From a bacterium (GTDB lineage: Bacteria > Sysuimicrobiota > Sysuimicrobiia > Sysuimicrobiales > Segetimicrobiaceae): DNA of 64,000 bases. Below the pieces are notes generated by a model, which was given only the letters and a program-made list of their open reading frames with translations, ran no database searches and was not told the DNA's origin. Shown here one piece after another: positions 1 to 64,000 of this stretch (position 1 is the stretch's first letter; every line of letters begins with the position of its first letter). The DNA lies in NCBI GenBank assembly GCA_035307765.1, contig DATGHU010000040.1:1-64000 (forward strand). Reading direction: 5' to 3'. The translations under genes were made by a program, and so were the position numbers.

Positions 1-81
1 CAACCGGGAGCGCCCGCATCAAGGCTATCGACTGCAAGGCCGGACGCCGGCGACGTTGTTCGCCGGCAGGAAGGTCAGCTA
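1..81 (+). mobile_element. 3' end of an IS481-like transposase (partial)
   Basis: Reading from base 2, the frame encodes NRERPHQGYRLQGRTPATLF and stops at TAA 79-81. The R-P-H-Q-G-Y-R followed by G-R-T-P-A pattern is the typical C-terminus of IS481/IS3-type DDE integrase-core transposases, just after the catalytic glutamate region. The rest of the gene lies left of the window, so activity cannot be judged. The following 165 bases (82-246) hold no gene; the short palindrome GGTGTCAACACC near 115-127 may belong to the element's right end. Family assignment rests on a short motif only. Confidence 0.6.
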
Positions 82-246
82 ACCAATGCCGGAACGTTCG
101 GTTGGAGTGCAAAGGTGTCAACACCTCATCCACACTGGACATGCTAGACTGGTTCATGAGCCGGCACCTCCGTATGTGGATAGGTTCCTCTCTTGGGAGG
201 AGCAACCCACGTCTAATTACGCAGGTCGCCGGCTCGTCCATGCTAT

Positions 247-1446
247 CTACACCGCCTCGACGATCGTCGCGATTCCCTGCCCCACCCCGATGCACATCGT
301 CGCCAGCCCCCACCGCCCCTCACGCCGGCGCATCTCATGAAGCAGCGTGACGAGGATCCGGGCCCCGCTCGCTCCGATGGGGTGGCCGAGGGCGATCGCC
401 CCGCCGTTGGGATTGAGGCGGGCCCGGTCGATCCCGAGGTCGCGAACGCAGGCAAGGACCTGCACCGCGAAGGCCTCGTTCAGCTCGACGACGTCCATCT
501 CGTCGATGCGCCGCCCGGCGCGGTCGAGGGCTTTGCGGGTGGCGGGGACGGGCCCGATGCCCATGTAGGAAGGGTCGACGCCGGCGACCGCGGTGGCGAC
601 GATTCGCGCGATCGGCCGGCGCCCCTCCCGCTCCGCCCACTCCGCGGATGTGACGAGGAGCGCCGCGGCCCCGTCGTTGATCCCGGAGGAGTTCCCGGCG
701 GTGACGGTGCCGCCTTGGCGAAACGCCGGCCGCAGCGCGGCAAGCCGCTCCGCCGTCGTCTCGGGGCGTGGGTGCTCGTCTCTGTCGACGACGACCGGTT
801 CGCCGCGGGGGCGCTTGATCGTCACCGGCACGATTTCGTCCGCGAACCGCCCTGCCCCCTGGGCGGCGGCCGTGCGCCGTTGACTCTCGAAGGCGTACGC
901 GTCCTGCTCCTGGCGTGAGATCCCGTAGCGGTCCGCCACGTTCTCCGCCGTCTCACCCATGCTGTACAGCGGGTACACGTCGGCGAACCTCGGGTTCGCG
1001 AATCGCCAGCCGATCGTCGTATCGTGCAGCACCATCGGGCCGCGGGGGAACCCCACCTCGGGAGACCCCATCACGTACGGCGCCCGGGTCATGCTCTCCA
1101 CACCCCCGGCGATGTAGACGTCCCCGTTCCCGTAGGCAATCGCCTGCGCCGCGGCGTGCACCGCCTGCATCCCCGACCCGCACAGGCGGTTCACGGTCTG
1201 CCCGGGGACCTCGGGAGGCAACCCGGCCAAGAGGACGGCCATCCGCGCCACGTTCCGATTGTCCTCCCCCGCCTGATTGGCACACCCCATCACGACGTCC
1301 TCGATCACCAGCGGATCGACGGTGTTCCGCTGGACGATGGCCTGCACCACCTGGGCGGCGAGGTCGTCGGGGCGGACCTCCCGCAACGCCCCGGCGTACC
1401 GTCCGATGGCGGTGCGGATTCCATCCACAATCACCACGTCACGCAT
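247..1446 (-). CDS. acetyl-CoA C-acetyltransferase (thiolase)
   Basis: 399-aa thiolase that condenses or cleaves acyl-CoA/acetyl-CoA in beta-oxidation or short-chain acyl metabolism; cytoplasmic. The acyl-accepting Cys89 sits in [12 protein letters not shown], His355 in GHPIGASG, and the second catalytic Cys385 in CIGVGQG, so the whole triad is intact and the length is normal for the family. The start has a GGAGGAG ribosome site 7-8 bases upstream. It is the last gene of a minus-strand run, 27 bases after an enoyl-CoA hydratase, which fits a fatty-acid or related acyl-CoA degradation operon. Substrate chain length cannot be read from sequence. Confidence 0.93.
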
Positions 1447-1473
1447 TTCGCTCTCCTCCCGGCCCGGCCGGGC

Positions 1474-2253
1474 CTAGCGCCCCGTGTAGACCGGGGGGCG
1501 CTTGGCCAGGAAGGCGGCGACCCCTTCGCGGTGGTCGCCGGTTCTGCTGGCGATCTCTTGGAGATGCGCCTCGTACTCCAGCGCCCCCTCCAGGTCGGTG
1601 GCGAGCGCCCGGTTGAGCGCCCGCTTGATCAGTCCATACGTCCGCGTCGGGCCCGCGGCGAGGCGCCCCGCCCACTCCAGCGCCCGGGGCATCAGGTCGT
1701 CGTGGGGCACGACCCGATTCACCAACCCCATCCGCTCCGCCGCCGCCGCGTCGACCGGATCGGCGAACAGCACGAGCTCCAGCGCCCGCCCCATCCCGGT
1801 GAGCCGCGGCAGCAGCCAGGTGCCACCGGAGTCCGGGATCAGCCCGATTCTGGAAAACGCCTCGATGAACGACGCTCGGTCCGAAGCGATCCGCAGGTCC
1901 GCGGCGAAGGCCATATTGGCCCCGGCCCCCGCCGCCACGCCGTTGATTGCCGCGATCACCGGCTTCTCCATGGTGCGCAGCGTCAATACGATCCTATTGT
2001 AGCGTGTGCGCAGCAGCTCCCCCACCTTCGTCTCCCCCGGCGTCTGCTCGCGCAGGTCCGCGCCGGCACAAAACCCGCGGCCCGCCGCGGCGAGCAGGAC
2101 GCAGCGGACCTCGGGTGCGCGCTCGGCCTCGCGGAGGGCATCGAGAAGATCTGCACCCATCTGCGTGTTGATGGCGTTCAGCACGTCCGGCCGGTTCAGG
2201 GTCACGGTTCGCACCCCGCCCTGCGTCCCCGTCACCACACTCTTATCCATCAT
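1474..2253 (-). CDS. enoyl-CoA hydratase/isomerase family protein
   Basis: 259-aa crotonase-fold protein. It carries the CoA-binding and oxyanion-hole segments: AAAGRGFCAGADL around residues 55-67 and INGVAAGAGANMAFAADLRIA around 105-125, with the acidic position of the second motif in the DSGG-type segment (IPDSGGTWLL). The end KRPPVYTGR is the usual crotonase C-terminal signature. The overall pattern, including G-AAGAGAN, resembles PaaG-like ring-opening isomerases as much as simple hydratases, so the exact reaction is open. The start overlaps the 3' end of the preceding glycosylase gene by 11 bases, and the thiolase follows directly, suggesting co-transcription. Confidence 0.88.
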   Translation of the reverse strand: MMDKSVVTGTQGGVRTVTLNRPDVLNAINTQMGADLLDALREAERAPEVRCVLLAAAGRGFCAGADLREQTPGETKVGELLRTRYNRIVLTLRTMEKPVIAAINGVAAGAGANMAFAADLRIASDRASFIEAFSRIGLIPDSGGTWLLPRLTGMGRALELVLFADPVDAAAAERMGLVNRVVPHDDLMPRALEWAGRLAAGPTRTYGLIKRALNRALATDLEGALEYEAHLQEIASRTGDHREGVAAFLAKRPPVYTGR

Positions 2254-2965
2254 CTCCCCCCCCGGGTCCCGCCTGCGCCGGCGAGTCCAATAACCGCCGG
2301 GCCGTATCGAAGACGCGATCGAGCATCGGCGCGGTGAGCTTTCCGGTGTTGGTGTTCTGCCGGCTGGGATGATAACTAGCGATCAGCGTGGGAGCCCCGA
2401 GGCCCAGGGGATAGACGGCACCGTGGGCAAACCGCAGGCGGCGCACGTCCGCGCCCCGCGCCGCGCACACCCGGCGACAGGCGTCGAACCCGAGGCGGCC
2501 GAGGGCGAGGATGACGCGGACGTGGGGGAGCAGGGCGAGCTCTCGCGCCAGGTACGGCCCGCACCTCACGATCTCCGCCCGGGTCGGCTTGTTGTCGGGC
2601 GGAGCACAGTGCACGGCGGAGGTGATGTAGGCCCGTCGCAGGCGGAGACCGTCACCCCGACGAACGGACGTCGGCTGGCTGGCGAAGCCGGCCCGATGCA
2701 TCGCCCGGGTCAGCCACTCCCCCGACCCATCCCCGGTGAACATCCGACCGGTCCGGTTCGCGCCGTGCGCCGCGGGGGCGAGCCCGACCACCAGCAGTTC
2801 CGCCTCGGGATCCCCGTACCCCGGCACCGGCTTCCCCCAATAGGTCCACCCGGCAAACTCGGGCTTCCCTCGAGCGGCGACGGCGGCGCAATACCGGCGG
2901 AGGCGCGGGCACGCCGCGCACGCGACGACGTCGCGCGCAACCGCGGTGAGCCGGTCTCGCTTCAT
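2243..2965 (-). CDS. uracil-DNA glycosylase, family 4/5 type (UdgB-like)
   Basis: 240-aa DNA-repair glycosylase that removes uracil (in family 5 also hypoxanthine and others) from DNA. Early C-x2-C (ACAACPRLRRYC) and later cysteines fit the [4Fe-4S] cluster of these families. Motif 1 is GLAPAAHGANRTGRMFTGD, in which the usual polar catalytic residue of family 4 is replaced by Ala as in family 5, and motif 2 is SYHPSRQNT. ATG 2965-2963 was chosen because it overlaps the stop of the upstream enoyl-CoA hydratase in an ATGA arrangement, typical of translational coupling; an upstream in-frame start would lie inside that gene. Why repair sits between two crotonases is unclear; operon riding is the simplest view. 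Confidence 0.85.
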   Translation of the reverse strand: MKRDRLTAVARDVVACAACPRLRRYCAAVAARGKPEFAGWTYWGKPVPGYGDPEAELLVVGLAPAAHGANRTGRMFTGDGSGEWLTRAMHRAGFASQPTSVRRGDGLRLRRAYITSAVHCAPPDNKPTRAEIVRCGPYLARELALLPHVRVILALGRLGFDACRRVCAARGADVRRLRFAHGAVYPLGLGAPTLIASYHPSRQNTNTGKLTAPMLDRVFDTARRLLDSPAQAGPGGGDDG

Positions 2966-3735
2966 CGCCCCGTGAACGTTGGCGGCCGCTTGTCGAGAAA
3001 GGCGCGGATCCCTTCGCGCTTGTCCTCGGACCCGAAGAGCAGGTGGAAGCACTTCCGCTCAAACTCCAGGCCCCCCGCGAGGGTGGTCTCGAACGCCTGG
3101 TTCACCGACTCCTTGGCCATGCGGACCGCGACGGGAGGCTGGGCGGCCACCTCGGCGGCGAGGCGTTTCGCCTCATCGAGGACCACCTCGACGGGCACCA
3201 CGCGCGACACCAGCCCCAGCGCGCAGGCCTCCTGGGCGGAGAGCATCTGCCCGGTGAGAATGAGCTCCATCGCGCGTGACTTGCCGAGCGCGCGCGTGAG
3301 ACGCTGCGTCCCCCCCGCTCCCGGGATGAGCCCGAGGCGGATTTCGGGCTGCCCGAAGCGGGCGCTCTCGGAGGCGATGATGATGTCGCAGGCCATCGCC
3401 AGTTCGCACCCGCCCCCCAGCGCGTACCCGCTCACGGCGGCGATGATCGGGGTGCCGATCCGGCGGATGCGGTCCCACTCAAGAAACCGGTAGGACCGCG
3501 CCATCTCCACCGACGTCGCCTCGGCGAACTCGCGGACGTCAGCCCCCGCCGCGAAGGCGCGGTCGTTCCCGGTCAGCACCACGCAGCGAACCGCGCCATC
3601 GCGGTCGAACGCCTCCAGCGCAGCGGCGAGCTCGCCCATCAGCGCTCGGTTCAGTGCGTTCAAGACCTTCGGCCGGTTGAGCACGACGATCCCGATGGCA
3701 CCTTCGGTGGTCACGAGGATGTGTTCGTACGGCAT
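2962..3735 (-). CDS. enoyl-CoA hydratase
   Basis: 257-aa crotonase. NDRAFAAGADVREFAE holds the first oxyanion/active-site segment and SGYALGGGCELAMACDIIIAS the second, with the catalytic Glu in GCELA; the second Glu region is FGQPEIRLGLIPGAGGTQRL, matching the canonical short-chain hydratase (E-x-x-L-G-L-I-P-G-G-G). The end is PTFTGR. The start at MPYEHILV is preferred over longer in-frame starts because the family begins here. It heads the overlapping block with the glycosylase and the second crotonase, and probably catalyses the hydration step of the same acyl-CoA pathway as the thiolase. Confidence 0.92.
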   Translation of the reverse strand: MPYEHILVTTEGAIGIVVLNRPKVLNALNRALMGELAAALEAFDRDGAVRCVVLTGNDRAFAAGADVREFAEATSVEMARSYRFLEWDRIRRIGTPIIAAVSGYALGGGCELAMACDIIIASESARFGQPEIRLGLIPGAGGTQRLTRALGKSRAMELILTGQMLSAQEACALGLVSRVVPVEVVLDEAKRLAAEVAAQPPVAVRMAKESVNQAFETTLAGGLEFERKCFHLLFGSEDKREGIRAFLDKRPPTFTGR

Positions 3736-3788
3736 CTTCGGCTCCTTCGGTGCCCCCGCGGGGGGCGCCGCGCAATCGCGTGGAGTGG

Positions 3789-4457
3789 TTACCGGGCGCT
3801 CAACGTCACGTCGAAGCCGGCGGCCTGAAGGTTGGCGGCGAGCCGCTCCGCGGTCCCCCGGTCGAGGTACCCGCCGACCCACACGCGGTACGGGGGCCCC
3901 TCCACCAGGGTCACCGCATACCCGCGTGCGCGCAGCTGAGTGACCAACGCTTCAGCGTTCGTGCGGTCGTCAAACGACCCCACCTGTACGTGAAATCGTG
4001 AGGGGGGCTCCGGGATCGCTGGGGTGACACTGGGGAGACCGGTGGGGCCCGGGACCGGCGAAGAAGGCGGCGGCGGCGGGGCCTGGGGCGCGGGCGGGGC
4101 CTCCGCGGGAGCGGGGGGACCGGGAGGGGCTGTCGGCTGCGGCTGGGGGCTTGGCGCGGGTTCGGCGGGCAGAGGCGCCGGGCCGACCGCGGGGGGCGTC
4201 CCGGATCCGGGGGCCGTCGTCGAAGCGGACCCGGGGACCGTCGGCAGCGTAAGCGCGGGAGGCGGTGGGGGGGTGCGAAACGAGGTCTGCCCCATGAAGT
4301 ACCCCGCCGCCACCGCAACGGCGAAGATACCCACCACCCCGAGCCCAACTAGCGCCAGGGACAGCCGCCCGCCCTTCATCGCCACCGCCGCCCGATCATG
4401 CTCCCCATCCGCTCGGATCCGATCCGGGGTGAGTGCAGGGCGATCGCCTTGGCTCAC
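3789..4457 (-). CDS. SPOR-domain membrane protein
   Basis: 222-aa protein with a short cytoplasmic N-terminus, one transmembrane helix at about residues 31-53 (LSLALVGLGVVGIFAVAVAAGYF), a proline-rich linker of roughly 85 residues, and a C-terminal SPOR domain from about residue 150 (FHVQVGSFDDRTNAEALVTQ). SPOR domains bind denuded glycan strands of peptidoglycan, usually at the division septum, so an envelope or division role is likely. The GTG start at 4457 has no clear ribosome site; a start at Met27 (4379), just before the helix, is possible. It follows the flippase-like gene by 63 bases on the same strand. Confidence 0.8.
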   Translation of the reverse strand: MSQGDRPALTPDRIRADGEHDRAAVAMKGGRLSLALVGLGVVGIFAVAVAAGYFMGQTSFRTPPPPPALTLPTVPGSASTTAPGSGTPPAVGPAPLPAEPAPSPQPQPTAPPGPPAPAEAPPAPQAPPPPPSSPVPGPTGLPSVTPAIPEPPSRFHVQVGSFDDRTNAEALVTQLRARGYAVTLVEGPPYRVWVGGYLDRGTAERLAANLQAAGFDVTLSAR

Positions 4458-4520
4458 CCACAGGCACCGCTCGGGTTTCTCTTCGAGGGTGGTCCGTGTC
4501 CCTTCCTGCCCGTGTCCGCC

Positions 4521-5555
4521 TCAGACGAAAATCCGCCGGTAGCGATGGTAGGCGATGAGGAGGCCCGCGCCGACCAGCACCAGGAGATAATACGAAAAGA
4601 ACCGATCGAGGAGAACCGCGCTGCGGGCCACGTTGGCCGAGACCGCCCCCGGGGCGAGAAACGCGATCAGTCCGGCCATCGAAACCTCTGTGACGCCCAC
4701 CCCGCCGGGGATCAACAGGGCCATGCCGAGCATGGCGGCCCCGAGGTAAGAAAACGCGATTAACGCGAGCCCGAGGGTGATGCCCATGGCGCGGAACACC
4801 GTGAAGACGCGAGCGATGTCGAGCGCGGCGGCGACCGCGGTGAGGCCGAGGAGAGACCACAGCGTTCGGTGCTGGCGCAGCACCAGGAAACTCGTAAAAA
4901 ACGTTTCCACCAGGTTGACCACTCGCTCCCGGACCCGTTCGGGAACCGGAATCCGCCGAAGCACCGCGCCGACCCACCCCTGCACCTGGGCGGGGAGGGC
5001 GACCACCAGCGCCGAGCAGAACACCAGCGCCGCGATCGTCACCAGCACGACGTGGCTCGCCAGCACCATCCGGCTGGGAACGAACGCGGCGGCCAGCAGG
5101 AAGGTGGCGATGAGGAACACGATATCGAGGATCCGTTCCACGATCATCGCCGACGTGCTGATCCGGAGCGGCACCCCAAAGGATCCCTTCAGCAGAATCG
5201 CTTTCGCCACTTCAAAACTCCGGCCGGGGGCGATGCTGCCGGCCGCCACCCCGGCGATGATCGAGATCGCGCCGAACCTGATGGAGATGCGGGTCCCCGT
5301 GAGGCGCCACACCATGAACCGCCAGCGGGCGGCCTTCACCAGGAGTTGAGCGAAAACCGCGACGATGGCCAAGCCGAACAGCGGCGGCTGGATCCGGCCA
5401 ATCGCCTCCCCGATCTGCCGGAAATTGGTGGTGGCGGCGAATGCGGCGAGGATCGCCACCCCGAAGCCCAGGAGGAGCAGGCTCACCCAGCGCGAAGCGT
5501 CGCGTCGGACCGCGACGTCCCCCGAAGTCACCTCGTTGGCCTTTGCGGCTGCCAC
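4521..5555 (-). CDS. lysylphosphatidylglycerol synthase TM-domain / flippase-like protein (UPF0104 type)
   Basis: 344-aa polytopic membrane protein with about eight hydrophobic helices. It has the family's typical SIIAGVAAGSIAPGRSFEVAKAILL segment (about residues 98-122), the conserved G-x-x-P-G-R-x-G/F-E feature of the LPG_synthase_TM family. Members are the transmembrane half of MprF and many uncharacterised lipid flippases; there is no catalytic MprF synthase domain here, so lysyl-PG synthesis should not be assumed. GTG start with GGGGAGG 8 bases upstream. It lies 39 bases after valS and could share the T-box controlled transcript. Confidence 0.8.
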   Translation of the reverse strand: MAAAKANEVTSGDVAVRRDASRWVSLLLLGFGVAILAAFAATTNFRQIGEAIGRIQPPLFGLAIVAVFAQLLVKAARWRFMVWRLTGTRISIRFGAISIIAGVAAGSIAPGRSFEVAKAILLKGSFGVPLRISTSAMIVERILDIVFLIATFLLAAAFVPSRMVLASHVVLVTIAALVFCSALVVALPAQVQGWVGAVLRRIPVPERVRERVVNLVETFFTSFLVLRQHRTLWSLLGLTAVAAALDIARVFTVFRAMGITLGLALIAFSYLGAAMLGMALLIPGGVGVTEVSMAGLIAFLAPGAVSANVARSAVLLDRFFSYYLLVLVGAGLLIAYHRYRRIFV

Positions 5556-5594
5556 GCGTCGCCGCCTCCCCTGTCCACCTGCTTGCTCAACCCG

Positions 5595-8279
5595 TTACTC
5601 ACCGATCCCGGCCAGATACCGTTCCAGCGTCGCCCGGCGCGCCGCCAGCTCGCGCTGGCGCAGCCGGTCCGCCTCGACGATCTCCGCCGGGGCGCGCTCG
5701 AGAAACATCGGGCTGCGCAGCCGGTCTTCCAGCCCGGTCAGATCGCGGGTGACGGTGGTGAACTGTTTCAACAGCCTGGCCCGCATCGCCTGAGCGGCTT
5801 CTCCGGACTCGATCGAGAGGCCGACCTCCACATCCCCGATCAGTGCGGAGAGCCCCCGCTTCGACCGGGGTGCGGCGTCTTCCCCGATCGTGAGCGGTCG
5901 GGCCCGTGCCAGCGGCCCGATGTAGCGCGCCGCCGCGTGCATCAGCGGCCGCCGTGACGCCGGCGCGACGATGCTCACGGGGACCGAATCGCCGGGGGGA
6001 AAACCAGCGTCGGCCCGCATCCCGCGCACCGCCCGGATCAGCCCCATCACTAGGTCCACCTGCTCCTCGGCTTCGGGGTCGATCCAGGCCTGGAGATCCG
6101 TGGGCCACGGGGCGTGCATGATCGTCACCCCCTCGTGGGGGAGCGCCTGCCAGATCTCTTCGGTCAGCGACGGCATAATCGGATGCAGGAGCTGCATCGT
6201 CCCGCTGAGGATCCGGCTCAGGACGACCCGGGTCACCGGAGCGTGGTCGGGGGTCTGGGGGTCGCGCAGATCCTGCTTCGCCATCTCCACGTACCAGTCG
6301 CAGAACTCGCTCCAGATGAACTCGTAAAGGGATTGGCACACTTCGCGGAACTCAAATCGCTCGAGCGACCCCGTCACCGCCGCGGCGGTGCGCGCGAACC
6401 GGCTCAGGATCCACCGATCGGTCAGCCCGAGGGAGGCCCGCCCCGGAAGCGCGGCCGGTCCCGCGAGGAGGGAGGCTTGGCTCGGGAGCGCGGTCGGTCC
6501 CGCGACTTCATCCAGGTTCATGCGGACGAACCGGGCCGCGTTCCAGATCTTGTTCGCAAAGTTCCGCGTGCTCTCCACCATCTGTTCCGAAAATCGCAGG
6601 TCCTGCTCGCCGCTGCACCGGTTGATGAGGGCAAACCGCAGCGAGTCGGCACCATACCGGTCGATGAGCAGCAGCGGGTCGAGCCCCGTCCCCATCGTCT
6701 TGCTCATCCGCTTGCCCTCGATGTTGAGGACCGTGGGATTGATGTAGACGTCGCGGAAGGGGACCTCGCCCCGAAACTCGAGGCCAAACATGATCATGCG
6801 CGCGACCCAGAGGAAGATGATGCCCCGGTCGGTGATCAAGGTGCTCGTCGGATAGAAGTACCGTAGATCGTCGGTCTCCCTGGGCCACCCCAAGGTCGCG
6901 AGCGGCCACAGCGCAGAGCTAAACCAGGTATCGAGCACGTCGGGGTCTTGGGTGAGGGTGGTCCCTCCGCACTTCGGACACCGCGCCGGAGGAGTCTTGG
7001 CCGCGACCGTTTCCCCGCACCCGCAGTACCAGACCGGGATCCGTTGCCCCCACCACAGCTGGCGGCTAATGTTCCAGTCGCGGATCCGCTCCATCCAGTC
7101 CATGTACACTTTCGTCCACCGCTCGGGGTGAAACCGGACGCGACCGTCCCGAACCGCCTGGGCCGCCGGCGCGGCGAGCTCGTGCATCCGGCAGAACCAC
7201 TGATCGGAGATGTAGGGTTCGATGACGGTCTTGCAACGGTCGCACCGCCCGATGCTCGTGGTGTAGGGCTCCTCGCGCACCACCGCCCCCGCCGCGCGGA
7301 GGTCGTCGGCAAAGACCCGACGGCACTCGTCGCGGTCCATCCCCTGATAGCGCTCCCCACCCAGGTCGTTGATCCGCCCCTGGGGATCCAGGCACACCAG
7401 CACCGGCAGGCGGTGATCGGTTCCGATTTCGTTGTCGAGGGGGTCGTGCCCGGGCGTGATCTTCACCGCCCCGGTCCCGAATTCGCGCTCCACGCGCCGG
7501 TCGGCGATGACGGGGATCACCCGGTTCACCAGCGGCACCCGCACACGCGTCCCCACCAGGCGCCGGTACCGTTCGTCGGCGGGATGAACGGCGACCGCCA
7601 CGTCGGCCAGGATCGTCTCGGGACGCTGCGTCGCGATGACCACCCCCTCTCCCCCGTCTTCGCTGGGGTAGCGGACGTAGTAGAGCGCGCTGGGCGTCTC
7701 CACGTACTCCACTTCAAGGTCCGACACGCTGGTCTGGTCCTTGGGGCACCAGTTGATCATCCGCTTCCCTTTGTAGATCAGGCCCTTGCTGTAGAGGCGG
7801 ATGAAACCGTCGAGAACGGCATCCGTGTAGCCCGGATCCATCGTGAACACCGTGCGGTCCCAATCGCAGGAGCATCCTAGACGACGCACCTGGCCGAGGA
7901 TCGTGCCGCCGATCTGTTCCTTCCATTTCCAGGTCTCCTCGAGAAAGCGCTCTCGCCCCAGCGCAAATCGTGTCTGCCCCTGCGCGGCCAGCCGGCGGTC
8001 CATGACCACGTGCACGGCGATGCCGGCGTGGTCGAGCCCCGGCTGCCACATCGCGTTCAGCCCCCGCATCCGGCTCCAGCGAATGAGGCAGTCCTGGAGG
8101 CCGTTGTTCAGGGCGTGCCCAACGTGCAGTTCACCGGTGACGTTGGGCAGCGGCATCACGATGACATACGGCCGACGGGTCGGGTCGGGGACGGCGTGGA
8201 ACTCATCCCGGCTCAGCCACTCGGCGTACCAGTGCTCCTCTACCCGCTTCGGCTCGTAGGCACTGGGGATCTCGGTCAT
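5595..8279 (-). CDS. valS: valyl-tRNA synthetase
   Basis: 894-aa class I synthetase that charges tRNA-Val. The HIGH-type motif is PLPNVTGELHVGHALN near residue 45-60 and the KMSKS-type motif appears as KRMSKT. The CP1 editing domain (around TQRPETILADVAVAVHP) is present, so is the zinc-binding CGCGE...CPKC region, the anticodon-binding domain, and a C-terminal coiled coil (ending ERYLAGIGE), all normal for ValRS. The ATG at 8279 is chosen because AGGAGG lies upstream and the ValRS N-terminus begins at MTEIPSAYEP. Expression is controlled by the T-box leader immediately upstream, so it should rise when tRNA-Val is uncharged. Confidence 0.97.
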   Translation of the reverse strand: MTEIPSAYEPKRVEEHWYAEWLSRDEFHAVPDPTRRPYVIVMPLPNVTGELHVGHALNNGLQDCLIRWSRMRGLNAMWQPGLDHAGIAVHVVMDRRLAAQGQTRFALGRERFLEETWKWKEQIGGTILGQVRRLGCSCDWDRTVFTMDPGYTDAVLDGFIRLYSKGLIYKGKRMINWCPKDQTSVSDLEVEYVETPSALYYVRYPSEDGGEGVVIATQRPETILADVAVAVHPADERYRRLVGTRVRVPLVNRVIPVIADRRVEREFGTGAVKITPGHDPLDNEIGTDHRLPVLVCLDPQGRINDLGGERYQGMDRDECRRVFADDLRAAGAVVREEPYTTSIGRCDRCKTVIEPYISDQWFCRMHELAAPAAQAVRDGRVRFHPERWTKVYMDWMERIRDWNISRQLWWGQRIPVWYCGCGETVAAKTPPARCPKCGGTTLTQDPDVLDTWFSSALWPLATLGWPRETDDLRYFYPTSTLITDRGIIFLWVARMIMFGLEFRGEVPFRDVYINPTVLNIEGKRMSKTMGTGLDPLLLIDRYGADSLRFALINRCSGEQDLRFSEQMVESTRNFANKIWNAARFVRMNLDEVAGPTALPSQASLLAGPAALPGRASLGLTDRWILSRFARTAAAVTGSLERFEFREVCQSLYEFIWSEFCDWYVEMAKQDLRDPQTPDHAPVTRVVLSRILSGTMQLLHPIMPSLTEEIWQALPHEGVTIMHAPWPTDLQAWIDPEAEEQVDLVMGLIRAVRGMRADAGFPPGDSVPVSIVAPASRRPLMHAAARYIGPLARARPLTIGEDAAPRSKRGLSALIGDVEVGLSIESGEAAQAMRARLLKQFTTVTRDLTGLEDRLRSPMFLERAPAEIVEADRLRQRELAARRATLERYLAGIGE

Positions 8280-8331
8280 CGCGATGCCTCCTCTCCGCTC
8301 CGTCCTCAGCCGATCCGTCACGAAACGAACG

Positions 8332-8361
8332 CGCCGCTCCGCCTCAAAGGGCAGAGCGGCG
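8332..8361 (-). terminator. T-box controlled terminator hairpin before valS
   Basis: Arms 8361-8350 and 8343-8332 pair over 12 positions (one G-T) with a 6-base loop. It lies just 3' of the T-box. The following bases are GTTCGTTTCG, so termination may rely on more than a U-tract. Confidence 0.75.
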
Positions 8362-8593
8362 CTCCGCGGTACCACCTTTGTCCCGACCGGCCCCGTCAGG
8401 ACCGGTCGCTCGTCACGCTGTCTCGGGCGCTCCCGGGCTGACCGCGACCCCAGCAGGGGTCACGCGCGCCGCTCGGGGGCGACATTCGACCCGCCCATCC
8501 CGGGGAGCTTGCACCGGCTCTCCCCTCGCTGCGGGAAGACGGATCTACTCCTCCCCGTCATCGCCCCGCCCCGATGCACGGGACGGTGATGTT
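8332..8593 (-). ncRNA. T-box riboswitch leader of valS, GUC (Val) specifier
   Basis: On the minus strand the leader shows the classic order: Stem I with the GAGGAGTAGA S-turn motif (near 8545-8555) and a CAGCGAGGGGAGCC distal region, a specifier loop GAAT-GTC-GCC with the Val codon GTC at 8483-8481, then the conserved T-box GGTGGTACCGCG (8379-8365). Directly after it comes a 12-bp hairpin (8361-8332, CGCCGCTC.../...GAGCGGCG) that overlaps in function with the antiterminator. Known mechanism: uncharged tRNA-Val pairs with the specifier and the T-box bulge and favours the antiterminator. The terminator is followed only by TTCGTTTCG, a weak U-run. Confidence 0.93.
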
Positions 8594-8599
8594 GCGCGT

Positions 8600-8629
8600 A
8601 TTATACCAGCGCCCGGGAAGCCGGCGCAA
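8600..8629 (-). promoter_or_regulatory. sigma-70 type promoter of the valS leader
   Basis: On the minus strand TTGCGC (8629-8624), 18-base spacer, TATAAT (8605-8600); predicted transcription start near 8593, a few bases before T-box Stem I. Confidence 0.7.
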
Positions 8630-8652
8630 GCCCGGCGTGGCGGCGGGCCGCT

Positions 8653-11073
8653 TTACGCCTGGATCGACGGTTGCTGCCGCCGAACCTCCGTCGGCGCGTG
8701 CGGCAGGGCGGGCAGGCCCAAGCTCGGGCCCAACGCCTCCTGCAAGACCTCATCCATGTGCTCGACCAGCACGAAATGGAGCTTCTTTTTCACGTGACCG
8801 GGGATCTCCACCATGTCCTTCTCGTTCTCTTTGGGAACGATCACCGTCTTGATCCCCGCGCGGTGGGCGGCGATCACCTTCTCCTTCAGGCCGCCGATCG
8901 GCAGTACGTTGCCCCGCAGGGTAATCTCCCCGGTCATCGCCACGTCCTTGCGGACTTGGCGCCCCGTCAGCGCCGACGCCACGGCGGTCGCGATCGTAAT
9001 TCCCGCCGATGGGCCGTCCTTGGGCACGGCGCCCGCCGGGACGTGAATGTGGATATCGTACCGTGAGGTGAATGTGTCGTCGGCCCCCAGCGCGAGCGCC
9101 CGCGCGCGGATGTAGCTGAGCGCCGCTTGGGCGGATTCCTTCATGACGTCGCCGAGTTGCCCGGTCAGGGTCAACTTGCCGTCCCCCCGCATCAACGTCG
9201 CCTCGACCGTAATGATGTCCCCGCCCTGCTCGGTGTAGACGAGCCCTGTCGCCGCGCCGACCTCGTCGATCTTTCCGACGCTCCCGTAGTGGTATTTCGT
9301 CGGCCCGAGGAACTTGTGCACGTTCTGAATCGTCACCTTGACCGACGTCGCCTCGCCCTCGGCCACCTCCCGGGCGATTTTGCGGCAGATCGTCGCGATC
9401 TCGCGTTCCAGGTTCCGCACCCCCGCCTCCCGCGTGTACTGGCGGATGACGAGCCGCAGGCTCTCATCGGTGAAGGTGACGTGCTCCGGCTTAAGCCCGT
9501 TCTCTTTCAACTGTTTCGGGATGAGAAATTGGGTGGCGATGTGGTGCTTCTCGTCTTCGATATAGCCCGAAAACCGAATGACCTCCAACCGATCGCGCAG
9601 CGCGGGGGGGACGGTGTCAAGGATGTTGGCCGTGGTGATGAACATCACCTCGCGGAGGTCGAACGCCAGCTCCAGGTAGTGGTCGCTGAACGTGGTGTTC
9701 TGCTCAGGGTCGAGCGCTTCGAGCAGTGCCGCGGATGGGTCGCCGCGGAAGTCCATCCCCAGCTTGTCGATCTCGTCGAGCATGAACACCGGGTTCTTGC
9801 TGCCGGCGGTCCGCATCCCCTGCACGATGCGGCCGGGAAGCGCTCCCACGTACGTGCGACGATGCCCGCGAATTTCCGCTTCATCGCGTACGCCACCGAG
9901 CGACACCCGGACGAACTTCCGGCCCAACGCCCGCGCGATCGACTTCCCGAGGCTGGTCTTTCCCGTTCCGGGTGGGCCCACGAAGCAAAGGATCGGCGCC
10001 TTGGACTCCGGTGCCAGCTTGCGCACGGCGAGGTACTCGACGACCCGATCCTTGGCCTTCTCCAGTCCGTAGTGATCTTCGTCGAGAATTGCACGCGCGG
10101 CCTTGGTGTCCAGGCGGTCCGCGGTGCGCACCGCCCACGGCAGCGCAAGGATCCAGTCCAGGTAGGTGCGGACCACCACCGCCTCCGCGACCATCGGCGG
10201 CATCTTCTCCAGGCGGCCCAGCTCCTCGAGGGCCTTCTCTTTGACTTTCTCGGGAAGATCGGCCTCCTCGATGCGCTTCCGGTATTCGTCGGCCTCCGCC
10301 GTGCGCTCGTCTTTCTCGCCGAGTTCCTGCTGAATCGCCTTCATCTGTTCTTTGAGGAAGTACTCGCGCTGACTCTTCTCCATCTGCTTGCGGACGCGGT
10401 TCTGGATCTTGCGCTCCAACTCCAGGATGTTGATTTCCTTCGTGAGGACCCCGCTCAGCTTCTCCAGCCGGTCCTTGGGCGCGGCCTCGAGGATCCCTTG
10501 CCGCTCCTCAACCCTGAGCTGCAGGTGCTGCGCCACCAGGTCGGCGAGCCGGCCGGGCTCCTCGGCCGACATCGCCAGCATGAATGCCTCGGGCGCGATC
10601 GATCGCGAGAGCCGGGCGTACCGTTCGAACTGCGAGGTCACCCCCCGCATCAAGGCCTCGATCTCGAGGGGTTTGTCCTTCGCGTCGGCCCGGGGGACGA
10701 TGCGCACCTGGAAGAACGGGGTGGTCTGGGTTACTTCGGTCACCGCCCCGCGGTGAAGCCCCTCCACGACCACCTGCACCGTCCCATCGGCCTGCTTCCC
10801 GACCTGAAGGATCTTGCAGATCGTCCCGAGCCAGTACAAATCGTCCGGCCCGGGATCCTCTTGGTCGTCTTGCTTCTGGGCCACGAGCAGGATGAGCCGA
10901 TCCCCGGCGAGCGCCGCTTCCAGGGCGGCCAGTGACTTCGCCCGCCCGACCCCCAAAGGCACCACCATATACGGAAGGACTACCGTCCCCTTCAGGGGCA
11001 ACGCCGGCAGCAACTCCGGGAACGTTGTCGGCTGTTCCTGCGCCGTTTCCTGCTTGGACTTTTGCTCCGTCAT
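8653..11073 (-). CDS. lon: ATP-dependent Lon protease
   Basis: 806-aa LonA protease that degrades misfolded and regulatory proteins in the cytoplasm. N-terminal substrate-binding domain ([22 protein letters not shown]), central coiled coil, AAA+ module with Walker [12 protein letters not shown] and Walker [10 protein letters not shown], then the peptidase domain with the catalytic Ser in KDGPSAGI and the Lys in [17 protein letters not shown]. Start ATG 11073 has AGGAGG 7 bases upstream. It follows clpX by about 200 bases in a quality-control block and precedes the valS leader. Confidence 0.97.
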
Positions 11074-11276
11074 CGATGGACCTCCTGGGAGGCCGCGTGG
11101 CAGACCAGCCCACGGACGCCGTCCCATTCATCATCTACCCAAGTGATACGGTAGACCGACCTCAAATGATTCCTTCGGGCGGGGAAACCTGGGGAGGAAA
11201 CGGGAACCGTACGCGGAGCACACGTCGACGCGCCGGCGGCGTCCTTCTCCGACCACCGCCTCACCGCGGCATCCGA

Positions 11277-12551
11277 TCAGGCGGGCTTCTCCTTCGGCAT
11301 TTTCTTCAGATCCGCCGCGGTCAGCAGCAACGGCTCGACTCGCTTCGTCACCGTGTCCTCACTGATCACGCACCGTTTCACATCGCCGCGGGATGGAATC
11401 TCGTACATGATATTCAGCATGATTTCCTCGAAAACGGTGCGCAGCCCCCTTGCCCCCGTGTGGCGGGTCATGGCTTCCCGAGCCACCGCCCGCAGGGCCC
11501 CGTCGCCGACGATCAGCTCCACCCCGTCCATCTCCAGGATTTTCTGGTACTGACGGACGAGGGCGTTTCGGGGTTCCACGAGGATCGTGACCAGGTCAGG
11601 CTCGGTGAGCGGCTCGATCGGCACAACGATCGGCAGGCGCCCGATAAACTCGGGGATCAGCCCATAGCGGAGGAGATCCTGCGGCATCACCCGTCCCAGC
11701 AGTTCACCCACCCGTTGCTCGCGCTTCGGCTCGATCGTGGCCCCGAACCCAATATTGGCCACCCGAATCCGCGATTCGATGATCCGGTCGAGGCCGTCGA
11801 ACGCCCCGCCGCAGATGAAGAGAATATTGGTGGTGTCGATCTGGATGAACTCTTGATGCGGGTGCTTACGCCCGCCCTGCGGCGGGACATTCGCCGTGGT
11901 TCCCTCCAGGATCTTGAGCAGCGCCTGCTGGACTCCCTCCCCCGACACGTCCCGGGTGATCGAGGGATTCTCGGATTTCCTGGCGATCTTGTCGACTTCA
12001 TCGATGTAGACGATTCCCCGCTCAGCCCGCTTCACGTCGTAGTCGGCGGTCTGGATCAGGCGGAGAAGAATATTCTCGACATCTTCACCGACGTACCCCG
12101 CCTCCGTCAGCGACGTCGCGTCGGCGATGGCGAACGGCACGTCGAGAATGCGGGCCAACGTTTGCGCGAGGAGCGTCTTCCCGCACCCGGTGGGACCGAT
12201 CAATAGGATGTTGCTCTTCTGCAACTCGACGTCGTTCGAGCGCTTGGAGTGGGCGCCGATGCGCTTGTAGTGGTTGTAGACGGCGACGGCCAGGGCCCGC
12301 TTCGCCCGGTCCTGCCCGATCACATACTGGCAAAGTGTCTGGAAGATCTCATGGGGCTTCGGGACACCGCGGGGTTTGGCCGCCCCGCGCGGCTCGCCGT
12401 AGAGCTCTTCCTCAATGATCTCGTTGCAGAGTTCAATGCACTCGTCGCAAATGTACACGCCCGGGCCGGCGACCAATTTCCGGACCTGTTCTTGCGTTTT
12501 TCCGCAGAACGAGCACTTCAGACGATCTCGTTCATCCCCGAACTTAAACAT
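11277..12551 (-). CDS. clpX: ClpX, ATP-dependent unfoldase subunit of ClpXP
   Basis: 424-aa AAA+ unfoldase. The N-terminal zinc finger has CSFC (residues about 14-17) and CDECIELC; Walker A is [12 protein letters not shown], Walker [12 protein letters not shown], the sensor arginine and the [15 protein letters not shown] pore-region block are intact, and the IGF-type loop for ClpP docking region is present as [14 protein letters not shown]. It delivers substrates to ClpP, whose gene lies 31 bases upstream on the same strand, so the two are almost surely co-transcribed. Length is normal. Confidence 0.97.
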
Positions 12552-12582
12552 CGATCCGGCGCCTCTGTGGGTGTATCATCTT

Positions 12583-13188
12583 TCAGCGACTGGGGGGAGG
12601 GATCAGCTGTCTTGGCTTGATCACGTCGTCGACGAGGCCGTAATCCTTGGCTTCCATCGAACTCATCCAGAAGTTCCGCTCCGTGTCGCGCTCCACGCGC
12701 TCCAGCGGCTGTGCCGTATGCTTGGCCAGCACCTCGTTGAGGATTTGCCGGATCGTCATGAACTCCTTTGTCTGAATCCCGATGTCCGTCACCGACCCCT
12801 GCGCCCCGCCCCATGGCTGGTGGATCATCATCCGGGAGTAGGGAAGCGCAAACCGCCGTCCCTTGGTCCCGCCCGCCAGGATGATCGCGCCCGCGCTGGC
12901 CGCCAAGCCGACACAGATCGTCGAGACCGGCGACCGCATATACTGCATCGTGTCGTATATCGCTAACCCCGCCGTGGCTTCCCCGCCCGGTGTGTTGACG
13001 TACAATTGGATCTCCTTCTCGGGGTCCTCGTACTCGAGGTAGAGCATCTGCGCAATGATCAGGTTGGCCATTTCGTCTTCGATGGGGCCGCCGATGAAAA
13101 TGAGTCGTTCCTTCAGGAGGCGCGAGTAGATATCGTACGCTCGCTCCCCCCGTGCGGTCTGTTCCACGACCATCGGGATATAGTGCAT
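12583..13188 (-). CDS. clpP: ClpP, proteolytic subunit, with Asn at the catalytic Asp position
   Basis: 201-aa serine peptidase of the Clp family that forms the barrel for ClpX. The nucleophile Ser98 is in GLAASAGA and His123 in [11 protein letters not shown]. The third triad residue, Asp172 in most ClpPs (context DTERD), is Asn172 here: the codon is AAC (12675-12673) in [10 protein letters not shown]. Listeria ClpP1 also has Asn at this position, so reduced or partner-dependent activity is possible. The ATG at 13188 is chosen because AGGAG lies 8 bases upstream and [10 protein letters not shown] matches the family N-terminus. Trigger factor is upstream and clpX downstream, as in many Gram-positive genomes. 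Confidence 0.95.
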
Positions 13189-13339
13189 CAAGCGCTCCTC
13201 CGCAAGTACAGTCTCTCCGCTTCGGGGCATCCAGCCCATTGCTTCCCCCCACCCTCTAGTAGTACCCCGACGGGCGGTGGGAAGGACGGGATCGAGCGCG
13301 CGTTCCGGCCCGGTCAAGCGGAAACCCCGGGGGAATCCG

Positions 13340-14680
13340 CTACTCCGCAGATTCTCCCGGGGCCTCCGCGCCCGCGGCGAGGCTGGGCGCCGTAGACACG
13401 CTGCCGGGGACCGGAGCTCCCGATGCCAGTGCGACCAGCGTCGCCATCGCCTTCTGCCGCAGCAGGTGTTCCCGCAAGGCGTCCAGCCGGTCCCCCTGGG
13501 CGAGCCAGGCCTTCGTCTTCCCGGCGTCTTCGCGCGACTCCTGAGCCAAGTTCTCGACTCCCTGAGAGATCTCCTCTTCGGTCAGCACAATCGCCTCGCG
13601 CTTGACGATCTCACGCAGCAGCAGACGGGTCCGGATCCGTCGTTCCCCCCCCACCCGCAGCTCCATCCGCAGCGCGGCCTCGTCTTTCTCTTGCGATCGG
13701 AGATAAGTCTCCAGACTCAACCCTTTCGACCGCAGCCGATCGGTGAGGTCTTCAATCATGTGTTCCACTTCGTGCGCGACCATGCTCTCCGGAAGCTCGA
13801 TCCGGGCCTCCGCCAGGACCGCATCCACCACGCGCTCGCGGAGGGCGCGTTCTTCCGCCTCCGCCCGCTCCGCCACCAATCGCTCCCGCAACACCCCCCG
13901 CAGCGCCGGCAGGGTCGTTTGATCGGAGACGGTGCGGGCAAAGGCGTCGTCGAGCGCCGGGAGTTCCTTGCGGCGGACGTCCACCACGTGCACCTCAACC
14001 GGGCTTTCCGCCCCTGCGGGCTGGGCGGTGCGGTCCTCACCGGCCCGAGCACCCTCCAGCACGGCCTCCACCTCGGCCGGCAGCAACCCGCCCCCCACTT
14101 CAACGAGCAGTTCTTTGCCGGCTTGAAGACGGTCCGCTCCCCCTGGCGCCCGCGTCACTTTGAGCAAGATGTAGTCGCCCCGACGGGCGGGCTCATCCCC
14201 CGCAGGCACGAGATGCCCGTGACGGGCGCGGAAGTCTTCGAGCACCCCATCGACATCGGCGTCGGTGACGGGGTGAGTTTCTCGTTCCACGCGAAGCGCC
14301 CGGCAGTCGGGCAGGGTGATCTGGGGGTAAACGTCCACCACAGCGGTGAGGTGGAGCCCTTTGCCCTCGGGGGCGTCCTTGACATCAAAGGTGGGACGGG
14401 CGACGGGAGACACTTCCGCGTCGCGCACCGCCTCGGCGAAGCGCTCAGGCAACAGTTCGTTGAGCGCCTCTTCCCGAAGGGCCGCGGGGCCGAGGTGGCG
14501 CTCCAGCACGACGCGCGGCGCCTTCCCCCGGCGAAATCCGGGGACCTGCACCCGCTTCACCAAAGCGGCATAGGCGGCGTCCATCGCCCGAGCGATCTCG
14601 TCCTCGGAGATCTCAATCTCGAAGACCGCCCGGCTGCCTGGCTCGGTCCTCCACGCCATCTTCACCGGGGCCGTTGCCAT
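13340..14680 (-). CDS. tig: trigger factor (ribosome-associated chaperone, peptidyl-prolyl isomerase)
   Basis: 446-aa trigger factor. The ribosome-docking signature G-F-R-R-G-K-x-P appears as [16 protein letters not shown] near residue 38-52. It is followed by a central FKBP-like region (about 155-240, [14 protein letters not shown]...) and a long helical C-terminal domain (about 255-430) ending in an Ala/Glu-rich tail. It binds nascent chains at the exit tunnel. ATG 14680 is preferred because AAGGAGG is upstream and the family starts here. It is the first gene of the tig-clpP-clpX-lon block. Confidence 0.95.
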
Positions 14681-14816
14681 CGCTGTGGATCTGCCTCCTT
14701 GCACCGAGTTCGGACGATGGATGCGTGATAGCCTCGACGATCCATCCGTCGAGGCTATCACCCCGGCGCAGTATAGCACACGACCTTTCGGCCGTTCAAG
14801 TAAGCGCGGACCGAAG

Positions 14817-14903
14817 TGCGGGCGGAGGGATTTGAACCCCCACGGACCTTTCGGCCCACTAGGTCCTAAGCCTAGTGCGTCTGCCGGATTCCGCCACGCC
14901 CGC
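14817..14903 (-). tRNA. tRNA-Leu (anticodon TAG)
   Basis: 87-nt class II tRNA on the minus strand. Acceptor arms GCGGGCG/CGCCCGC, discriminator A73, long variable arm (GGGCCGAAAGGTCC-type), anticodon stem CTAGG/CCTAG around loop CTTAGGA giving TAG. CCA is not encoded. Confidence 0.97.
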
Positions 14904-14917
14904 GCGTCGCCGCCTCG

Positions 14918-14947
14918 ATTTTACGTCCTCCCCTTTGGCGTCGTCAA
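14918..14947 (-). promoter_or_regulatory. promoter of tRNA-Leu
   Basis: Minus strand TTGACG (14947-14942), 18-base spacer, TAAAAT (14923-14918), about 15 bases before the mature 5' end. Confidence 0.75.
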
Positions 14948-15000
14948 TTTTCGTCGCCCGCACTCCGCGCGCCGCTGGCGGGCCACGCGGCCCTTAGCGA

Positions 15001-15029
15001 TTTACACCCCCAGGGGGCTCTGCTAAGAT
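15001..15029 (+). promoter_or_regulatory. promoter of tRNA-Lys
   Basis: TTTACA (15001-15006), 17-base spacer, TAAGAT (15024-15029), followed by the tRNA 5' end 8 bases later. Confidence 0.7.
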
Positions 15030-15037
15030 ATGGTTGC

Positions 15038-15113
15038 GGGCCGTTAGCACAACTGGCAGTGCAGGGGACTCTTAATCCCAAGGTTGCAGGTTCGAGTCCT
15101 GCACGGCCCACCA
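15038..15113 (+). tRNA. tRNA-Lys (anticodon CTT)
   Basis: 76 nt including encoded CCA (15111-15113). Acceptor GGGCCGT/ACGGCCC, D-arm, anticodon loop CTCTTAA giving CTT, T-arm with GGTTCGAGTCC. One mismatch (G-A) at the outer pair of the anticodon stem. It is divergent from tRNA-Leu. Confidence 0.97.
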
Positions 15114-15197
15114 CATGATCGTTCCTCGCGTCACCTCTCGCTGCGCTCAATGGGGCGTTCCGACCCGATGCAATTCAGCGGAATCACGGACCGCGCC

Positions 15198-17837
15198 CTA
15201 TCGTGCATTGCGGCCGCCGTTGCCCGAACCCGTGCTCACACCCAGAGAGTGTCTTGTCTTCAAGTTGAGCCTGACCGCTACCGCCGTCGCCTCGCTGCGC
15301 GTGCGCACGCCGAGCTTGTGGAGAATCGACGAGACGTGGTGTCCAACCGTTTTGGTCGAAAGGAAAAGCTGCCCCGCGATATCTGCATTGCGCAGACCCC
15401 CGACAACGAGCGCAAGTACCTCGATTTCTCGAGAAGTGAGACCTCCGAGGTTCTCCCTGGTCGAGGGGTGGGGCCCGCGGCGGAGGCCGCGCACGCCCCG
15501 CTGGCGCAGGCGGCGGGCGACGATCGTCGAGGCGGGGCGCGCACCGAGACGGCGCAGCTCCTCGAAGCTTCGCCGCAGGGACGCCTCATCGTCGGTGTGT
15601 GCAAGCGCGAGTGCGGCCTCGTAGGGGCACCCCATTTGTGTCCAGAGCTCCGCCGCCCGCATTCCCTCGCCGGCGATCTCCCGCGCGTAGGGCTCGGCGG
15701 CGCACGCCGGGGGGGTCACGAGGAGCCCGGCGCGCCAGCGCCAGCATGCCAGCTCTCCGGTTACCCACGGATCGCCCACTTCGAGTGCCAGTGCAAACGC
15801 TGCCCGGGTCTCCCCGTCAATCGCACCGGCATTGCCCGCGAGCCACGCCGCCTCGGCCCGTGCCGCGGCGATCGGCGCGATCCGCTGGAGCGGACCCGCC
15901 GTTTCGGCCAATCCAAGTGCTTCGTCCAGCAGCCGCCAGCACTCTGGATCTCCACGCCGCGCCCGCAAGAGCCCGACGATCACGAGCGCAAGAATGCGCA
16001 GGAGCGTGGCGTCTCGAGGATGCCCGAGAACGAACGAGGCCGAGTCCGCGGCCTCGGTCCAGCGTCCCTGGTCAAGTTCGACGCGGGCCCGGTATACGAG
16101 CAGGTACAGCACCCACAGGTCCAGGCCGCGTTCGGTACAGTACTCGATCCCCGCAGCGAGGCGATCCGCGAGCGCGTACGCACGCGTGCGTGTGATCGCC
16201 CACGCGAGATTGATGAAGGCTCGCCCCACGTGCTCTTCAAAGCCGGCCCGTTCGCCGAGCTCGATGCTCCGCTCGAGCTTCTCCCTACCTCCCGGGGCCC
16301 CGGCAAGGAATTCCATCGTACCGATGTTGTTGAGAGCGTGGACGAGGATCTCGGCGTCCTCGTGGCGCTGAGCAAACTCAAGCGCACGCTTGCCCCACGC
16401 GATGGCTCCCCCGCGGTCCTCGGCGTTCATATAGAGTTGCGAGAGGGCGCTGTAGGCCTTCGCGAGTTCGCGTCCCGGCGGGAGTTGCTCGAGCAGCGCC
16501 AGGGCCTTTCGGCCCGCCTCGCCGGCGTCCACCACGCGGCCGGAACACCAAAGAGGGTGTGAGAGCGAGCGCAGCACGTCCCCCTCCTTGCGCCGGTCGC
16601 CGAGCGCCCGATAACGATCGAGCGCACGCTCCAGCGCGTCGATCGCCTGGTGGAACTGGTCGGTCAGGAAGCACTCGTACGAGAAACGCTCAAAGAGGTC
16701 CGCTTGCGCCGCGAGGGGGATGACGTCCGCGAACCGGAGTGCCCGTGCGTACTGCGCGGCGGCCTCGCGGTGCGCGCCGACCGCAGCGGCACGCCCGGCT
16801 GCTTCCGGCGCAAACCGCAGCACGGCGTTCGCGTCGCCGGCAGCCTCCGCATGATGCGCGAGGCGGGTTGGATCGGGCTTCGCCGAGCCCGCGAGTGAGG
16901 ACAGCACCGCACGATGCAGCTCGATCCGCCGGTGCGCAAGGATCGCGTCCTCGACGGCGAGACGCGCGAGCTCATGGCGAAACGCGATCGTCTCTCCCTC
17001 GACCTGCAGCATCCCGGACAATAGGCATTCCTCCAAACACTCGTAGGCCTCCCCCGCCACGGCCTGGAGGAGGGAGAATCCAGCGCCCGCGGGGACGACG
17101 GCGACGCACTCCAGCAACCGCTGTGCCGCGAGGCCCAGTCGCGCGACACGCGCCAAGACGGCGTCGCGCACCGTCGGGGGCACCTCTGTCTCGCCCACGC
17201 CCAGAACCTCGGTGACGAAAAATGGGTTACCCCGCGTCCGGCGGTGTAGCGCGGCCGGGTCGAGGCCGCTCCCTTCGGCAAGCGTCCGCACCGCCGCTTC
17301 TGACAGAGGTGGCAGGGTCATTCGATGTACTGCCGCGGAGGTGGCCAAGTCCCCCAGCACCAGCCGCAGTGGGTGCTTTGGCCCAACTTCGTCGTCCCGA
17401 TACGTGGCCATGATGAGCGCGCAGGAGTCGTGAACACGGCGGCCGAGGAACCGGAGCAGGTCGAGCGTCGCTTCGTCGGCCCAGTGAACGTCCTCAAACA
17501 CGAGGACGGTTGGCCCTCCACACCCCCGCAGTTCTTGGAGGAGGGCTCTGAACGCCCGCTGCCGCTGAGAGGCTTCTTCGATCAACGCCAGATCGGATCC
17601 CAGGGCGTCGGCAATGTCATGGAGCGGAGCGAGGGGGCGTGGCGTCGACAACGGCTCACACATTCCCCACGCGACGCGCACCGCCGACCCCGCGATCGTG
17701 CTGAACCTGTGGGCCAGGGTGGTTTTGCCACCCCCGGCTTCGCCGCCGATGAAAACGAGCGCCCCGCTGCCCCTCCGCGCCCCCTCGAGGCGATCCGCAA
17801 GTTTCTGGAGGAAGATGCCTCGTTCCAAGAACTGCAT
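15198..17837 (-). CDS. LuxR-family regulator with AAA-type ATPase domain (LAL/MalT-like)
   Basis: 879-aa regulator. An N-terminal STAND/AAA ATPase module starts with FLERGIFLQKLADRLEGARRG, Walker A GGEAGGGKTTLAHRF (about residues 28-42) and Walker B TVLVFEDVHWAD. TPR-like helical repeats fill the middle (ALERALDRYRALGDRRKEG... and others). A LuxR helix-turn-helix sits at the C-terminus (LTSREIEVLALVVGGLRNADIA, then LSTKTVGHHVSSILHKLGV). Such proteins bind an inducer through the TPR region and activate transcription. ATG 17837 (or the adjacent ATG 17840) is preceded by GGGAGGG. It is divergent from a DUF4242 gene 145 bases away, a likely target. Confidence 0.88.
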   Translation of the reverse strand: MQFLERGIFLQKLADRLEGARRGSGALVFIGGEAGGGKTTLAHRFSTIAGSAVRVAWGMCEPLSTPRPLAPLHDIADALGSDLALIEEASQRQRAFRALLQELRGCGGPTVLVFEDVHWADEATLDLLRFLGRRVHDSCALIMATYRDDEVGPKHPLRLVLGDLATSAAVHRMTLPPLSEAAVRTLAEGSGLDPAALHRRTRGNPFFVTEVLGVGETEVPPTVRDAVLARVARLGLAAQRLLECVAVVPAGAGFSLLQAVAGEAYECLEECLLSGMLQVEGETIAFRHELARLAVEDAILAHRRIELHRAVLSSLAGSAKPDPTRLAHHAEAAGDANAVLRFAPEAAGRAAAVGAHREAAAQYARALRFADVIPLAAQADLFERFSYECFLTDQFHQAIDALERALDRYRALGDRRKEGDVLRSLSHPLWCSGRVVDAGEAGRKALALLEQLPPGRELAKAYSALSQLYMNAEDRGGAIAWGKRALEFAQRHEDAEILVHALNNIGTMEFLAGAPGGREKLERSIELGERAGFEEHVGRAFINLAWAITRTRAYALADRLAAGIEYCTERGLDLWVLYLLVYRARVELDQGRWTEAADSASFVLGHPRDATLLRILALVIVGLLRARRGDPECWRLLDEALGLAETAGPLQRIAPIAAARAEAAWLAGNAGAIDGETRAAFALALEVGDPWVTGELACWRWRAGLLVTPPACAAEPYAREIAGEGMRAAELWTQMGCPYEAALALAHTDDEASLRRSFEELRRLGARPASTIVARRLRQRGVRGLRRGPHPSTRENLGGLTSREIEVLALVVGGLRNADIAGQLFLSTKTVGHHVSSILHKLGVRTRSEATAVAVRLNLKTRHSLGVSTGSGNGGRNAR

Positions 17838-17981
17838 CATACCCTCCCCACGCGACTCAGACCCGGGCTTTCGGGGGTCAAAATAGGGATTCCTGCCGCA
17901 CAACATAGGGGGTTCCCCCGATGCTCCGCGGACCGCACCTCGGTAGCATCGCGGATGAGACCTGTCGCGAGGGGGAAGAGG

Positions 17982-18260
17982 ATGCCGAGATACGTGATCG
18001 AGCGCGAACTGCCAACGGGAATCACAGAATCCGAAATCGAGGATGCGGTCCGGCGGGCGATCGCTGTGAACGCAACCCTGCCCGCCATCCGGTGGGTTCA
18101 CAGCAACCTGACGGTTGACCGGCGCAAGTTCTTTTGCGAGTACGAGGCTCCGAACCCCGACGCCTTGCGCGAGGCCGCACGACTGGCGGACATCCCATGC
18201 GACCGCGTGAGCGAGGTCGTGGAAGTTCGGGCCAGCCAATATAAGCTCTCCGGCGGCTGA
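17982..18260 (+). CDS. DUF4242 (SCO4226-like nickel-binding) protein
   Basis: 92-aa small protein starting MPRYVIERELP, with the family's W-V-H-S block (IRWVHSNLTVDRRKFFCEYEAP) in the middle and an R-A-S/VIDP-like C-terminal strand. The fold is a ferredoxin-like alpha-beta barrel; the Streptomyces homologue SCO4226 binds nickel, but whether this copy does is not known. The ATG is preceded by GAGGGGGAAGAG. It diverges from the LAL regulator, with 145 bases of shared upstream DNA, and DUF4242 genes next to LuxR/ATPase regulators suggest a regulated pair. Confidence 0.75.
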   Translation: MPRYVIERELPTGITESEIEDAVRRAIAVNATLPAIRWVHSNLTVDRRKFFCEYEAPNPDALREAARLADIPCDRVSEVVEVRASQYKLSGG

Positions 18261-18319
18261 GGGCGAGTTCGAGCCCTTCGCAGCGGCTTCACCCTGTTCA
18301 AAAAAAGGAGGTGGTGGGC

Positions 18320-18925
18320 ATGAAGAGAGTGCCCCTGGTCCTCACTGCAGTACTCCTAGCGGGACTGCTCGCGGCGGGTCCCGGCCTGTTTCGCGGAGGC
18401 AACGTCCACGCGGCCGGGACGACAAATGCCCCCGTGGCCTCGGCCGTGATCGCCGAGTTGGCCCAGGCGCGTGTTGCCACGGCGAAATACGCCTCGGGGA
18501 TCGAGCGGGCAAAGGCCGACGGCTACACGATCATCACCCCGATGATCCCCAACATGGGCTATCATTTTCTGAATCCAAAGATCAGCAGTTTCGACGTCTC
18601 GAAGCCGCCGATCTTGGTCTACGTCCGCAAGGGAGAGGACTGGCAGCTCGTCGCGATCGAGTGGGTCTGGCCCAAGAGACCCGCGGCCGCCCCCCTGCAG
18701 GGAGCGACGTACGGATCCTTTGGCGCCGCGTGCCACTATACGGACGGATCGTTCATCGCCGCCTACGCCGAAGCGACATGCGTGAAGCGACATCCCAAGA
18801 CCGGTGCGGAGTTCAGCTTCTGGCATCCCCCGCTGGTGACGTTCCACGTGTGGATTTGGTACCCGAACCCCAACGGCCTCTTCGGAGAATACAATCCGCT
18901 CTTGACCCCCTTCAACAACGAGTAG
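18320..18925 (+). CDS. secreted protein of unknown function
   Basis: 201-aa protein with a signal peptide (MKRVPLVLTAVLLAGLLAAGPGLF, cleavage probably after VHA near residue 33). The mature part is rich in Trp/Tyr: YTIITPMIPNMGYHFLNP, ILVYVRKGEDWQLVAIEWVWP and a C-terminal FSFWHPPLVTFHVWIWYPNPNG block with two cysteines (ACHYTD, ATCVKRH) that could form a disulfide. I do not recognise the family. The ATG at 18320 is chosen over the upstream GTG because AGGAGG ends 8 bases before it. A cupredoxin gene follows after a terminator; together they suggest a periplasmic or surface pair. Confidence 0.8.
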   Translation: MKRVPLVLTAVLLAGLLAAGPGLFRGGNVHAAGTTNAPVASAVIAELAQARVATAKYASGIERAKADGYTIITPMIPNMGYHFLNPKISSFDVSKPPILVYVRKGEDWQLVAIEWVWPKRPAAAPLQGATYGSFGAACHYTDGSFIAAYAEATCVKRHPKTGAEFSFWHPPLVTFHVWIWYPNPNGLFGEYNPLLTPFNNE

Positions 18926-18940
18926 CGCGAGATTGAATGA

Positions 18941-18970
18941 GGAGGGAAGGAAAGGGCCTTCCCTCCTTTT
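18941..18970 (+). terminator. intrinsic terminator after the secreted-protein gene
   Basis: Perfect 10-bp stem GGAGGGAAGG/CCTTCCCTCC with a 6-base loop, followed by TTTT. The next gene starts only 10 bases later. Confidence 0.85.
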
Positions 18971-18980
18971 CCTCCGATCA

Positions 18981-19376
18981 ATGAAACGGAACATCTTCCT
19001 CCTCGCCGCCCTCCCCTTACTGTTGCCGTTGTATGCCGGTGCCGAGATGCCCTCGACCATCCGTATCGAAATGAGTGAATTCGCCTTCCGGCCTGCGACG
19101 ATCCATCTGACGATCGGCCATCCCCTCCGTCTGGTGCTGGTGAATCGTGGCCAGATCGCCCATCAGTTCCAGACAGGGTATGTCTCGGCGCTCCCGGTGG
19201 TCCTGGTGAGCGGCGCGCTGCACGAGGAGGCTCCCGGACTCGACGTAGTGCGGTTGGATCCTGGCGGGACTGCGCGGCTGGAGTTTCTGGCCCGCAAGAA
19301 AGGCGACTTTGAGTTCTTTTGTGGGATCGAGGGCCACCGCGAAGCCGGGATGCACGGCATCCTCGAAGTGCGGTAG
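18981..19376 (+). CDS. exported cupredoxin-like copper protein
   Basis: 131-aa protein with a signal peptide (MKRNIFLLAALPLLLPLYAGA) and one cupredoxin domain. The four type-1 copper ligands can be seen: His in QIAHQFQ, then Cys, His and Met in FFCGIEGHREAGMHG (C-x4-H-x4-M). It probably carries electrons or binds copper outside the membrane. No Shine-Dalgarno is visible before the ATG at 18981; the preceding terminator hairpin fills that space, so expression may depend on read-through or a leaderless start. A TTG upstream at 18933 would put the hairpin inside the coding region and is less likely. Confidence 0.82.
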   Translation: MKRNIFLLAALPLLLPLYAGAEMPSTIRIEMSEFAFRPATIHLTIGHPLRLVLVNRGQIAHQFQTGYVSALPVVLVSGALHEEAPGLDVVRLDPGGTARLEFLARKKGDFEFFCGIEGHREAGMHGILEVR

Positions 19377-19706
19377 TGGCGCGACGTCCTCGCCGCGGCA
19401 TACATCCATGATCTATCGCTCGACGGTCCGGCTCCTCTAGGGACGTCGGGGCCCACCTGAATGCAACAAGCCTTAGCCCCCCCGATGAAATCGCATTTTC
19501 CGGCAGGAACGACCCACCGCTCCGCCGCATAGAGTAGATCGATTTGCCGCCCGGCGCGTCGCCCACCCTGCCCTCCCGGTTGGAGGCAGGCGAATCCCCA
19601 TGGGTGCCGCGTCGGATGAGACCATCGAGCGGTCAGCCCACTCCGTTCGCCTCGGCCGGGAGATCATGACCGCTTTGACCAAGTCAGTCCGTAGGCAGGT
19701 GATGAC
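19377..19706 (+). other. 330-base stretch without a gene
   Basis: No frame here has coding character. A modest hairpin CCTGCCCTCC/GGAGGCAGG lies near 19569-19593, about 115 bases before the SBP start; it has no T-run and may be a leader element. Confidence 0.5.
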
Positions 19707-21302
19707 ATGCAAGGGCCCCGCTGCTTCGCCAGCTTCACCGTCGCCGCCCTTCTCTTAGTCGCCCGCCCTCCGGCGAGCGTGGGGGCGCAAGGTGGGGCGA
19801 CGCTGACGGTCGCCCAAAGCGGTGCGGTCGCGACGCTTGATCCAGCGGGTCCATCGAACGACCTGATGCACCCCGCGGGGTCAGCGGCCGCATCTCTCGT
19901 CTACGAGGGCCTCGTCGGGTTCGACACCGAGATGAAGATCACCCCGGAGTTGGCCTCGTCGTGGAGGGTGGATCGCGACGGTCGAACGTGGATGTTCAAG
20001 ATCCGGGGCGGGGTGTCATTCCAGGACGGCACTCCCCTTACCGCGCAAGCGGCGGCCATCAATTTCGAACGAGAGATCAACTCGAAAACCAACGAATCGA
20101 CCCTGTCGCTCTGGGATCCCATCGCCTCGGTCACCGCCCCAGACGCGTCCACGTTGCAGATCGTCACCACAAAACCCTACGGCGCGCTCCTCAACACGTT
20201 GGCCCACGGCTCCGCCCTCATCGCCAGCCCGGCCGCGCTGGAAAAGTGGGGCGCCCAATACAAACTCCACCCGGTCGGCACCGGACCGTACGTGCTGGAC
20301 CGATGGGACGTCGGGACGCAGCTGGAACTGGTCCAAAACTCTCAGTACTGGGGAGGGAAGCCCGGGTTCGGACGAATCATCCTGCGCGACATCCCGGATC
20401 CGGCCGCGCGCGTCGCCTCGCTAGAAAGCGGCCAGGCCCAGGTCGCCGAATCGATCCCGCCCGAGAACGCCGACCAAGTGCGGCGGATTCCCTCAACCCG
20501 CGTCATTATCGAGCCGGGGCTGGCCACCTTTGGGATGGGGATCAATCTGACGCGGCCCGTCCTCCAGGATCTCCGGGTGCGGCAGGCGCTCAACTACGCC
20601 GTCAGCAAGGATCTCCTGGTAAAAGCCCTCTTCCACGGAGACGCGAGGGTGCTGGATTCGCCCCTGGCGCCCGGAGCCGCAGGCTACACCGACGTCGGAC
20701 CCTGGCCGTACGACCCGCCAAAGGCGCGTCGGCTGCTCGACGCGGCGGGATGGAAACCCGCTCCTCCGATTGGCATCCGGGTCAAGGACGGCAAGTCGCT
20801 TGAGATCACACTCCTGACTCCGCGGGGGACCTTCCCACACGACATGGAGGTCGTGGAGACGCTCGCCGACTATCTGCGAAACGTGGGGTTTGGACCCCAT
20901 TTCCTCTACGTCGACTCCGCGGCGTTTCGGGACGCCCTGTTGGCCCCTCCCGATCAGTACAAGTGGGATCTCGCGTATTTTGGATTCACCCCCGGCAACG
21001 GCGACGGCGGGTATCACCTCGATGCCCTCTATCGGTCGAATCCCGACCGCCAGCATCGGCCCCAGATCTGGAATTTTACATGGTACAGCAACCCACAGGT
21101 AGACGCGTGGCTTAATACGGGGGACCAGGCTGTCGATGCGCGGATCAGGGACGCCGCCTACGCCAAGGCGCAGCGGCAGGTTTGGACAGATGCGCCCTAC
21201 CTCTGGCTGTTCTCGGAGGATGTCATCGTCGGGACGCGGGACGTCAAAGGGGTCGACGTCCTGCCCACCGCCCTCACGATGCTCAAGCACGCCCACCCGT
21301 AG
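19707..21302 (+). CDS. ABC transporter substrate-binding protein, peptide/nickel family (SBP_bac_5)
   Basis: 531-aa exported solute-binding protein. An N-terminal hydrophobic signal (FASFTVAALLLVARPPASVGAQ) is followed by the cluster C SBP fold: SAAASLVYEGLVGFDTEMKITPELASSW, then VSFQDGTPLTAQAAAINFER and DLRVRQALNYAVSKDLLVKALFHG, all typical of DppA/OppA proteins. It would bind a peptide or similar solute outside the cell. No permease or ATPase genes follow, so it is an orphan; its partner may be the other importer at 46.4-49.9 kb or lie elsewhere. The ATG overlaps the end of a GTGATGACATG region without a strong ribosome site. Confidence 0.9.
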   Translation: MQGPRCFASFTVAALLLVARPPASVGAQGGATLTVAQSGAVATLDPAGPSNDLMHPAGSAAASLVYEGLVGFDTEMKITPELASSWRVDRDGRTWMFKIRGGVSFQDGTPLTAQAAAINFEREINSKTNESTLSLWDPIASVTAPDASTLQIVTTKPYGALLNTLAHGSALIASPAALEKWGAQYKLHPVGTGPYVLDRWDVGTQLELVQNSQYWGGKPGFGRIILRDIPDPAARVASLESGQAQVAESIPPENADQVRRIPSTRVIIEPGLATFGMGINLTRPVLQDLRVRQALNYAVSKDLLVKALFHGDARVLDSPLAPGAAGYTDVGPWPYDPPKARRLLDAAGWKPAPPIGIRVKDGKSLEITLLTPRGTFPHDMEVVETLADYLRNVGFGPHFLYVDSAAFRDALLAPPDQYKWDLAYFGFTPGNGDGGYHLDALYRSNPDRQHRPQIWNFTWYSNPQVDAWLNTGDQAVDARIRDAAYAKAQRQVWTDAPYLWLFSEDVIVGTRDVKGVDVLPTALTMLKHAHP

Positions 21303-21364
21303 CCCCCGCCGCGAAGGACCCGAGCGATCCGGCGCGGGGACTTCACGGTCCTTGGAAGGGAGGC

Positions 21365-22000
21365 TCAGCAGGCCTTCAGGTATCCGTGATCGCGCCCGTA
21401 TTGAGTCAGAGCCCGGCGCATCGCCCGCCGGCCACGGAAAAGTCGACTCATGACCGTCCCCCGGGGAATGCTGAGGATATCCGCAATCTCCTGGTAGGAG
21501 AATCCCTCGAGATCCGCGAGGATGAGGCAGGCCCGAAAGACCTCCGGGATCTCCATCAATGCCTGTCGCACCTCCGCATCCATCAACCCGGCCATGATCA
21601 GTGACTCGGGGGTATCGTGAACCACAAACGCCGGATCCTGCCCTTCCAGCTCGTCGACGGTCTGCACGGTACGGGATGACGCCCGGTACCGATCGATGTG
21701 CGCGTTGTGCAGGATCCGGAACAACCATGCCTTGGGGTTGGTGTCCGGCTTATAGGTGTGCAACGACCGCCACGCCCGCAGGTAGGTCTCCTGCACCAGA
21801 TCCTCCGCATCTTGGGGCCGACCGCTGAGCCGCAACGCCGTGCGGTAGAGGGCGTCCAGGTGCCGGGTTGCCATCTCGTTAAACAACACGGCTTCGGGTG
21901 ACCCCGGAGTGCGGGCCCGCAGCGCCGCCTCCTTCGACCCGAGGAGGACGGCCGCGGACGGCGCGACCGATGTGCTCGCCTGACGGTCCACTTGTTCCAT
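21365..22000 (-). CDS. ECF-family RNA polymerase sigma factor
   Basis: 211-aa sigma factor with sigma2 (LYRTALRLSGRPQDAEDLVQETYLRAWRSL, including the PQDAEDLVQETYLRAW core) and sigma4 (FRACLILADLEGFSYQEIADILSIPRGTVMSRLFRGRRAMRRAL, an HTH). The C-terminal tail YGRDHGYLKAC resembles SigR-like groups. No anti-sigma gene is adjacent. ATG 22000 is preferred because AGGTG lies 6 bases upstream; a GTG at 22009 would overlap the TGA of the tetR gene in a GTGA arrangement. It is therefore the second gene of a TetR-sigma pair and probably under that repressor. Confidence 0.9.
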   Translation of the reverse strand: MEQVDRQASTSVAPSAAVLLGSKEAALRARTPGSPEAVLFNEMATRHLDALYRTALRLSGRPQDAEDLVQETYLRAWRSLHTYKPDTNPKAWLFRILHNAHIDRYRASSRTVQTVDELEGQDPAFVVHDTPESLIMAGLMDAEVRQALMEIPEVFRACLILADLEGFSYQEIADILSIPRGTVMSRLFRGRRAMRRALTQYGRDHGYLKAC

Positions 22001-22005
22001 TCGGC

Positions 22006-22596
22006 TCACCTACTTTCTATCAGCTTGAGCATCGTATCGACGCCCGCCTCGAGGGGACCCCCGTGGCGGTGCGTCTTCATAAGCAAAATGGCCCCTTCGA
22101 TCTGGGTGACGAGCGCGACGGCAACCCGCTGCGTGTTCATGTCCTGGCGAAACTCACCCTGGGCCACTCCCTCTTGAAGGCACCGGTCGATCGACTGCTC
22201 CCAACGGGTGAAAAATTCGCTCAGCCGCCGTCGAAATTCCGGGTGCACCCCGCCCAGTTCGGCCGCGAGGTTGCCGAACGGGCATCCGTAGCGATACTCA
22301 TCGGCTCGCTGTCGGGCCGCCACGTTCTCGTACATGAGTTCGAGCCGCCGTCGAGCGGAGGTGGTTCGATCTTCGAGGATTCCCCCGATGCATCGCCCCT
22401 CGAATGCCTCCGCTTGCTGCCGCAGCACCTCGAAGCCTAGGTCTTCCTTGCTTCGAAAGTGATAGTAGAAATTGCTCCGGCACACCCCGCTGGCCTCAAG
22501 GATGTCCTCAAGCGCAGTCGACTGGAAGCCCCTCAAATGAAACAGGGCCCGCGCGGCCTCGACGATCTTCTCCCGACTGTGTTTGTCCCGCCCCAT
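22006..22596 (-). CDS. TetR/AcrR-family transcriptional repressor
   Basis: 196-aa regulator. The N-terminal HTH runs from SREKIVEAARALFHLRGFQSTALEDILEASGVCRSNFYYHFRSKEDL, the canonical TetR DNA-binding domain. The C-terminal ligand domain contains the YGCPFGNLAAELGG segment typical of the TetR_C_6-type subfamily, in which a cysteine in YGCPxGN is often the sensor of electrophiles (as in NemR); that role is inference here. A perfect 18-bp palindrome lies 28 bases upstream, so autorepression is likely. The ECF sigma gene follows directly. Confidence 0.88.
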   Translation of the reverse strand: MGRDKHSREKIVEAARALFHLRGFQSTALEDILEASGVCRSNFYYHFRSKEDLGFEVLRQQAEAFEGRCIGGILEDRTTSARRRLELMYENVAARQRADEYRYGCPFGNLAAELGGVHPEFRRRLSEFFTRWEQSIDRCLQEGVAQGEFRQDMNTQRVAVALVTQIEGAILLMKTHRHGGPLEAGVDTMLKLIESR

Positions 22597-22623
22597 TCTT
22601 GGCGCCCGCTTGTGTGGTTTAGA

Positions 22624-22641
22624 TAGGACTGTTCAGTCCTA
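22624..22641. promoter_or_regulatory. TetR operator (perfect palindrome)
   Basis: TAGGACTG-TT-CAGTCCTA, an 18-bp perfect inverted repeat upstream of tetR. It closely matches the TAGACxG..CxGTCTA layout of NemR/AcrR-type operators. It also lies about 120 bases upstream of the divergent beta-propeller gene, which may share the control. Confidence 0.8.
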
Positions 22642-22760
22642 ATTGTACCCGTTCCGCCCTTGTTCGTCAAATTCTTGCACCGGGGGTTCACGGATTGGTA
22701 TCGTGGGAAAGATTAGTCGGCACCCCGAGTTCGAAGCCCGCCGTAGGAGGCATCGTTAAG

Positions 22761-23765
22761 TTGGGTAGCGCTGAGATCGGAAATTCGCTGCGAATCCCCC
22801 TCTGGGGAGTCGTGGTGCTGACCGTAACCTGGCTCCCCGCCTTTGCCGCGGCCCGGCCAGAACCCGTCCTCCCCGGAAACGTCCTGATCGCAGACGCGGG
22901 GAACAACCGGATCATCGAAGTGACCCCGGAAAAGCGGGTGGTCTGGGAGTTCCCGCGGCCTGGGGATCTGGCCCCGGGAGAGTCCTTTTACTATCCCGAC
23001 GATGCGTTCTTCACGCCGGGCGGACGAACAATCATCACGAACGAAGAGGAAAACCACGCCATCTCCATCATCGACTATGCTACCCATAAGATCGTCTGGC
23101 GCTACGGCCACCCCGGCCATCCCGGAAGTGGGGCCGGCTACCTCAACACCCCAGATGATGCGTATCAGTGGCCCGATGGGCGGGTCACCGTCGCCGACAT
23201 CAAGAACTGCCGCATTCTCATCTTCGATCCGCCACCGGCGCACCACATCCAGAAACAGTTCGGGGTGACGAAGGATTGCCGTGCGGGGTCGGGGCACTTC
23301 CTCTATCCCAACGGCGATACCCCGCTGCGCAACGGCCACATCCTCCTCACGGAAATCGGCACGCGCAGCGCGGCGGAGCTCGATCCGGTTTCGGGGGACA
23401 TCCTGTACCGGGTGCCGCTCCATGTCGACTATCCGTCAGACACTCAACTAACCCACGACGGGCTCTACTTGGTGGCCGATTACAGCCGCCCGGGTCAGAT
23501 CGCGCTGGTGACCAGGCAAGGAAAGGTCGCGTGGCGGTACGCCCCCCGATCGGGGCCCGGCCGGCTCGACCATCCGTCCCTGGCAATCGAACTGCCGAGC
23601 GGCAACTTTCTCATAAACGACGATTTCAATCACCGGGTCATCGTGCTCAGCCGGGCGGGCCAAATTCTCTGGCAGTACGGGGTCACGGGAACCCCGGGCC
23701 GGGGGGCGGGACAACTGCACACCCCCGATGGGGTAGACCTGAAACCGGCGGGGTTCTCCCGCTAG
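22761..23765 (+). CDS. secreted beta-propeller protein (PQQ/NHL-like repeats)
   Basis: 334-aa protein. The TTG at 22761 is chosen because AGGAGG lies 10 bases upstream and a signal peptide follows (SLRIPLWGVVVLTVTWLPAFAAA). Mature repeats have the pattern of NHL/arylsulfotransferase-like propellers: NVLIADAGNNRIIEVTPEKRVVWEFPRPG, NHAISIIDYATHKIVWRYGHPG, NCRILIFDPPP and NFLINDDFNHRVIVLSRAGQILWQYG. About five or six blades are recognisable. Function is unknown; such proteins bind ligands or act as sulfotransferase-like enzymes without a clear motif here. A longer TTG start at 22695 exists but has no ribosome site. Confidence 0.75.
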   Translation: MGSAEIGNSLRIPLWGVVVLTVTWLPAFAAARPEPVLPGNVLIADAGNNRIIEVTPEKRVVWEFPRPGDLAPGESFYYPDDAFFTPGGRTIITNEEENHAISIIDYATHKIVWRYGHPGHPGSGAGYLNTPDDAYQWPDGRVTVADIKNCRILIFDPPPAHHIQKQFGVTKDCRAGSGHFLYPNGDTPLRNGHILLTEIGTRSAAELDPVSGDILYRVPLHVDYPSDTQLTHDGLYLVADYSRPGQIALVTRQGKVAWRYAPRSGPGRLDHPSLAIELPSGNFLINDDFNHRVIVLSRAGQILWQYGVTGTPGRGAGQLHTPDGVDLKPAGFSR

Positions 23766-23821
23766 CGTCGTCAGAAGCGGGAGGCCCCCCACTCCCCGCT
23801 CCAACGATCCCCCAACGACGG

Positions 23822-24394
23822 TTACGGGACGATGACCCGCCCCGCAATCAACCCCTCCACCGCCTCCCGCCAGACGGAGGGCCCTCTCTGCTCTCCGGGA
23901 AATCTCCCGCGGATGCGGCCGTCGGCACCGACAAAAAACGTCTCGGGGACCCCGGTCGTGCCGAAAAGACGGCCGACATCGCCATCGGGATCGCGCAGAT
24001 TGCGGTAGGTGATACCGAACTGTGTAAGGAACCGCCGGGCCGGCGAGGCAAGGTCTTGGGTGTCAATTCCGAGTACGATGACTCCCTTCGCCCGATACTC
24101 CGTCCAGATGCCTTCAAGCAGCGGGGCCTCCTCGCGGCACGGGACGCACCACGAGGCCCAAAAATTGACGATCACGGGATGACCGCGCAGGTCGGACAGC
24201 GAGACCGATCGACCGTCAAAGTCGACCAGGGTCACAGCGGGGACCAAGGGGGTATCTCCCCTGGCGAGCGCCTCCCCAATCTCGAGGGACCGCTGGTGGT
24301 GCACCACGGCCCAGGCGAGAACGCCCAGCACCGCTGCCACCGGGATGAGTAGGGCCGCCCGGACTCCCCAGGGTGACCGCACGGCAGGAGCCAT
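23822..24394 (-). CDS. TlpA/ResA-like membrane-anchored thioredoxin
   Basis: 190-aa thiol-disulfide oxidoreductase. One N-terminal transmembrane anchor (AALLIPVAAVLGVLAWAVV, about residues 13-31) precedes a thioredoxin domain with NFWASWCVPCREEAPLLE, active-site CVPC near residue 82-85, and a cis-Pro in GVPETFFV. The domain faces outside the membrane and probably reduces cysteine pairs, for example for c-type cytochrome maturation as in ResA/CcmG. No cytochrome genes are in the window. It converges with the beta-propeller and diverges from the RNA element and groEL. Confidence 0.88.
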   Translation of the reverse strand: MAPAVRSPWGVRAALLIPVAAVLGVLAWAVVHHQRSLEIGEALARGDTPLVPAVTLVDFDGRSVSLSDLRGHPVIVNFWASWCVPCREEAPLLEGIWTEYRAKGVIVLGIDTQDLASPARRFLTQFGITYRNLRDPDGDVGRLFGTTGVPETFFVGADGRIRGRFPGEQRGPSVWREAVEGLIAGRVIVP

Positions 24395-24458
24395 AGGTTA
24401 ATGGTACCAGAAAGCCCCTCCGCCCCCCTTCAGTTCTCAAATTGAGAGCAAACTGCTC

Positions 24459-24487
24459 TTGACTGGGTCGACGCTCCGTGGTACCGT
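24459..24487 (+). promoter_or_regulatory. promoter of the structured RNA
   Basis: TTGACT (24459-24464), 17-base spacer, TACCGT (24482-24487). The predicted transcription start (about 24494) coincides with the first base-paired position of the RNA. Confidence 0.6.
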
Positions 24488-24492
24488 AATTT

Positions 24493-24649
24493 CCCGTCTC
24501 ATAGAGCGGACTGCAAGGCTGGGGGCGCCGTCTCAAGTACTTGTGGCGGCCCAGCCCAAGGGCACGGACTTCTCGAGACGGGATGACCGACGGCTGCGAC
24601 AGCCCAGGACCGGACACTCTCCGTGCTGGGCGGCAGCCGTCTCAGTTTT
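24493..24649 (+). ncRNA. structured RNA with riboswitch-like terminator switch, class unknown
   Basis: Closing stem P1 CCCGTCTC (24493-24500) with GAGACGGG (24575-24582), 8 bp. Inside it lies an asymmetric loop of 16 and 18 bases, then a hairpin GGCTGGG (24517-24523) with CCCAGCC (24550-24556) continued by CGCC/GGCG. After P1 a 53-nt hairpin follows: GACGGCTGC (24589-24597) with GCAGCCGTC (24633-24641), GCCCAG with CTGGGC, CGGA with TCCG, then TCAGTTTT. CCGTCTC at 24637-24643 is also complementary to GAGACGG at 24575-24581, so P1 and the terminator compete. I checked it against the common riboswitch signatures I know and found no match; a small independent RNA is the alternative. Confidence 0.6.
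24589..24649 (+). terminator. long hairpin terminator of the structured RNA
   Basis: Three stacked stems (9, 6 and 4 bp) with a CACTC loop, followed by TCAGTTTT. Its 3' arm overlaps the alternative partner of P1. Confidence 0.7.
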
Positions 24650-24744
24650 CGCGATTACGAGAGATATCGAAAGAAATATCGAGTGCTAGCGCGATAAACA
24701 GCGGATTTATGCGGCAAAGCCCCTGCCGACCCCTCTTGATCCCC

Positions 24745-24773
24745 TTGAAAGGACGCTGACCACAGTGAAAAAT
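24745..24773 (+). promoter_or_regulatory. candidate groEL promoter
   Basis: TTGAAA (24745-24750), 17-base spacer, AAAAAT (24768-24773). The start point would fall at about 24780, directly before CIRCE. The -10 match is only 4 of 6. Confidence 0.45.
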
Positions 24774-24781
24774 GAGAGTAG

Positions 24782-24808
24782 TTAGCACTTGCCCATGGCG
24801 AGTGCTAA
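24782..24808. promoter_or_regulatory. CIRCE operator (HrcA binding site)
   Basis: TTAGCACTT-N9-GAGTGCTAA: 9-bp arms with 9-base spacer and one mismatch to the TTAGCACTC consensus. It lies 27 bases before groEL. HrcA repressor is expected to be encoded elsewhere in the genome. Confidence 0.95.
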
Positions 24809-24823
24809 ACTCCACAGAGTTGA

Positions 24824-26467
<1,644 letters not shown>

Positions 26468-26496
26468 CGACCGGGCAATCCGCCGGGCCATTCCGA

Positions 26497-26519
26497 GGGG
26501 GGCCGACTACCGGCCCCCC
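26497..26519 (+). terminator. groEL terminator hairpin
   Basis: Perfect 9-bp stem GGGGGGCCG/CGGCCCCCC with loop ACTAC. Only a weak T-rich stretch follows (TGCGCTATTTCTG). It can also serve the convergent small gene. Confidence 0.7.
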
Positions 26520-26523
26520 TGCG

Positions 26524-26751
26524 CTATTTCTGCGTCGCTCCGCTGAGGCGCTCCACGGTGCGCGCGTACACCATGCGCCCCATCTTGCCGACCCGGCCGG
26601 GCACCAGCACCACCAGGACGCCGTACCTCGGGTCGACGACTTGGACATCGGCGGGGTCGGCCAAGCCCTCGACCCGAACCGTATCACCCACCTGCACCAG
26701 CCGCCCCTGCCGATCCAGGACGCCGTGCGCGGTCGTCACCGGAACCGCCAT
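26524..26751 (-). CDS. small SH3/KOW-like hypothetical protein
   Basis: 75-aa protein of beta-rich character: RLVQVGDTVRVEGLADPADVQVVDPRYGVLVVLVPGRVGK reads like a small SH3-type barrel (G-D-x-V-x-V followed by regular hydrophobic strands). It has no recognised family. The ATG at 26751 follows GGGGGAG at good distance, while upstream in-frame codons would run into the MBL gene. It lies 17 bases downstream of the MBL hydrolase on the same strand and is probably co-transcribed. Confidence 0.6.
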   Translation of the reverse strand: MAVPVTTAHGVLDRQGRLVQVGDTVRVEGLADPADVQVVDPRYGVLVVLVPGRVGKMGRMVYARTVERLSGATQK

Positions 26752-26768
26752 CGCCACTCCCCCTTCCT

Positions 26769-27638
26769 TCACCTCGATCGGGTAAACCCGCCGTCGATCC
26801 GGCGGGCCTGCCCGCCCGCCACTAACTTTTCGAGATGGGCCAGCACCGTCCCCTCCGCCGCCCTCCACAACCGCGGATCCAGATCTGGATAAAGGGTGCG
26901 CGCCAGGTCGGAAGGCGTCCGCGCGACCTCCGTGAGCGCGTCGAGGATTTGGCGCTCGCGCATACGTCGGTGCGCCAGATATTCCGCAACCCGCACCTTG
27001 GGTTCCCTGATCAGCGGTCCGTGGCCCGGCGCGATGCTCGCCAGGTTGAGTTGAGCAATTCGCTCCAACGATTTGAGGTAGTCGATCATCGATCCGCCGG
27101 GTGGGGTCACCTGGACCGTCCCTTGGCCCAGGATCAGATCTCCCGAAAATAACACCCCCGGGCCCTCCCAGTAGAATGCCACGTGGTCCGGCGCGTGCCC
27201 TGGCGTGTAGACTACCCGGCATGCTTCCCCCCGAAACGGGAAGATCTCCCCGTCGTGGAGGGGGCGGCCGGTGCCCCGCCATCCCCGTACCTGAGCCCCG
27301 GTTTCCCGCGCCAAGCGGGCGACACCCCCCACATGGTCGCTGTGCCCGTGGGTGACAAGGATCAGGACCACTCGCCCGCCGGCGCGGGCGGTCCGTTCGA
27401 TCACCCGCGCGAGGTGGGCGGGGTCGTCCGGGCCGGGGTCGATCACGACGGCCTGACCAGCGGAATCGATGAGATAGGTGTTGGTCCCAGCGAGCGTGGC
27501 GGGCGACGGGTTGGGGGCGGTGATCACTTCAAATGGTGCCCCCGCGGGATCGGGCCCTGGGGCACCCTCTCCACCCTGCTCGGCGCCTATCGGTCCTCCT
27601 CGCTTTCGCGATCGAGGAGCTCGAAGCGGGGGCGCCAC
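26769..27638 (-). CDS. MBL-fold metallo-hydrolase (LACTB2-like)
   Basis: Up to 289 aa. The metallo-beta-lactamase signature T-H-G-H-S-D-H-V-G-G is at about residues 95-104; TPGHAPDHVAF, SGDLILGQGTV (metal Asp) and IAPGHGPLI complete the metal site. The order with a C-terminal winged-helix-like domain (RQILDALTEVARTPSDLARTLYPDL) matches LACTB2/ RNase-like hydrolases that also occur in bacteria. The start is uncertain: the long GTG start at 27638 overlaps a neighbouring small gene, and a GTG at 27527 gives a family-like start (ITAPNPSPATLAGTNTYL). Confidence 0.85.
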   Translation of the reverse strand: MAPPLRAPRSRKRGGPIGAEQGGEGAPGPDPAGAPFEVITAPNPSPATLAGTNTYLIDSAGQAVVIDPGPDDPAHLARVIERTARAGGRVVLILVTHGHSDHVGGVARLARETGAQVRGWRGTGRPLHDGEIFPFRGEACRVVYTPGHAPDHVAFYWEGPGVLFSGDLILGQGTVQVTPPGGSMIDYLKSLERIAQLNLASIAPGHGPLIREPKVRVAEYLAHRRMRERQILDALTEVARTPSDLARTLYPDLDPRLWRAAEGTVLAHLEKLVAGGQARRIDGGFTRSR

Positions 27639-27793
27639 CGTTTGTCGAGCAGGCGTTGCGCGCGCTCGTGCGTCGCGGCGTTGACACTCAGCCGCTCTTC
27701 GCCGCCCGGATCATCGCACGCGGCCACCCACCGACCGCCGCGGCGGTCGAACTCCACCCTGACTCCGGTCATGACGGGGCGTACCTCTGGCAT
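27587..27793 (-). CDS. small hypothetical protein
   Basis: 68-aa, charged protein (MPEVRPVMTGVRVEFDRRGG, then a W-V-A-A-C-D-D-P strand and an acidic C-terminus with DRESEEDR). The ATG is preceded by GGGAGGGG at 9 bases. It sits between tRNA-His and the MBL gene on the same strand. No family is recognised; coding status rests on the ribosome site and codon-like composition. Confidence 0.42.
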   Translation of the reverse strand: MPEVRPVMTGVRVEFDRRGGRWVAACDDPGGEERLSVNAATHERAQRLLDKRWRPRFELLDRESEEDR

Positions 27794-27824
27794 GAGGGGG
27801 AACCCCTCCCTGAACGACCCAGGA

Positions 27825-27902
27825 TGGGGTGGCCGAGGGGATTTGAACCCCCAACCCCCAGAGCCACAGTCTGGTGCTCTGCCAAATTGAGCTACGGCCA
27901 CC
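27825..27902 (-). tRNA. tRNA-His (anticodon GTG)
   Basis: Acceptor GTGGCCG/CGGCCAC with the extra G-1 at 27902 pairing with C73, the hallmark of tRNA-His. Anticodon stem CCAGA/TCTGG with loop CTGTGGC. CCA encoded (27827-27825). Confidence 0.97.
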
Positions 27903-27912
27903 ACGCGCCAGC

Positions 27913-27941
27913 ATTGTAGCATCAGCGACCGGCGAGCGTCC
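27913..27941 (-). promoter_or_regulatory. candidate promoter of tRNA-His
   Basis: Minus strand TACAAT (27918-27913) 10 bases before the tRNA, with a weak TGGACG 18 bases upstream. Confidence 0.5.
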
Positions 27942-28037
27942 AGGGCCGGGTCTGAGGGGCGATTAGAGTGGGCATGAACCCAACCGGATCGCTGGGCGCT
28001 CGGTCCGCGCATCGATCGAACGGGAGAGTGATCGCCG

Positions 28038-28256
28038 GTGAAATGGGTTGCGCTGATCAGCACCGTCGGAATGGGGGCCATCTTTCTTGCGGGACTGCTG
28101 GCCTTCACATTTTATGTTTCCCGACTGTCCAAGGTCGTCGCGGCTCCGGGATGGTTCCTACCCCATCTCGCCCAAGTCCTCATCGTGATCGACATCGTGA
28201 TCGCCGTCGGACTCGGGGTGACGGCAATCGTCCTCTTACGCATGCGGTCGGAATAG
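28038..28256 (+). CDS. small two-helix membrane protein
   Basis: 72 aa starting at GTG. Two hydrophobic segments are visible: VALISTVGMGAIFLAGLLAFTFYV (about residues 4-27) and VLIVIDIVIAVGLGVTAIVLLRM (about 47-69), joined by a short loop (SRLSKVVAAPGWFLPH). GAGAGTGATCGCCGGTG provides a moderate ribosome site. It converges with the oxidase fusion gene, ending 1 base before it. Function unknown. Confidence 0.6.
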   Translation: MKWVALISTVGMGAIFLAGLLAFTFYVSRLSKVVAAPGWFLPHLAQVLIVIDIVIAVGLGVTAIVLLRMRSE

Positions 28257-28257
28257 C

Positions 28258-31176
28258 TCACCGATCCAGAGGGCCCAGCGCCTCCGCCAGGGCTTCCACC
28301 AGGTGCACGGCCGGGCGCCCGGTGCCGTGGAGGATCTGCTGACGGCACGACGCCCCCGCGGCGACGATCAGCGCGTCGACGGGGAGATCTCGAATCGCCT
28401 TGAAGAGGGCACGCTCGCCCATCGCCAGCGACACGGCATAGTGCTCCGCCTCGTAGCCAAACGACCCGGCCATCCCGCAGCAGCCTGAGTCCGCCTCCAC
28501 CACCGTTGCTCCGGGAAGCCACCGAAGCGCAGCCAGCGACGGCTGCGTCCCCACCATCGCCCGTTGGTGACAGTGCCCGTGAAGCAGCACTCGACGCTCG
28601 CGGCGCCCCAGGGGAAGGTCGATCCCCCGTGCGTGAAGCTGAACGAGGAATTCCTCGATCATGAACGTTTGCCGGGCCACCTGATCCGCCGCACCGCCGG
28701 GGGCAAGGTCGGGGTACTCGTCTTTGAGGGTCACCGTGCACGATGGTTCGAGGCCGACGATGGGGATGCCCTCGTCCGCGTACGGACGCAGCCGCTGCGT
28801 ATTTGCCGCGGCGAGGGCCTGGGCTTCTTTCAACAGCCCGTTGCTGATCATCGGGCGACCGCAGCATCGGCTCGGGGCGAGCACGACCTCGCACCCGGCG
28901 GCCTCCAGCACCCGCACCGCGGCTTGCCCGATCGCCGGATAGTAGTACTCGGTAAACGTGTCAACAAGCAGCATGACCCGTCCGCCACCCGGAAGCGCCT
29001 TCGCCGCCCCGTTCGCTCCTCGAGGGCTGCCCCCGCGGTGGCGGAACCACCGCGTGAACCGTTGCCGGCTGAAGGCAGGCAGGCGACGGCGGGGGTGAAT
29101 CCCGAGCGCGCGATGCAGCAGCCACCGAACGGGGGGTGTTCCGATGACCCAGTTTGAAACCGGCGCCGTGGCACATCCCACCGGCCCGGCCGCGGCGACG
29201 TGGCCAAACATCCTCGCCCGGAACGGCACCCCATGGGCCGCATAGTAGTGTGCGAGGAACTCATGCTTGAGCTTCGCCATGTCGACGTTGCTCGGACATT
29301 CCGCCTTGCAGGCTTTGCACCCGATGCACAGATCCATCACCGCATACAGCTCGGGGCCGGTCAGTGCCTCCCGTGGGAGCCGACCGGAGATGGCCGCCCG
29401 CAGCGCGTTCGCGCGGCCCCGCGTGCTGTGCGCCTCTTCCTTGGTCACCATGTAGGACGGGCACATCGTGCCGCCCTGCGGTTTCCGGCAGGCTCCCACC
29501 CCGCTGCACAACTCCACGGCGTTCGTAAACCCGCCGTCGCGGTGGAAGTCCTGCACGGTGTGAATCGCGTCCGCCCGATAGGCCGCGCCGTAGCGCAAGG
29601 ACGCGGTCATCGACGGCGCGTCGACGACCTTCCCCGGGTTCATCCGCCCCTCCGGGTCGAACGCGGCCTTGATCTCACGAAAGGCTTGATAGATCTGAGG
29701 GCCAAACAGCTTCTCGTTGAAGTGGCTCCGAGAGAGCCCATCCCCGTGCTCCCCGCTCATCGCTCCGCCAAACTCCTGCACCAGATCGCTGATCTCTTCT
29801 GCGATTTGCCGCATGGTATCGATATCCTTGGCCTCGCGGAGGTCGAGGATGGGCCGGGTATGCAGGAGGCCGACGCTGGCGTGACCGTAGAACGAGGCGT
29901 GAGTCCCGTGCCGCTCGACGATTTCCCGGAACCGGCGGACGTACTCGGCGACCCGGTCAGGGGCCACCGCGGTATCCTCCACGAACGCCACCGGTTTGCG
30001 AGCCGTCTTCATCCCAAGCAACAACCCCACACCCGATGACCGTATCTGCCAAAGATTGGCCTGGGCCGCGGGCTCGATCGCGCGGACGATCGCCCCCCCG
30101 AACCCTCGGCGGCGCATGCGCGATTCGAGCGCATCGAGCCGTGGGAGCAGGGCCTCGGGAGTTTCCGCCGCGTACTCCACCACGATCAACGCGGCCGGAT
30201 CCCCTTCCACAAAGGTCATCTTCGTTGAGTAGTCCCGCATCTGGCGGGCCATATCCAGGATGATCTTGTCGATCAGTTCTACCGCGGTTGGGTGGGTATC
30301 CAAGATCTCCGGCGTCACCTCCAACGCCGGTACAATATCGTCAAAGTGCAACACCGCCAGCACCGTCGCCTGGAGACGGGGAACGATCCGGACGGTTGCC
30401 TCCGTGACGGTGGCAAGCGTCCCCTCCGACCCCACCACCAGTTTGGCCAGGTTCCACGGCCCGCCTGGAGGAAATTCGTCGAGGTTGTAGCCGCCCACCC
30501 GGCGCTGGATCTTCGGGTAGCGCTGGGCCACCTCGGCGCGGGTGCGCTCAACAACCTCGGGGATCATCCGGTACAGGACCCCTTCCGGCCCCTCTTTCCG
30601 CGCCCGGGCGGCCACCTCCGCACCACCGAGCGGTTCGAACGTGACCGCCTCGCCGCCCGCGAGCAGGGCGCGAACCGAAATCGTGTTGTCGACGGTCTTC
30701 CCGAATACGATCGACCGCGCGCCGGAGGAGTTATTGCCGATCATCCCCCCAATCGTCGCGCGGTTGCCGGTGGAGGTCTCCGGGCCGAAGACCAGTTTCC
30801 TCGGCGCCAGCGCGTTCGCCAGCTCGTTGCGCACCAGCCCGGGTTGGACGCGGGCCCATCCGGCGTCTGGGTTCACTTCCAGGATGCGGTTCATGTACTT
30901 CGAGAAGTCGAGCACGACTGCGTGCCCGACGGTCTGACCGGCGAGGCTCGTCCCTCCTCCGCGCGGCAACACCGGAACGCGGGCCCGTCGGGCGATCTCC
31001 AGAACCGCCTGCACGTCATCCGTGTCCCGCGGGATGACGACGCCGATGGGCTCGATTTCGTAGATGCTGGCATCGGTGCTATAGAGCACCCGGGACACCG
31101 CATCGAAGCGTACTTCGCCGCGAACCACCCGGCGGAGGTCCTCCGCCAGATCCTGCACGAAGGTAGCCGATGACAT
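28258..31176 (-). CDS. FAD-linked oxidase / Fe-S reductase fusion (D-lactate or D-2-hydroxyacid dehydrogenase type)
   Basis: 972-aa two-part enzyme. N-terminal FAD-binding PCMH domain (IEPIGVVIPRDTDDVQAVL, PRGGGTSLAGQTVG, GNNSSGARS) followed by the FAD-oxidase C-terminal domain (MSGEHGDGLSRS, FDPEGRMNPGKVV). Then a 4Fe-4S segment CIGCKACKAECPSNVD near residue 600 and two CCG domains (SRCCGRP, PSCTVTL; DSGCCGMAGSFGYE). This is the GlcD plus GlpC/GlcF layout of YdiJ-like D-lactate/2-hydroxyglutarate dehydrogenases, oxidising a 2-hydroxy acid and passing electrons to quinones. ATG 31176 with AGGTGATG upstream is preferred to the longer reading that overlaps the next gene. Confidence 0.9.
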   Translation of the reverse strand: MSSATFVQDLAEDLRRVVRGEVRFDAVSRVLYSTDASIYEIEPIGVVIPRDTDDVQAVLEIARRARVPVLPRGGGTSLAGQTVGHAVVLDFSKYMNRILEVNPDAGWARVQPGLVRNELANALAPRKLVFGPETSTGNRATIGGMIGNNSSGARSIVFGKTVDNTISVRALLAGGEAVTFEPLGGAEVAARARKEGPEGVLYRMIPEVVERTRAEVAQRYPKIQRRVGGYNLDEFPPGGPWNLAKLVVGSEGTLATVTEATVRIVPRLQATVLAVLHFDDIVPALEVTPEILDTHPTAVELIDKIILDMARQMRDYSTKMTFVEGDPAALIVVEYAAETPEALLPRLDALESRMRRRGFGGAIVRAIEPAAQANLWQIRSSGVGLLLGMKTARKPVAFVEDTAVAPDRVAEYVRRFREIVERHGTHASFYGHASVGLLHTRPILDLREAKDIDTMRQIAEEISDLVQEFGGAMSGEHGDGLSRSHFNEKLFGPQIYQAFREIKAAFDPEGRMNPGKVVDAPSMTASLRYGAAYRADAIHTVQDFHRDGGFTNAVELCSGVGACRKPQGGTMCPSYMVTKEEAHSTRGRANALRAAISGRLPREALTGPELYAVMDLCIGCKACKAECPSNVDMAKLKHEFLAHYYAAHGVPFRARMFGHVAAAGPVGCATAPVSNWVIGTPPVRWLLHRALGIHPRRRLPAFSRQRFTRWFRHRGGSPRGANGAAKALPGGGRVMLLVDTFTEYYYPAIGQAAVRVLEAAGCEVVLAPSRCCGRPMISNGLLKEAQALAAANTQRLRPYADEGIPIVGLEPSCTVTLKDEYPDLAPGGAADQVARQTFMIEEFLVQLHARGIDLPLGRRERRVLLHGHCHQRAMVGTQPSLAALRWLPGATVVEADSGCCGMAGSFGYEAEHYAVSLAMGERALFKAIRDLPVDALIVAAGASCRQQILHGTGRPAVHLVEALAEALGPLDR

Positions 31177-31178
31177 GG

Positions 31179-31577
31179 TCACATCACCTGCCGCATCTCG
31201 CCGCCGAGGTAGCCGGTCACGGTCACCAGCGCCGCCCCCATCAGGGAGAGCAGGAGGATGCCGGAAGACGGCCGATTCGCTCTTCGCCACCGCCAGAGGA
31301 AGACGCCGAGGTAGGCGGCGGTGGAGGCGTACGCGAGCACGCTATGCACGTTGTGACGGAGCAGCAACCCGGTGCCCACGCCCTGTTGCTCCTGGGCGAG
31401 CAGATCCGCCCACCCCAGCAGGATGCTTCCCGCCGCGCCGACCAACCCAAGCCCCACGAGCCAGAACGCCATGTCTCGGTAGAACGTCCCCGGCCGCCGC
31501 CATCCCATCAGGTCGAAGAAAGTGCTGGCGAGCCAGAACGCGATGGGGAAATGAACGACCGTGGGATGAATCAGCAT
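31179..31577 (-). CDS. DUF2231 membrane protein
   Basis: 132-aa protein with four hydrophobic helices. It begins LIHPTVVHFPIAFWLASTFFD, the DUF2231 signature (H-P-x-x-V-H-F-P-I), then GWADLL and RHNVHSVLAYASTA segments, also characteristic; the histidines are candidate heme or metal ligands, which is inference. AAGGAG lies 7 bases before the ATG. It ends 2 bases before the oxidase fusion start, so it is probably translated from the same message. Confidence 0.85.
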   Translation of the reverse strand: MLIHPTVVHFPIAFWLASTFFDLMGWRRPGTFYRDMAFWLVGLGLVGAAGSILLGWADLLAQEQQGVGTGLLLRHNVHSVLAYASTAAYLGVFLWRWRRANRPSSGILLLSLMGAALVTVTGYLGGEMRQVM

Positions 31578-31720
31578 CCACAACTCCTTCGGCGGCGTAT
31601 TGCGGTGATCGTGCCTTGTGCTCCGATCCCATCCATCTCGACGTGAAGGTGGATCCTCCGTCACCATCCGCAACATGTTGAACCGTCCCGCGCTGTGCGG
31701 TCGATGCGCGGCGCCCTCCC

Positions 31721-32065
31721 TCAAGGAGTCAACAACGGGATCGCGACGCATGCCATGGCTGCCAACACCCAGATCGTCCGGTGCTCCCGGACCAAGGCGG
31801 CGGCCGCCGCAGCGGCACCCAGGGTGATAAACACGCCCCCCAGCAGCCAGGCTCGAGCCAGCAGGGCGGCCCGCGGATCCTGCCCGCTCATCGCCGCCGC
31901 AAGAAACACGAACCCGGCACGACTGACCGTGACCTCGAACCCGGCGCGCAAGATCAGTCCTCCCACCACGCCGGCCGCGGTGGCTTTCAGCCAGTCGTTT
32001 CCCTCCAGCAGCCCCCGGCCGCTGTCGAGCTCCGGCTGGGATCCCGGGCGCGGATCGACTGGCAA
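31721..32065 (-). CDS. small hypothetical membrane protein
   Basis: 114 aa starting at TTG (CGGAG 6 bases upstream). Two or three hydrophobic stretches: LKATAAGVVGGLILRAGF, AGFVFLAAAM and WLLGGVFITLGAAAAAAALV plus TIWVLAAMACVAIPLL. Function unknown. It follows the 67-aa gene on the same strand by about 50 bases. Start and existence are only moderately supported. Confidence 0.5.
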   Translation of the reverse strand: MPVDPRPGSQPELDSGRGLLEGNDWLKATAAGVVGGLILRAGFEVTVSRAGFVFLAAAMSGQDPRAALLARAWLLGGVFITLGAAAAAAALVREHRTIWVLAAMACVAIPLLTP

Positions 32066-32113
32066 AATCTCCGGGCCGCCCGTGCTCCAGTCGGGGCCCG
32101 CATCGAGGGTCCC

Positions 32114-32317
32114 TCAGGAGTCGCCGATTGCGGCCGGTGCGCTTTCGATCTCCGCTCGCCGATGCTCGAGGTCCTCCAGCCTCCGACGGTACTCGAGTCG
32201 AGCAACCACAGCGCCTTGGACGTAGCTCAGCACCACACCGTCCACCGGGCGCTGGATTTTCCGCTCCCGCTCGACAATAATGTCCGCGAGGCTGCTCACG
32301 AACTGCCTCAACTCCAT
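32114..32317 (-). CDS. small helical hypothetical protein
   Basis: 67 aa, mostly charged helix: IIVERERKIQRPVDGVVLSYVQGAVVARLEYRRRLEDLEHRRAEIE. An AAGGAGGG ribosome site lies 7 bases before the ATG, which is strong evidence that it is translated. The C-terminal half looks like a short coiled coil. It heads the small-membrane-protein run on the minus strand. No family recognised. Confidence 0.6.
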   Translation of the reverse strand: MELRQFVSSLADIIVERERKIQRPVDGVVLSYVQGAVVARLEYRRRLEDLEHRRAEIESAPAAIGDS

Positions 32318-32529
32318 GGGCGATCCCTCCTTGGGGCCGCGGCGCCCTTGCTCCCGGCGACGCGCTCGCGTGCATCCCTCGCCCGAGGGTTCTCGCCAAA
32401 GGAATCATCTCCTCCGCCCGCCGACCAGGACTGGGCGTCAACCGCCGCGAAGAGGGAGACCATGGACCTCTGCCCGTTCCCCAGGCGGCCCAGCCAGGCG
32501 CCGAGGCGCACCAAGGACTTTCCTCTTCC

Positions 32530-33963
32530 ATGAGCCCAGTATCTCCAGGATATCCGGAACCGCTTGGTTCTGGTCAGGCGAGAGAGCTGTCCGCCCCACC
32601 GGGGGACGACGCAGCCGTGGGACCAACGATTTGGGACGCGCGACTCGCGTGCGTTCTCATCTTGTTCCTCACCGTGATCTTAATCGGGCCGCTTCTGGTG
32701 GGGGACATGCGTCCGCTCCAGGCCACCCTTTTCATCCTCGGTTTGTACATTCTGAAGATCACCTCCGCCGCGGTCTGGTCGATTCGAAACCCCCGGCGAA
32801 TCACGATGCCCGCCCCGCTCCCCTTCGTTTCGGTCCTCATCCCCGCGCGCAACGAGGAGCGGGTCATCGCCACGACCATTGCTGAAGTCGCCGCTCAAGA
32901 CTACCGGGGGCCCGACGGAGAGCCGCGGTTCGAAGTCCTCGCGATCGATGACGCCTCCTCTGACGGCACCGGGGCGATCCTCGCGTCTCTAGCGACCCAG
33001 TACCCTCAACTGCGGATCCTCACCCGATTGGATGCCCAAGGGGGCGGGAAGGCCGCCGCGCTGAACGCCGCGTTACCTCACTGCCGTGGCGAAGTCATCG
33101 TCGTTTTCGACGCCGATATCTTGATCGCCCGCGATTTCCTTCGGATTTTGATCAGCAACCTGGATCCCTCCATTGCCGGCGCCCAGGCCCGCGTGCGGAT
33201 TTACAATCGCGACCGCCACCCGTTGGCAGCCTGCCAGGATGACGAATTTGCCGCGTTTCACAAGGTGATGCAGCTCGGGCGGAACGCGCTGGATGGCGCG
33301 GTTGGCCTGGGCGGCCAGGGGCAGGCCGTCTGGGCATCTGCGCTTCAGCAGGTCGGAGGGTGGCACACCGGGGCATCGACCGAAGATCTCGATCTGACCG
33401 TGCGCCTGGTGCTGGCGGGACATCGGGTGAGGTTTTGTCCCCAGGCGGTTGTTTGGCAGGAAGGAGTCACCAGCCTGCGAGGCCTCTTCCGGCAACGACG
33501 CCGGTGGGCCGCGGGGAACTTGCGGGTGTGTTTTACATACCTGTGGCCCCTGTTGAGAGCGCGTGTGGTTCTTGGTAGACGGCTCGACTATGCGGTGTAC
33601 CTGACGAGCATTCTCACGCCGTTCTGGCTGCTGTTGTCCTATCTCGTTGTCAACTTGCGCCTCATCTTCAACGCAGACCCTGCCCTCTCGCTCGCCCCCG
33701 CGTATATAGCGATCAGCGCGGTGGCCTATTTTCCTCTGCTCGTGATCGGGCTGTGGGGAGAGGTCACGCGATCACCCCTCGACCTGATCTGGCGCGTCGT
33801 CCGACTGTGGGGCTACAGTTTCCTCTGGATTCCCATCGGCCTGGCCGCGCTGTGGCAAACCTTAATCGTGCGCGCACCCGTTTGGGACAAAACGCCACAT
33901 GCGGGATTGCATCCCAGCGAGCGGTTGTTGATCGGACAAGGGGCGGTCGACGGGGATGGCTGA
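32530..33963 (+). CDS. processive-type family 2 glycosyltransferase, membrane bound
   Basis: 477-aa protein. Two N-terminal helices (ACVLILFLTVILIGPLL and ATLFILGLYILKITSAAVW), a GT-A domain (FVSVLIPARNEERVIATTI, AIDDASSDGT, VIVVFDADIL, TEDLDLTVRL) and Q-R-R-R-W (FRQRRRWAAGNL), i.e. the D,D,D,QxxRW set of processive beta-glycan synthases, then three or four C-terminal helices. This is the layout of IcaA/PgaC or BcsA-like enzymes that polymerise and extrude a polysaccharide. The sugar is not known. Partners in the cluster are a second GT2 and a NodB deacetylase, so an N-acetylhexosamine polymer is one possibility. Confidence 0.88.
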   Translation: MSPVSPGYPEPLGSGQARELSAPPGDDAAVGPTIWDARLACVLILFLTVILIGPLLVGDMRPLQATLFILGLYILKITSAAVWSIRNPRRITMPAPLPFVSVLIPARNEERVIATTIAEVAAQDYRGPDGEPRFEVLAIDDASSDGTGAILASLATQYPQLRILTRLDAQGGGKAAALNAALPHCRGEVIVVFDADILIARDFLRILISNLDPSIAGAQARVRIYNRDRHPLAACQDDEFAAFHKVMQLGRNALDGAVGLGGQGQAVWASALQQVGGWHTGASTEDLDLTVRLVLAGHRVRFCPQAVVWQEGVTSLRGLFRQRRRWAAGNLRVCFTYLWPLLRARVVLGRRLDYAVYLTSILTPFWLLLSYLVVNLRLIFNADPALSLAPAYIAISAVAYFPLLVIGLWGEVTRSPLDLIWRVVRLWGYSFLWIPIGLAALWQTLIVRAPVWDKTPHAGLHPSERLLIGQGAVDGDG

Positions 33964-34055
33964 GCGCCACACTCACGGTTAGCCGAACCGGCCCTCTTCG
34001 CTGAGGGCCGGGTGATGCCGCGCGTGTTGGCGAACTACTGGTAATGTTCCACGAG

Positions 34056-34316
34056 CTACCCGCGCTGAATGACCTCCGACAGTCGTCGTCGCTCGACCCA
34101 GTCCCGGGCCCACCGCAGCATATACGAGTTGGCTTCTTCCTGGGTAGAAAATGTCTCGACGTCCTGGGGGGAGATCAGGTATTCGAGCCTTGGCGGGCCG
34201 GCTTCCACGACAACCGCCTTCGGCCGCCACCCTTTCCTGACGCCTCGCCCAGACGGCACCCATTGCGACCGAGGTTCAATGCTGTAGCCGTTTCGCTCGA
34301 TCACCGCTTCACTCAT
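34056..34316 (-). CDS. small hypothetical protein
   Basis: 86 aa (MSEAVIERNGYSIEPRSQW..., then a W-R-P-K-A-V-V-V-E strand and a C-terminal helix MLRWARDWVERRRLSEVI). The ATG at 34316 is preceded by AGGAGGG at 9 bases; a longer reading would begin in the repeat gene's downstream region. The alternation of short strand and helix with ISPQDVETFSTQEEANSYML suggests a small alpha-beta fold. Function unknown; convergent with the glycosyltransferase. Confidence 0.55.
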   Translation of the reverse strand: MSEAVIERNGYSIEPRSQWVPSGRGVRKGWRPKAVVVEAGPPRLEYLISPQDVETFSTQEEANSYMLRWARDWVERRRLSEVIQRG

Positions 34317-34441
34317 CCAGACATCCCTCCTGGGCGGTTGGCGCCCGAGAGGGTGTGTATACCCGAATACCCCTGCTTCGAGACTCGCGAGGTCGGGCCT
34401 TCTCAGCATCCTCGCCCCGGCTCAACGTCCGGCGCCTTCGA

Positions 34442-35740
34442 TCACCTGGTGGTTGACCCGCACGCTTGGTTCGACATGGTGCTCTCGCACCTCTGTCGGG
34501 GTTGGCTGCCTCCCGGCGCATCCTGCCGACGGTCATTTCGATACGTTTGCGGATTTCGGTTAGTATCTCGATATGCCGGTGTGGGCTGATTACCCGGAGG
34601 AGTCCACCGCGGCGACCCTTGCGGAGCCGGTATCCGGTTCGCCGGCTCGCGATACGCCGGTGTGGGTTGATTGCTCGGAGGGGTCCACCGTGACGGCCCT
34701 TGCGGAGCCGGTGCTCGGTCTCCCGGCCTGCGATACGCCGGTGTGGGTTGATTGCTCGGAGGGGTCCACCGTGGCGCCCCTTGCGGAACCGGTCCTCGGT
34801 TCGCCGGCTCGCGATATGTCGGTGTCGACTGATTGCTCGAAGGGCTCCACCGTGATGGCCCCTGCGGGACCGGTCCCTGGTTTGCCGGCCCGCGATACGC
34901 CGGTGTGGGTTGATTGCTCGGAGGGGTCCACCGTGACGGCCCCTGAGGAACCGGTACCCGGTTCGAATCACGGTGGGTGGGAACGTCCCAGCGGGTGTCC
35001 GGGCCGCGCACGGGCGCATCACGATACGGCCCATAGTAAGGGCGGTACTCCGCCCTATAGTAATACCGGTGATACGGGCCGTAATACGGATACCGATAGA
35101 ATCGGCCGTCGTGGTCGCGTGCCAGCAGATACTCGAGTCCGCCCACGACCGCTATGCCCAGGACGACCCCGACAATTAGGGGGGGAACAGTGATAATCGG
35201 GGCAAACACGGGGTAGAATCCGAAGTAGGGTCTATACTCCGGTCGATAATAGTGGCGGTAGTACGGCCCGTAGTATGGGTAGCGATAGAAATGTCCATCG
35301 TCGTCGCGAGTGAGCAGGTACACGAGGCCCGCGACAACGACCGTCCCCAGGACAATCCCGACCACGGGCAGCGGTGTTGTAACCTCCGGATATGCCGACG
35401 AGGCTGGCGGCAGAGGAGCTGCGACAGCTTGGGCGACAACGTCAATCCGCGTGGCGGTAAATTCGTTGCCGCTGGCAAGCAACCACACGGTTGCAGGAGC
35501 ACCGACGTACTGCTGCAAAGCGCACAACGGGATGCTTGTCGAGTTGACCAACACCACCGTATAAGGCGCCGCGGCAATCGTGTTCGAGGTACCGGGCCCG
35601 ACCAACACAACCGTCTGCGCCTGACAATCCACAGCCTGAATGGTGCCCTGGACCTGTACCGAGGATTGAGCGTCGCCGATCCCAGACCACCCCAGAAGCG
35701 GCAACAGCGTCCCCAGCAAGAGTGCGGTTGCCCTTCGCAT
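34442..35740 (-). CDS. secreted proline-rich repeat protein with duplicated glycine-zipper segments
   Basis: 432-aa protein. Signal peptide MRRATALLLGTLLPLLGWSGIGDA, then a beta-rich domain of about 90 residues, then two copies of a module made of a glycine-zipper helix (PVVGIVLGTVVVAGLVYLL and PLIVGVVLGIAVVGGLEYLL) plus D-G-x-F-Y-R-Y-P-Y-Y-G-P-Y and a Tyr-rich tail. The C-terminal third has five 27-residue repeats (81 bp each; consensus RGPVPQGPSRWTPPSNQPT followed by PAYREPA), DNA about 34560-34975. It looks like a surface or wall-associated spacer protein. No enzyme motif is seen. It lies between two glycosyltransferase genes. Confidence 0.8.
   Translation of the reverse strand: MRRATALLLGTLLPLLGWSGIGDAQSSVQVQGTIQAVDCQAQTVVLVGPGTSNTIAAAPYTVVLVNSTSIPLCALQQYVGAPATVWLLASGNEFTATRIDVVAQAVAAPLPPASSAYPEVTTPLPVVGIVLGTVVVAGLVYLLTRDDDGHFYRYPYYGPYYRHYYRPEYRPYFGFYPVFAPIITVPPLIVGVVLGIAVVGGLEYLLARDHDGRFYRYPYYGPYHRYYYRAEYRPYYGPYRDAPVRGPDTRWDVPTHRDSNRVPVPQGPSRWTPPSNQPTPAYRGPANQGPVPQGPSRWSPSSNQSTPTYREPANRGPVPQGAPRWTPPSNQPTPAYRRPGDRAPAPQGPSRWTPPSNQPTPAYREPANRIPAPQGSPRWTPPGNQPTPAYRDTNRNPQTYRNDRRQDAPGGSQPRQRCESTMSNQACGSTTR
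34560..34975 (-). repeat. five tandem 81-bp repeats
   Basis: Each unit encodes 27 residues of the proline-rich protein. The DNA core GATACGCCGGTGTGGGTTGA recurs at 81-base steps with few changes. Because 81 is a multiple of 3, other frames stay open too. Confidence 0.85.
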
Positions 35741-36219
35741 CGCCTACCCCCTCTCACCTCGTGCAGGTGCCGCTGCTTCGCATTGTCCGATTTCCGGTTC
35801 CGCCCGAGACGCCCGAGACCGTCAAAAGCTGGATCGATTCGACAGTAGTTTACCAGCCAGTTTCGAAGAACTTGTGAAGAACTTGTGAAGGCCCGCGCCG
35901 CCGATAAAATTCATCTTTTCGGAGGAGAGTCGGTGGTTCTCGCAAGGTGTAATCTGGGTGCACAAACAGTTCAAATGGGGCAGCGCATCACACACCGGAA
36001 TCAGGTCGATGTCACCGTGGTGGTGACCCCCCCGAGGGCCCGCAACCAGCTCGTATTCGTGCGGCGAGAGCCCTGCTGAAACGAGTGGACGTAGCGGCGT
36101 GCCTTCCCTCAAAGAGAGCACCAGCATGCTACCTCCCGCCCCTGATGTGGGTGTGCTCGTGGAATGGGGAAAACGCTTTATGCGCAGCATCGCGACGACC
36201 GCATCCCTGAACGAGTCGA
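35741..36219. other. 479-base stretch without a supported gene
   Basis: Lies between the repeat protein (leftward) and a glycosyltransferase (rightward). A tandem duplication GAAGAACTTGTGAAGAACTTGTGAAG sits at 35863-35890. Short readings on both strands lack ribosome sites or family features. It probably holds the promoters of both flanking genes. Confidence 0.5.
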
Positions 36220-37422
36220 ATGCCCGCTGACCTCCCTGTGGCCCCCCGGAGCGGCAGGCCGCTAGTCAGCGCGATCGTGCCAACGCGCAACAGGGCCGCT
36301 CTCCTGGTTGGCGCACTGGACTCAATCTATGCACAGAACGGCATCGGCGACCAGTTCGATATCGAAGTTATCGTCGTGGACGACGCCTCGACAGATTCCA
36401 CGCCGGAGGTCGTGGGGCGTTTCCCCGAAGCCCGCTACATTCGACTCCCCGCGTGCAGGGGGGCGTCGGCGGCCCGAAATCTAGGGATCGCCGCCGGAAG
36501 GGGGGCATTTATCGCATTTCTGGATGACGATGACATATGGCTCCCGCATCGACTGAGCGCGCAAGTCCCCATCCTGGAGAGCCGTTTGGAGGCCGGAGCG
36601 GTTTACAGCCAGGCTCGCATTCAGGAAGGGACGGAGGAGATTCTGTGGCCGGACGCACGCCGCGCGGTTTCCGGTCAGATCTTCGGTGCGTTGTTGCGTG
36701 AGGACTTTCTCAGTGTGCCGTGCATACTCGTGCGTCGCCGAGCCTTCGAAGTGTGCGGTCTTTTTGACGAAACCCTCGAAACGGCCGAAGACTGGGACAT
36801 GTGGCTGCGGTTGAGCTCTCGCCTTCCATTTCTGTACGTCCAGGGGCCCGTCGCGGTGGTCCGGCAATCTTCGGATGGGAAGCATTTCAGCGCCGTCGCG
36901 AGTGGGCGATATGGACCGACGATCCAACGGATCGTGGAAAGAGCCCTTGCGACACTCCCCGACACCGGGGCGCGTGCCAGCATGAAACGAGAGGTGCGGG
37001 CCCGGGTGGAAATGACCATCGGCGAACGCCTCTCGCACATCGGCCAGCACGAGGCGGCTCGACCGCACCTCTTGGCGGCACTGCAACTCTGCCCTTCCCT
37101 GCCCGGCGACCCGGCGGTTCGGCTCACGGTATCTCGGATTGCCAGCCGCCTTGCGCTTGCGTCTTCCTCCCCGCTGCCCACCACCCGGACGCTCTGCCAA
37201 GAGGTGAATCATTTCACCGCCAGACAGGGCTTCATCGGGTGTCTCCGGGCGAGAAGGTTGATCGCACACATATGGAGCGACGTCGCGGTCGGCCTCAGCG
37301 AAGGGCGGGGGGGGCAGGTCGACCCTCGATTGGTCGGGTCCGCGGTGGCGGAGGCCATCTGGCATAACCCCTCGCTGCTCAGGAAGACGAACTGGGTGAG
37401 ACTCGTGTGCTCGTCGCGGTGA
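36220..37422 (+). CDS. family 2 glycosyltransferase
   Basis: 400-aa cytoplasmic GT-A protein: PLVSAIVPTRNRAALLVGALDSIYAQ, VIVVDDASTDSTPEVV, ARNLGIAAGRGAFIAFLDDDDIWLPHRL (DxD as DDDD) and ETAEDWDMWLRLSSR (the ED-W base region) are the standard GT2 marks, and the C-terminal 160 residues are helical with no recognised domain. It would transfer a sugar from a nucleotide donor in surface glycan assembly. It starts at ATG without a clear ribosome site and is followed after 73 bases by the deacetylase gene. Confidence 0.85.
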   Translation: MPADLPVAPRSGRPLVSAIVPTRNRAALLVGALDSIYAQNGIGDQFDIEVIVVDDASTDSTPEVVGRFPEARYIRLPACRGASAARNLGIAAGRGAFIAFLDDDDIWLPHRLSAQVPILESRLEAGAVYSQARIQEGTEEILWPDARRAVSGQIFGALLREDFLSVPCILVRRRAFEVCGLFDETLETAEDWDMWLRLSSRLPFLYVQGPVAVVRQSSDGKHFSAVASGRYGPTIQRIVERALATLPDTGARASMKREVRARVEMTIGERLSHIGQHEAARPHLLAALQLCPSLPGDPAVRLTVSRIASRLALASSSPLPTTRTLCQEVNHFTARQGFIGCLRARRLIAHIWSDVAVGLSEGRGGQVDPRLVGSAVAEAIWHNPSLLRKTNWVRLVCSSR

Positions 37423-37495
37423 TGTACCGTCGCGGTCACGCCGCGGCGGCCAGGGAGGAATTACGACCGCAGCGACCCCACCGCAGGGATACGGG

Positions 37496-38530
37496 GTGCC
37501 AGGGGGCCTTGTGAAGGAATCGATAATCCTTTGCTATCACCATATCGTTGAAGCGATCCCCGCGGATCCGTTGGACATCCTGAACCGCTTTCGCGTCTAC
37601 GTGGAGGCGCGGCGATTCCGGCAGCAGATGGAAATCCTTGCCCGCCGGTATTCCATTGTTCCCCTCGATCAGTTCCTGACCCGCCTTGCCGCTGGAACCC
37701 CGCGTGGGGGTCTCGCAGCGGTGACGCTCGATGACGGATATGCGGATAACTATTGGTTCGCGTTCCCCATACTCGAACGCCTCGGCGTCCCCGCGACGAT
37801 TTTCCTTGCCACGGGGTATATCGAACACCAGGTGCCGTTCTGGTGGGATCGGCTTTCCGGGTTTTTCTGCGCGAAAGCCGGTGGAACCCTGTCCGCCTCC
37901 GCCTCCCTCGGGAGCGTGGAGCTCCGCACGCCGGACCACCTTCGCCGGGCCCACTTCGCACTGCGCGAGCGATTGTGCGCCCTCGACGGCGCAGCGAGAA
38001 ACCGGCTGCTCGACACCTTGGGCGCGGAAAGCGGACCATCGGGCAGCCGCCCGCTGACCTGGCGAGAGGTCAGCACGATGAGCCGCCGGGGCGTCGGCTT
38101 CGGTGCCCACTCGGAGTGGCACTCGTCCCTCATCGCGCTTCCCCCCCCCCAACTTCGGGAGGACATCACCGCCTCCCGGGACCGCATCGCCGTCCACCTC
38201 GGCGGAGAGCCGACGGCTTTTGCGTACCCTCATGGGGACGTGGACGCGCGGGTCAGGAATGAGGTCGCCGCCGCCGGGTTCTTGGGGTCTGTCACGATCC
38301 GACCCGAAATGTGCACGGCTACTTGCGACCGCTACCTTCTCCCGCGGGTATCAGTGGGAAACCACAACCGCACCAACTTTGCCAGACTCTTGGATACGCT
38401 GGAGGGGGCGGCGCACAACGCGCACGCCCCCACCGTAACGGCTCTAAAACGAATCCTTCCCGGTCCTGTGTGGTCCGCGGGAAGGCGCGTCTCTCGAGCT
38501 CTTGGCAGCATCCGCAGAAACGCGCATTGA
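37496..38530 (+). CDS. polysaccharide deacetylase (NodB/CE4 family)
   Basis: 344-aa CE4 protein. ILCYHHI at the start, the catalytic Asp-Asp pair in AAVTLDDGYADNYWFAFP (TxDDG), GVPATIFLATGYIE, the H-x3-H metal pair in HSEWHSSL, and AFAYPHGD near the end of the domain, all in the normal order. It removes N-acetyl groups from amino sugars of a surface polysaccharide. No signal peptide is obvious, so it could act inside or be anchored otherwise. GTG 37496 or the in-frame GTG 37511 are both possible starts. It pairs with the GT2 just upstream. Confidence 0.85.
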   Translation: MPGGLVKESIILCYHHIVEAIPADPLDILNRFRVYVEARRFRQQMEILARRYSIVPLDQFLTRLAAGTPRGGLAAVTLDDGYADNYWFAFPILERLGVPATIFLATGYIEHQVPFWWDRLSGFFCAKAGGTLSASASLGSVELRTPDHLRRAHFALRERLCALDGAARNRLLDTLGAESGPSGSRPLTWREVSTMSRRGVGFGAHSEWHSSLIALPPPQLREDITASRDRIAVHLGGEPTAFAYPHGDVDARVRNEVAAAGFLGSVTIRPEMCTATCDRYLLPRVSVGNHNRTNFARLLDTLEGAAHNAHAPTVTALKRILPGPVWSAGRRVSRALGSIRRNAH

Positions 38531-38608
38531 CGCCAACGGGTCCTTGCGGTCGCGTCCGCCGAGGCGCGCCTCCGTCTTCACACCTGGTTCGTCCGCCCGT
38601 CCCGGGTG

Positions 38609-39265
38609 CTACTGAAATTTATCGGGAAACTGCTTGGCGATCCCTTCGGCGAGAGCGTCGCTAATCGTATAAATGTGCTTGACCATGGGATCCCACATAT
38701 CCGCTTCGCCCGACCAATCCTTCTTCGTGGTTGCCTCGATGGACATGATGTGCTGCTGCGCATGCGTCACCAAGAGGCCGTACACGGTCGCCTTGGGCAG
38801 GTTCGGGTTCGCTGAACTCACAAACGCGGCGATCTCGGTCGCATTCTTCGTCAGCTGATCGACAGCGGCTTTCTTCTGGGCGGCGCTGCCCTTGAAGTTA
38901 TTGGTAAACGCGGCACGCATGTACGCCTTTACCCCCGAGTAGTGCCCCACGAACAACGTGGCGAATTTATCGCCCGCCGCCTGTCCATAGAACGGGGCAA
39001 TCGATTCTCCGATCGCCTTGGCATTCTTCATGCCATATTCGTCCGCCTCGCTGATAGCGCCCTTTTCCCCGAGCCGCGTCGAGACCACAAGATCGCGCAC
39101 CCAGAAAATATGGTTGATGTAGAGGTCGCGGAGGGCCATCTTCAACTCGGCGACCTTTGCGGGATTCGGCATCGCCGATTGGCTCCGGGCCGGGGGCACC
39201 GTCCAGGCGAACAGAACACTGATTACAACAAGACCGCTGAGCACCGATCGCATTTTCCGCATCAT
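38609..39265 (-). CDS. exported helical protein of unknown function
   Basis: 218 aa with a signal peptide (MRSVLSGLVVISVLFAWTVPPARSQ, cleavage near SQSA). The mature part is predicted largely helical: ELKMALRDLYINHIFWVRDLVVSTRLGE, then GESIAPFYGQAAGDKFATLFVGHYSGVKAYMRAAF and LLVTHAQQHIMSIEATTKKDW, with the repeated His/Trp pattern of a four-helix bundle. It could bind metal or heme, but this is inference. The ATG pair at 39265/39262 has GGGGG upstream. The next gene on the strand is the small Ig-like exported protein 43 bases upstream. Confidence 0.65.
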   Translation of the reverse strand: MMRKMRSVLSGLVVISVLFAWTVPPARSQSAMPNPAKVAELKMALRDLYINHIFWVRDLVVSTRLGEKGAISEADEYGMKNAKAIGESIAPFYGQAAGDKFATLFVGHYSGVKAYMRAAFTNNFKGSAAQKKAAVDQLTKNATEIAAFVSSANPNLPKATVYGLLVTHAQQHIMSIEATTKKDWSGEADMWDPMVKHIYTISDALAEGIAKQFPDKFQ

Positions 39266-39308
39266 GCGTCCCCCTTCTCTGATTCTCCAGTCCGGTTCTT
39301 CTTCATGG

Positions 39309-39737
39309 CTAATAGCCGTACGATGATTTCGAGACGCTTACTGGATACTGAACCACGGCAGAGGGGTCATCCCCTGTCGCCCGGACCTTTACCGAAAACG
39401 TCCCCGGCTTCACCGTCGAGGACGCTTTCACAGTCATCGTGCTCGTGAACGTTGGGTTGCCGGACGCCGGAACGAAGCCGATTGCCAATCCGGCAGGCAC
39501 GCTCGTGGCCTCGAGGTTCGTCCCCCAAGACTTCCCCGAGCTGAGGGTGAGGGTGACCTTGGCCGAAGCCGACTTCCCCGCCGCGACGGTGAGACTCTTG
39601 GGTTCCAGCGTTAAGACGGACGTGCCCATTCCTCCACCATAATCTTGGCCCGAGGCCCATGGATGAAAACCACCCCAGGGGGAGAGGACTACCCCCGCGG
39701 CGACAAGAACCACTCCGACGACCCATAATCTTCTCAT
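39309..39737 (-). CDS. small exported Ig-like (beta-sandwich) protein
   Basis: 142 aa with an N-terminal signal (LWVVGVVLVAAGVVLSPW). The rest is a single domain with TLEPKSLTVAAGKSASAKVTLTLSSGKSWG and FTSTMTVKASSTVKPGTFSVKVRATGDDP, which is the strand pattern of a bacterial Ig-like/alpha-galactosidase NEW3-type sandwich. It likely serves adhesion or stabilisation outside the cell. The C-terminus VSKSSYGY is short and has no anchor. It precedes the helical exported protein on the same strand, and both may form a two-gene unit. Confidence 0.65.
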   Translation of the reverse strand: MRRLWVVGVVLVAAGVVLSPWGGFHPWASGQDYGGGMGTSVLTLEPKSLTVAAGKSASAKVTLTLSSGKSWGTNLEATSVPAGLAIGFVPASGNPTFTSTMTVKASSTVKPGTFSVKVRATGDDPSAVVQYPVSVSKSSYGY

Positions 39738-40112
39738 GCTCGTCTCCGCGTTGCAGTATTTGCTTCTCTTCTTACTCCTTCGCTGTCACGATTTTGTCAA
39801 CAGGCAGTTAACTCTGACATGACTTGGAACCTCCACCCCGACTGACATCGGCCGATCCCGCCCGGAAGGATGCGTGAGGCGCCGACGGCCCCTTTGGGAG
39901 CCTTCGCCTCGACATGAGGGCCGCCCAAGCTATGGATCCGGATATCGGACCCACAGCGGCGTTGGCCGCGGGGGAACACAGTCGACTCTGCGCAACTCCG
40001 CCATATGAGGCCCCGGAAGAGGCCGGCGGGTCTCTCCTCGCGAATTGGAGCGGCAGAGGACGCCGTGCATTAGCGCGGTCGCCTCTCAATCCAGGTATCG
40101 GGGGGGAAACCG
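39738..40112. other. 375-base stretch without a gene, with a strong hairpin
   Basis: Between two divergent genes. GAGGCG (39876-39881) pairs with CGCCTC (39905-39910), and an inner GGCCCC/GGGAGCC-type stem closes on TTTG. No T-run follows. No coding reading is supported. Confidence 0.5.
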
Positions 40113-40391
40113 ATGATTGTCCACTATGAGTTTCAGATTCACCCTGACCACAAGGAGCGAGCCAAAGACGAGCTCCGTAAGTTGAAGACGATTATCGCGA
40201 AGCACGGCGGCAGAAACTTCAAGTACTACGCATCGATGACCTCTGGCACGCCAAACAGGCTTTTCATCTACGAGATCGACAAGCTTGCCCACTTCGACTC
40301 TCTTAACGATGATCCAGACTTTCGAAATGTGAAACTCGACGCGCTCTACACAGACGCCACCGGCACCACGTGGGCAGAAGTGCCCCTGTGA
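40113..40391 (+). CDS. small dimeric alpha-beta barrel protein
   Basis: 92 aa: MIVHYEFQIHPDHKERAKDELRKLKTIIAKHGG then a second beta-alpha unit (RLFIYEIDKLAHFDSLNDDPDF). The arrangement of strand, helix, strand and the late W-A-E-V-P strand is that of the ABM/NIPSNAP-like superfamily, small cytoplasmic proteins that bind or transform hydrophobic substrates; function is not readable. ATG is preceded by GGGGGG. Single gene. Confidence 0.65.
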   Translation: MIVHYEFQIHPDHKERAKDELRKLKTIIAKHGGRNFKYYASMTSGTPNRLFIYEIDKLAHFDSLNDDPDFRNVKLDALYTDATGTTWAEVPL

Positions 40392-40405
40392 TACGGGTAA
40401 TGGGT

Positions 40406-40434
40406 CGCGTCCGGCATCCTTCATGCCGGACGCG
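40406..40434. terminator. stem-loop between convergent genes
   Basis: CGCGTCCGGCAT-CCTTC-ATGCCGGACGCG, 12-bp perfect stem, 15 bases after a stop. No T-run on the plus strand. It may act as a processing or bidirectional stop signal. Confidence 0.45.
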
Positions 40435-40577
40435 CGACATCACGCGCGCGATGACCGCGCCCCATACGGAAAGGCATGCCGGACGGAGCGATGTCCCCTA
40501 AAGAACTGCACCTCCGGTGCGGTCAGGGACGACAAGAAATGGATGGCGGCCTACAGCCCGCTTGAAACTTCGACGGG

Positions 40578-42674
40578 CTAAGGGGAAACCTTAAACAGGT
40601 CTTGCAATGCGGGCGGCAGCTGAGGGAGTTGGGTCTGCTGAGTTTGTTGTGGCTGAGCCCCCTGGGCTCGAATGAACTCCGGCATGCCGGCCAGCGCGAA
40701 TTTGGGATCGTCGAAGGTTCCGCGGATCGAGAACGGCACCCGGGTCCCGGTTGAACCCGCCGCTCCCGGCAGCACTCGGCCCACCATCTCCCCCGCCGAC
40801 GGCAGTACCCCCATGGCCGGCGCCCCCCCGGCCGGCTTCAGGGCCAATACACCGCTCCCCGTATAATCGAGTGATCTATTGAAGCCAAAGCTGCCCCGGC
40901 CGGTACCTTCCAAGCCCTCGCCGGTTAACCGGAGGGCATTGCTATAGACGCGCTGTTGGGCGAACCGAACATCCCCTCCAAAGTAACTGAACCGAGTGTC
41001 GCCCGTAGGGACGCCGAGTTGGAAGACCCTCGCGATCTGCGCCAGGTTGTGCTTGAGGTCCAGTCCCGGAAAGGAACCGTCGTGCAGCGCAAAAGTTCCC
41101 GCACCCGTCAAGGCCGCCTGCGGGTCTCCTCCCAGCGCGGTCGCAACTGCGAGATCGGCACTCAGTGTTCCCGTGACCTTCTTCGCCCCGGGGGCAACCG
41201 AGGTCACCAGGCGTTCCAAGTTGACCCCACGCACCGTCGCGGTTCCGGCGACGGGAAGAGCCCGCGCGGAGTAGTCCAACCCGCCGGTGCCCCGGATGGT
41301 GCCGCTGTATGCCGAGAGCGTATACGAGGTCAGCTGAATCCGGTTCGCCCGCACGCGCACCGCACCGTGCGCCTCATTCGCCTCGAGCGGGGGAACTACC
41401 AACCCGTGCACGAGGAAGGTTCCGCTGCCCGCCAGCGCTGCTTTAGGGTCTCGGCCCAAGGCGGTCGCAAACGAGAAGTCGGCATCCAGCCTCCCGGCGA
41501 CCTGCGTTTTCCCAGGGTTGAACACGCGCACAATCTCCGCCAAGTTCACCCCGCGCGCGTGCACCATCCCCTTCGCGGGGAGGTCGGCCGAGGCGTAGTT
41601 CAGCGCCGCCCCGCCCCGCACCAAACCGCCGTAGGCGGTGAGCGCGACCGAATCCAGTCGCATAGAGGTTGTGTAGAAGCTCAACACACCCCGCGCCCCG
41701 GTCGCCTCGACCGGGGAAGCTACGAGCCTATCCGCCGTCACCTCTACGCGGGCCACCAACCGCGGCCGCACCGGGGGCGCGTTCACATCTGACCTACCTC
41801 CGCCGCCACCGGCCAGGACGCGCTCCAATCGATCGACGTCGAGCCGCGGGGTGGCGAGGGCAAATGCGCCGGAGAATGGGACAAAGCTGGCGATCGAAGC
41901 TGTCCCCTTCAACCGCATCGTGTCCAGCGATGCTGCAAACGCACCCCGTCCACCGCCGTTCTTCAGCAAGAGTTCGCCGGTTTGGAATTGGACGGGCTTG
42001 GTCAGCGTCGAGGTGGCGAGCCGTGCACCCCGAAGGTCGATGGCGACCTGGACCTTCGCCGCCCAATTCGATGAAGTCAGGTCCATGGATCGAACCTTGG
42101 CGTTGAGGCCAGTCAATGCGAGATATGGGGGGGCCTGCCCGTGACGCGGATCCACGTTGGCAAGAGCGATCCCAACGTCTCTTCCCGTCACAACCCCGAT
42201 GTGATTCAGGGCAACCAGAGGAGCGCGCCCTGCGTCCGCAGCGGACTTGGACACTGGTGCGCCTCGCGGGGGCGTCGGGAGGTCGAAGTTTGACCGCCCG
42301 ACGGGATCGGTCAGGACCTCGGCCCTGACGCCGCTGAGGGTGATATAGGTGACGTCGAGCCGGCGAGAGAGCAAAGCGCGAGCGGCGACGCCGAGATCGA
42401 TCGATTTCACGAGAATCGCGTTCCCCGAGGGGAATCCCGGGGGGTTCTTCAGGCGGACATTCGCGACACGAAGGTGGATCGTCGGCAGGAGGTAGAGTTT
42501 CAGGTCGCCGATTTGGACCTCACGGCCCAGGCTGGTTCGGATAAACTGCTCAAGCAGCGGCCGGTATCGGTAAACCGGAATCAGAAATGGTGTCGCCGCC
42601 ACGGCCACCACCGCAAATATCAGAACCGTGCCCCCGATGAGCGACCACCGCAGTCTGAGCGAGGATCTAGCCAT
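40578..42674 (-). CDS. AsmA-family protein
   Basis: 698-aa protein with one N-terminal transmembrane helix (LIGGTVLIFAVVAVAATPFLIPVY) followed by a long beta-rich body. The start of the domain, FIRTSLGREVQIGDLKLYLLPTIHLRVANVRLKN, is the AsmA N-terminal signature (helix then R-E-V-x-I-G-D-L). Several repeats of L-N-Y-A-S/DLPAKGMVHARGVNLAEIVRV and GGLDYSARALPVAGTATVRGVNLERLV follow and end near FDDPKFAL. AsmA-like proteins form hydrophobic grooves in the periplasm for lipid transport between membranes, which suggests an outer layer or membrane in this organism; that is inference. ATG 42674 chosen over the longer start. Confidence 0.8.
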   Translation of the reverse strand: MARSSLRLRWSLIGGTVLIFAVVAVAATPFLIPVYRYRPLLEQFIRTSLGREVQIGDLKLYLLPTIHLRVANVRLKNPPGFPSGNAILVKSIDLGVAARALLSRRLDVTYITLSGVRAEVLTDPVGRSNFDLPTPPRGAPVSKSAADAGRAPLVALNHIGVVTGRDVGIALANVDPRHGQAPPYLALTGLNAKVRSMDLTSSNWAAKVQVAIDLRGARLATSTLTKPVQFQTGELLLKNGGGRGAFAASLDTMRLKGTASIASFVPFSGAFALATPRLDVDRLERVLAGGGGGRSDVNAPPVRPRLVARVEVTADRLVASPVEATGARGVLSFYTTSMRLDSVALTAYGGLVRGGAALNYASADLPAKGMVHARGVNLAEIVRVFNPGKTQVAGRLDADFSFATALGRDPKAALAGSGTFLVHGLVVPPLEANEAHGAVRVRANRIQLTSYTLSAYSGTIRGTGGLDYSARALPVAGTATVRGVNLERLVTSVAPGAKKVTGTLSADLAVATALGGDPQAALTGAGTFALHDGSFPGLDLKHNLAQIARVFQLGVPTGDTRFSYFGGDVRFAQQRVYSNALRLTGEGLEGTGRGSFGFNRSLDYTGSGVLALKPAGGAPAMGVLPSAGEMVGRVLPGAAGSTGTRVPFSIRGTFDDPKFALAGMPEFIRAQGAQPQQTQQTQLPQLPPALQDLFKVSP

Positions 42675-43230
42675 AGCGCAGGTTGGCCCTCCAACCCTCC
42701 TCGTACCCCTTGAGTCTACCATTTAGACCGCACTCTTTTTACACCAACCACTTCCAGAGGTCTGCATGGGCAGCGCGAGTGAATTTGGCCGGGCGCCCGA
42801 ATCCCCTGCTGCGCTTTGCTCGGCCTCAGCACAGGTTTATTCGCAGTCTACCCGAACCTCTGCCCACGAGCGGCTCGGAGTAACGCGTGGGGTTATGGGG
42901 AGGGTCGCGCTCCCGCTTCCTCGTAGGGCTCCCCGCGGTCAAACCAGACCAAGGCCCCCCCGACCGCTGGCCGGGCATTCCGCAACACCTCGGGGCGTTG
43001 TGCTCAAGAGGTTAGCTCCAACCAAACGGGGAGTTCGGCCCGGTGCCAAACTCCAGGGTATGGTGGTCCGGGAGGGCGGGCGACCGGCCTGATGCCGGAT
43101 TCACGCAGGGTGCAGGAGACACCGTCGCACCACGCGGTCGTCACGGGCGAGGACCCACCGAATATCAGTCGATCCCGGGGCCAAGCGTAGGCGTTCGACA
43201 GAAGATCAACGTTGACCGAGGAGACCGGCA
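42675..43230. other. 556-base stretch without a gene upstream of typA
   Basis: No reading is supported by a ribosome site and codon use. Small hairpins occur: GGAGTT (43030-43035) with AACTCC (43049-43054), and CCGGC/GCCGG near 43083-43097. The last 30 bases give GAGGAG as the typA ribosome site. I found no RNase P, tmRNA or SRP RNA signature in it. Confidence 0.5.
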
Positions 43231-45069
43231 GTGATCAGGGCGATTCGTAACATTGCGATCATCGCGCACGTCGACCATGGGAAAACGACATTGGTCGACG
43301 CCATGCTGTGGCAGAGTGGCGCGTTTCGTGCCAATGAAATCATGGTGGACCGGGTGATGGACTCCAACGAGCTGGAGCGCGAGCGCGGCATCACGATCCT
43401 GGCCAAGAACACCGCCATCATCTATGCCGACACCAAAATCAACATCGTGGATACCCCCGGTCACAGCGACTTTGGCGGGGAGGTCGAACGTGCCCTGAAG
43501 ATGGTGGATGGGGTGATGCTGCTGGTGGACGCGAGCGAAGGACCCCTCCCCCAAACCCGCTACGTGCTGAGCAAGGCCCTGGAGGGCGGCCTGCCGCCAA
43601 TCGTGGTTATCAACAAAATTGACCGGCCCGATGCGCGCCCGCAACAAGTGTTGAACGAAATCTACGACCTGTTCATCGACCTGGACGCCCAGGAAGGGCA
43701 ACTCGATTTCCCAGTCCTCTACACCAACGCGAAGCTGGGCACCGCTTCGACCGATCCGGCGCAGGCGGGGAAGGATCTGCGTCCCCTGTTTGAGGCGATC
43801 GTCTCCACCATCCCCGCGCCCGGCGGAACGGCCGGGGCCCCGCTACAGGTGTTGGTCGCCAACCTCGACTACAGCGATTACCTCGGCCGCATCGCGATCG
43901 CGCGGGTCTTCAACGGCACGCTGAAGACGGGCGAAGACGTGAGCATTGCGAAGATTGATGGCTCGGCGCCCAAAACGCGCATCACCAAACTGTTTTCGTT
44001 CAACGGGCTAAAACGGGTAGAGATTACCTCGACCGATCTTGGCGACATCATCGCGGTCGCCGGCGTTGAAGGCATTGCCATCGGCGACACCATTACCGAG
44101 GCCGATGTGCCCGCTCCCCTGCCCCGCATTGCGATTGATGAACCGACCATCGCGATGCAGTTCACCGTGAACACTTCGCCTTTTGCCGGCAGAGAGGGGA
44201 CGTACGTCACCTCACGCAACCTGCGCGAGCGCTTGGAGAAAGAGACGCTGACGAATGTCTCCATGCGGGTGGAGGAAATGGACAGTACCGATTCCTTCAA
44301 GGTCATGGGGAGAGGAGAGCTCCAGCTCGCCATCCTCATCGAGATGATGCGGAGAGAGGGATACGAGCTGATGGTCGGCAAGCCGCAAATTGTGACCAAG
44401 ATGCTCGCCGGCAAGCTGATGGAACCTATTGAGCGGGTGACGATCGACGTGCCCGAGACCTTTGTCGGGGTGGTGGTGGAGAAACTCGGCGCTCGCAAGG
44501 GACTGATGACCAACATACACAACCACGGGTTTGGGCGCGCGCGCTTGGAGTTCCGACTTCCCAGTCGCGCCCTCATCGGCTTGCGAGGCGAGTTGCTTAC
44601 CGACACACGCGGCACCATTGTCATGAATTCGCTTTTCGATGGTTACACCGAGTGGATGGGAGAGATCCCGCGTCGCCCCACGGGTGCGCTCGTCGCCGAT
44701 CGGCCGGGGGTGACGACGTCCTACGCCCTCTACAATCTACAGGAGCGCGGCGAACTCTTCGCCGGCCCAGGGATCGACGTGTACGAAGGAATGATCATCG
44801 GCGAGAACGCACGAGACAATGATCTCGACGTCAACATCGTGCGGGAGAAGAAACTCACCAACATGCGGGCATCCACCGCCGACGACGCCATCCGACTCGT
44901 CCCATTCCGGGCCTTGAATCTGGAGCAAGCGATTGAATTTATTGCGGACGATGAGTTTGTGGAGGTCACGCCCAGATCACTGCGTCTGCGGAAGAAAACC
45001 CTGCAGTCAAACCGCCGCCCGCGGAAAGGTGCGGTCCCGGCTGCGGGATCACGCCTTTCCGAGCAATGA
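43231..45069 (+). CDS. typA: translational GTPase TypA/BipA
   Basis: 612-aa ribosome-associated GTPase. G1 [10 protein letters not shown] at about residues 12-21, G2 region ERGITI, G3 [12 protein letters not shown]4 NKIDRPDA, then EF-G-like domains II, III and V and the C-terminal TypA-specific domain ([27 protein letters not shown]). The GTG start has GAGGAG 9 bases upstream. It assists ribosome assembly and growth at low temperature or under stress. It stands alone; the amidohydrolase to the right is convergent. Confidence 0.96.
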
Positions 45070-45220
45070 CGGGCTGAAATTCACGTACCCAGGGGGCGCC
45101 CCTCCCCCGCCCTCCTGCGGACGCTGGGCGGCCGCGGCCTTCGCCCGCTCGTCTTGCGCCGCTTCAGCAGCTCCACGCGTATCAATTCGGTCCGAAGGCC
45201 GCGGCGAGCGCGGGTCGCGA

Positions 45221-46393
45221 CTACGGTGCCGCGTCGCGCACGACCTCGCCCCCCTGCATCACGATGGCGACCTGGTGCAGCGCCGCGATATCGCGGGTGG
45301 GGTCTCCCTTGACCGCAAGCAGGTCCGCAACCTTGCCGGAGGCGATCGTGCCGGTCTCGTGGTCTGTCCCCAGCGCGGCCGCCCCGCCGGATGTCGCGGC
45401 CGCCAGCGCCGCGCTCGGGCGCATGCCGCACTCCACCATGTACTCGATTTCCTCGGGCAGCGACTCAAATCGGCCGAGCCCGAAGAAGAGATCCGTACCG
45501 GCGCCCATCGGGACCCCGGCCGCGAGGGCGATCTGGAAGCTTTCGACGGCGCGTTTCGCACGCACGGGAATCGAGCGGAACATCGGGATGGTCTTGTACT
45601 CGTCCCACCGATCCATGATCCGCTTCGAGACGAGCAGCGTTGGGACAAGCGTCATCCCCCGATCAGCCATCTGGCGCGCGGTCCGCTCGTCGAGATCGGA
45701 CCCGTGCTCCATCGTGTCCACACCCGCCTGCACGGCCATTTGGCTGGACCCAAGGATTGACGCGTGGCACGCGACCCGCCGGCCCAGTCGGTGTGCCTCG
45801 TCGACGATGGCGTCAAGTTCGGCCTGCGTGAGCTCCACGACGTTCAAAGGCCCGTTCGTTGTGACCTTGATGCAATCCGCCCCCGCTTTCACCTGCTCGC
45901 GGACGGCGCGCCGGCAGTCATCCGGACCGTCCACCTCGCGCGCCATTCCGGGAAGGGCCGGCGGCTCCGACCCGTGGCCGCCGGTCATGCAAAGGATCTG
46001 CCCGCACGGCACCACGCGGGAGCCCGGAATGTCACCACGTCCCACCGCATCGCGCGCGGCCGCGGCGACGCCGCCCAGAGTGCCGACGTCGCGAACCGTC
46101 GTGATCCCCACGGCTTGTGTGGCGCGGAGGTTGCGGGCTGCCCGGAACGCAATCGTCGCGACACTCGGGGCGAACGTCCGCGGACCCCACCCCAAGTGGA
46201 CGTGAAGATCGATCAGGCCGGGGAGCAGCGTGCACCCGCTGAGATCAATCGTCCGCGCGTCGGCACCCCCGTCTGCGGACCCATCGCTCGCCACCTCGGT
46301 GATACGGTCGCCTTCGACAACGACCGTTCGGCGCTCGGGCGGCCGGCCGGTGCCGTCGAAGACGCTCGCGCCGCGCAGAATCATCCGGGTCAT
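45221..46393 (-). CDS. amidohydrolase family protein (metal-dependent)
   Basis: 390-aa imidazolonepropionase/prolidase-type amidohydrolase. The HxH metal pair is in GLIDLHVHLGWGP, the bridging Lys in DCIKVTTNGP, the later His in VACHASILG and TMEHGSD and the Asp in MGAGTDLFFG, all in correct order. It could hydrolyse a dipeptide or cyclic amide imported by the ABC system encoded just upstream. ATG 46393 is chosen because GGGAGG lies nearby and the domain starts at MTRMILRGASVFDGTG. The gap from the permease stop is 23 bases. Confidence 0.88.
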   Translation of the reverse strand: MTRMILRGASVFDGTGRPPERRTVVVEGDRITEVASDGSADGGADARTIDLSGCTLLPGLIDLHVHLGWGPRTFAPSVATIAFRAARNLRATQAVGITTVRDVGTLGGVAAAARDAVGRGDIPGSRVVPCGQILCMTGGHGSEPPALPGMAREVDGPDDCRRAVREQVKAGADCIKVTTNGPLNVVELTQAELDAIVDEAHRLGRRVACHASILGSSQMAVQAGVDTMEHGSDLDERTARQMADRGMTLVPTLLVSKRIMDRWDEYKTIPMFRSIPVRAKRAVESFQIALAAGVPMGAGTDLFFGLGRFESLPEEIEYMVECGMRPSAALAAATSGGAAALGTDHETGTIASGKVADLLAVKGDPTRDIAALHQVAIVMQGGEVVRDAAP

Positions 46394-46416
46394 CTCACGC
46401 CTCCCGCTCGAACGAC

Positions 46417-47310
46417 TCAAATCTGCAGTCTGGGATCAAAAGCGTCGCGGAGACCGTCGCCGACCAGATTAAATGCCATCACACCCAAGAGCACACACAA
46501 CCCTGGGAATAGCGACACCCACCAGGCGGTGGCGAGATACTCTCGCCCGTCGGCGATGATGTTCCCCCAACTCGGCTGGGGCGGCTGCACCCCGAGGCCC
46601 AGGAAGCTCAAACCCGCCTCCGTCAGGATCGCCAGGCCGACGCGCAGGGTGGCCGAGATCACGATCACGGGCACGACGTTCGGTAGGAGATGGCGCGCGA
46701 TGATCCGGCCGCTCGACGCGCCGGTCGCCCGGGCGGCCGCGACGAAGTCCCGGCCGCGCAGCGACAGAAACTCCCCCCGCACCAGCCGGGCCGTCGGGGG
46801 CCACGCGGTGACCCCGATAATCAAGATGAGACCGGGTACGCTGGGGCCGAACAACGCCAGGAACGCGACCGCGAGGAAGAATATCGGGATCGCCAACACG
46901 ACATCGGTCAGGCGCATCAGTACGGCATCGGCCAAACCGCCGAAATACCCCGCCGAAGCGCCGACAAGAATGCCGATCACCACGGAGATGAGCATCGAGA
47001 GGAGTCCGATCGCCAGCGAGATGCGCGAGGCGACGATGATCCGGCTGAGCACGTCGCGCCCCAGGTTGTCCGTACCGAGCAGGTACGGCCACGCGGGCGC
47101 GCGCAGGATCGCCAGGACGTGCGGCACGTCCGGCCGGAACGGCGCGAGGCGCGGCGCGGCGAGCGCGATCGTAAAGAACAACGCCATGATCGCGCAGCCC
47201 GCGATCGCCCGCGGGTTGCGAATGAACCGGTGTCGCGCGCCGCGCCGTCCCCGATGTCCGGTGCCGGATCGCCCGGGACCGGCGGTGGGGCGAAAGGACT
47301 GTCTAGCCAT
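46417..47310 (-). CDS. ABC transporter permease, DppC type
   Basis: 297 aa. Six helices, with an N-terminal domain beginning RNPRAIAGCAIMALFFTIALAAPRLAPF and the EAA-type loop FVAAARATGASSGRIIARHLLPNVVPVIVI. The C-terminus SLFPGLCVLLGVMAFNLVGDGLRDAFDPRL is the standard DppC ending. The start overlaps the end of the DppB-type gene by 8 bases. It forms the channel for peptide-like solutes together with that gene. Confidence 0.93.
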   Translation of the reverse strand: MARQSFRPTAGPGRSGTGHRGRRGARHRFIRNPRAIAGCAIMALFFTIALAAPRLAPFRPDVPHVLAILRAPAWPYLLGTDNLGRDVLSRIIVASRISLAIGLLSMLISVVIGILVGASAGYFGGLADAVLMRLTDVVLAIPIFFLAVAFLALFGPSVPGLILIIGVTAWPPTARLVRGEFLSLRGRDFVAAARATGASSGRIIARHLLPNVVPVIVISATLRVGLAILTEAGLSFLGLGVQPPQPSWGNIIADGREYLATAWWVSLFPGLCVLLGVMAFNLVGDGLRDAFDPRLQI

Positions 47311-48256
47311 CGCGGATCCGGGGGTCGAGATAGAAATAGCCGAGGTCGGCGCCGAGGTTGCTCAGCGCCACCAGCACGCCGGCGACGGTCGTCGTGGTCA
47401 GCACCGTCGGGTAGTCGCGCGCCAGCGCGGCGTTCACCGCCAGCCGGCCGATGCCGGGTAGGGCGAAAATCGTTTCGACGACCACCGAGCCGCTCAGCAG
47501 AAAGGGCAGCAGCAATGCGACGATGGTGAGCATCGGCGTCAGCGAGTTCCGGGCAACGTGCCGGAGGAAGACGGCCTGTTCCGCCAGCCCTTTGCTGCGC
47601 GCGACGCGCACGTAGTCCTGGTCGAGTGCGTCGAGCAACGACGATCGAGCATATCGCACGAGCACGGGGAGGATGCTCAGCGCCTGCACGATCGTCGGCA
47701 TCACGAGGTAGGGGAAGATCACGACAGGGTTGTATCCGGCAACCCCCACGGGGCGGAGCCCGCTCGCCGGCAACGCGCCCAGTTTTCCGGTAAGGACGAA
47801 GATCAGCACAAGTGCGAACCAGAACGTCGGGAGCGAAATGCCCAGCAGCGAAAACAGCGTCGCGACGTGGTCGACGCTACTGTAGGGCCGCAGCGCCGAA
47901 ACGACCGCGATCGGCGACGCCAGCGCGATGGTCAGGGCAAGCGACGTCGCGGTGAGGATGAGGGTCGTCGGCAGAGCGTCGATCACGCGTTGGGTCGTGG
48001 GACGCCGGTCGCTGAAGCTCCGAAGCTTTCCGGTCATGAGATCCGCCATCATCGAAACGTACTGCACCGGGAGCGGCCGGTCGAGCCCGAGCTGGTGGCG
48101 CAGCTGTGCGACGTCGGTGAACCCGCGCTGCTCCGGTGAGACTAGAAAGTCGACGGGATCCCCCGGCGCCAGCACCAAGAGTGCGAAGGTGATCGCGGTG
48201 ATCCCAAACAGTAGCGGGATGAGGGTGAGCACCCGCCGTGCGATGTAACCACTCAC
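47303..48256 (-). CDS. ABC transporter permease, DppB type
   Basis: 317 aa with about six helices (LTLIPLLFGITAITFALLVL first) and the DppB mark GDPVDFLVSPEQRGFTDVAQLRHQLGLDRPLPVQY. The EAA loop is VRVARSKGLAEQAVFLRHVARNSLTPMLT. It ends DPRIRDG. SBP gene 13 bases upstream, DppC gene overlapping downstream. No ATP-binding subunit follows within the window. Confidence 0.93.
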   Translation of the reverse strand: MSGYIARRVLTLIPLLFGITAITFALLVLAPGDPVDFLVSPEQRGFTDVAQLRHQLGLDRPLPVQYVSMMADLMTGKLRSFSDRRPTTQRVIDALPTTLILTATSLALTIALASPIAVVSALRPYSSVDHVATLFSLLGISLPTFWFALVLIFVLTGKLGALPASGLRPVGVAGYNPVVIFPYLVMPTIVQALSILPVLVRYARSSLLDALDQDYVRVARSKGLAEQAVFLRHVARNSLTPMLTIVALLLPFLLSGSVVVETIFALPGIGRLAVNAALARDYPTVLTTTTVAGVLVALSNLGADLGYFYLDPRIRDG

Positions 48257-48269
48257 GCGACCCGCTGGC

Positions 48270-49886
48270 TCAGCGCGCCGTCCAACGCGGCAGGGATCCG
48301 AAGAAATCGCGGAGCGAGTTGACCCCGGTCGGCAAGACGAAGTTCTTGTTGACCCCCCAGATCACATCGGGCCGGATCGTGAGGATGTGTGGTGCGTCCG
48401 AAAGCACGAGCTCCTGTATCTGGTTATAGAGCACCTTCTGCGCCGCCCGATCGCGGGTCAGCACGACCTGCTGGAGCAACTGGTCCATCTTCGGATTGTC
48501 GTAACCGATGATTTGGGAGGTCGACCCCGTGCCCAAGAAGTTTGCCTCAAGCTCCGCCTGCGGCGGTAAGATCAAGTTAAACCAAGCGATGCCGACCAGC
48601 TCGATCGGGGCGCCCGGCGTGAAGTATCGGCTAAAAAAGTCGCCGCGCTCGATCGCCTGCACGTCGATCGCGATGCCGACGGCGCGGAGATACTGCTGGA
48701 TCAGGAGCGCCTGGTCTTGGTAGTCCTTCCCGGCGAGGAACGCGTACTTGGCTTTGAACGGCTGCCCGCCCTTCTGCACGATCCCGTCCGGCCCCGGCGT
48801 CCACCCGGCTTGGGTCAGGAGCTGCTTTGCTTTCGCCGGATCGTACGCGTACCCTTTGAGCTGCTTGTCGTACTGCCAGAGACTTGGGTGAACGGGGCTC
48901 TGGCAGACCGTCCCCAGACCTCGGTACAGCGCACTGAGCATCTCCTCGCGATTGATCGCGTACGCCATCGCCTGGCGGACCCGAACGTCCTGGAACATCG
49001 GCAGTTTGAGGTTGGGCGCGAACCAATAGAATGTGTCCCCGGGCACCCGCAGCGGCGTGACCCGCGGATCGTTCTGAAACTGCGCATACGCCTCGGGAAG
49101 GATGCGACCGGCGTCGATATTGCCGGCATGGAGCTCCGCGAGCACCGTGGCGTCTTCCGGAATCAGCTTGAACACCACGCGCGGCAGGTGCGGGGCGCCC
49201 CCCCAATACTCGCGGAACGCCTCGAACGTGATGCTCTCCGACTCGCGCCACTCGACCAGGCGGTAGGGTCCCGCCCCGATCGGCCGTCGGGCAAACGGCG
49301 CCTCCTGCAGCCGCGACATGTCAACGTTTGCGAGCGCGTGCGCGGGGAGGATGGCCCCGGTCCCGATCTGTTCGTAGAAGAACGGATACGGACGGTTGAG
49401 GATGAACCGCACCACACGCGGGTTGACGACCGTAATCCCCGTCACCGCGGAGGCCTTGCCCGCCTTGTACTCTCGCGCCCCGGCAATCTCCAGGAACGCC
49501 GGAGCGGTCGTGGGGTACTTGGGATGCAGATAGAGTTCGTAGCTGAACTTCACATCGCGAGCCGTCACGGGTGACCCATCTTGGAATTTCGCGCCCCGAA
49601 GGGTGACAAGATACGTCTTGCCGTCCGGCGAGGCCGGGTACTGCGCGGCGAGCCGTCCGCTGACGTTCCCCTGACCGTCGACGGCCGTCAGGGAATCGTT
49701 GATCAAGAGATTGACGTACGAAAATACCGCTTCGCTGCTCCCCAGCATGCGAACCGGAAGGCCCCAGATCGCGATCACGACCTGCGATGGCCCCTGCGCG
49801 GCTTCCCCCGGCCGGCTCAAGGCCCCAGCGACACCAGTCGCGATTCCGCCCATACCGATCTTCAACAACGCGCGTCGAGTCAACAT
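48270..49886 (-). CDS. peptide ABC transporter substrate-binding protein with Tat-like signal
   Basis: 538-aa cluster C SBP. The N-terminus MLTRRALLKIGMGGIATGVAGAL has the twin Arg and a hydrophobic stretch, so export by Tat is likely. The mature domain has GAKFQDGSPVTARDVKFSYELYLHPKYP, GTGAILPAHALANVDMSRL and VRQAMAYAINREEMLSALYRGLG, the DppA-type marks. First gene of the minus-strand unit SBP-DppB-DppC-amidohydrolase. The ATG 49886 has GGTGGGGG nearby. The plus-strand flavin monooxygenase gene begins 175 bases away, so a divergent promoter region lies between. Confidence 0.92.
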   Translation of the reverse strand: MLTRRALLKIGMGGIATGVAGALSRPGEAAQGPSQVVIAIWGLPVRMLGSSEAVFSYVNLLINDSLTAVDGQGNVSGRLAAQYPASPDGKTYLVTLRGAKFQDGSPVTARDVKFSYELYLHPKYPTTAPAFLEIAGAREYKAGKASAVTGITVVNPRVVRFILNRPYPFFYEQIGTGAILPAHALANVDMSRLQEAPFARRPIGAGPYRLVEWRESESITFEAFREYWGGAPHLPRVVFKLIPEDATVLAELHAGNIDAGRILPEAYAQFQNDPRVTPLRVPGDTFYWFAPNLKLPMFQDVRVRQAMAYAINREEMLSALYRGLGTVCQSPVHPSLWQYDKQLKGYAYDPAKAKQLLTQAGWTPGPDGIVQKGGQPFKAKYAFLAGKDYQDQALLIQQYLRAVGIAIDVQAIERGDFFSRYFTPGAPIELVGIAWFNLILPPQAELEANFLGTGSTSQIIGYDNPKMDQLLQQVVLTRDRAAQKVLYNQIQELVLSDAPHILTIRPDVIWGVNKNFVLPTGVNSLRDFFGSLPRWTAR

Positions 49887-50060
49887 ATCGAGCCCCCACC
49901 ACCCAAACCTGCGTCCCGAGTTGGTCCCACGCCGGTCACTGATTCGCTGAGGCACCGACGACTCCTCCGATCGGCGGCGCAGGGGTGGAAGGAGCCGCCA
50001 AGGAAGATCCCTCAACGCCTCGCGCGGCGCATGATCTGGCGGAGGTGGAGGGGTGAAGGT

Positions 50061-51026
50061 ATGAAGTTCGGACTGACGCTGCCAAACCGCGGTGTGCTCT
50101 TCGGAGCGATCACGCCGGATGAAATGCTCGCCATGAGCGAGATCGCCGACCAGTCGGGACGGTTCGAGCATCTCTGGGTCGGCGACAGCTTTCTCGCCAA
50201 GCCGCGGATGGAAAGCATCACGTTGATGGCCGGCCTTGCCGCTCGGACGAAACGCCTGCGGATCGGTCCGGCGTGTATGGCCAGTTTCCCGCTGCGCGAT
50301 CCGCTCCTGCTGGCGTACCAGTGGGCGAGCCTCGATCTGCTGTCCAACGGGCGCACCATCCTGGTGGCGTGCACCGGCATCGTGCCGCAGGCCGGCGCGG
50401 CAGTGGAGGACGCGCAGTACGGGGTCGACAACAAGGCACGCGCCGAACGGTTGGTCGAGTGGATCGTGCTGCTGAAACGTCTGTGGACCGAGGAGAAGGT
50501 GACGGTTGAGGGCCGGCACTACCGCGTCCATGGCGTCACGATCGAGCCCCGGCCCGCGGCGAAACCACGGCCCCCGATCTGGATCGCCAACAATTCACTT
50601 GCCGCCCGAAGCGTCGTCGAGCGCACCCATAGACGCGTCGCCGAGCATGCCGATGGTTGGATGACCGCGCTTTCGAACCCCGAGGAGGTGTCGTGGCGCC
50701 TGCAGGACATCCGGAGCAAGGTCCGGGAGCTCGGGCGGAACCCCGATACGTTCCCCACGTGCCTCTACCACAACATCAACGTCAATGAGGACCGCGGCGC
50801 GGCACTGGCGGAATCCAAGAAGTTTCTCGACACCTACTACACCACGGATATGCCTCCGGACCGGGTCGCCAGCTGGACGGCCGCCGGCTCACCGCAAGAG
50901 TGCGTGGAGCACCTTCGTGTCTACGAGCGGATAGGGATGGGTTCTATCGGGTTGCGGTGTACGAGCTGGGACCAGCGGGGGCAGCTGCGGCGGGTGATCG
51001 AGGAAGTGCTGCCCCACCTGAGCTAA
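50061..51026 (+). CDS. LLM-class (F420 or FMN-dependent) oxidoreductase
   Basis: 321-aa luciferase-like TIM-barrel protein. Start MKFGLTLPNRGVLFGAITPDEMLAMSEIADQSGRFEHLWVGDSF, then GLAARTKRLRIGPACM and TILVACTGIVPQAG, with RPPIWIANNS near 180 as in LLM enzymes. It uses reduced flavin (FMN or F420) to oxidise or reduce an organic substrate; the sequence alone does not decide the flavin. GGAGGGGTGAAGGT precedes the ATG. A VOC protein gene follows after 62 bases, so a two-gene unit is likely, and both face the peptide importer. Confidence 0.87.
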   Translation: MKFGLTLPNRGVLFGAITPDEMLAMSEIADQSGRFEHLWVGDSFLAKPRMESITLMAGLAARTKRLRIGPACMASFPLRDPLLLAYQWASLDLLSNGRTILVACTGIVPQAGAAVEDAQYGVDNKARAERLVEWIVLLKRLWTEEKVTVEGRHYRVHGVTIEPRPAAKPRPPIWIANNSLAARSVVERTHRRVAEHADGWMTALSNPEEVSWRLQDIRSKVRELGRNPDTFPTCLYHNINVNEDRGAALAESKKFLDTYYTTDMPPDRVASWTAAGSPQECVEHLRVYERIGMGSIGLRCTSWDQRGQLRRVIEEVLPHLS

Positions 51027-51088
51027 CCTCCAACCTCGAAGGAGATGCGTTGGGCATCGGGTGCCACACCGCAGAGGGGGAAACTTCA

Positions 51089-51760
51089 TTGACGGACCAT
51101 CCGCTAGTCGCGATCGATCACATCCTCATCCCTGTCGCCGATTTGGCCGACGGAGCCCGTCATCTTGAGCAGACCTACGGGCTCCGCGCGCTCCCGGGAG
51201 GACGGCATCCGGGCGTCGGCACCGGGAACATGATTGTTCCCCTCGGATCATCCTACCTAGAGCTGATCGCGGTCGTGGAGCCCGCGGAAGCCGGATCCCC
51301 AAGCGCTCTTCGCGTGACCAACGCCCTGCGCGACGGGCGGACGTTTGTGACATGGGCGGCACGCACCGATCGCCTCGACGCTCTTCGGGCCCGCCTCCAG
51401 GCGGCCGGTGTCGCGCGGGTGGTGCAGAACGGCGCGCGCGCGCGCCCGGACGGCGTGATGTTGCGATGGCGCACACTCTCGCTCGTACCGTTTGGCGAGC
51501 CGAGCGTGCTGCCGTTCATCATCGAATGGGGCGTACCGCCAGCTCAGCACCCCGCCGCGGCCACGGTCGAGCATCCGTCAGGTGCGCGCGGGATCCGGCG
51601 GCTCCGTCTCGGCGATCCCCACCCAGATGAGGCGACACGCCGATTGGCGTCGCTGCTCGGCGAAGAGATCAGCACCCTCGTGGTGGTGGAACCCGCGGAG
51701 ACCCCAGGAGTCGTGGCGGTCGAGCTGGACACGCCCGGTCGCGAAGTCGTGATCACATAA
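51089..51760 (+). CDS. VOC/glyoxalase-like domain protein
   Basis: 223 aa. VAIDHILIPVADLADGARHLEQTYGL is the typical first beta-alpha unit of the glyoxalase_3/VOC fold; SYLELIAVVEP and a second half (VSLVPFGEPSVLPFIIEW) follow. The metal residues are H and E candidates at DHILI and LELIA, so a metal enzyme is possible. TTG 51089 has GAGGGGG 8 bases upstream and gives the family-like start; TTG 51050 with AAGGAG at 5 bases would add 13 residues, so it is a real alternative. Confidence 0.8.
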   Translation: MTDHPLVAIDHILIPVADLADGARHLEQTYGLRALPGGRHPGVGTGNMIVPLGSSYLELIAVVEPAEAGSPSALRVTNALRDGRTFVTWAARTDRLDALRARLQAAGVARVVQNGARARPDGVMLRWRTLSLVPFGEPSVLPFIIEWGVPPAQHPAAATVEHPSGARGIRRLRLGDPHPDEATRRLASLLGEEISTLVVVEPAETPGVVAVELDTPGREVVIT

Positions 51761-51944
51761 ACGTGGCGCGGGATCGTCTTGGAGATGCGCGCCCGGGGGG
51801 ATTCACCCCCCCCGACCCGCTGCTGAGAAGGCCGACTGCATGATCGTTCCCGAGGTGCGTCGAGTGAGGCGCTGACGCTCCCCGACTATTCGCTACTGCT
51901 TTGGCCGGCGGATGAGCAGGTGGTGGGCATGGAAATCGGGCCTG

Positions 51945-52232
51945 TTACCGCAGCAGGTGATGGACGTCGAAGGCCGTCTCCTGTGGTGGTGTCGTGAAGC
52001 CACCTTTGATGCCCTGCCGCATTCGCGGCATCAGGGTGCCGTCGCGAAACCGCTCCCAGCTCTCTTTGGAGTCGTGGATCGCGACAATCGTCCAGCCGCC
52101 GGCCGACGCACCAGCCGCGTGGAAGATCTGCCCTTTCGGTAGGCTGTCTTTGGTGGGATGCACCGCAGCGATTGACGCTTCGTACTGCTCCTTTGTACCG
52201 CCTGGAAAGTGATGCACGATCCCGTACGCCAT
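51945..52232 (-). CDS. small ABM-like alpha-beta barrel protein
   Basis: 95 aa: MAYGIVHHFPGGTKEQYEASIAAVHP, then WTIVAIHDSKESWERFRDGTLMPRM and a short C-terminus FDVHHLL. The fold resembles antibiotic-biosynthesis-monooxygenase-like proteins. AGGAG lies 8 bases before ATG. Cytoplasmic, function unknown; possible small-molecule enzyme. Confidence 0.65.
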   Translation of the reverse strand: MAYGIVHHFPGGTKEQYEASIAAVHPTKDSLPKGQIFHAAGASAGGWTIVAIHDSKESWERFRDGTLMPRMRQGIKGGFTTPPQETAFDVHHLLR

Positions 52233-52445
52233 TCTTATTCTCCTCTCAGGATGGTTCCGCCTCACACCCGATGCTGCTCGTGCTTGCGCGGTACGGTAGT
52301 CACGTTCCGTAAGTTACGCGCTGACTTTCCCGATTCCTCCGGGAATTCGCCGCTCACTTCGCCCGTCGATGAGCAAAGGCAGAGCAAAACGCCGGCCAAG
52401 TCGGCCCCGGGGCTCGAACCGCTCGAAAATCCGTTCGGCCCGAAA

Positions 52446-52486
52446 GTGTTACCCATGTCTTAGGTACGAAGTGTCACCTATGTCTC
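52446..52486. mobile_element. IS-end remnant with two direct repeats
   Basis: GTGTTACCCATGTCTT (52446-52461) and GTGTCACCTATGTCTC (52471-52486) differ at three positions and lie 25 bases apart. Repeats of this GTGTTACC-ATGTC type are common in the ends of IS elements. No intact transposase is near; it stands 25 bases from tRNA-Arg. Family not assigned. Confidence 0.45.
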
Positions 52487-52507
52487 CGGGTTGGACCCTG
52501 CTTGCTT

Positions 52508-52583
52508 TGGCGCGCCCGGAGGGATTCGAACCCCCGACCCGCTGCTTAGAAGGCAGCTGCTCTCTCCCCTGAGCTACGGGCGC
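52508..52583 (-). tRNA. tRNA-Arg (anticodon TCT)
   Basis: Acceptor GCGCCCG/CGGGCGC, discriminator G (52511), CCA encoded (52510-52508). Anticodon arm GCTGC/GCAGC with loop CTTCTAA. Confidence 0.97.
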
Positions 52584-52822
52584 GCTTTACAAAGCATACA
52601 CCTGGGTGGACCTGTACTTCCTTCCGTCTGAACCGCGCCGCTCCAAGCAGTGTATCACAATTGGCGACCCCCTTGGACGGAGTGAGCGGACGCAACGGTG
52701 GATATGGAGGGGGGCAATGCTTTCTAGGCAGAGAGGGTCGCGCTAACGTCAGCGGCCGGACGCCTGGAACCCCCAGGGCCGCCGAGGAATAAGCTCTCTC
52801 CCAACCATTTCGGTCCGCGACT

Positions 52823-53644
52823 TCAACCGTCCGGTGGGCGGCGTCCCCGGGCCGTCATGACGATGAATCCCTGGGACACGAAGTTGGGGGAATCAAGAAG
52901 CGCAAAGTACGCCTCGATCTCGGCCTCTGTCGCTAGATGGGCGTCGACAATGTCCTTTCGAAGTTGCTCAACGGAGAGCCGCTTCCAGTACGTCGCCGCA
53001 GTGCCGGCGTGAAGCAGAGACACACGCCCCTCGGCATGGACTTCGGCCAGTCCGAGAGCGCTTAGATACCCATACAGATGGTGCCCGCAGTACACGTGGC
53101 CCCGCGTGGCCATCACCCGATCTTTCCCCTGCTCGACCTTCATGAAGAGTTCGTTGTTTGCGGAATTCATGGGGGAGACAAGAGCAACCGAGGCGTTGTC
53201 TGTATCCTCACAAACCAACCAGCCTCCGGGTTTGAGCGCTGATCGCATCCGCCGCAGCGCCTTCTCACGTTCGGGAATGTGCTCCAATACCAGTCTCGAA
53301 AGCACCAGATCGAATCTACACTCCGGGAGATCCTCTGAGAGGATATCATGACGACGAACGTCGAGATTGGTCATGGGCAAGGTCTCAAGAAAGCGAGTGT
53401 CCAGGTCGGTCGCCATGACGTATCCGGCCTGCCCCACTCGTTGGCACAACCACTCGGCGATCGTGCCGCCTCCGGCGCCGACTTCCAGACAGTGCCAGCC
53501 TTCACCCACCCCGAGCGCCTCCAGGTGTTTAATCGTGCCAGGATCAAGGAGTTGCTCAAGGCCCCGGAGTCGCTGCCGTGCGTGGACCCACGTGGGGTCA
53601 AACGCATACTTGTCCATTGGGGTGGAATTGTGAGGTGGGGTCAC
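52823..53644 (-). CDS. class I SAM-dependent methyltransferase
   Basis: 273 aa. SAM motif I is WHCLEVGAGGGTIAEWLCQRVG (about residues 50-72), motif II ATDLDTRFLE, motif IV/post-I FDLVLSRLVLEHIPEREKALRRM and a later GGWLVCEDTDN. The C-terminal 100 residues hold a substrate-binding extension with several aromatic residues. GTG start has GGAGG 7-8 bases upstream. It methylates an unknown small molecule or lipid. Single gene next to tRNA-Arg, not linked to a recognisable pathway. Confidence 0.85.
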   Translation of the reverse strand: MTPPHNSTPMDKYAFDPTWVHARQRLRGLEQLLDPGTIKHLEALGVGEGWHCLEVGAGGGTIAEWLCQRVGQAGYVMATDLDTRFLETLPMTNLDVRRHDILSEDLPECRFDLVLSRLVLEHIPEREKALRRMRSALKPGGWLVCEDTDNASVALVSPMNSANNELFMKVEQGKDRVMATRGHVYCGHHLYGYLSALGLAEVHAEGRVSLLHAGTAATYWKRLSVEQLRKDIVDAHLATEAEIEAYFALLDSPNFVSQGFIVMTARGRRPPDG

Positions 53645-53900
53645 CGCGAAACCTCCGCCGCAGGGGCCAGGAACCCGTACCGCGCCGCTCCGCAGGTTCG
53701 ATGGGGCAACGCGAACGGAGCATCAACCTTCTGAATCAACATGACCGCAGATTGACAGGGATGCGGGCCCGGGCCCCACCGGTCCGGGGCGAGGCGCGAG
53801 ACCTTTCGTGCGAAGACAAATCCGATTGCGCGGCCGAGAACATACCCGGAGCGTCCCCGGCCGGGGTCCGAGAAGATTGACCGGGGGTCGACCGGAGGGG

Positions 53901-56168
53901 TCATCTCGACCCATGGGGGGAAATGGGGGCGACCGACACGGTAATGAGCGCGATGTCATCGCGTGGAGGCGATTCCTGCGGAAGGACGTGCGCGAGGATC
54001 GCTCGTGCGGGATCGTCGGCACCCGTCTGCAACACCGCGCGCATCGCCTCCTGCAGGGCCATCGAGCCCTTGATGGGGTCGCGGGTCATTTCGATCAGTC
54101 CATCAGTGTACAGCACCAGCAATGAGCCGGCCGGCAGTGTAATAATCCGCTCGGCCGGCCCATGTGCGCTGGGCGCCCCCAGCGGCGGACCACCCGTGAT
54201 GGGAAGAATCTCCACACGTCCGTTCGAAGTCCCAAGCATCGGCGGAGGATGGCCGGCGGAGGCAAGTGTCACCGTGAGTGTGTCGGCATCAAGCTCGCCG
54301 ACGATAGCCGTGGCCATTCCGTCCCCCGCGCTGGTCGCCGTGAGGACCTCCCCGGCGCGGCGGAGGATCGCCCAAGGCGCATATCCCTCCAATGCCGCCG
54401 CGCGGACGGTTTGGCGTAGCTGTCCCATGATCAGGGCTGCATGCAGCCCGTGCCCCACGACATCCCCCACCGACATCATCACATGGCCGGTCGGGAGCGC
54501 AAACGCATCATACCAGTCGCCTCCGATTTCGGCCTCGTCACTGCCCGGCGCGTATGCGGCGTGGATGGTCACCCCGCTGAGGATCGGCAGGGCCTCCGGC
54601 AGGAACGCCCGCTGAAGCGCACCCGCGATCCGGTGTTCGCGTTCATAGAACCGAGCGCGCTCCAACGCTTGCGCACAGAGTCGGCCGAGGCTCTCCAGGA
54701 AAGCGCGATCGTTCTCAGGAAACAGCCGGGAGTCCGCGGTGACGAACAGCAGTGCCCCGATCGGCCGTCCTTGGACCATCAGCGGCACAGCGACCCGGGC
54801 CCCCCATTCGAGCGCGCCCTGCAGCTCAGCGAGGTCCGGATGCTGAGCAACACCGGCATTCCGGGAGGGCAGGAATACCAACTGTCGCCTCCGCACTGCG
54901 TCCGTGATGGCGATCCGGGTAGTAATCGGGATGTGGTGCCAGCGCCCGATGAACCCCTCGGGAATACCGATGGCACGCACGATATCCAGGGTCTGCCCAT
55001 CTTCGCTCAGCAGGCACATCGTCCCAGTCTGAGCATCGAGCGCGGCGATTCCACGATCAACGATCACCTCAGCAACCTGTGCCGGAGTCAGCGCCTCGGA
55101 CAACGCGGCGGTGATCGCCTGGAGCCGCGCGATGCGGTCGGTTGCCCGTTCCGCTCCGGCGCGAGCGACCTCGGCCTCGTGGCGGGCCGCGTCGGCCTCG
55201 TGGCGGGCCGCGTCGGCAGCTTGGCGAGCCGTGTCGGCGGCGATGCGGGTTGCCTGTTCGGATTGATAGAGGGCAGCGTTGTCCAACGCCAAACCGGCGC
55301 GCAGGCCAATTTCCTCCGCCAGGCCAAGATCGCCTCGACCGTAGCGCCGGCGAGCCTCGGCCGACGCGAACGTAAGGGCCCCCAAGATGCGATCACGGCC
55401 CCTGATCGCGACGATCATCGCGGAAGCGAGCCCGAGCCGACGTAGGACGCTGAGGTAATCGGCATTGGGAGCGACGTGTTCCAAGAAGCGCTCGGTAATC
55501 ACTTCAAACAATTCCGACTGGCCGGTGCGGATGACGCCCATCGATCCTTGAGAAGATTCTGGGGTGGGCGGGTAGCGTTCTTGGAGTTCCCTCGCCACCT
55601 GGAGCTTCAATGGGTCTCGATGGGCCACCACGAGCGTCCGTATGATTCCGGCCGCATCCGCAACGTCAACCGCGCACCAATCGGCGAATGTCGGCACGCA
55701 AAAGTTGGCCAGCCCCGACAATCTTGCCGACACATCCAGTGAAGCGCCGGACAGCAGAGCTCCGACATCGGCGAGAAATTGCTGCACTGCCACACTGTGT
55801 CGCTGCGCTTCCTCGACCCGTCGCAAACGTCTCCCGCTGAACGCCACGGTCCACGCGGCCAATGCGAAGAGTCCCAACAGGGGAAACGTCCCCGGTGACA
55901 TCGCAAACGATCGCTCCGGAGAAATGATAAAGGACCATACGGCCCCGACGCAGAGGAGCGCTGATCCATAGCCGGCGATCGGCCCTGCGTAATACGCGAC
56001 CCCCCCGATAACCGGGATCGGGACGAAAAGGAACTGGCTGGGAAATTTTCCGCGGAGCCAGACCATCCCCAGGGTCAACACGCTTGTGCAGAGGAGGGCG
56101 ACGACGACTTGGCGCAACGGAGACTGCGCGCCCCCGCTCACCGACAGGAGGGCGGGCCGCGGAGACAT
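53901..56168 (-). CDS. membrane-bound GAF/SpoIIE (PP2C) phosphatase
   Basis: 755 aa. Three N-terminal helices of DUF4118 type (VALLCTSVLTLGMVWL, FLFVPIPVIGGVAYYAGPIAGYGSALL, FPLLGLFALAAWTVAF), then a first GAF-like domain (about 120-290), a coiled coil with repeated A-D-A-A-R-H-E units (about 300-335), a second GAF domain (about 340-500), and SpoIIE phosphatase (GSDEAEIGGDWYDAF, SVGDVVGHGLHAALIM, LASAGHPPPML, LLVLYTDGLIE). The PP2C metal Asp residues are present. It likely dephosphorylates an anti-sigma antagonist in a sigma-B-like partner-switching pathway; no RsbW/RsbV genes are nearby. Confidence 0.9.
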   Translation of the reverse strand: MSPRPALLSVSGGAQSPLRQVVVALLCTSVLTLGMVWLRGKFPSQFLFVPIPVIGGVAYYAGPIAGYGSALLCVGAVWSFIISPERSFAMSPGTFPLLGLFALAAWTVAFSGRRLRRVEEAQRHSVAVQQFLADVGALLSGASLDVSARLSGLANFCVPTFADWCAVDVADAAGIIRTLVVAHRDPLKLQVARELQERYPPTPESSQGSMGVIRTGQSELFEVITERFLEHVAPNADYLSVLRRLGLASAMIVAIRGRDRILGALTFASAEARRRYGRGDLGLAEEIGLRAGLALDNAALYQSEQATRIAADTARQAADAARHEADAARHEAEVARAGAERATDRIARLQAITAALSEALTPAQVAEVIVDRGIAALDAQTGTMCLLSEDGQTLDIVRAIGIPEGFIGRWHHIPITTRIAITDAVRRRQLVFLPSRNAGVAQHPDLAELQGALEWGARVAVPLMVQGRPIGALLFVTADSRLFPENDRAFLESLGRLCAQALERARFYEREHRIAGALQRAFLPEALPILSGVTIHAAYAPGSDEAEIGGDWYDAFALPTGHVMMSVGDVVGHGLHAALIMGQLRQTVRAAALEGYAPWAILRRAGEVLTATSAGDGMATAIVGELDADTLTVTLASAGHPPPMLGTSNGRVEILPITGGPPLGAPSAHGPAERIITLPAGSLLVLYTDGLIEMTRDPIKGSMALQEAMRAVLQTGADDPARAILAHVLPQESPPRDDIALITVSVAPISPHGSR
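55171..55212 (-). repeat. 21-bp tandem duplication in the phosphatase linker
   Basis: TCGGCCTCGTGGCGGGCCGCG occurs twice in a row (55171-55191, 55192-55212) and encodes the heptads of the coiled coil. A third, degenerate copy follows. Confidence 0.8.
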
Positions 56169-56365
56169 CAGCGACCCCCTCCCCTCGGCGTCGACCCCCG
56201 GTGCCAGGTGGTGCGGCTGGGGATCAGCCCTTCGATCGTAACCGCCGCTTCCCGCTTCCCCATCTTCGCGTCTCCAAGCGCAATGCCACCGCGACGTGAT
56301 GAATGCGCGATTGCGGCCGGCGTCTCAAATCGTCGTTCGGCAACGTTCAGCCCGGGCAATGTCCA

Positions 56366-57331
56366 TCAAGCGGTCTCATCCGCCACCCCGGACGCGAGTC
56401 CGGCCTTCTCGCGCACGTTCTTGGCCTCTCTCTTTCCTCTGTCGAATTCAGCCCGCCGGCGCCCGATTTCCTCGAGCGTGAGGCATTCGATATTGCAGTA
56501 ATCGCGCTTCCAAGCAGGGCTGGGGCCCCATCTCAACGGAGACTGTACGGTGGTCCGTGGGGCTGGTGCAGCCTCGACCACCTTGAGGGCGAGGTCAAGG
56601 GTGAAGGCCTGCGACGCGGAGTCGTTGGGGCGGCCCGCTCCGTTCCCGAGCGGGAAATCCGAGAACACAAAACGCGGCACGCCCACATACTCGACAATAT
56701 CTTTGGCGCAACCCATCACAACGGTGGAGACACCGTGTTCTTCCAGCATTCGCGCGGCAAGACCGACGGTCTGGTGGCAGACGGGGCAGTTGGGAACCAG
56801 GATCGCCACATCGACTTCGTCGGCCAGACAACGTGCGACGATCTCCGGGCAGTCGATCTCGAGCGTGACGCGATGGCTGCGATTGGTTGGAACGCCGTGA
56901 AAACGCGGGGCAACCGACCCGATGCGACCTGAGGCGGCGTTGTGACGCAGCGCGGTCAGCGGAAAGTACGCGGCGGGATCGTCGGCCTTGGTGTGCTTAC
57001 GATCAATCGCGATGTGTGAGATGCGCAGGTCGTGGTCCTTGGTCGTGTCACCCGAGTACACGGTGTAGAACTTGGCCGCCGCATTGTAGGGGGCCCCGGG
57101 CCCTTGATCGCCCTTGTCCGGCTGATAGGGAGCCGCCGTGGTAATGATACTGACCCGACACCGGGCGAGCGGCTTAGGCAATGGCCGAAACGGCACGTCG
57201 GAGTAATGGGCCCACTCGTAAGGCGCGCCATAGCCCAACGCCTGATAATAATCCCGGATCCGTGGTAGGTAAGGAACCGGCACATCATCCTCAGCGGCGA
57301 AGCCAAATTTCCTGCCACGCTCGCTCGTCAT
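56366..57331 (-). CDS. glycine/sarcosine/betaine reductase selenoprotein B family (GrdB-like), Cys form
   Basis: 321 aa. The N-terminal half (VSIITTAAPYQPDKGDQGPGAPYNA) and DHDLRISHIAIDRKHT are characteristic of the family. The C-terminal half has the active-site motif VPNCPVCHQTVGLAARMLEEHG: where GrdB-type subunits have selenocysteine, this one has C-P-V-C. Glycine reductase subunits GrdA, GrdC and GrdE are not nearby, so classical glycine reduction is not indicated. ATG 57331 has GGAGGTACC 6-8 bases upstream. The protein may use its thiol pair on a different substrate. Confidence 0.82.
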   Translation of the reverse strand: MTSERGRKFGFAAEDDVPVPYLPRIRDYYQALGYGAPYEWAHYSDVPFRPLPKPLARCRVSIITTAAPYQPDKGDQGPGAPYNAAAKFYTVYSGDTTKDHDLRISHIAIDRKHTKADDPAAYFPLTALRHNAASGRIGSVAPRFHGVPTNRSHRVTLEIDCPEIVARCLADEVDVAILVPNCPVCHQTVGLAARMLEEHGVSTVVMGCAKDIVEYVGVPRFVFSDFPLGNGAGRPNDSASQAFTLDLALKVVEAAPAPRTTVQSPLRWGPSPAWKRDYCNIECLTLEEIGRRRAEFDRGKREAKNVREKAGLASGVADETA

Positions 57332-57605
57332 GGCGGTACCTCCAATTCTCGATACGTCACCCCCCAATGAGGAGTGTCCGCCCCGCGCGTACGTGACAGG
57401 GTGACCTCCAGGGGAAGTGATCGCGCGGTGGCGGATCGACCACGCCGGCCTCCACCAGCGGAGGAATCCGCCAAGCCCGACGTTCGGCGGAGGGATCCGT
57501 TGTTCCTCGGGGCGGACGTGGTCTGAATGGCGGGGCGTCGCGCGGCACAAGCTCGTTGGAATCAACCCTCCGGCGCCCATCGGGGGGTGAGTCGAAGGAT
57601 AAACC

Positions 57606-57701
57606 TCAGACACGCCATCGTCCACGCAAGACATCGGCAACGGCGTTCAGCGAGAGCACCGTGATCGCGATCGCCGCGCCCGGAAAGATGCCATGCCAGG
57701 G
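57606..57701 (-). pseudogene. C-terminal scrap of an ABC transporter permease
   Basis: The minus strand reads WHGIFPGAAIAITVLSLNAVADVLRG before a stop at 57606. This matches the DppC ending W-x-x-L-F-P-G-L-A-I-x-L-T-V-x-x-F-N-L-x-G-D-G-L-R-D, which the intact DppC-type gene at 46.4 kb has as SLFPGLCVLLGVMAFNLVGDGLRD. Upstream the frame has no permease features, so this is a remnant. Confidence 0.7.
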
Positions 57702-57867
57702 TCGGCGCAAGTCAGCGCCCGTGCGTAGTCGAGCGGAGGATGCCGCTGTGCCCGGCGAAAGAATCGCGGCTCGGCGGCGGTCAGCGTTGGAAAACGAAAA
57801 CAATTTCGGTTGCGTCGGGGAAGAGGATGACACCTCTCTTACGCTGGCCGGGCAGCGGAAGATCCAT

Positions 57868-58713
57868 TCAGGCTTCCCTCGCACCTGAGGTCACTCGCGC
57901 TTCGAGGCAGCGCGCCAGCAGGCGGGCGTCTCCCAAGCGCTCCGACCACGCCGCAAATGCGTTGGTGGGGCCACGCCACCGCAGGCGGTCCACGTCGCGG
58001 AAAAGGGGCGCATCGGTTCTGAGCACGGCGAGGTCCTTGAATAGGAGCGCCTGGTCGCGTCGGTTCTCCCGCAGTACGGCTGGCGGAAAGTTCTCAATGA
58101 TGCCGTATTGATTCAGTAGCCGTGCCGCGGTGGTCCGGCCTATCCCCGGAATGCCTGGATATCCGTCTGCCTGGTCCCCGACGAGGGCGAGGAAGTCGGG
58201 GATCAGGACCGGGTCCACCCCGAACTTTGCGCGAACTCCCTGCTCATCGAGGATCCTCTGACCTTTGCGGTCAACCTGCACGACACGCTCGCCCCGGACG
58301 CACTGGGCCAGGTCCTTGTCCGGGGTCCAGATGCAGATTTTCTCCACGTTCGTATTTCCGGAGGCGATCTGCGCCGCGGAGGCCAATCCGTCGTCGGCTT
58401 CGAGCTCGATCATGGGCCAGACTGCCACGCCCATCGCCGTGAGCGCTTCTTCCAGGGGGGAGAATTGCGCAAAAAGCGCGGGGTCAACGCCCTCGCCGGT
58501 CTTGTAATCGGGCCACAGATCGTTGCGGAAAGATTCGATGACATGGTCGGTCGCCACACCGACGTGAGTCGCCCCGGTCTCGATCATCTGCAACAAGGAA
58601 TGCAGGACACCGACAACAGCGCCGAAGGGCGGATCCGCGCTCTTCTTGTACCGGCGAAGCCCGTAGAACTGGCGGAACAGTTCGTACGTGCCGTCGAGGA
58701 GATGAACGATCAT
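57868..58713 (-). CDS. stand-alone 5'-3' exonuclease (flap nuclease, Pol I N-domain type)
   Basis: 281 aa. VHLLDGTYELFRQFYGL opens with the family's catalytic Asp; VGVATDHVIESFRNDLWPDYK, MIELEADDGLASAAQIA, WTPDKDLAQCV and GDQADGYPGIPGIGRTTAARLL (helix-hairpin-helix with metal Asp) follow in order. It lacks the polymerase part of Pol I. Such stand-alone proteins remove flaps or RNA primers. The gene follows the M24 peptidase by 18 bases on the same strand, a likely shared transcript. The start ATG 58713 has only a weak ribosome site. Confidence 0.88.
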   Translation of the reverse strand: MIVHLLDGTYELFRQFYGLRRYKKSADPPFGAVVGVLHSLLQMIETGATHVGVATDHVIESFRNDLWPDYKTGEGVDPALFAQFSPLEEALTAMGVAVWPMIELEADDGLASAAQIASGNTNVEKICIWTPDKDLAQCVRGERVVQVDRKGQRILDEQGVRAKFGVDPVLIPDFLALVGDQADGYPGIPGIGRTTAARLLNQYGIIENFPPAVLRENRRDQALLFKDLAVLRTDAPLFRDVDRLRWRGPTNAFAAWSERLGDARLLARCLEARVTSGAREA

Positions 58714-58731
58714 CGCCGCTCGTGCGTCCGC

Positions 58732-59889
58732 TTATCCCCCCGCCGCGGCGACGCACCACCCACGGTCGACGTCACCAAGTCCCTCGCACCCAGTCGCGGT
58801 CACGACCACGCTGTCCTCGATTTTGACGTGTCCAACATCTGGGTGCCGAACTTCTGTCTCAATCGACACGACCATCCCGGCCTCCAGCGCGCGCGTGCTT
58901 TCGGGCGTCACTTCCGGGGGTTCGTGGCTCACCATCCCGAGCCCGTGGGCGAGGAAGCGGCCGTACTCCGCCCCGGGCCCAACCCGGACGGCCTCGCTGC
59001 CAACCCGCCACAACTCACCGCAGGATACACCGGGTCCCACCGAGGTGCGGGCGCGCTCCTGTGCCGCGCGGCACACCTCAAACAGCGCGCTGGCCGCGGG
59101 GGGCGGCGGCCCCACCGAGCCCATCCGCGCAATGTCGGCGATATATTCGTCCAATTCGGCGCCGACGTCCAGGTGCATCGGGCAACCGCGCCCCCACGCC
59201 TGGGATGAAGGCGCCCGGAGCAGTCCCGGTCCAACGTTGATCAGCGAATAGAGAAAGGCCGCGCCGCGCTCGCCGACGTGTCGCTCGACCCGCGCCGCGA
59301 TCTGACGGGTGGTCTCCTCGGCTCGGCTCTGCATAAAGACCGCACGGACCACCTCGGCCGTCAGGCGATGCACCTCGCGCAGTCGCGCCAGCTCGTGCGG
59401 TTGCTTGATGGCCCGCAGTTCGCCCAGGAGCGACGTGCCGTTGACGAACGACGCCTCGGGAAGTTCCCGCCTCAGGGCTTCGTAGGCGTCTACCGGCAGG
59501 AACGACGACTCGATCGCGATCGTCGCTCCGGCAAAACCGTGATCCCGCAGCGCCCGCGCCGCCGCGGCCGCAGCGTCGGACGACATATTGGGACCGCGCG
59601 GGACCCAGCGCCGATCGGCGATCCAGAACGGGCCAAAGGCGGCGATGTAATCCTGCTCGTCGAGCGCGCGGTCCTGTCGGCCCACGTAGAACGCCGAGTC
59701 GAGCCGGGTGGATGGAACGGCGACGAATGAAAGGTACCGCCCACCGCCGAACCGCGACGCCCTGGAGAAGAACGGGAGGTAATAGCCCCCGGTAAGGTAC
59801 CGGACACTGTATCGTGTGCTCGCGAGCACGACGTCGACCTGCTGGGCGCGGGCGAGGCGGGCGAACCGCTCGGGATCAAACGGGAGCAT
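58732..59889 (-). CDS. M24-family metallopeptidase (Xaa-Pro aminopeptidase-like)
   Basis: 385 aa. N-terminal creatinase-like domain (FARLARAQQVDVVLASTRYSVRYLTG), then a pita-bread catalytic domain. Metal ligands can be seen: MHLDVGAELDEYIADIARMG (two Asp), LAHGLGMVSHEPPE (His), SIETEV (Glu) and GHVKIEDSVVV (Glu). It cleaves X-Pro or related bonds, or is a creatinase-like hydrolase. First gene of the M24-exonuclease pair. The ATG at 59889 lacks a strong ribosome site. Confidence 0.88.
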   Translation of the reverse strand: MLPFDPERFARLARAQQVDVVLASTRYSVRYLTGGYYLPFFSRASRFGGGRYLSFVAVPSTRLDSAFYVGRQDRALDEQDYIAAFGPFWIADRRWVPRGPNMSSDAAAAAARALRDHGFAGATIAIESSFLPVDAYEALRRELPEASFVNGTSLLGELRAIKQPHELARLREVHRLTAEVVRAVFMQSRAEETTRQIAARVERHVGERGAAFLYSLINVGPGLLRAPSSQAWGRGCPMHLDVGAELDEYIADIARMGSVGPPPPAASALFEVCRAAQERARTSVGPGVSCGELWRVGSEAVRVGPGAEYGRFLAHGLGMVSHEPPEVTPESTRALEAGMVVSIETEVRHPDVGHVKIEDSVVVTATGCEGLGDVDRGWCVAAAGG

Positions 59890-60204
59890 CTTGACCGCTA
59901 TTTCCGTTTTGGCGCGCCCACTCCTCCCACGGGAGGACCGTCAGGCCCCCCACACACCGCATCCGAGGCCTGCCCGAAGACCCTTGCCGTACCTTGCGTC
60001 CGTGCCGGCCCGAATCCGACCCGTGCGGCGAACGGGACCCGCACCTCCCCGTGCATCCAGGATGGATCGAGCGATGATGCCGTCCTTCCGATCCACGAAG
60101 ATCCGAGAGGCCGGAGAGATACGTACGTCAGACCCACAGCGCCCGCCGAGCGGGTGTCCGCGGCGCCGCGTTCGATCGCCCCCCCCGGGTGAGGCGCGCG
60201 TGGC
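59890..60204. other. 315-base stretch without a gene
   Basis: Between the M24 peptidase start and the ChrB stop. Both flanking genes are on the minus strand, so it can hold the ChrB 3' end and the peptidase promoter. No frame looks coding and I see no clear terminator. Confidence 0.5.
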
Positions 60205-61176
60205 TTATCGGGCCGAGCGTCTCCGCCCCGACGTCGTCCGCGGACTCTGAGAGAGCGCGGCGTGCAACCCATCGAAGAGCGCGAGACCGTGGACCTCGCG
60301 CTCAGCGTCGGGGAGGACTTGCCAACCCTTCAGGATCGCGTCGACCCCGGGACCTTCCAGGCGCACGTAGCGGCCATCACGCAGATCGATCTCGTGGACG
60401 ATTTCTGCGATCGCCCGCAACCCGGGGTCGTCGAGGCCGAATGCCTTGAGCATCGTCTCAAACGTGCAGAGGGACCCTCGGTGACCGAAGGTCGCACCCC
60501 GCATGTCGAAGGCGACCTCCTCGGGGGCCGCTGTGGTCGAATAGCGAATCTGCGCACGGGGGTTGATAAAGCGGCGGATCAGCCAGGCGCAAGCCAGGCG
60601 ATCCACGTGGGGGTGGGGACGCGTCACCCATCGTTTGTCCCGGTACGCCGCGACCGCGGCGGGGGGGATCCGGGGGTCGGCCGTGGGGGCGGGAGCGAGC
60701 GCCTGCTCAACCCGGGCCAGCGCCGCAGCGGCATGTATTCCGGCGGGGGCGCCGAAGAAATCGGTCCGCGCGATCTCCCCGTGCTCGCGCCGCAAGCGGG
60801 CGAGGAGGTCTCGGGCTTTCGCCTCCGCCCGCGCGGTGCGTGGGGCCTTGACCCGGAGGGACTTCTCCAAACCGGCCGCCCGGGCACCGAGCGACTCGTA
60901 TTCCTTCCGCCGCGCCCCCTGGAAAAGTTCGATAAGGTGGGCGTCGCTGAGCCCCTCGAACCGCTCCACCCACATCAGCAGCGCCTCCCCATTCGCCTGC
61001 TCGACCTCCTGGGCCAGCCACTGGAACGCCTCAACGCATTCACCTCGCGCGGGCAACACGTGCACGCCCCCCTTAGGAGACACGGCTCCCAAGGTCCGGA
61101 GGCGGCGCCACATCGTGACCCGCGGACTCGACCGCCCCGTAGACGGCAAGGAATAGGAGAATACCACCCAAGCCAT
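60205..61176 (-). CDS. chrB: chromate resistance regulator ChrB
   Basis: 323-aa ChrB. The N-terminal ChrB domain (MAWVVFSYSLP, RVTMWRRLRTLGAVSPKGGVHVLP) is followed by a linker and the C-terminal ChrB domain with KRWVTRPHPHVDRLACAWLIRRF, FDMRGATFGHRGSLCTFETM and AEIVHEIDLRDGRY. In known systems ChrB senses chromate and controls chrA. It faces a second protein that has only the C-domain, with 134 bases between them. Confidence 0.92.
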   Translation of the reverse strand: MAWVVFSYSLPSTGRSSPRVTMWRRLRTLGAVSPKGGVHVLPARGECVEAFQWLAQEVEQANGEALLMWVERFEGLSDAHLIELFQGARRKEYESLGARAAGLEKSLRVKAPRTARAEAKARDLLARLRREHGEIARTDFFGAPAGIHAAAALARVEQALAPAPTADPRIPPAAVAAYRDKRWVTRPHPHVDRLACAWLIRRFINPRAQIRYSTTAAPEEVAFDMRGATFGHRGSLCTFETMLKAFGLDDPGLRAIAEIVHEIDLRDGRYVRLEGPGVDAILKGWQVLPDAEREVHGLALFDGLHAALSQSPRTTSGRRRSAR

Positions 61177-61182
61177 TTGACG

Positions 61183-61225
61183 TTGACAAGCGTATCATAT
61201 ATTGCTACGCTACGCAATACGTATT
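61183..61225. promoter_or_regulatory. divergent chr promoter region with palindrome
   Basis: On the plus strand TTGACA (61183-61188), 17 bases, TACGCT (61206-61211). A perfect 10-bp palindrome AATACGTATT sits at 61216-61225, and ATTGC...GCAAT arms flank the -10. An ATAT-rich segment between suggests a minus-strand promoter too. Candidate operator for ChrB. Confidence 0.5.
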
Positions 61226-61310
61226 ACGTCTCGTTTTCGCCTGAGCGCCGCAGCGCGGTCGGGGCACGGTGCGGCTCGGGCGCGAGAGAGGACCGGTGGA
61301 GGTGTTGGGC

Positions 61311-61751
61311 ATGAAGTGGGTCACACGCAAGAACGCCAATGTCGATCGGATTGCCTGTCCGTGGCTCATTCGGAAATTCGTCGACCAGGACCCGGTGTTC
61401 ATCTATGTCCGCGCAGAAGAGGTCAGGGCCGCGGCTAAGCGCGAGGAGGCCATCCCCTTTGACATCAAGGACGTCGAGTTGGGTCATGTCGACGGCCGAT
61501 GCAGCTTCGAATCGATCATGGTCAAGTACGCGCTCACCGATCCGGCCCTGCAGAAACTGGCGAAGATCGTTCACGGCGCGGACGTTGCCGCGGACGTCAA
61601 CATCGTCCCCGAGGCGGCCGGCCTCAAGGCGATCGCCCACGGCTTCGCCTTGCTCCATGGCGACAACGACCACAAGAAGATCCGATTGGAAACCCCCCTC
61701 TACGATGCGCTGTACGCGTGGTGCCAACGCACAGTGGCCGAAGAGCGGTAA
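61311..61751 (+). CDS. stand-alone ChrB C-terminal domain protein
   Basis: 146 aa that start directly with MKWVTRKNANVDRIACPWLIRKFVD, equal to the C-domain of the divergent ChrB (RWVTRPHPHVDRLACAWLIRRF), then FDIKDVELGHVDGRCSFESIM and KLAKIVHGADVAADVN. The N-terminal regulatory domain is missing. GGAGGTG lies 8 bases before the ATG. It is followed after 6 bases by the beta-propeller gene. The role of the isolated domain is not known; it may bind chromate or a metal. Confidence 0.88.
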   Translation: MKWVTRKNANVDRIACPWLIRKFVDQDPVFIYVRAEEVRAAAKREEAIPFDIKDVELGHVDGRCSFESIMVKYALTDPALQKLAKIVHGADVAADVNIVPEAAGLKAIAHGFALLHGDNDHKKIRLETPLYDALYAWCQRTVAEER

Positions 61752-61757
61752 GGCACA

Positions 61758-62657
61758 GTGACATTGAACTTCGCGGGATCGATAGGCCTTCCGCCTCACC
61801 CCTCTGGCGGGTTCGATCACGGGGACGTACATCTCCAGACGGGACGGGTGTTCGTCGCGCATACGGCGACGGGCGCCGTGGAAGTGATCGATGGCGCGCG
61901 CGGTGTCCACCGCGCCACGCTCCCGGGTTGTCCGGAATCGAGCGGGGTGCTGTGCGCTCAGGAGGAACATCTCATCTTCGCGGCAGCCCGCGGTGCCGGG
62001 AAGATCCTCGTCATCGGGGCAAGATCCAGAGATGTGATCAAGAACATCATCGTCGGACCGAACCCCAACGGCCTGGGCTGGGATTCGCGCCGAAAGCGGC
62101 TCCTCGTGGTCGATGTCCAAGATTTTCGCGCCAGGCTCATCGACCCCTACGCCGGGGCTGTCGTCACCGAGGGTGAGTTGCCGGGGAGACCGCGATGGTG
62201 CGTCTACGACCCCACGGCCGATCGGTGGCTCGTGAACATCAAAGCGCCGGCCTGCGTAGCTTCCCTCGCAGCGGAGACCTTGGTGGGACAAGCCCGGTGG
62301 CCGGTGTCATCGGCAGGCCCCCACGGACTCGACCTGGACGTGGAGCACGGCCGGGCGTTTGTGGCCTGCGATGGCGGCAAGGTTATTGCGGCTGACCTCG
62401 CGAGCGGCCGGGAACTCGCGGGCGTCGCGATAGCCGGGGCGCCGGACGCGATATGGTACAACGCCGATCGCGCATACCTGTACGTGGCCATTGGGCAACC
62501 CGGAGTTCTCGACGTCGTCGATACGAAAGAGATGGTCCTCGTCCAAGAGATCGTCACGGAGGCGGGTGCGCACACGACCGCCTTCGATCAGGCCCGGCAG
62601 CGCCTGTATCTGTTTCTCCCTCGCAGCCGCCAAGCGGTGGTTTACGAGGAGAACTAG
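61758..62657 (+). CDS. beta-propeller (YncE-like) protein
   Basis: 299 aa of repeated blades: RVFVAHTATGAVEVIDGARGVH, HLIFAAARGAGKILVIGARS, KRLLVVDVQDFRARLIDP, RAFVACDGGKVIAADLASGRELAGV and YLYVAIGQPGVLDVVDT, about six in all, typical of YncE/PQQ-like propellers. There is no signal peptide, so it is cytoplasmic. The GTG at 61758 follows 6 bases after the ChrB-C gene, so translation coupling is likely. It may accompany chromate handling, but no direct motif shows this. Confidence 0.78.
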   Translation: MTLNFAGSIGLPPHPSGGFDHGDVHLQTGRVFVAHTATGAVEVIDGARGVHRATLPGCPESSGVLCAQEEHLIFAAARGAGKILVIGARSRDVIKNIIVGPNPNGLGWDSRRKRLLVVDVQDFRARLIDPYAGAVVTEGELPGRPRWCVYDPTADRWLVNIKAPACVASLAAETLVGQARWPVSSAGPHGLDLDVEHGRAFVACDGGKVIAADLASGRELAGVAIAGAPDAIWYNADRAYLYVAIGQPGVLDVVDTKEMVLVQEIVTEAGAHTTAFDQARQRLYLFLPRSRQAVVYEEN

Positions 62658-62678
62658 CACGACCTCTGGAGAATGCCC

Positions 62679-62993
62679 ATGAACCATCAAGCAATGACAC
62701 GTCGGGTGCCCCTGTGGGACCTCTTCGTGTACTACCTCCGCCTGGGTGCCATCGGGTTCGGTGGCCCCGTTGCCCTCGTAGGACAGATGGAGAAAGAACT
62801 CGTCCAGGAGCGCCGGTGGTTCGGGTGTGACCTCGGCCACCTTGTCCCACCCGGTCTCACCGTCGAGCGCTGGGATGATGTGCCGTTGGTCAGCGACGGG
62901 TTTCCGGCGGCCCGGGATGCCATCGTCAAACGTGTTCAGCAGTTGTTGGACCGATGCGAGGCCGCTGGTGAGGGCGAAATCTCGACCGAGTGA
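62679..62993 (+). pseudogene. chrA: truncated chromate transporter ChrA
   Basis: The first part, VPLWDLFVYYLRLGAIGFGGPVALVGQMEKELVQERRWF, is the N-terminal helix and FGGP motif of the CHR transporter family, which normally continues for about 400 residues. Here homology stops near base 62822 after R-R-W-F; the rest (GCDLGHLVPPGLTVERWDDV and about 35 more residues) has no CHR features and stops at 62993. The second ATG (62679) has GGAG at a better distance than the first (62673). The gene cannot encode a working transporter. Confidence 0.78.
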
Positions 62994-63131
62994 GAGGCAC
63001 CACCGGACCCCACGCAAGATACGCGGCGCCCGAGCGCCGATGACCAAGGGGGGCGTACAGGCTCCCTCCGGCCATTGGGGAGTGAGCGGGCAAACCGTCG
63101 GGGCCTCGTGACGGCCAACGACGCTTCATCC

Positions 63132-64000
63132 TTATAGGCCGTTCAGCGCGTATCGCGCCGGCAATCCACTCATCACTCGCCGGATGTTTTCGGCGGAATG
63201 GCGGGCGAGCGTTTCCAACCCCTCCTTCGTAAAACCGGCCACGTGTGGAGTCGCGATGACGGTGGGACACTGCAGGAGCGGGTCCTCCGGGTCGGGGGGC
63301 TCCTCCCAAAACACATCCACTCCCGCACCGGCCAAGCGCCCCTCTTGCAGCGCGGTCAACAGGGCCGTCTTATCGACAATCGATCCGCGTGAAATGTTGA
63401 TCAGAAACGCCGTGGGTTTCATGAGTCCAATCTCGCGTGTCCCGACGAACCCGGTCGTCTCCTTCAACAAGGGGAGGTGAATCGAGACGAAGTCGCTCTC
63501 GCGCAGGAGCTCGGGCAACCGGTCAAATGGCTGGAGCCAGGTCAGCCCCAACTCATCCCGAATCCGTTCGTCCACCATCCGTTTCACCGCCCGCACGTTC
63601 ATCTCAAACGCCCGGGCCATGCGAACCAGTGGGGTGCCTGTCCGTCCCACGCCGATCAGCCCCAGGGTTTTGCCCCGCAGCCCTAGGGTGAGCGGCTGGC
63701 CGGACCGTCGGGCCCGCAGCGATTCCTGGGTCTCCCGATACCGCTTGGCAAGCGCGAGGATCAGAAACATCGCATGCTCCGCGACGTAGGGTTCCCAGAG
63801 CAAATCCCGCGGGATGTTGCAGACCGGGATGCCCTTCTCCGTCGCATACGCCATATCGACCGCTTCGACATTGGCGCCTGGCCGCTGAATCAATCGCAAG
63901 TGTGGCGCAGCATCAATCACTTCCCTCGTCACCGGCACGCTCCTGACCAAAAGCACCTGGGCCGTCGCCACCTGGTCCCTCAGCGGCACCTCGGGGGAGA
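63132..64000 (-). CDS. D-2-hydroxyacid dehydrogenase (phosphoglycerate dehydrogenase-like), 5' end cut
   Basis: At least 285 aa visible; the frame runs to the window edge, so the N-terminus is outside. NAD-binding GLIGVGRTGTPLVRMARAF (GxGxxG), the catalytic Arg in FLINISRGSIVD, the Glu in DVFWEEPP and the His in VIATPHVAGF. It resembles formate/glycerate/erythronate-type dehydrogenases. It reads away from the chromate remnant, whose stop is 138 bases to the left. Confidence 0.9.
   Translation of the reverse strand, partial: SPEVPLRDQVATAQVLLVRSVPVTREVIDAAPHLRLIQRPGANVEAVDMAYATEKGIPVCNIPRDLLWEPYVAEHAMFLILALAKRYRETQESLRARRSGQPLTLGLRGKTLGLIGVGRTGTPLVRMARAFEMNVRAVKRMVDERIRDELGLTWLQPFDRLPELLRESDFVSIHLPLLKETTGFVGTREIGLMKPTAFLINISRGSIVDKTALLTALQEGRLAGAGVDVFWEEPPDPEDPLLQCPTVIATPHVAGFTKEGLETLARHSAENIRRVMSGLPARYALNGL

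What the first reader, a model, noticed from the sequence alone, without database searches (positions are those of the whole stretch)
24493..24649. Candidate new riboswitch or attenuator upstream of groEL
A promoter at 24459-24487 is followed at once by an 8-bp closing stem (24493-24500 with 24575-24582) enclosing a loop-and-hairpin domain of about 75 nt, then a 53-nt terminator hairpin. The 3' strand of the closing stem (GAGACGG) is also complementary to CCGTCTC in the terminator's 3' arm, giving two exclusive states, as in riboswitches. The internal loops (16 and 18 bases) are long enough for a binding pocket. I recognised none of the common classes. The message would run into the CIRCE-groEL region, or the RNA could act alone.
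Basis: partly seen in the sequence, partly recalled or inferred. Interest (0 to 1): 0.78.

Follow-up and report, generated by a model that had tools for sequence, protein, structure and literature searches.

The report
Phylum-wide structured small RNA beside groEL
The element upstream of groEL is not a switch for groEL but the gene of a small, strongly folded RNA of about 160 nucleotides with its own promoter, shared by most genomes of the uncultured phylum Sysuimicrobiota and matching no family in the Rfam library, so these bacteria appear to have an RNA component that nobody has described.

Summary
Rfam gives nothing, even at E=10. A covariance model finds full-length homologues in 31 of 43 genomes of the phylum and in none of 343 genomes outside it. 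All seven helices covary: 34 of 43 pairs have compensated changes, 191 doubly changed cells against 62 in shuffles. In 27 of 31 genomes the RNA cannot be a groEL leader: 18 have a convergent DUF881 gene between RNA and groEL, and in 9 the RNA points away from groEL. The groEL beside it has its own promoter and CIRCE. The proposed competing pair is not conserved. The promoter is conserved in nearly all main copies. Hence: a stand-alone, structured, trans-acting RNA, a new family and probably protein-binding. It is not 6S, SRP or a Ro/Y RNA. Function unproven; families f3 and f4 lack it, the slot there being occupied by other genes.

The parts
24459..24487 (+). Promoter of the RNA: -35 TTGACT, 17-nt spacer, -10 TACCGT (TGGTACCGT, extended -10 type)
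   Evidence: Same position in the homologues, TTGACA + 17-18 nt + TGCTA..T or TATAAT, ending 6-8 nt before the RNA; G011 has a degenerate -35, the three g2 paralogues lack it
24490..24649 (+). Predicted RNA, ~157-160 nt (start inferred from the promoter, end from the hairpin plus TTTT)
   Evidence: Covariance-model hit 24489-24654, full length, 158 bits with R1, 130 bits with R2
24492..24500 (+). P1, 5' strand (UCCCGUCUC)
   Evidence: Pairs with 24575-24583; 96% of cells paired, 4 pairs with changes on both sides
24504..24506 (+). P2, 5' strand (GAG), pairs with CUC 24572-24574
   Evidence: 99% of cells paired, 2 of 3 pairs with changes on both sides
24511..24514 (+). P3, 5' strand (CUGC), pairs with GCA 24562-24564; the outer C-C does not pair in the window
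   Evidence: All 4 pairs with changes on both sides across relatives
24517..24523 (+). P4, 5' strand (GGCUGGG), pairs with CCCAGCC 24550-24556
   Evidence: All 7 pairs with changes on both sides
24557..24560 (+). Conserved unpaired CAAG between P4 and P3
   Evidence: C, A, A, G at 97, 94, 91, 94% of 33 sequences, in an otherwise variable unpaired background
24575..24583 (+). P1, 3' strand (GAGACGGGA)
24589..24641 (+). Hairpin 2: lower stem 24589-24597/24633-24641, asymmetric internal loop GACA 24598-24601 facing G24632, upper stem from 24602/24631
   Evidence: Lower stem 100% of cells paired, 6 of 9 pairs with changes on both sides; loop consensus G-N-C-R facing G, the C and the facing G invariant in 33 of 33
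24646..24649 (+). Short U run after hairpin 2, possible intrinsic terminator
   Evidence: Longest U run 1 to 6 nt among homologues; no terminator called by the scan
24745..24773 (+). Separate groEL promoter-like site (TTGAAA-17-AAAAAT), outside the RNA
   Evidence: sequence kept in G001 and G004
24782..24808 (+). CIRCE operator of groEL (TTAGCACTT-N9-GAGTGCTAA), outside the RNA
   Evidence: Read in the sequence; kept in G001, G002, G004
24836..26467 (+). groEL (no groES seen beside it), neighbour
   Evidence: Pfam Cpn60_TCP1, E 4e-78; most genomes examined have two groEL genes
23822..24394 (-). TlpA/redoxin-like gene, divergent neighbour
   Evidence: Pfam AhpC-TSA and Redoxin

Best explanation
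The element is the gene of a stand-alone structured small RNA of about 160 nt that acts in trans. Shown by comparison: it has its own sigma-70-type promoter; it folds into domain 1 (P1-P2-P3-P4, a rod with short internal loops) and domain 2 (a long hairpin with an asymmetric G-N-C-R/G loop); it was inherited through the phylum Sysuimicrobiota. Inferred: the 3' hairpin with a short U run ends or protects the transcript, and the RNA works mainly by binding a protein through the few conserved loop motifs (CAAG between P3 and P4, G-N-C-R/G in hairpin 2), because helices are conserved and there is no conserved single-stranded seed. The partner is unknown; RNA polymerase, an Hfq-like protein or a ribosome-associated protein are candidates.
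For: Full-length homologues in 31 of 43 phylum genomes (22 of 28 of high quality) and 0 of 343 outside. Covariation: 34 of 43 pairs with compensated changes, 92.6% of cells paired against 79.4% shuffled and 40-51% for slid partners, 191 doubly changed cells against 62; RNAalifold on the same alignment recovers the helices, 28 of 36 pairs with double changes. Sequences not used to build R2 (G032, G015, G026 and the G010 paralogue) fit the structure. Promoter conserved in place. Neighbour gene and orientation vary: 18 of 31 convergent DUF881, 9 of 31 pointing away from groEL, 4 of 31 straight into groEL. Mean identity of paired positions 0.76, unpaired 0.57, with only CAAG and G-N-C/G islands conserved.
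Against: No expression data are at hand. The U run is weak or missing in several homologues, so termination is not proven. Protein binding is inferred, not shown. A5 and A6 were fitted to the model's structure, which inflates pairing; the plain MAFFT alignment of 8 sequences (A1) gave only 5 of 36 pairs with double changes. All main copies lie near groEL, which an independent RNA need not do.
Confidence: 0.62

Rival explanations
1. A base-pairing regulatory sRNA (Hfq type) that silences or activates mRNAs in trans through a short seed.
For: Own promoter and a hairpin plus U end are usual for such sRNAs. An Hfq-like domain is detected in 29 of 43 genomes; the families f3 and f4 lack both the RNA and a detectable Hfq-like domain.
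Against: No conserved unpaired stretch of 6 nt or more; unpaired positions are the least conserved. U tails are short. The co-absence in f3/f4 may be a single event in one clade.
Confidence: 0.2
2. A functional relative of 6S or Ms1 RNA that binds RNA polymerase.
For: Phylum-wide with a constitutive-looking promoter. Presence goes with detectable 6S across genomes (25 both, 9 neither, 6 and 3 discordant; Fisher p 0.001, not corrected for phylogeny). The three g2 genomes have no detectable 6S and a second copy of this RNA.
Against: No 6S-type open bubble: the interior is crossed by P2 and P3, both covarying. A separate 6S RNA exists in most genomes. The association rests on few independent lineages.
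Confidence: 0.12
3. Riboswitch or attenuator in the groEL leader.
For: In the window genus (4 genomes) the RNA lies directly upstream of groEL in the same orientation; the terminator-like hairpin could in principle be switched.
Against: 27 of 31 genomes have no such arrangement; groEL has its own promoter-like site and CIRCE behind the hairpin; the competing pair is not conserved.
Confidence: 0.04
4. A cis-acting leader whose target differs by family, for example of the CsoR-CopA copper operon in f2.
For: In all 9 f2 genomes the RNA points towards csoR and copA, with a DUF5666 gene between in several.
Against: In most f1 genomes and in f5 and f6 the next gene is convergent, its 3' end about 3-77 nt away, so there is no downstream target, yet the RNA is equally well conserved there.
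Confidence: 0.05

Closest known systems
6S RNA (RF00013)
   Same: Stand-alone structured RNA of similar length (6S model 187 positions), widespread within a phylum
   Different: No 6S match; two domains side by side instead of one rod with a central bubble; a separate 6S exists in most genomes
Orphan structured bacterial ncRNAs found by comparative genomics (as a kind)
   Same: Found by conservation and covariation; function unknown
   Different: No Rfam 15 family matches at E up to 10; not detected outside one phylum
Transcription-terminating riboswitches (as a kind)
   Same: Promoter, structured domain, terminator-like hairpin in a row
   Different: No constant downstream gene, no conserved alternative pairing

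Membership tests
Known Rfam 15 RNA family | Covariance-model match above or near the gathering score | tested here: not met
   None at this locus at gathering or at E up to 10 on 24400-24840
Riboswitch/attenuator | Lies in the leader of the gene it controls, same strand, conserved target | tested here: not met
   18 of 31 convergent gene next, 9 of 31 point away from groEL
Riboswitch/attenuator | Two mutually exclusive pairings conserved in relatives | tested here: not met
   P1 3' strand against hairpin 2 3' arm: mostly chance-level and different matches in relatives
Riboswitch/attenuator | Ligand binding | not testable with these tools
   Needs in-line probing or SHAPE with ligands
6S RNA | RF00013 match | tested here: not met
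   No match at this locus; the 6S candidate is at G000:C10:44167-44370, 40 bits, just under the cut-off
6S RNA | Single rod with large central bubble | tested here: not met
   Two domains; P2 and P3 cross the interior with covariation
6S/Ms1-type | Binds RNA polymerase | not testable with these tools
   Needs co-purification
Bacterial SRP RNA | RF00169 match at this locus | tested here: not met
   The genome's SRP RNA is elsewhere, G000:C34
Y RNA (Ro-associated) | Ro/TROVE protein in the genome | tested here: not met
   0 of 43 genomes
Hfq-dependent sRNA | Conserved single-stranded seed | tested here: not met
   No conserved unpaired run of 6 nt or more
Hfq-dependent sRNA | Hfq present in the genome | tested here: inconclusive
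   Hfq-like domain in 29 of 43 genomes, mostly weak and inside a long frame

The most novel reading that the evidence does not exclude
A phylum-specific housekeeping ribonucleoprotein RNA of a new class, working beside 6S and SRP RNA, with conserved CAAG and G-N-C-R/G receptors for a dedicated protein, and duplicated in the one genus where 6S is not detectable.
Probability: 0.25. Interest if true: 0.82.

Novelty: new variant of a known kind. Interest (0 to 1): 0.62.

Why it matters
Sysuimicrobiota are uncultured but common in soils and hot springs (PMC11604079). A strongly covarying RNA kept at one locus through most of a phylum, with its own promoter, implies a function worth keeping over very long times, and it appears undescribed: no Rfam match, and no mention of noncoding RNA in the paper that defines the phylum. 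The model gives a ready search query, and the natural absences (f3, f4) and duplications (g2) are comparisons for working out what it does.

Tried and rejected
Rfam at relaxed threshold: nothing. A pattern of hairpin 2 in the GTDB contigs: 95 hits; apart from records of the same phylum, 76 loci were rescored with the model and none gave a convincing full-length match (best 32.8 bits in Sulfuritalea, a 102-nt span against a 167-position model). 6S, SRP and Y-RNA identities. The competing-pair switch. A diverged copy beside groEL in f3/f4: unfiltered search negative, and the slot holds sequences that read as tRNAs or a membrane-protein gene in most (my reading, not run through ARAGORN).

Full report
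OBSERVATION. TTGACT-17-TACCGT at 24459-24487 is followed by a 9-bp stem, 24492-24500 with 24575-24583, and a 53-nt hairpin, 24589-24641, with TTTT at 24646-24649. The 168-nt stretch folds at -81.8 kcal/mol, z -3.4. The complementary strand gives z -3.5, so energy does not tell the strand. Rfam 15 gives no match at gathering score in the window apart from four tRNAs, and none at E up to 10 in 24400-24840.

HOMOLOGUES. blastn found the element in close relatives. Five sequences were aligned (A2) and made into a covariance model with a structure taken from single-sequence folds (R1). R1 found 28 of 43 genomes of the order, with matches across the whole model. The model rebuilt on 29 sequences (R2) found 31 of 43, which is the whole phylum as held here, and none of 343 genomes outside the phylum. 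Contig names of relatives (Terrabacteria group bacterium ANGP1; Bacillota bacterium Centralia MAGs) together with the taxonomy place the window most likely in Candidatus Segetimicrobiaceae, Sysuimicrobiota (PMC11604079).

STRUCTURE. On 33 sequences, 34 of 43 pairs show changes on both sides that keep the pair; 92.6% of cells pair; 191 cells carry double changes against 62 in shuffles; sliding the partners destroys the signal. RNAalifold on the same alignment recovers the helices, with 28 of 36 pairs doubly changed. Caution: this alignment was fitted to the model, and cells count sequences, not events. Against that, G032, G015, G026 and the G010 paralogue were not used to build R2 and fit it, G032 with a rewritten hairpin-2 stem. 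G015, the only f5 genome, lacks the usual P1 in the alignment. The U-G wobble at one P1 pair in 29 of 33 sequences supports the plus strand.

CONTEXT. All 31 main copies lie beside a groEL gene. In 18, the order is RNA, then a convergent DUF881 gene, then groEL. In the window genus (4) DUF881 is missing, so the RNA sits directly before groEL. In f2 (9) the RNA is on the far side and points away from groEL, towards csoR and copA. The RNA keeps its promoter throughout, with one degenerate -35 in G011. In the window groEL has its own promoter-like site and CIRCE behind the RNA. So the RNA is an independent transcription unit, and what lies downstream is not constant. In f3 and f4 the DUF881-groEL pair is kept but the RNA is not found, and the slot reads as other genes in most. 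The single f7 genome is 72% complete and also lacks a hit, so its absence is not established.

THE SWITCH. The pairing GAGACGG/CCGTCTC is a 7-bp match that shuffles reach 17% of the time. In relatives the longest match between these segments is mostly at chance level and involves other bases. The two interior loops contain P2 (GAG/CUC) and P3 (CNGC/GCNG), both covarying, so they are not open pockets.

WHAT IT MAY DO. Paired positions are conserved at 0.76, unpaired at 0.57. The conserved unpaired spots are CAAG between P4 and P3 and G-N-C-R facing G in hairpin 2, where the C and the facing G are invariant in 33 of 33. This fits a protein-binding RNA better than a seed-pairing sRNA; that step is inference. 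It is not the 6S or the SRP RNA, which are found elsewhere in these genomes, nor a Y RNA, as no Ro/TROVE protein was found. Detectable 6S, an Hfq-like domain and this RNA are all absent from f3/f4, and the three g2 genomes have no detectable 6S and a second copy of this RNA. These associations rest on very few independent lineages and are leads only.

VERDICT. A new RNA family of a known kind (stand-alone structured bacterial RNA), new by Rfam and by the papers searched. The riboswitch reading is rejected. Mechanism open, protein binding most likely.

Noticed in passing
G000:C4:26464-26625 (L218) and L219-L223: The Hfq-like domain of this phylum lies at the C-terminus of a long open frame (about 385 residues in the window's genome). 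In several genomes a Shine-Dalgarno-like GGAGG and a GTG or ATG stand in the frame just before the Hfq part, so a free Hfq could also be made.
   Followed up: partly
Families f3 and f4 (G013, G014, G019, G022, G025, G028, G031, G034): No detectable 6S RNA, Hfq-like domain or the new RNA in this group.
   Followed up: partly
G005:C119, G008:C32, G010:C35 (L152, L157, L159): Second copies of the RNA in genus g2 without the usual -35; the one in G008 is divergent from an hsp20 gene.
   Followed up: partly
G000:C10:44167-44370 (L109): A 6S RNA candidate of the window's genome, 40 bits, just under Rfam's cut-off.
   Followed up: no
Window 24656-24700: AT-rich stretch between the RNA and groEL with the words GAGATATCGAAAGAAATATCGAGTGCTAG; AAATATCGAG recurs in G001. 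Possible further operator, unexplained.
   Followed up: no
f2 genomes, e.g. L148, L150, L151: The RNA points into a csoR-copA copper operon, in several with a DUF5666 gene inserted between.
   Followed up: partly
Phylum genomes: Most genomes examined carry two groEL genes; one of them is the close match to the window's groEL, the other about 65-68% identical.
   Followed up: no
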